A DNA stretch of 12,951 nt. Source: Promethearchaeota archaeon. GTDB lineage: Archaea; Asgardarchaeota; Lokiarchaeia; Sigynarchaeales; SOKP01. This document shows positions 1 through 12,951 of this stretch, in pieces. The DNA is taken from the NCBI GenBank assembly GCA_019894875.1, contig JAGXNR010000081.1:1-12951 (forward strand), written 5' to 3'. The notes beneath the pieces were generated by a model that made no database searches, had not been told where the DNA came from, and saw nothing but the letters and a program-made list of their open reading frames with translations. Every line of letters starts with the position of its first letter. The first letter of the stretch is position 1. The position numbers and the translations under genes were made by a program.

Positions 1-372
1 TATATTGGTCGTGAAACTCTCGGGTTTTTCAGCTGCCGCGGACATCATTGCAGGACCGCAATACGAGATACCAAGACTGGCGATGATGGCTGTGCTACAC
101 ATTGTTATTGAGGCAAGCATGGCTTGTATTGCTTGATCTTCAGTCACGATATCGGGTATTCGGGCTATAATCATAAATGCTATAAGCAACCCATAGATAG
201 CCAGAGCCTCTCCTAAAATGATTGTGATCAACAACTTGCTCCCTAATTCGGGCTTTTCTGAAGTCACTGAGGCAAGCGCTGGTGCACAAGTTTTTATTGA
301 ATATAAGGCCGCTCCGGCACATACAATAATACAAATAGCTGCTGCGAAAACTGCTATCATACTTGGTTCCAT
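1..372 (-). CDS. atpK: A/V-type ATPase subunit K (membrane rotor proteolipid c), C-terminus cut off by window edge
   Basis: Rotor-ring subunit of the archaeal rotary ATPase; carries H+ or Na+ across the membrane against subunit I. I translated it by hand: 124 codons are visible from ATG at 372, and the frame is still open at position 1. Residues 5-35 form helix 1, and 45-70 form helix 2 with LGEALAIYGLLIA, where Glu55 is the expected ion-carrying carboxylate. Residues 83-115 begin a second hairpin (SLGISYCGPAMMSAAAEKPE), so the protein is a four-helix, V-type-like proteolipid and not the two-helix form. Helix 1 lacks the usual glycine-rich GxGxG packing motif and has two Cys. The residue after Glu55 is Ala, not the polar residue often seen in Na+ rings, which weakly favours H+. 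The gene starts 29 bp after the subunit I stop and has its own ribosome binding site, fitting the conserved I-K gene order. Confidence 0.9.
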   Translation of the reverse strand, partial: MEPSMIAVFAAAICIIVCAGAALYSIKTCAPALASVTSEKPELGSKLLITIILGEALAIYGLLIAFMIIARIPDIVTEDQAIQAMLASITMCSTAIIASLGISYCGPAMMSAAAEKPESFTTNI

Positions 373-378
373 AATATA

Positions 379-386
379 ATCATCTC
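379..386 (-). promoter_or_regulatory. Ribosome binding site of atpK
   Basis: On the minus strand this reads GAGATGAT, one mismatch from the archaeal consensus GAGGTGAT. It ends 6 nt before the ATG at 372, which supports that start over the in-frame ATG four codons later. Confidence 0.6.
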
Positions 387-401
387 TGTTTTTTTATTTT
401 T

Positions 402-2213
402 TTATTTGATTTTTATTGGTTCAAATAGAATTCCGTCTGCGGAATAAAATTTGGGGAGTAATTCAATCCAATGGAGTCTTAGACAATGAACCATAACAAG
501 AAGTCCTTCAATGGCTATTGACAAGACCGTACCAACCGCGATTAACGGAATAGCACTTAAAGGGATAAATCCGTACTCAACTCCGGCAAGCTCGAGGAAC
601 ATGCTGCTTAATGCTGTATGGGTTAAAAATAAGGCGGCAAGACGACAAAACGATAAAGTGTGGCCTAACGACTCGATGAAAACTTCAATGGTAAAGTCAA
701 TACCCTCCATGAAATTTTCAGCCTTTGCCATAGCGAACAACATGACAACCAAGGGTGCTATGACGAGAAACAAGAACATTTGAAGGCCCGCGCCGAACCA
801 AACGGTAATTTGTGAAATACCGCCCCAATAAAACCACATGGTGAACCCGCCAAGGAGAAACCATATCCAGCAAAAGGCGACGAGTGAATGTGCCACCTCT
901 CCTCTCCTGAGGTGGTTTAGTACACGTAAAACCAAAGCGAACGTGATAAAGGCAACACCAATTAATATGGTGAATCTCAATAGTGTAAGTGGTTCATGCA
1001 TGGGATCGAACCCGCCGATCTTGAAGGGACCGATTTCAAGCAACAAAATGGGATGGAGAACTCCAGATGGACCGAAATATTCACCAAATAATAAACCCCA
1101 ACCCATCGCGGATATACCACAAAATGTTATTATTCCCGCAGAACGCAAAAGACCTCTCGGAATTTCCCCCACTTTATTGATATCAACCCTGGCTCTCAAG
1201 AAAAGAAGCAATATGCCCCCGATAAAGAGAATTAAGCCTTGACCAACATCGGCAAACATAATGCCAAAGAGGAATGGAAATGTAATTGCTACCAAATAAG
1301 TCGGATTAATTTCTCCCCTGCGTGGATATCCAAGGGCAAATGTTAGAGTTTGAAATCCCTCAAACAACGCGGGAGGGCGTTTGATAACATTAGGTACGTT
1401 ATCTTTGGATTTAGCTTTTTCCACCTCGATAACGCATTTGCCATTTGTGATCTCCAATATCCCCTCTTTTATTTTTAGAATCGGTTTTTTCAAAACCCAA
1501 GCTTCAAAATAAACGATGTTATCACATTGGGCCATATCGTTTTCTGCTTCAAGAAGAGCATCAACCTCCAGCGTCATTCCATGAAGATCCGAGAGAGTTG
1601 ATTGGATTGTGTCTAATTCAGGAATTTCCATACTGGAACGTTCTTCGGAATACTCAGCACTTCGCAAAGTTAAAAATTGTCTAGCAGTCTCCTCTAATTG
1701 AGTGTTGATAGCAGATAGATTGCGTTTGGTCTCTAAAAGCACCTCTTCCGAAGTTAGTTGTTCGGTAGGAGGTTTATTTTTTGATTTTGATTTTGATTTT
1801 TTAGGTGTCCCTTTCCACGCTTGGAGTTGTTGATCTGTTTTTTTTATCAAGGTAGAAGCTAAATCGAGTAATTTGAGAATAGGGTTTGATTGTGCCTCAA
1901 TTTCCGTTAACTTCTGCTCCATGTTAGAAAGAATTTCTTTAATCGTGTTTCCCGATAAGAGCGCCGCATCACCAATTACGCCATCGCGTTTTAAATCTAA
2001 TTCATCAAATTTCCTTTCAATTCGTGTTTGGATCTCTGAATTCATTTGCAATTCATCCTTAGGAATTGGACATGCTTGTAAGAACCCGGTATATGACTCC
2101 TCTTCACAATCAACATTGATATATTGAGCAACTCCCAGTTTGCTAAGGAAGAGAAGAACTGGCTCCTGGTGTCTTTCGAGTAATATTACCTTGAGTTTTC
2201 GTAGACTTGGCAT
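402..2213 (-). CDS. atpI: A/V-type ATPase subunit I (homologue of yeast V-ATPase subunit a)
   Basis: Stator membrane subunit that forms the ion half-channels next to the K ring and links to the peripheral stalk. It has 603 residues, slightly short for the family (usually about 640-700). Residues 1-280 are the cytosolic coiled-coil arm with two alpha/beta lobes. Residues 300-603 hold about eight helices, starting with the family motif PTYLVAITFPFLFGIMFADVG (303-323). The proton-path residues are present: Arg524 in GHTLSFCRLAALFLTH, and Glu569 and Arg579 in IEGLLVMVHCLRLHWIE, matching yeast Vph1 Arg735, Glu789 and Arg799. A Lys-Ser-rich run (137-147) in the coiled coil comes from a short DNA repeat. 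The ATG start is followed by a normal family N-terminus. No clear ribosome binding site precedes it, so a short leader from the TATA-like box at 2267-2276 is likely. Subunit H, often the gene before I in archaea, is absent here. Confidence 0.96.
   Translation of the reverse strand: MPSLRKLKVILLERHQEPVLLFLSKLGVAQYINVDCEEESYTGFLQACPIPKDELQMNSEIQTRIERKFDELDLKRDGVIGDAALLSGNTIKEILSNMEQKLTEIEAQSNPILKLLDLASTLIKKTDQQLQAWKGTPKKSKSKSKNKPPTEQLTSEEVLLETKRNLSAINTQLEETARQFLTLRSAEYSEERSSMEIPELDTIQSTLSDLHGMTLEVDALLEAENDMAQCDNIVYFEAWVLKKPILKIKEGILEITNGKCVIEVEKAKSKDNVPNVIKRPPALFEGFQTLTFALGYPRRGEINPTYLVAITFPFLFGIMFADVGQGLILFIGGILLLFLRARVDINKVGEIPRGLLRSAGIITFCGISAMGWGLLFGEYFGPSGVLHPILLLEIGPFKIGGFDPMHEPLTLLRFTILIGVAFITFALVLRVLNHLRRGEVAHSLVAFCWIWFLLGGFTMWFYWGGISQITVWFGAGLQMFLFLVIAPLVVMLFAMAKAENFMEGIDFTIEVFIESLGHTLSFCRLAALFLTHTALSSMFLELAGVEYGFIPLSAIPLIAVGTVLSIAIEGLLVMVHCLRLHWIELLPKFYSADGILFEPIKIK
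1783..1800. repeat. Three exact copies of GATTTT inside atpI
   Basis: A hexanucleotide microsatellite. On the coding strand it is AAAATC three times and yields alternating Lys and Ser in the tip region of the stator coiled coil. Such repeats can change length by slippage in steps of two residues without breaking the frame. Confidence 0.8.
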
Positions 2214-2266
2214 AGGTATTCACTGGAAATTTTCTAATTTTGGTATGAATGGTACAATATTTCTTC

Positions 2267-2276
2267 AAATATAAAA
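2267..2276 (-). promoter_or_regulatory. Candidate TATA box for atpI-atpK
   Basis: Minus strand TTTTATATTT, centred about 58 nt before the atpI ATG. Transcription starting about 25 nt downstream would give a leader of roughly 30 nt. Found by eye in AT-rich DNA, so only suggestive. Confidence 0.35.
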
Positions 2277-2298
2277 GATCCAATCCTTCCTTACTTAA

Positions 2299-2322
2299 AA
2301 AATATCTGAAAAAATATCTGAA
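2299..2322. repeat. Perfect tandem duplication of a 12-bp unit
   Basis: AAAATATCTGAA occurs twice back to back. It lies about 85-110 bp upstream of the atpI start, just beyond the candidate TATA box, where a paired operator could sit. It could equally be slippage. Confidence 0.75.
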
Positions 2323-2356
2323 CTGATTTGTAGGTGGCTATATAATAATGATTTTT

Positions 2357-2384
2357 AGGATTGAAGCTTGCAGTTTCAATTCCT
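2357..2384. other. Imperfect hairpin in the spacer
   Basis: AGGATTGAA (2357-2365) pairs with TTCAATTCCT (2375-2384) as a nine-base-pair stem with one bulged T and a nine-base loop. It is 3' of the leftward ZIP-like gene and 5' of atpI, so it could be a processing or termination element. No T-run follows directly, so a classical terminator is doubtful. Confidence 0.4.
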
Positions 2385-2617
2385 TAATCATTCTTGTGGT
2401 TTAATATTATATGTAAGGATTAAAAATTATATTTAAACTTTAGCAGATAAGGTATCTCTAACACATTTCTTACTTTTATATTGCAATCTATATACATTTT
2501 GTTTTAATGAGCTTAGAATGAGATAGCTATTCACTCCTTGCCTAGTTTAATGTGATTTTTTAAAAAGAATGTTTCTTTATTTTGATATATCTTTAGTTTT
2601 CAAAGATCTGAGTTCTA

Positions 2618-4630
2618 TTAATGATGAGAGAATAAAGAAAGAACTGATTCAAAGACAACTATTACTATTATAAATAATATAATACCCAATAGAAAATAAA
2701 GCGGTTTTCCACTCTCATTTTCAGGTAATACTTCTCTTATTATTGTATAAAGGATAACTCCTGAAATGAAAGAAAACATTATAAATACAATATCCATTGA
2801 GATGTGAAACACTACCGTTAATATTACACCAATCAAAACACCAAACACGGCTGATGAGGCAAAAAAGATCTCTTTATAAAGTGGCTCATGATGTCCTGAC
2901 TTTATTTCTATACTCGGAAAGAGCTGAACTTTATTTGATGTTTTAGATATTAAAGCTTTGAAAAAAGCGAAAACAAAAAATAAAATTCCCGTGGTATATT
3001 CATGAACTAATAATTCGAAAAGTATGATTCCAATTAACAAATGATACCCAAAATTAGTGTACTGGTGGAGTAAGTCTAAGTAATCGTTTATATGGTTTTG
3101 GATCTTAGCTTTTAACCTAGTATTTTGCATTTCAAGTTCTTCTTCACGCTGACAAAATGTATTTAATTTTGAAGCTATTTGTGATAAATTTAGTCTGGTA
3201 TCCTCTTTATCCATTATTTTATCTAACACCGAAGCCCCGAACATTTTTTCTTTTTCTATACACTCTGCTTGAAACATAAATGAATTTTTTAACTCAAGTA
3301 AATTTTCAGTTAGTTCTAATAATGAAAGCTTTTTTTGGTTATCTCCCATTAATCCTTTTACTAAAGAATTCTCAAGATCCCTCTCTTTTATCATAGATTC
3401 TTTTTGTTCTTTACGTATCCTCTCATATGAATTTAAATTTTCGATAAAATCTTCATTTGAGAGTTGAGTATGATGACTCTCTTGTAGCGCATCTCTAAAT
3501 GATTTCCTTAGTATCTCTTCTTCTTCTAGGTATAAACTTCTTATTGTTGATATCTCATTTAAAGCTGAAAGATTGCTTAATATTGAGAGTTTATCTATGT
3601 CACCTTCAATTATGTCTTCCTCAAGTTCTTTTTCCTCTAAATAACAAAATTCTTGAAATTTTGCGATCTCTTGCAACGCACATACTTGTCCAACTAATCT
3701 AAACTCCTGATCCCCCCCAACGTAATCTTCTTTTAATGTAAATAACATAGCTTCTTCAAGATCATCTTCTCTTTCTACACAATCCTCATGTATTTTAGAG
3801 ATATTCTTCAACTCACTAAATTTTAAAGATAAATCTTCTTCTGAAAGTCTATCCTGGTTTTGGTGATTATTCATATAATTTTTTATTACAATGTTCTCAA
3901 GGTTCTGTTCTATTTCTAAAAATTCCACTTCTTTTTTATATAACTCTTTTAACATATTTAATTTTACCAATAGGTCTCGGTCTCTTACGGAAGATTTGTC
4001 TTGCTCATTTGGCAATAATTTTTTTAATAAAGAACTATGAAGTTTTCTCTCTTCTTCTACGCATTTTTCATGCATTTTTGAGATCTGCTTTAATGCTGAA
4101 AGTTTGTTTAATATTGCGAGGCTATTATTATTAGAAATATCTAATTTTTCCTCAAGATTCTTTTCTTTTTCAAAACATATATATTGCATTTTACAGATCT
4201 CTCTTAATGCAAATAATCTTTCAGCAATTTTCATATAAGAATTTTTTTTCTCATCATCTCCTATTATTTTTTTTATTAAAGATTTCTCAATTTTCTTCTC
4301 TTTTAATGTTATTTCAGCTTCTTCTTTATATAATTCCTTTAATTTTAACTGAGATTTATTCTCTACACGTAGCAAAATAAATTTTTCTGTAAGATGAATG
4401 GTACAAAACCCAATCAGGATACCCACATATCTAAACAATTCAAATGGGAAATGTTCCAGACCGATCTCAATTTCAGGTAATAATATAATAAAAAAATATG
4501 TAATTGTTACTCCCGCAATAAGAGATGTTTGTATCTCCCGAGTTTTATTTTCATTATATACATCAACAATGAAAAAAATACTCCCAAAGATTAATCCAAG
4601 ACTTAATGGAAAAATAATATCAACAGACAC
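2618..4630 (-). CDS. ZIP-family-like membrane protein with a large coiled-coil repeat insert
   Basis: Not a named family as a whole. Residues 5-23, 37-55 and 64-88 look like ZIP metal-transporter helices 1-3; SLIAGVTITYFFIILLPEIE matches the ZIP helix-2 pattern AGxxLxxxLLxLLPE. Residues 94-515 are about ten helical repeats of 38-47 residues. Residues 525-666 look like ZIP helices 4-8, with FSFISGVILYTIIREVLPEN (618-637) matching the helix 7/8 pattern AfaaGxflYxxlxellPe. The insert sits where real ZIP transporters have a cytosolic His-rich loop. The metal-binding motifs are not visible: helix 4 has YHLLIGI instead of HNxxDG, and helix 5 has KALISK instead of HExPxE. Ion transport is therefore doubtful; scaffold or sensor roles are possible. 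Start is GTG, since a TAA lies in frame two codons upstream, and a TATA-like box 26 nt away suggests a leaderless message. ZIP resemblance is my inference; the helix count and repeats are seen directly. Confidence 0.7.
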   Translation of the reverse strand: MSVDIIFPLSLGLIFGSIFFIVDVYNENKTREIQTSLIAGVTITYFFIILLPEIEIGLEHFPFELFRYVGILIGFCTIHLTEKFILLRVENKSQLKLKELYKEEAEITLKEKKIEKSLIKKIIGDDEKKNSYMKIAERLFALREICKMQYICFEKEKNLEEKLDISNNNSLAILNKLSALKQISKMHEKCVEEERKLHSSLLKKLLPNEQDKSSVRDRDLLVKLNMLKELYKKEVEFLEIEQNLENIVIKNYMNNHQNQDRLSEEDLSLKFSELKNISKIHEDCVEREDDLEEAMLFTLKEDYVGGDQEFRLVGQVCALQEIAKFQEFCYLEEKELEEDIIEGDIDKLSILSNLSALNEISTIRSLYLEEEEILRKSFRDALQESHHTQLSNEDFIENLNSYERIRKEQKESMIKERDLENSLVKGLMGDNQKKLSLLELTENLLELKNSFMFQAECIEKEKMFGASVLDKIMDKEDTRLNLSQIASKLNTFCQREEELEMQNTRLKAKIQNHINDYLDLLHQYTNFGYHLLIGIILFELLVHEYTTGILFFVFAFFKALISKTSNKVQLFPSIEIKSGHHEPLYKEIFFASSAVFGVLIGVILTVVFHISMDIVFIMFSFISGVILYTIIREVLPENESGKPLYFLLGIILFIIVIVVFESVLSLFSHH
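3083..4351 (-). repeat. Ten tandem protein repeats (38, 45 or 47 residues) encoded in the insert
   Basis: Repeats begin near residues 94, 138, 176, 223, 270, 315, 353, 398, 443 and 488. The shared pattern is KLsaLkeIsKmqexcxexEkxLexsllkkLm, then a polar loop. Repeats 2 and 6 lack seven residues (one heptad) against the 45-residue form. The copies have diverged at DNA level, so the array is old and not a recent expansion. Confidence 0.75.
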
Positions 4631-4652
4631 GAATTAGATTAAATTTCTATCC

Positions 4653-4660
4653 AAAATAAA
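4653..4660 (-). promoter_or_regulatory. Candidate TATA box of the ZIP-like gene
   Basis: Minus strand TTTATTTT, centred 26 nt upstream of the GTG at 4630. That spacing puts transcription start at or next to the start codon, and no ribosome binding site is present, so a leaderless message fits. Confidence 0.4.
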
Positions 4661-4704
4661 TTTTTTGAAAACAATTTTAGACATCTTTACAAAATAACAA
4701 TTGA

Positions 4705-5301
4705 CTACGGTTTGAACCATTCAAAGAAATAATAAGATTTTGTGAGTGGATTCGCGATAACGAATTTTTTCCTCACAGAGGTTGCCAACCTTCCTGCTCG
4801 AACCATATCAATTGCTGTGATTTCAGAATCATGTGGTAAGACGTGGACCATAAAGAGGGAATGTTCAAGCCCGGGACCTTTCTTATAAACAACAAAATCT
4901 GCACCAAATTTAAGACCTGGTCTGGGAATGTACTTCTTTTCCCTTAAATCTTTATAAATGATATATTTTTCCTCAAATTTGTTATGGATATTTTTAGCAA
5001 TCTTGAAAAACTCCTTAGGATTTAAATCTTTTTTCTCTTTCACATCATAAATAGTGATTTCATTTTTTTCTAATAAATAATAAGCTTCAATTAACGATAA
5101 CTCACTTGGTTTTGAAAAATATTCTAATCGGGGTTTATTAATCCCTAAGGGGCTACCATAAAATCCCTTTTTTACATATAAATACGACGCGAATAATGGA
5201 TTGAACACTATAACTCTCGAATTGATAAATTTAGTTGGAATCTTTTCTGGTACTTCAATTTCATCAAGATTTATTTGGTTATCCTTTACTTCATTCATCA
5301 T
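4705..5301 (-). CDS. endA: tRNA splicing endonuclease (tRNA-intron lyase), EndA type
   Basis: Cuts introns out of precursor tRNA at the bulge-helix-bulge, leaving 2',3'-cyclic phosphate and 5'-OH ends. It has 198 residues. The C-terminal catalytic domain is clear: YKDLREKKYIPRPGLKFGADF (116-136), then the triad Tyr138 (FVVYKKG), His147 (EHSLFMVHV) and Lys178 (SVRKKF), spaced like Tyr115, His125 and Lys156 of the Methanocaldococcus enzyme. An N-terminal domain (about 25-105) precedes it. The length fits a single-repeat subunit, so the enzyme is a homotetramer or the catalytic half of a heterotetramer; the fused two-repeat form is excluded. The start has two ATG codons in a row; the first is used here. 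There is no ribosome binding site, which fits a leaderless message from the divergent region shared with MEMO. The ZIP-like gene follows after 74 nt. Confidence 0.95.
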   Translation of the reverse strand: MMNEVKDNQINLDEIEVPEKIPTKFINSRVIVFNPLFASYLYVKKGFYGSPLGINKPRLEYFSKPSELSLIEAYYLLEKNEITIYDVKEKKDLNPKEFFKIAKNIHNKFEEKYIIYKDLREKKYIPRPGLKFGADFVVYKKGPGLEHSLFMVHVLPHDSEITAIDMVRAGRLATSVRKKFVIANPLTKSYYFFEWFKP

Positions 5302-5320
5302 AAAAGAGGTATTATCAATA

Positions 5321-5340
5321 ATTTAATAATTCTTATAATT
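5321..5340 (-). promoter_or_regulatory. Candidate promoter of endA
   Basis: Minus strand contains ATTATTAAAT centred 24 nt before the endA ATG, and AATTATAAGA about 10 nt further up. Either would give a leaderless or very short-leader message. Everything here is AT-rich, so the exact box is uncertain. Confidence 0.35.
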
Positions 5341-5370
5341 TTTCCATGCATAGATTAAATTATTTAAGTT

Positions 5371-5408
5371 TTAAAAATAATATTTTTAGTATTAAAAATA
5401 TAATATTC
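5371..5408 (+). promoter_or_regulatory. Divergent promoter region; TATA-like box for MEMO
   Basis: Two related AT blocks lie in a row: TTAAAAATAATATT (5371-5384) and TTAAAAATATAATATT (5392-5407). The first is part of an inverted repeat, AAAAAT-AAT-ATTTTT. The second holds AAAAATATAA, centred about 24 nt before the MEMO ATG at 5422, as expected for a leaderless archaeal message. The duplication could be a pair of basal or regulator sites. Confidence 0.4.
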
Positions 5409-5421
5409 GATATTGGAAAAA

Positions 5422-6309
5422 ATGGTACTCAGAAGAGCATCCCATGCGGGTAGTTGGTACCGCGGGTCAAAGAAGGGGTTAATAGAAGCATTAGATAGAT
5501 ATTTCACTGATGACAATTTTGGTCCTAAAGAAATTCTAGTTTTATCCAATAAAGATGAAAGAACAATTATAGGTGGTGTTTCCCCACACGCAGGGATGGA
5601 TTATTCCGGTCCCTGTGCTGCTTTTACTTATTTAAACTTATTTAAAGAAAAAATCCCGGATACAGTAATAATTTTAGGCACAGATCATATAGGATATCGC
5701 AAAATTGCTCTGATGGAAAAAGGAGAATGGGAGACTCCATTAGGGAATTTAAGCATAGATGAAGAATTATCGAATAAGATTATAGCTAATAGTAGTATTA
5801 TTGAGTCGGACAATTCTCTATTTGTGGGATTTCAAGCTGAACAAGAACATAATATAGAAATTCAACTACCTTTTATAAAATACTGCTCATTCAATAAAGA
5901 AGTGAAAATTGTTCCGATTAAAGTTGCGGGAACTAGAGATCTAAAAACACTAAAAGAAATAGCAAAAGATATAACTAACGCAATAAACTCATTAGATAAG
6001 GATATTGTGATTATAGCATCCTCAGATATGTCACATAAGCAAGTGGATAGTTCAAATCAACTAGATAAATTTAAAGAGATAGATATGGCCGTAATTGAAG
6101 AATTTAAAAACCTAAATGCTACTAAGACCCTTGAAAATGCGTTAAAAACTAGTGTATGCGGACCTCAAACGATAACGACCCTCATGTTAATTTCTGAAAA
6201 CTTGGGCGCAACCAGAGGTAAGTTATTGAAATATTATGCTAGTTCAGAAAAAGCTGGAAGTATTGGTGGATATTGTGTAGGATATTTTTCAGGTGTTATG
6301 ATTAAATAA
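5422..6309 (+). CDS. MEMO family protein (MEMO1 homologue)
   Basis: Belongs to the MEMO family, with a fold related to extradiol dioxygenases and LigB. Human MEMO1 binds iron or copper, but the archaeal role is not settled. It has 295 residues from ATG at 5422. A TTG three codons upstream is possible, but MVLRRASHAGSWY lines up with the family N-terminus and is close to human MEMO1 (REASHAGSWY). All the human site residues have counterparts: His56 (SPHAGMDYSG), His89 (LGTDHIGY), Asp202 and His205 (SSDMSHK), and Cys246 (TSVCGPQT). QEHNIEIQLPF (141-151) is another family block. It is the first gene of the rightward cluster. AMMECR1 and the radical SAM protein, often linked with MEMO in archaea and bacteria, are not in this window. 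Identity is secure; function is open. Confidence 0.95.
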   Translation: MVLRRASHAGSWYRGSKKGLIEALDRYFTDDNFGPKEILVLSNKDERTIIGGVSPHAGMDYSGPCAAFTYLNLFKEKIPDTVIILGTDHIGYRKIALMEKGEWETPLGNLSIDEELSNKIIANSSIIESDNSLFVGFQAEQEHNIEIQLPFIKYCSFNKEVKIVPIKVAGTRDLKTLKEIAKDITNAINSLDKDIVIIASSDMSHKQVDSSNQLDKFKEIDMAVIEEFKNLNATKTLENALKTSVCGPQTITTLMLISENLGATRGKLLKYYASSEKAGSIGGYCVGYFSGVMIK

Positions 6310-6372
6310 TTTTTTATCGTTGAAATGAAATTAATAATAATAAAACAAATTATTAGGAAATAGTAAAGGAAA

Positions 6373-7542
6373 ATGCCAGACGAAGAGGAAAAAGTGGAAG
6401 ATTTTATTAGTTTATGGCGTAAAAAGATGATAGATGACCCCAAAAAACCAGATATTGATAGGGAAACATTTGATCGTATTAAAGGCTTAGAAGAAGAAAA
6501 TAACAGATTAAGGACTAAAATAACTGAAAATATAGAACTCATAAGTAAAACAGAAGATTTTGTTAGGAAAACTATTGAAGAAAATACTAGATTAAAAGAA
6601 GAGATTAAACAAGGATCCTCACAAGGGGTAAATCAAGTTAAAGATCTTCAAAGGGAAAATCTTGATCTTTCTAACAGGATTAAAAGCTTAATAAATAGTT
6701 TAACTGAAAAAGATAATATTATAACTGTCAAAGACAATGAAATAAGCCTTAAAAATAATGAATTAATCATCAAAGTTAATGAAATAGCTGAATTGAATTT
6801 GAGATTAAATGAAGCACAATCTGCTGTAGAATTTATGGCGGACACCGCCCCCGAAGACAATTCTGACGCATTTAATGCTCTTATTGAAGATTTACAGTCA
6901 GAACTAGCTAAAAAGAAATCACAAATTAGTGGGTTGGAGGGTAATATTGGAGAATTAGAAACAGAAATAGCAAAATTAAATGAGAAGCTAATTGAAAAAG
7001 AGAAAAAATCACCTGTTGATTACGTTATTCCTGTTGAAACCCCAAAACCTGAAGTTTTAAAACCTCAACCTGCTCAAACATCATCAAACACTCTAGAAAT
7101 TTTATGTCAAGACTTACAAGCAGATTTAAATAAATATAAGCGTATAGTAGATAATTTAGCTAAGGAAAAATCTGAACTAAAGGAACAATTTGAAAGCGGT
7201 GGTTTCAAACTAGAACCAGATGAGATCAAAGAATTAAAAAAGGAAAATGAAGCTCTAAAAACCGATCTTTCTCAATTACAAGAAACTTTACAAGAAAAAT
7301 CTAAAGCCACTCCAGAAACCCTCTCCCTTGTAGAATCTGAAAGACTAGTTGAAGACCTCAAAGAACAACTAAAACTTAAAGATAATTTGATAAAGGAATT
7401 GAAAACACCACCTCAAACTCAGATAATAACACCAAAAGGTCCAATGTCTGGTTTGGTTGAAGAATTGCAAAATAATATAAATAAATTAAAAATAGCATTA
7501 GAGGAAAAGAATAATATAATTGAAAAATTAAAATCATCATAA
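6373..7542 (+). CDS. Cytosolic coiled-coil protein with four LxxLQ-type repeats
   Basis: I do not recognise a named family. The 389 residues are nearly all charged heptad coiled coil, with no signal peptide or membrane helix. An acidic start with FISLWRKKM (residues 11-19) precedes the coil. A short module recurs at about 169-190, 241-266, 323-345 and 360-387, pattern L(V/I/C)xDLQxxLxKxK; at least three of the four follow a Pro- or Ser/Thr-rich linker (notably 213-240 and 346-359). The separated coils look like a flexible chain of similar binding units. AAAGGA (6365-6370) lies close before the ATG. The stop is followed with no gap by the ATG of the PfkB-like kinase, so translation is probably coupled and the two proteins may work together. 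A structural or scaffold role is inference. Confidence 0.85.
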   Translation: MPDEEEKVEDFISLWRKKMIDDPKKPDIDRETFDRIKGLEEENNRLRTKITENIELISKTEDFVRKTIEENTRLKEEIKQGSSQGVNQVKDLQRENLDLSNRIKSLINSLTEKDNIITVKDNEISLKNNELIIKVNEIAELNLRLNEAQSAVEFMADTAPEDNSDAFNALIEDLQSELAKKKSQISGLEGNIGELETEIAKLNEKLIEKEKKSPVDYVIPVETPKPEVLKPQPAQTSSNTLEILCQDLQADLNKYKRIVDNLAKEKSELKEQFESGGFKLEPDEIKELKKENEALKTDLSQLQETLQEKSKATPETLSLVESERLVEDLKEQLKLKDNLIKELKTPPQTQIITPKGPMSGLVEELQNNINKLKIALEEKNNIIEKLKSS

Positions 7543-8526
7543 ATGAGTAATCAAAATAAAGATAATCCCTCCTTCCTTTTTGTTGGACATTTCGCTATTG
7601 ATAATATTATTAGATTTAAGCGTTTGAGCAATCCTACTCTGGGGGGGAGCGTTTCTTATTGTTCTCTAGCCTTGAAAACATATAAGCAATATGTAAAAAT
7701 AAGTATTATATCCCATGTGGGGACAATAAATTTAGATAAATCTTTATTTAATATTATAAGAGATAAAAATATTGATCTAAAAGGAATTAAATATTCCGAA
7801 GTAGAAAATACTAATTTTATTTTGAATTATTTTAACCATACCCGGACCTTAACGCTTAAATCTAAAAGTCCTAATCTAGTATTTAGAGATATCCCCCAAG
7901 AATATCTAGATGATCCTCCTGATTTAATAGTTCTAGTACCATTATGCAATGAAATATCTTATGGTTACGTTTCTCAAATATCTAAACAATTTCCAAATGT
8001 ATATTTCGGATTAGATTTACAAGGATTTATTAGAAATATCGATGATCATGGATTAGTTTCCCATACATATAATGAAAATATTATTTCGAATCTAAATAAA
8101 ATTATAGAGCTGATTGGAGATAAGTTGATTCTTAAAGGATCTGAAGAAGAAATGAAATTGCTAGCAAATGAATATAATGATCTTGATAAAGTAATGATGC
8201 ACTTTGAGAAATTTAGTACAAAAGGTATATTTATTATGACTCTAGGAGAAAGAGGTTCGTTGATCTACCAAAAAGGAAAGAAAATCTTAAAAATTCCTGC
8301 TTTTAAACCTAAAAAAGTTATTGATGAGACCGGAGCGGGAGATGTATATTTGTCTATATTTTTATATGAATTCCTACATAGTGATAAATCATGGAGCACT
8401 ATTGAAAATGCAGGATATTTTGCTTCTGCAGCTGCGTCATTTTTGGTAGAGAGAAAAGGACCTTCTGGATTTGTTATGAAAAAAAGGGTTTTAAAAAGAA
8501 TAGAAAAAAAACACTATATCACATAA
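7543..8526 (+). CDS. PfkB-family carbohydrate or nucleoside kinase, substrate unknown
   Basis: ATP-dependent small-molecule kinase of the ribokinase fold; 327 residues, normal for the family. The C-terminal signature is clear: DETGAGDVYLS (261-271) gives the anion hole and catalytic base Asp267. The N-terminal signature is altered: GGSVSYCSLA (34-43) has Tyr39 where sugar kinases have the substrate-contacting Asn of GGxxxN. The NxxE motif in the middle is SEEE (200-203), keeping the Glu but not the Asn. GPSGF (306-310) lies near the end. GGSVxY variants occur among uncharacterised archaeal PfkB proteins, so the substrate cannot be named and may not be a typical hexose or pentose. The gene starts directly at the stop of the coiled-coil gene and ends 15 nt before the next gene, so all three likely share a transcript. 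Confidence 0.92.
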   Translation: MSNQNKDNPSFLFVGHFAIDNIIRFKRLSNPTLGGSVSYCSLALKTYKQYVKISIISHVGTINLDKSLFNIIRDKNIDLKGIKYSEVENTNFILNYFNHTRTLTLKSKSPNLVFRDIPQEYLDDPPDLIVLVPLCNEISYGYVSQISKQFPNVYFGLDLQGFIRNIDDHGLVSHTYNENIISNLNKIIELIGDKLILKGSEEEMKLLANEYNDLDKVMMHFEKFSTKGIFIMTLGERGSLIYQKGKKILKIPAFKPKKVIDETGAGDVYLSIFLYEFLHSDKSWSTIENAGYFASAAASFLVERKGPSGFVMKKRVLKRIEKKHYIT

Positions 8527-8530
8527 AACA

Positions 8531-8537
8531 AGGGGAT
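8531..8537 (+). promoter_or_regulatory. Ribosome binding site that points to an AUA start at 8542
   Basis: AGGGGAT, one mismatch from AGGTGAT, ends 4 nt before ATA at 8542. The only canonical in-frame start, GTG at 8587, has no such site near it. Confidence 0.45.
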
Positions 8538-8541
8538 ACTA

Positions 8542-9132
8542 ATACATATAAATGTTCATTTTGGTATTGGAGTTATTATCGCATCCGTGTTTAATTATTT
8601 TTTTAAGTTTACCTTTTTAGAATTCTTTCTAATTTTGATGTTTGCATTTATTTGTGATTTTGATATCTTCTTTTCTAAATATACTTCAGAGAACAACCAT
8701 AGATTGTTTATTACCCATTCCATTATCCCTGGAGTCATAGTTATTATCTTAGGATTTCTCTTTAATTTAATCATATTAATCATTAGTGGTTTTAGTTACA
8801 TTATACATATTATCATCGATACTTTTGATTGGGGAACAAATATTTTTTATTTTCAAAAAAAACAAATAGGTTTAAAACTTTTAATTTCAAAAGAAGAATC
8901 TGAGAATATTTCTAAATTCTTACTGGAATATAAAAACCCACAATCATTCTTTGACCAGAAATATTTCGGTTGTAAAGCTTGTTTAGTTATAGAAACTCTA
9001 GTTTTTATTCTGATGATATTATCCATAACAATTTTCGCACTGGAGTACTTTTTAGTTATTATACTTTATTTTATCTTTCTTGCCTTCCATTTACAGCGTC
9101 ATTTTATATTGAAAAAAATCGAATCAAACTAA
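8542..9132 (+). CDS. YdjM-like membrane-bound metal-dependent hydrolase, probable non-AUG start
   Basis: Resembles the YdjM/DUF457-type family of membrane proteins, predicted metal-dependent hydrolases with no settled substrate. Numbered from ATA at 8542 (196 residues): His6 in NVHFGIGVIIAS, CDFD (38-41), NHRLFITHS (52-60), and HIIIDTFDWGTN (89-100). These match the family order of N-terminal His, DxDH, HRxxTHS and HxxxDxxTxxG. About five hydrophobic helices run through it, including two at the C-terminus. The family N-terminal His lies upstream of the first canonical start (GTG at 8587), so a GTG-started protein would lose it. No ATG, GTG or TTG is available between 8587 and the in-frame TAA at 8524. 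ATA at 8542 has a well placed ribosome binding site and is my choice. A base error in the assembly is the main alternative. Confidence 0.7.
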   Translation: MHINVHFGIGVIIASVFNYFFKFTFLEFFLILMFAFICDFDIFFSKYTSENNHRLFITHSIIPGVIVIILGFLFNLIILIISGFSYIIHIIIDTFDWGTNIFYFQKKQIGLKLLISKEESENISKFLLEYKNPQSFFDQKYFGCKACLVIETLVFILMILSITIFALEYFLVIILYFIFLAFHLQRHFILKKIESN

Positions 9133-9154
9133 GTGAAGATATATTAAATTCTTC

Positions 9155-9170
9155 TTATATATTAAAAATA
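9155..9170 (+). promoter_or_regulatory. Candidate promoter of the OsmC pair
   Basis: TTATATATTAAAAATA contains a good TATA-like core about 60-70 nt upstream of the first OsmC gene. It would allow that pair to be made separately from the kinase-hydrolase cluster, with a leader of about 40 nt carrying the ribosome binding site. Confidence 0.35.
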
Positions 9171-9216
9171 AACATTAATTTTTTCCATTACAATTTATTC
9201 ATTTCTAGCTAAATGT

Positions 9217-9223
9217 AGGTGAT
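9217..9223 (+). promoter_or_regulatory. Consensus ribosome binding site before an AUU codon
   Basis: AGGTGAT is a perfect match to the archaeal consensus and ends 4 nt before ATT at 9228. The GTG called by ordinary rules (9219-9221) lies inside this motif and so is unlikely to be the start. Alignment to the neighbouring paralogue also places residue 1 at 9228. Confidence 0.55.
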
Positions 9224-9227
9224 TATT

Positions 9228-9695
9228 ATTTCAGATGATATTAAAACAAAAGTTGGGATTAAATTGGATGAATCTGAATCTCAGATGATATTCAAATGCG
9301 ATTTAGGGAATTTAAAGGTTAAAGATTGTTATATTGATGAAGAACATCATGAAGAAGTTGATATGCTTGGTCCTAATCCCTCTAGACTATTAGCTTTAGG
9401 GGTTTTAGGATGCTTAAGTGCAAGCTTCATATTTTGCTTAAAAAAGAGGAATTTTAAACTAGATGATTTTGCAGCTGAAGCGGAGGTTGTTATTACTAGA
9501 AATGAGAAAGGTTTTTGGAGAATTAAAAAAATTGATGTTAACATACTGCCAAAAATAACCGATCCTGACGCCCTTAAAAGAGCAAAACAATGTTTAAAAC
9601 CTCTAAAGGATGGTGTAAGTTATTTCGAACAATATTGTATTGTTACACAATCAGTAAGATCTGGGATCGAAGTAAATGTAAATCTTGATCTGTAA
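9228..9695 (+). CDS. OsmC/Ohr-family protein, first of a tandem pair, probable AUU start
   Basis: Thiol-dependent peroxidase family acting on organic hydroperoxides, cytosolic. Family hallmarks, numbered from the GTG at 9219: GPNPSRLLALGVLGCLSASF (51-70) with the first reactive Cys65, and FEQYCIVTQSVRSGIEV (136-152) with the second Cys140. The middle strand region is AEVVITRNEKGFWRIKKIDV. Extra Cys at 27, 37, 73 and 125 make it Cys-rich. The downstream paralogue begins MSNVLKSKVG, and this one reads ISDDIKTKVG at the matching place, so the Ile codon ATT at 9228 is probably the initiator. The conventional GTG start at 9219 adds only three Ile-like residues. Compared with the second copy it has seven more residues before the second Cys. 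The exact substrate is unknown. Confidence 0.85.
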   Translation: MSDDIKTKVGIKLDESESQMIFKCDLGNLKVKDCYIDEEHHEEVDMLGPNPSRLLALGVLGCLSASFIFCLKKRNFKLDDFAAEAEVVITRNEKGFWRIKKIDVNILPKITDPDALKRAKQCLKPLKDGVSYFEQYCIVTQSVRSGIEVNVNLDL

Positions 9696-9742
9696 TTATT
9701 ATTTATTTTTAGAAAAAAAATTCAATGAAAGGCTGATTTTAA

Positions 9743-10180
9743 ATGTCAAATGTGTTAAAGTCCAAAGTTGGTTTAAAACAAAAAGAAGATTTGATTTTTA
9801 AATGTAATCTTGGGAACCTTAGCAATGTTAACTTATATATTGATGAAAGAAATAAAAAAGAAAATGAAAAAATAGGACCTTCCCCTGCTAAATTATTAGC
9901 ATTATCTGTCCTAGGTTGTTTAGCATTAAGTTTTTCATTTTGTCTTAAAAAAGAAAATTTTTCATTATCGGGATTTGAAGGAAACGCTGAAGTCATAATC
10001 ACTAGAAATGACAAAGCATTCTGGAGAGTGAAGAAAATTAATGTAGAAATGAATCCTAAAATTGATTCCCCCGAAATGCGTAAAAGAGCAGATCAATGTA
10101 GAAATTTTTTTGAGCAATATTGTATTATTTCAGAATCTTTAAGATCTGGATTCGAAGTGAATGTCAATCTAAATTATTGA
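9743..10180 (+). CDS. OsmC/Ohr-family protein, second of a tandem pair
   Basis: Paralogue of the preceding gene, same family and likely role in reducing hydroperoxides. It has 145 residues from ATG, with AGGCTGAT as ribosome binding site 5 nt upstream. Reactive cysteines are Cys59 in GPSPAKLLALSVLGCLALSF (45-64) and Cys127 in FEQYCIISESLRSGFEV (123-139). Cys21, Cys67 and Cys119 are shared with the first copy. Blocks such as VLGCL, FCLKK, ITRN, FEQYC and EVNVNL are identical between the two, so this is a local duplication that has since diverged, probably to form a heteromer or to change substrate. OsmC proteins work as intertwined dimers. The gene ends 44 nt from the convergent RadA stop, and TTTTATTTTA directly after its stop may end transcription. 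Confidence 0.93.
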   Translation: MSNVLKSKVGLKQKEDLIFKCNLGNLSNVNLYIDERNKKENEKIGPSPAKLLALSVLGCLALSFSFCLKKENFSLSGFEGNAEVIITRNDKAFWRVKKINVEMNPKIDSPEMRKRADQCRNFFEQYCIISESLRSGFEVNVNLNY

Positions 10181-10190
10181 TTTTATTTTA
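10181..10190 (+). terminator. T-rich putative terminator after the OsmC pair
   Basis: TTTTATTTTA begins at the base after the stop codon. Archaeal polymerase ends on oligo-T runs, and the convergent RadA gene lies only 44 nt away, so a stop here is expected. No hairpin is involved. Confidence 0.35.
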
Positions 10191-10224
10191 CGTGAAACCC
10201 ACAAAGTAGTAAAAATTCTCGTTG

Positions 10225-11223
10225 TTAATCTTTTATTCCATCTTCTGTAATCGTAAACACAGTATCACTTTCAGGTAAGTTAGGGGCATCAACAACTTTA
10301 GCAACTCTTTGTTCTCCTTTTCCCTTCCTCAGAAAAATACGAATTGTTGCTCCGTGAGCGACAATGTGCCCACCTGTATGCGTTGTTGGGTTGCCATAAA
10401 ACACATCCGGTTTAGAGGATACTTGGTTAGTAAAAACCACTGCTAGTTCATCGTATACTTCAGTTAGTCTCAACATGTCATGTATATGAGAATTTAATGT
10501 CTGCTGACGGGTTGCTAAAGTCCCCCTTCCAATATACTCACTACGAAAGTGTCCTATCAAGGAATCGACTATTACTAATTTAATCTCCTTTTCCTCAATT
10601 ATCTTCGGGGCTTCTCTTACTAATAATATTTGATGATCACTATTATAAGCTCTCCCTACGGTTATTTTCTTCAAGATTTCAGAATAATCAATATCTAATG
10701 CACTTGCCATATGGATTATCCGTTCTGGCCTAAAAGTACCTTCGGAATCAATGTATAGAGCATTTCCTTCAAGACCTCCTTGTTCATATTGTAAATGGAC
10801 ATTGACACATAGCTGATGAGCTAATTGCGTTTTTCCTGTACGATATTCACCAAAAAGCTCAGTAACCGCTCCTGGCTCAATCCCCCCTCCTATTAAATCA
10901 TCTAGATTCTGGCTGCCCGTAGTTAATCTATTTAAGGATTTTCGTTTTTCCCATATTTTATCTGCAGATTTGAATCCCATTTTTTCTACATCTTGCGCCG
11001 TTTTAACTAATTTTTCGGCCGTTTTATCGCCTAATCCTACTTCATCTGTTAATTTTCTTAAGGGATACATAGCAAGTGTTCTGATTGATAAAATCCCTGC
11101 ATCTTTTAACTTTTTTAATGTTGCATCTCCAATTCCCGGTAAATCCTTTAGGCTATAAGGAGATTTTAATGCGGAGTCTTGTTCTTCACTATCGGTCTCA
11201 GTACTTCCTTTTTTTTTTGCCAT
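10225..11223 (-). CDS. radA: DNA repair and recombination protein RadA
   Basis: Archaeal RecA/Rad51 recombinase; forms filaments on single-stranded DNA and drives strand exchange in break repair. It has 332 residues, full length, with no intein. A charged tail is followed by a helix-hairpin-helix region (about 24-80) with LKDLPGIGDATLKKLKDAG. Phe84-Lys-Ser-Ala87 (GFKSA) is the FxxA-type polymerisation motif. Walker A is GEYRTGKT (125-132), the catalytic Glu is Glu161 in DSEGTFRPER, and Walker B is LVIVD (216-220). GRGTLATRQQ (232-241) is DNA-binding loop 1, and FTNQV with the following GGHIVAHGATIR is loop 2 and its border. It starts at ATG; codons 3-5 form a 10-base A tract prone to sequencing or slippage error. 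No clear ribosome binding site. It is convergent with the OsmC pair, and the membrane protein gene lies 97 nt upstream. Confidence 0.98.
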   Translation of the reverse strand: MAKKKGSTETDSEEQDSALKSPYSLKDLPGIGDATLKKLKDAGILSIRTLAMYPLRKLTDEVGLGDKTAEKLVKTAQDVEKMGFKSADKIWEKRKSLNRLTTGSQNLDDLIGGGIEPGAVTELFGEYRTGKTQLAHQLCVNVHLQYEQGGLEGNALYIDSEGTFRPERIIHMASALDIDYSEILKKITVGRAYNSDHQILLVREAPKIIEEKEIKLVIVDSLIGHFRSEYIGRGTLATRQQTLNSHIHDMLRLTEVYDELAVVFTNQVSSKPDVFYGNPTTHTGGHIVAHGATIRIFLRKGKGEQRVAKVVDAPNLPESDTVFTITEDGIKD

Positions 11224-11256
11224 TGTTGAATATTAAGTATTATTCCTATTTGAATT

Positions 11257-11264
11257 CCTTATAA
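11257..11264 (-). promoter_or_regulatory. Candidate TATA box of radA
   Basis: Minus strand TTATAAGG, centred about 37 nt before the radA ATG. It would give a leader of about 12 nt, consistent with the missing ribosome binding site. AAATATTTAG about 10 nt further up is an alternative. Confidence 0.3.
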
Positions 11265-11320
11265 TCTAAATATTTATTGTGAAGTAAATATAAAAATTAT
11301 AATAAAAAGTAAGTTGAAGG

Positions 11321-11977
11321 TTATTTACTAGTTTCTTTTCCGCTCCGCGTTATTAGTAATAATACAATAAAAAGTATTACTGAAAATAATAATGTTAAAA
11401 CACTCATTGCTTCAGGAAGCCAAATGAAGCTCAAATAAAGGAAAGGTAAAATGAATATTATAACAAATACAATAATCACAGGTACGGTTGCTTCCTCATC
11501 TTTTATATCAAGGATAAGTGGTATAATTACTAGAAGTACTAACAAAGTCGCAGTTATTCTAAAAGTTAGCGCCACATTCTCTAAAGGATGGGTATGAACG
11601 TTTGGTAGCCAGAAATACCATACATTGTCAGTAGTATCCTTTAAAATAGCATTAATCTCCGGTAAAATCGCAGTCATAATCAATTGAAGTATAATCCCGA
11701 GGAAGAGATATAATAGAATTTCATTAATTTCTTTATTTCGCTTAAGCAAAACCGCTATAGTATCCCGTAATAATGTTATATTCCAGAGAATAAAAAGGAT
11801 AATATACGCAAAAAGAGGATCGAATCCTAAGCTCCAATACAAATTTACGGGAAGTAACGCTGCTATATAAGCAAAATATCCATATTTTTCATTTCTTTTA
11901 AAAAGATCGAAACCAAGAAATATTCCAAATATCAAGAAGAATGTAATTAATACGATTATCGAACCAGCATCTGCCAT
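11321..11977 (-). CDS. Unrecognised integral membrane protein, about seven helices
   Basis: I do not recognise a family. It has 218 residues, mostly hydrophobic. Likely membrane segments are 6-26, 34-52, 54-78, 87-108, 137-157, 165-187 and 190-210. The longest non-membrane part is the loop at about 109-136, with WYFWLPNVHTHPLENV: three aromatic residues and two His that could face outside and bind a metal or ligand. The first and last segments end in basic residues (FKRNEK and TRSGKETSK). There is no signal peptide beyond the first helix and no transporter signature. GTTGAT (11981-11986) upstream, 3 nt from the ATG, can serve as ribosome binding site. The gene stands alone between radA and the phosphohexomutase-like gene, and gaps of about 100 nt on both sides suggest separate transcription. 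Confidence 0.75.
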   Translation of the reverse strand: MADAGSIIVLITFFLIFGIFLGFDLFKRNEKYGYFAYIAALLPVNLYWSLGFDPLFAYIILFILWNITLLRDTIAVLLKRNKEINEILLYLFLGIILQLIMTAILPEINAILKDTTDNVWYFWLPNVHTHPLENVALTFRITATLLVLLVIIPLILDIKDEEATVPVIIVFVIIFILPFLYLSFIWLPEAMSVLTLLFSVILFIVLLLITRSGKETSK

Positions 11978-12013
11978 AAAATCAACTTTTTCTAATTCTT
12001 AAGGTAATATTTT

Positions 12014-12025
12014 ATTATTATATAA
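12014..12025 (-). promoter_or_regulatory. Candidate TATA box of the seven-helix protein gene
   Basis: Minus strand TTATATAATAAT, centred about 43 nt before the ATG at 11977. It predicts a leader of about 17 nt that includes the GTTGAT site. Confidence 0.4.
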
Positions 12026-12104
12026 TTAATTCCCTTTGTTTTAAATGTTTAATTCTATTTATGCGAAAATATATCTTATCAAGATTTTGAAATCTAAGGA
12101 AGAA

Positions 12105-12928
12105 TTAGAGTTCTGAAATAATTTTTTCTAATTCGTCGATCATTGCCTGGGCTTTATTTTTATCTTCAGATTCAGCCGATAGAATCACTGCGTTTCTATG
12201 TAACGCTACTTTAATTAGAACATATCCATAATCATTAATGATTTTCAATTCATTTATTATATCGTGATATTGATAATTTTTTTCTTCTGCCATTTCCCTT
12301 AATCGATTATGGATGTTGTCGAGTAATTCCGAGGAGATCGGAACGGTTTTATTAATTTTAATACCTTTGGGAAATCCTTTAATTAACGAGCTTAGAAGGT
12401 CATTTTGAGTTGTCATAATTTCAAGAATTTTCAATAAAATAAAATTTCCGTCGCTGAATGGGGAAAATTCTGGAAAGCAAAACTTTAACGTATCTGCTGC
12501 TGCAAAACAGGCTCTTTCTTCTCTGATTTGTCTAGATATCTCTCCAGGATAATTCTCAACTTGTTTAATCGGAAATCCACCATCTTCAATAAATTTCTTC
12601 ACAACCGGAGATAATGAAGGCGTTGTAATAACGGTATTTGACTTAGAATTTTGAATTCTTTTATCATATGATATAAATAACATCAATAATTCTTCAAAAC
12701 TTATTTCTAAGCCATTTTCATCAATTACTAATATTCTTGAACCGTCTACGTCAAAACATACACCAAGGTGACTATTTGATGCTTTAACAATATCCGCTGT
12801 ATTTCTTATTGTATTAATACTTGGTACGGGGCTAGCTGATCTCTCTCGATAATGAGTATTGAGCGCGATTACTTCGACACCAATATCATTAATTAGAAGT
12901 GGCGTAATTTCCCCTGTAGGTCCGTAGG
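12105..12928 (-). CDS. Phosphohexomutase-like protein (PGM/PMM family), 5' end missing, active-site residues lost
   Basis: C-terminal part of a protein of the alpha-D-phosphohexomutase family, which interconverts sugar 1- and 6-phosphates. The frame is open from the adapter junction (12928) to TAA at 12105, about 274 residues. A TTG at 12684 is only an internal Leu codon, because the family sequence continues upstream. Domain 2 ends in GVCFDVDGSRILVIDENG, where active enzymes have DGDxDR: the third metal-binding Asp is Ser (codons at 12735-12752). The sugar loop GGExSGH reads FPEFSPF (12456-12476). The C-terminal phosphate loop RxSGTEP reads KVALHRN (12192-12212), although the flanking strands (GYVLIKV, VILSAES) align. 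All three visible sites are altered, so a non-catalytic or reshaped paralogue is likely. The phosphoserine loop lies outside the window. No frameshift or stop is seen. Confidence 0.85.
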
Positions 12929-12951
12929 CTGTCTCTTATACACATCTCCGA
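12929..12951. other. Nextera (Tn5) library adapter, not genomic sequence
   Basis: The window ends in CTGTCTCTTATACACATCT, the 19-base reverse complement of the hyperactive Tn5 mosaic end, followed by CCGA, the first bases of the Nextera read-2 adapter. It is fused in the middle of the phosphohexomutase reading frame. These 23 bases are untrimmed sequencing adapter, so the contig end is artificial. Confidence 0.97.

Follow-up and report, generated by a model that had tools for sequence, protein, structure and literature searches.

We find that a gene in a 12,951-nucleotide stretch of lokiarchaeal DNA (the window) encodes a predicted ZIP-fold membrane protein, here called the long form, whose cytoplasmic loop would carry a stalk and two duplicated four-helix bundles, and that this gene lies beside genes for an alternative A/V-type ATPase. 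We propose that the long form is a non-transporting, ZIP-derived membrane scaffold, most likely accessory to this ATPase, and give this reading a probability of about 45%. The scaffold half of the proposal is based on the duplication, the absence of metal motifs, the existence of a bundle-less relative and the predicted architecture, which is supported by the models, while we infer the partnership with the ATPase from gene linkage; that transport was lost, that the protein touches the ATPase and that it acts as a stator are presumptions. The archaeal group to which the organism belongs is held to be the closest to eukaryotes.

A full-length gene with many homologues

The open reading frame begins with a GTG codon (Table 1), at a start position common to most homologues aligned with the window protein. 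Its hydrophobic stretches are confined to residues 1-89 and 524-670, and the structure models place membrane helices at approximately residues 3-29, 35-57, 64-90, 521-543, 545-565, 584-608 (broken), 612-634 and 643-667. A search of 5.8 billion proteins, in which length limits were used and 7,996 candidates were scored, returned 35 long-form clusters (the window's own counted), the others having 45-71% identity to the window protein; 31 of them are 651-670 aa long and the other four 499, 597, 561 and 524 aa, one of these four being labelled partial. An organism is named for three of the 35, namely Promethearchaeota or Lokiarchaeia. Because 31 of the 35 clusters are full length, the insert is not a product of chance, and an artefact of fused genes or of frame is ruled out on the same count. 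A preliminary description of this DNA had proposed an eight-helix, ZIP-like protein split by a long insert, which hydropathy, the models and these full-length clusters confirm. We sought tRNAs and RNA families at the gathering threshold and saw none; promoter-like sites were fewer than in shuffled sequence, and the single terminator-like site equals chance expectation.

Table 1. Features of the long-form gene and of its neighbours, in positions of the window
Feature	Position	Strand	Remark
Complete long-form gene: ZIP-fold membrane protein bearing a stalk and two four-helix bundles	2618..4630	minus	670 aa
Membrane helices 1-3, residues 3-90	4361..4624	minus	includes sub-threshold Pfam Zip match, residues 9-92
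Stalk hairpin strand 1, residues 91-123	4262..4360	minus	model: runs on from TM3, low confidence
Four-helix bundle 1, residues 127-302	3725..4252	minus	structure model and repeat comparison
Four-helix bundle 2, residues 307-472	3215..3712	minus	tandem duplicate of bundle 1
Stalk hairpin strand 2, residues 482-520	3071..3187	minus	model: runs into TM4, low confidence
Membrane helices 4-8, residues 521-667	2630..3070	minus	H530 in TM4, K558 in TM5, SFISGVILYTIIREVLPEN in TM7
Subunit I (a) of alternative A/V-type ATPase, short cytoplasmic arm	402..2213	minus	neighbour gene
Proteolipid (c/K) subunit of alternative A/V-type ATPase	1..372	minus	truncated by window end
tRNA intron endonuclease	4705..5301	minus	conserved flank of a site often hosting lokiarchaeal A/V-ATPase genes

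The membrane core has a predicted ZIP fold

Like ZIP proteins (Zrt/Irt-like, SLC39, PF02535; prototype BbZIP), the long form has eight membrane helices in unchanged order, conserved ends of TM2 (LLPE) and TM7 (REVLPE), and its insert in the cytoplasmic loop between TM3 and TM4. The ZIP-type patterns that had been noticed near both ends of the protein are indeed conserved, as LLPE at the end of TM2 and as SFISGVILYTIIREVLPEN in TM7. Among long forms, some stretches of the membrane helices are the most conserved, chief among them the surroundings of ILYTIIREVLPEN in TM7. Between the long form and the short form described below, TM2 and TM7 are the best conserved helices (61 and 63% identity in alignment A3, which has 67 rows and contains short form P0076 twice); both are part of the scaffold domain of BbZIP, which an excerpt of PMC9278863 gives as TM2, 3, 7 and 8.

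The predicted structure has the eight-helix ZIP fold. When the model was compared with ZIP structures, as the preliminary description had suggested, ZIP entries matched on realignment, and no ZIP chain stood among the first 50 Foldseek matches of either model. Adding short forms improved the membrane part of the model over that of a first version made with long forms alone. Profile alignment also links the long form with the ZIP family, with four single sequences, rather than profiles, as controls; a profile search of solved structures gave three matches (E 0.32-3.7), none of them a ZIP, and NCBIfam offered no family above cut-off. Unlike ZIP proteins, the long form stays under the Pfam cut-off: Pfam Zip (PF02535) scores 18 bits on the window protein against a gathering score of 35.1, and 31.7 bits on short form P0036. 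The database's own pre-annotation assigns PF02535 to three of the 35 long-form clusters.

The ZIP metal motifs are absent

According to an excerpt of PMC9873690, the binuclear centre of BbZIP consists of M99, H177, N178, E181, Q207, D208, E211 and E240, most of which lie in the TM4 and TM5 motifs. Unlike ZIP proteins, the long form has neither motif: scored as H[NDS]xx[DE]G and H[ED]xPx[EQ], HNxxEG (TM4) and HExPE (TM5) occur in none of 35 long, 121 short and 16 divergent sequences. Canonical lokiarchaeal ZIPs carry the TM4 motif in eight of eight cases and the TM5 motif in five, the other three having a second HNIPEG instead. Judged on these two motifs, the binuclear metal centre is missing from the long forms; profile alignment gave no reliable mapping of single residues in TM4-TM6. 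H530 and K558 occupy TM4 and TM5, where ZIPs have HNxxEG and HExPE; residue 530 is His in 29 and Tyr in three of the 32 rows of alignment A1 (32 of the 35 long-form clusters), and K558 is an invariant Lys in long forms and an Arg in the short forms shown. On its sequence, the window protein is a ZIP-fold relative and no recognisable zinc transporter. We read the missing motifs as a loss of the zinc centre, with another metal site being possible. The earlier interpretation is partly supported.

These residues bear on whether the long form could still be a working, if unusual, ZIP-family transporter of metal or protons with a different set of ligands, in which the bundles would serve for regulation or metal buffering. 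The ZIP fold is retained, H79, E82, H530 and E633 are invariant in A3 among long and short forms alike (A3 omits the three Tyr-530 long forms), and one source gives the name zinc transporter ZupT to three of the 35 clusters, a naming and not a test. However, neither metal motif occurs in any of the 172 sequences, Lys or Arg occupies TM5, and the genome encoding a second long-form locus (L001) has two canonical ZIPs with motifs, so that metal uptake could be theirs; we consider such a transporter somewhat unlikely. The long form shares the ZIP fold but falls short of ZIP transporters on two defining features that were tested, and limited queries of open-licence papers found neither a ZIP protein of such a layout nor a link of ZIP to an archaeal ATPase in titles and abstract starts.

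The insert is predicted to form a stalk and two duplicated bundles

The insert covers approximately residues 91-520, some 430 residues, and its length is near constant among long forms. Unlike the TM3-TM4 loop of ZIP proteins, it is modelled as a stalk with two four-helix bundles. The preliminary description had seen a coiled-coil repeat of more than 400 residues, forming a rod or bundle at the inner membrane face. The length, the repeats and the cytoplasmic location stand; the single long coil does not. The insert contains, twice over, a four-helix module some 177 residues long, and the controls of the repeat comparison (an unrelated coil and the reversed sequence) gave no match. The model contains eight separate helices of 36-39 residues each and two stalk strands, which rules out one long coiled coil. 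The stalk is modelled with low confidence (block pLDDT 56-69 for strand 1 and 51-70 for strand 2), and by alignment the hairpin has a counterpart in the 320-aa short form. Since the stalk profile weakly matches one helix of bundle 2 (57.5%, P 1e-4; bundle 1 15.6%), the bundles may have descended from the stalk. In the architecture that we predict, the eight helices would anchor the protein in the membrane, and TM3 and TM4, prolonged on the cytoplasmic side, would form a hairpin stalk bearing the two bundles.

Such a geometry could also suit a membrane sensor or receptor, in which a ligand on the ZIP bundle moves the TM3-TM4 stalk and the helical bundles relay the signal. The model continues TM3 and TM4 into the stalk, albeit with low confidence. 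In BbZIP, according to an excerpt of PMC9278863, TM3 is part of the scaffold domain and TM4 belongs to the transport domain, so that a stalk built from these two helices would register shifts of one domain against the other. However, a scan of window genes recognised no domain with a signalling output, and we think a sensor improbable. In the scaffold reading that we favour, zinc transport has probably ceased and the protein would act as a membrane-anchored scaffold.

Short forms and divergent relatives

A 320-aa short form, for which we know of no accepted name, is encoded at seven named Lokiarchaeota loci (L002-L008). By alignment, it shares the eight helices of the window protein and has an equivalent of the stalk hairpin; the metal motifs are missing from it too, and it differs in having no bundles. 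Its membrane part and stalk align with those of the long form at 36-43% identity, with a single gap at the position of the bundles. The short-form profile matched 565 proteins at E <= 1e-3, and the analysis took in the best 120 of these. The surroundings of the short form also differ: in 30 loci (L002-L008, L018-L046), it is accompanied by what we take from sequence to be a D-aminoacyl-tRNA-deacylase-like gene (23 of 30) and an Lrp/AsnC-like regulator (19 of 30), and none of these loci, mostly read 1.5 kb to each side, has an ATPase gene of the query set beside it.

In a tree of 59 proteins, which carries a long-branch warning, the 16 long forms included (of 35) make up one group (99/100) with the short forms outside; the distant L093 joins near the long group, and some divergent rows are mixed with short forms. 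Relatives of some kind occur in 72 of 227 genomes of the phylum. The same layout, which had been suggested as something to look for in Asgard genomes, was found in one of the 227, G001, the genome of L001, which holds together a long form, a short form and the two canonical ZIPs. Considering that at most five candidates were scored per genome and that many genomes resemble metagenome bins (many contigs), the absence of the long form elsewhere is soft. A first scan of genome contigs with a single protein as query found no relative, and none was seen in the viral contigs searched.

The TM3-TM4 loop of distant relatives is short and non-helical-looking (L094-L097, L104-L106) or almost absent (L107). 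If the predicted architecture is right, a single archaeal phylum would contain cytoplasmic loops graded from almost none through short, non-helical-looking ones and a hairpin to a hairpin with two bundles, and a metal-transporter fold would have been retained as a membrane scaffold after its metal motifs were lost. As a separate observation, L094-L097 and L104-L106 are Asgard membrane proteins of 277-283 aa, ZIP-like family relatives without metal motifs; L096, the single one tested, matches no Pfam family at E <= 0.001.

Linkage with an alternative A/V-type ATPase

In the window, the long-form gene lies between the genes for a tRNA intron endonuclease and for ATPase subunits I and K, the last 76% identical to its copy at L001, which Pfam assigns to ATP-synt_C. 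At L001, the long-form gene is likewise flanked by this tRNA endonuclease on one side and by an ATPase cluster on the other; in the cluster, E, F, A, B, D, C and K are recognised by Pfam and I by similarity, with one small unassigned gene in the G/H position. Because A, B, C, D, E, F, K and I are already recognised there, the long form would be an extra part of the ATPase. Like the stator and accessory parts of A/V-type ATPases (E, G/H, I), it would be a membrane-tied, cytoplasmic helical element encoded beside ATPase genes; unlike ATPase subunits, it matches no Pfam subunit family, bar one weak PF09527 match in one of 32 members (E 0.018).

Linkage was also assessed indirectly, by comparing the size in bp of the longest contig per cluster between long forms and subunit I relatives (120 of 226, 118 with a size, split into the first 44 and the other 74). 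Long-form clusters have four contig sizes above 20 kb in common with the first 44 (21397, 23100, 32058 and 33228) and one short size, 2667, presumably by chance, with the other 74; the best 120 short-form clusters have none in common with either set. Nearly the same proteins are encoded on the 32058-bp contig and at L001, so that these two count as one and five distinct cases remain: the window, L001/P0022, P0006 (33228), P0027 (23100) and P0029 (21397). Eight long-form clusters are on contigs above 20 kb, four of them without a size match. Linkage was thus read directly in the window and L001, and the matching contig sizes suggest that three more lineages share it.

The ATPase type concerned has a subunit I with a shorter cytoplasmic arm. 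This arm, before the first membrane helix, is 228-329 residues long in the window's type (median 310; 41 of 44 relatives, those above 500 aa, with the helix located by motif) and 355-451 in the other relatives (median 380; 69 of 70 located), with an equal median membrane part of 291 residues. Among matches with E <= 1e-30 in the 227 genomes, just two genomes have a subunit I close to the window's, namely G001 (73-74% by piece) and G126 (69 and 58%), all others being at or below 38%. Above the Pfam cut-off, a single subunit I was found in G001 (window type) and in each of G117, G125, G128 and G003 (other type), and both types in G126. G001 thus combines a close subunit I (>38%) with a long form; in G126, the close subunit I belongs to a partial cluster and a long form was not found. 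This second, partial cluster of G126 (I, K, C, D and a B fragment) lies elsewhere in its genome. Separately, we observed that two A/V-ATPase types alternate at the site between MEMO and the tRNA endonuclease in Lokiarchaea (L047-L076, L087, L089-L091).

The linkage might also be an inherited accident of the locus, with the long form a structural tether or scaffold unrelated to the ATPase. Among 30 lokiarchaeal loci drawn from 82 genomes with a tRNA-endonuclease match (about 1.5 kb each side), 20 have ATPase genes at this flank, with an A subunit 44-51% identical to that of L001 or a subunit I 27-30% identical to the window's in other Lokiarchaea, so that any gene inserted there would seem linked. 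Moreover, since subunit I (69-77% by piece) and the tRNA endonuclease (72%) are alike in identity between the window and L001, plain vertical inheritance of the linked pair is also possible. Yet the long form is present in none of the 30 loci within the sequence read, and its linkage persists although the gene order around it differs between the window and L001; we therefore hold an accident to be quite unlikely.

We prefer an accessory role in the ATPase because the gene accompanies an ATPase type with a shortened subunit I arm. As such, the long form could be an extra stator, an assembly platform or a brake, and its cytoplasmic tower perhaps compensates for the shorter arm. A more specific version, in which a lokiarchaeal stator or brake arose from a zinc-transporter fold and the bundles replace part of the subunit I arm, holding or regulating the catalytic head, is doubtful. 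If the link is real, an unexpected membrane part would have been added to a rotary ATPase.

Other genes in the window

A 389-aa coiled-coil protein without a family above cut-off is encoded at 6373-7542, between MEMO and PfkB, with counterparts in L001, G117 and G126. At 9219-9695 and 9743-10180 lie two adjacent, similar genes that we take to be OsmC-like; in G126, three consecutive copies are related to them. Of a phosphoglucomutase-like gene, only the end is open (12105-12686, 193 aa, PF02880), with an in-frame stop upstream of it; the frame in G126 is 462 aa long.
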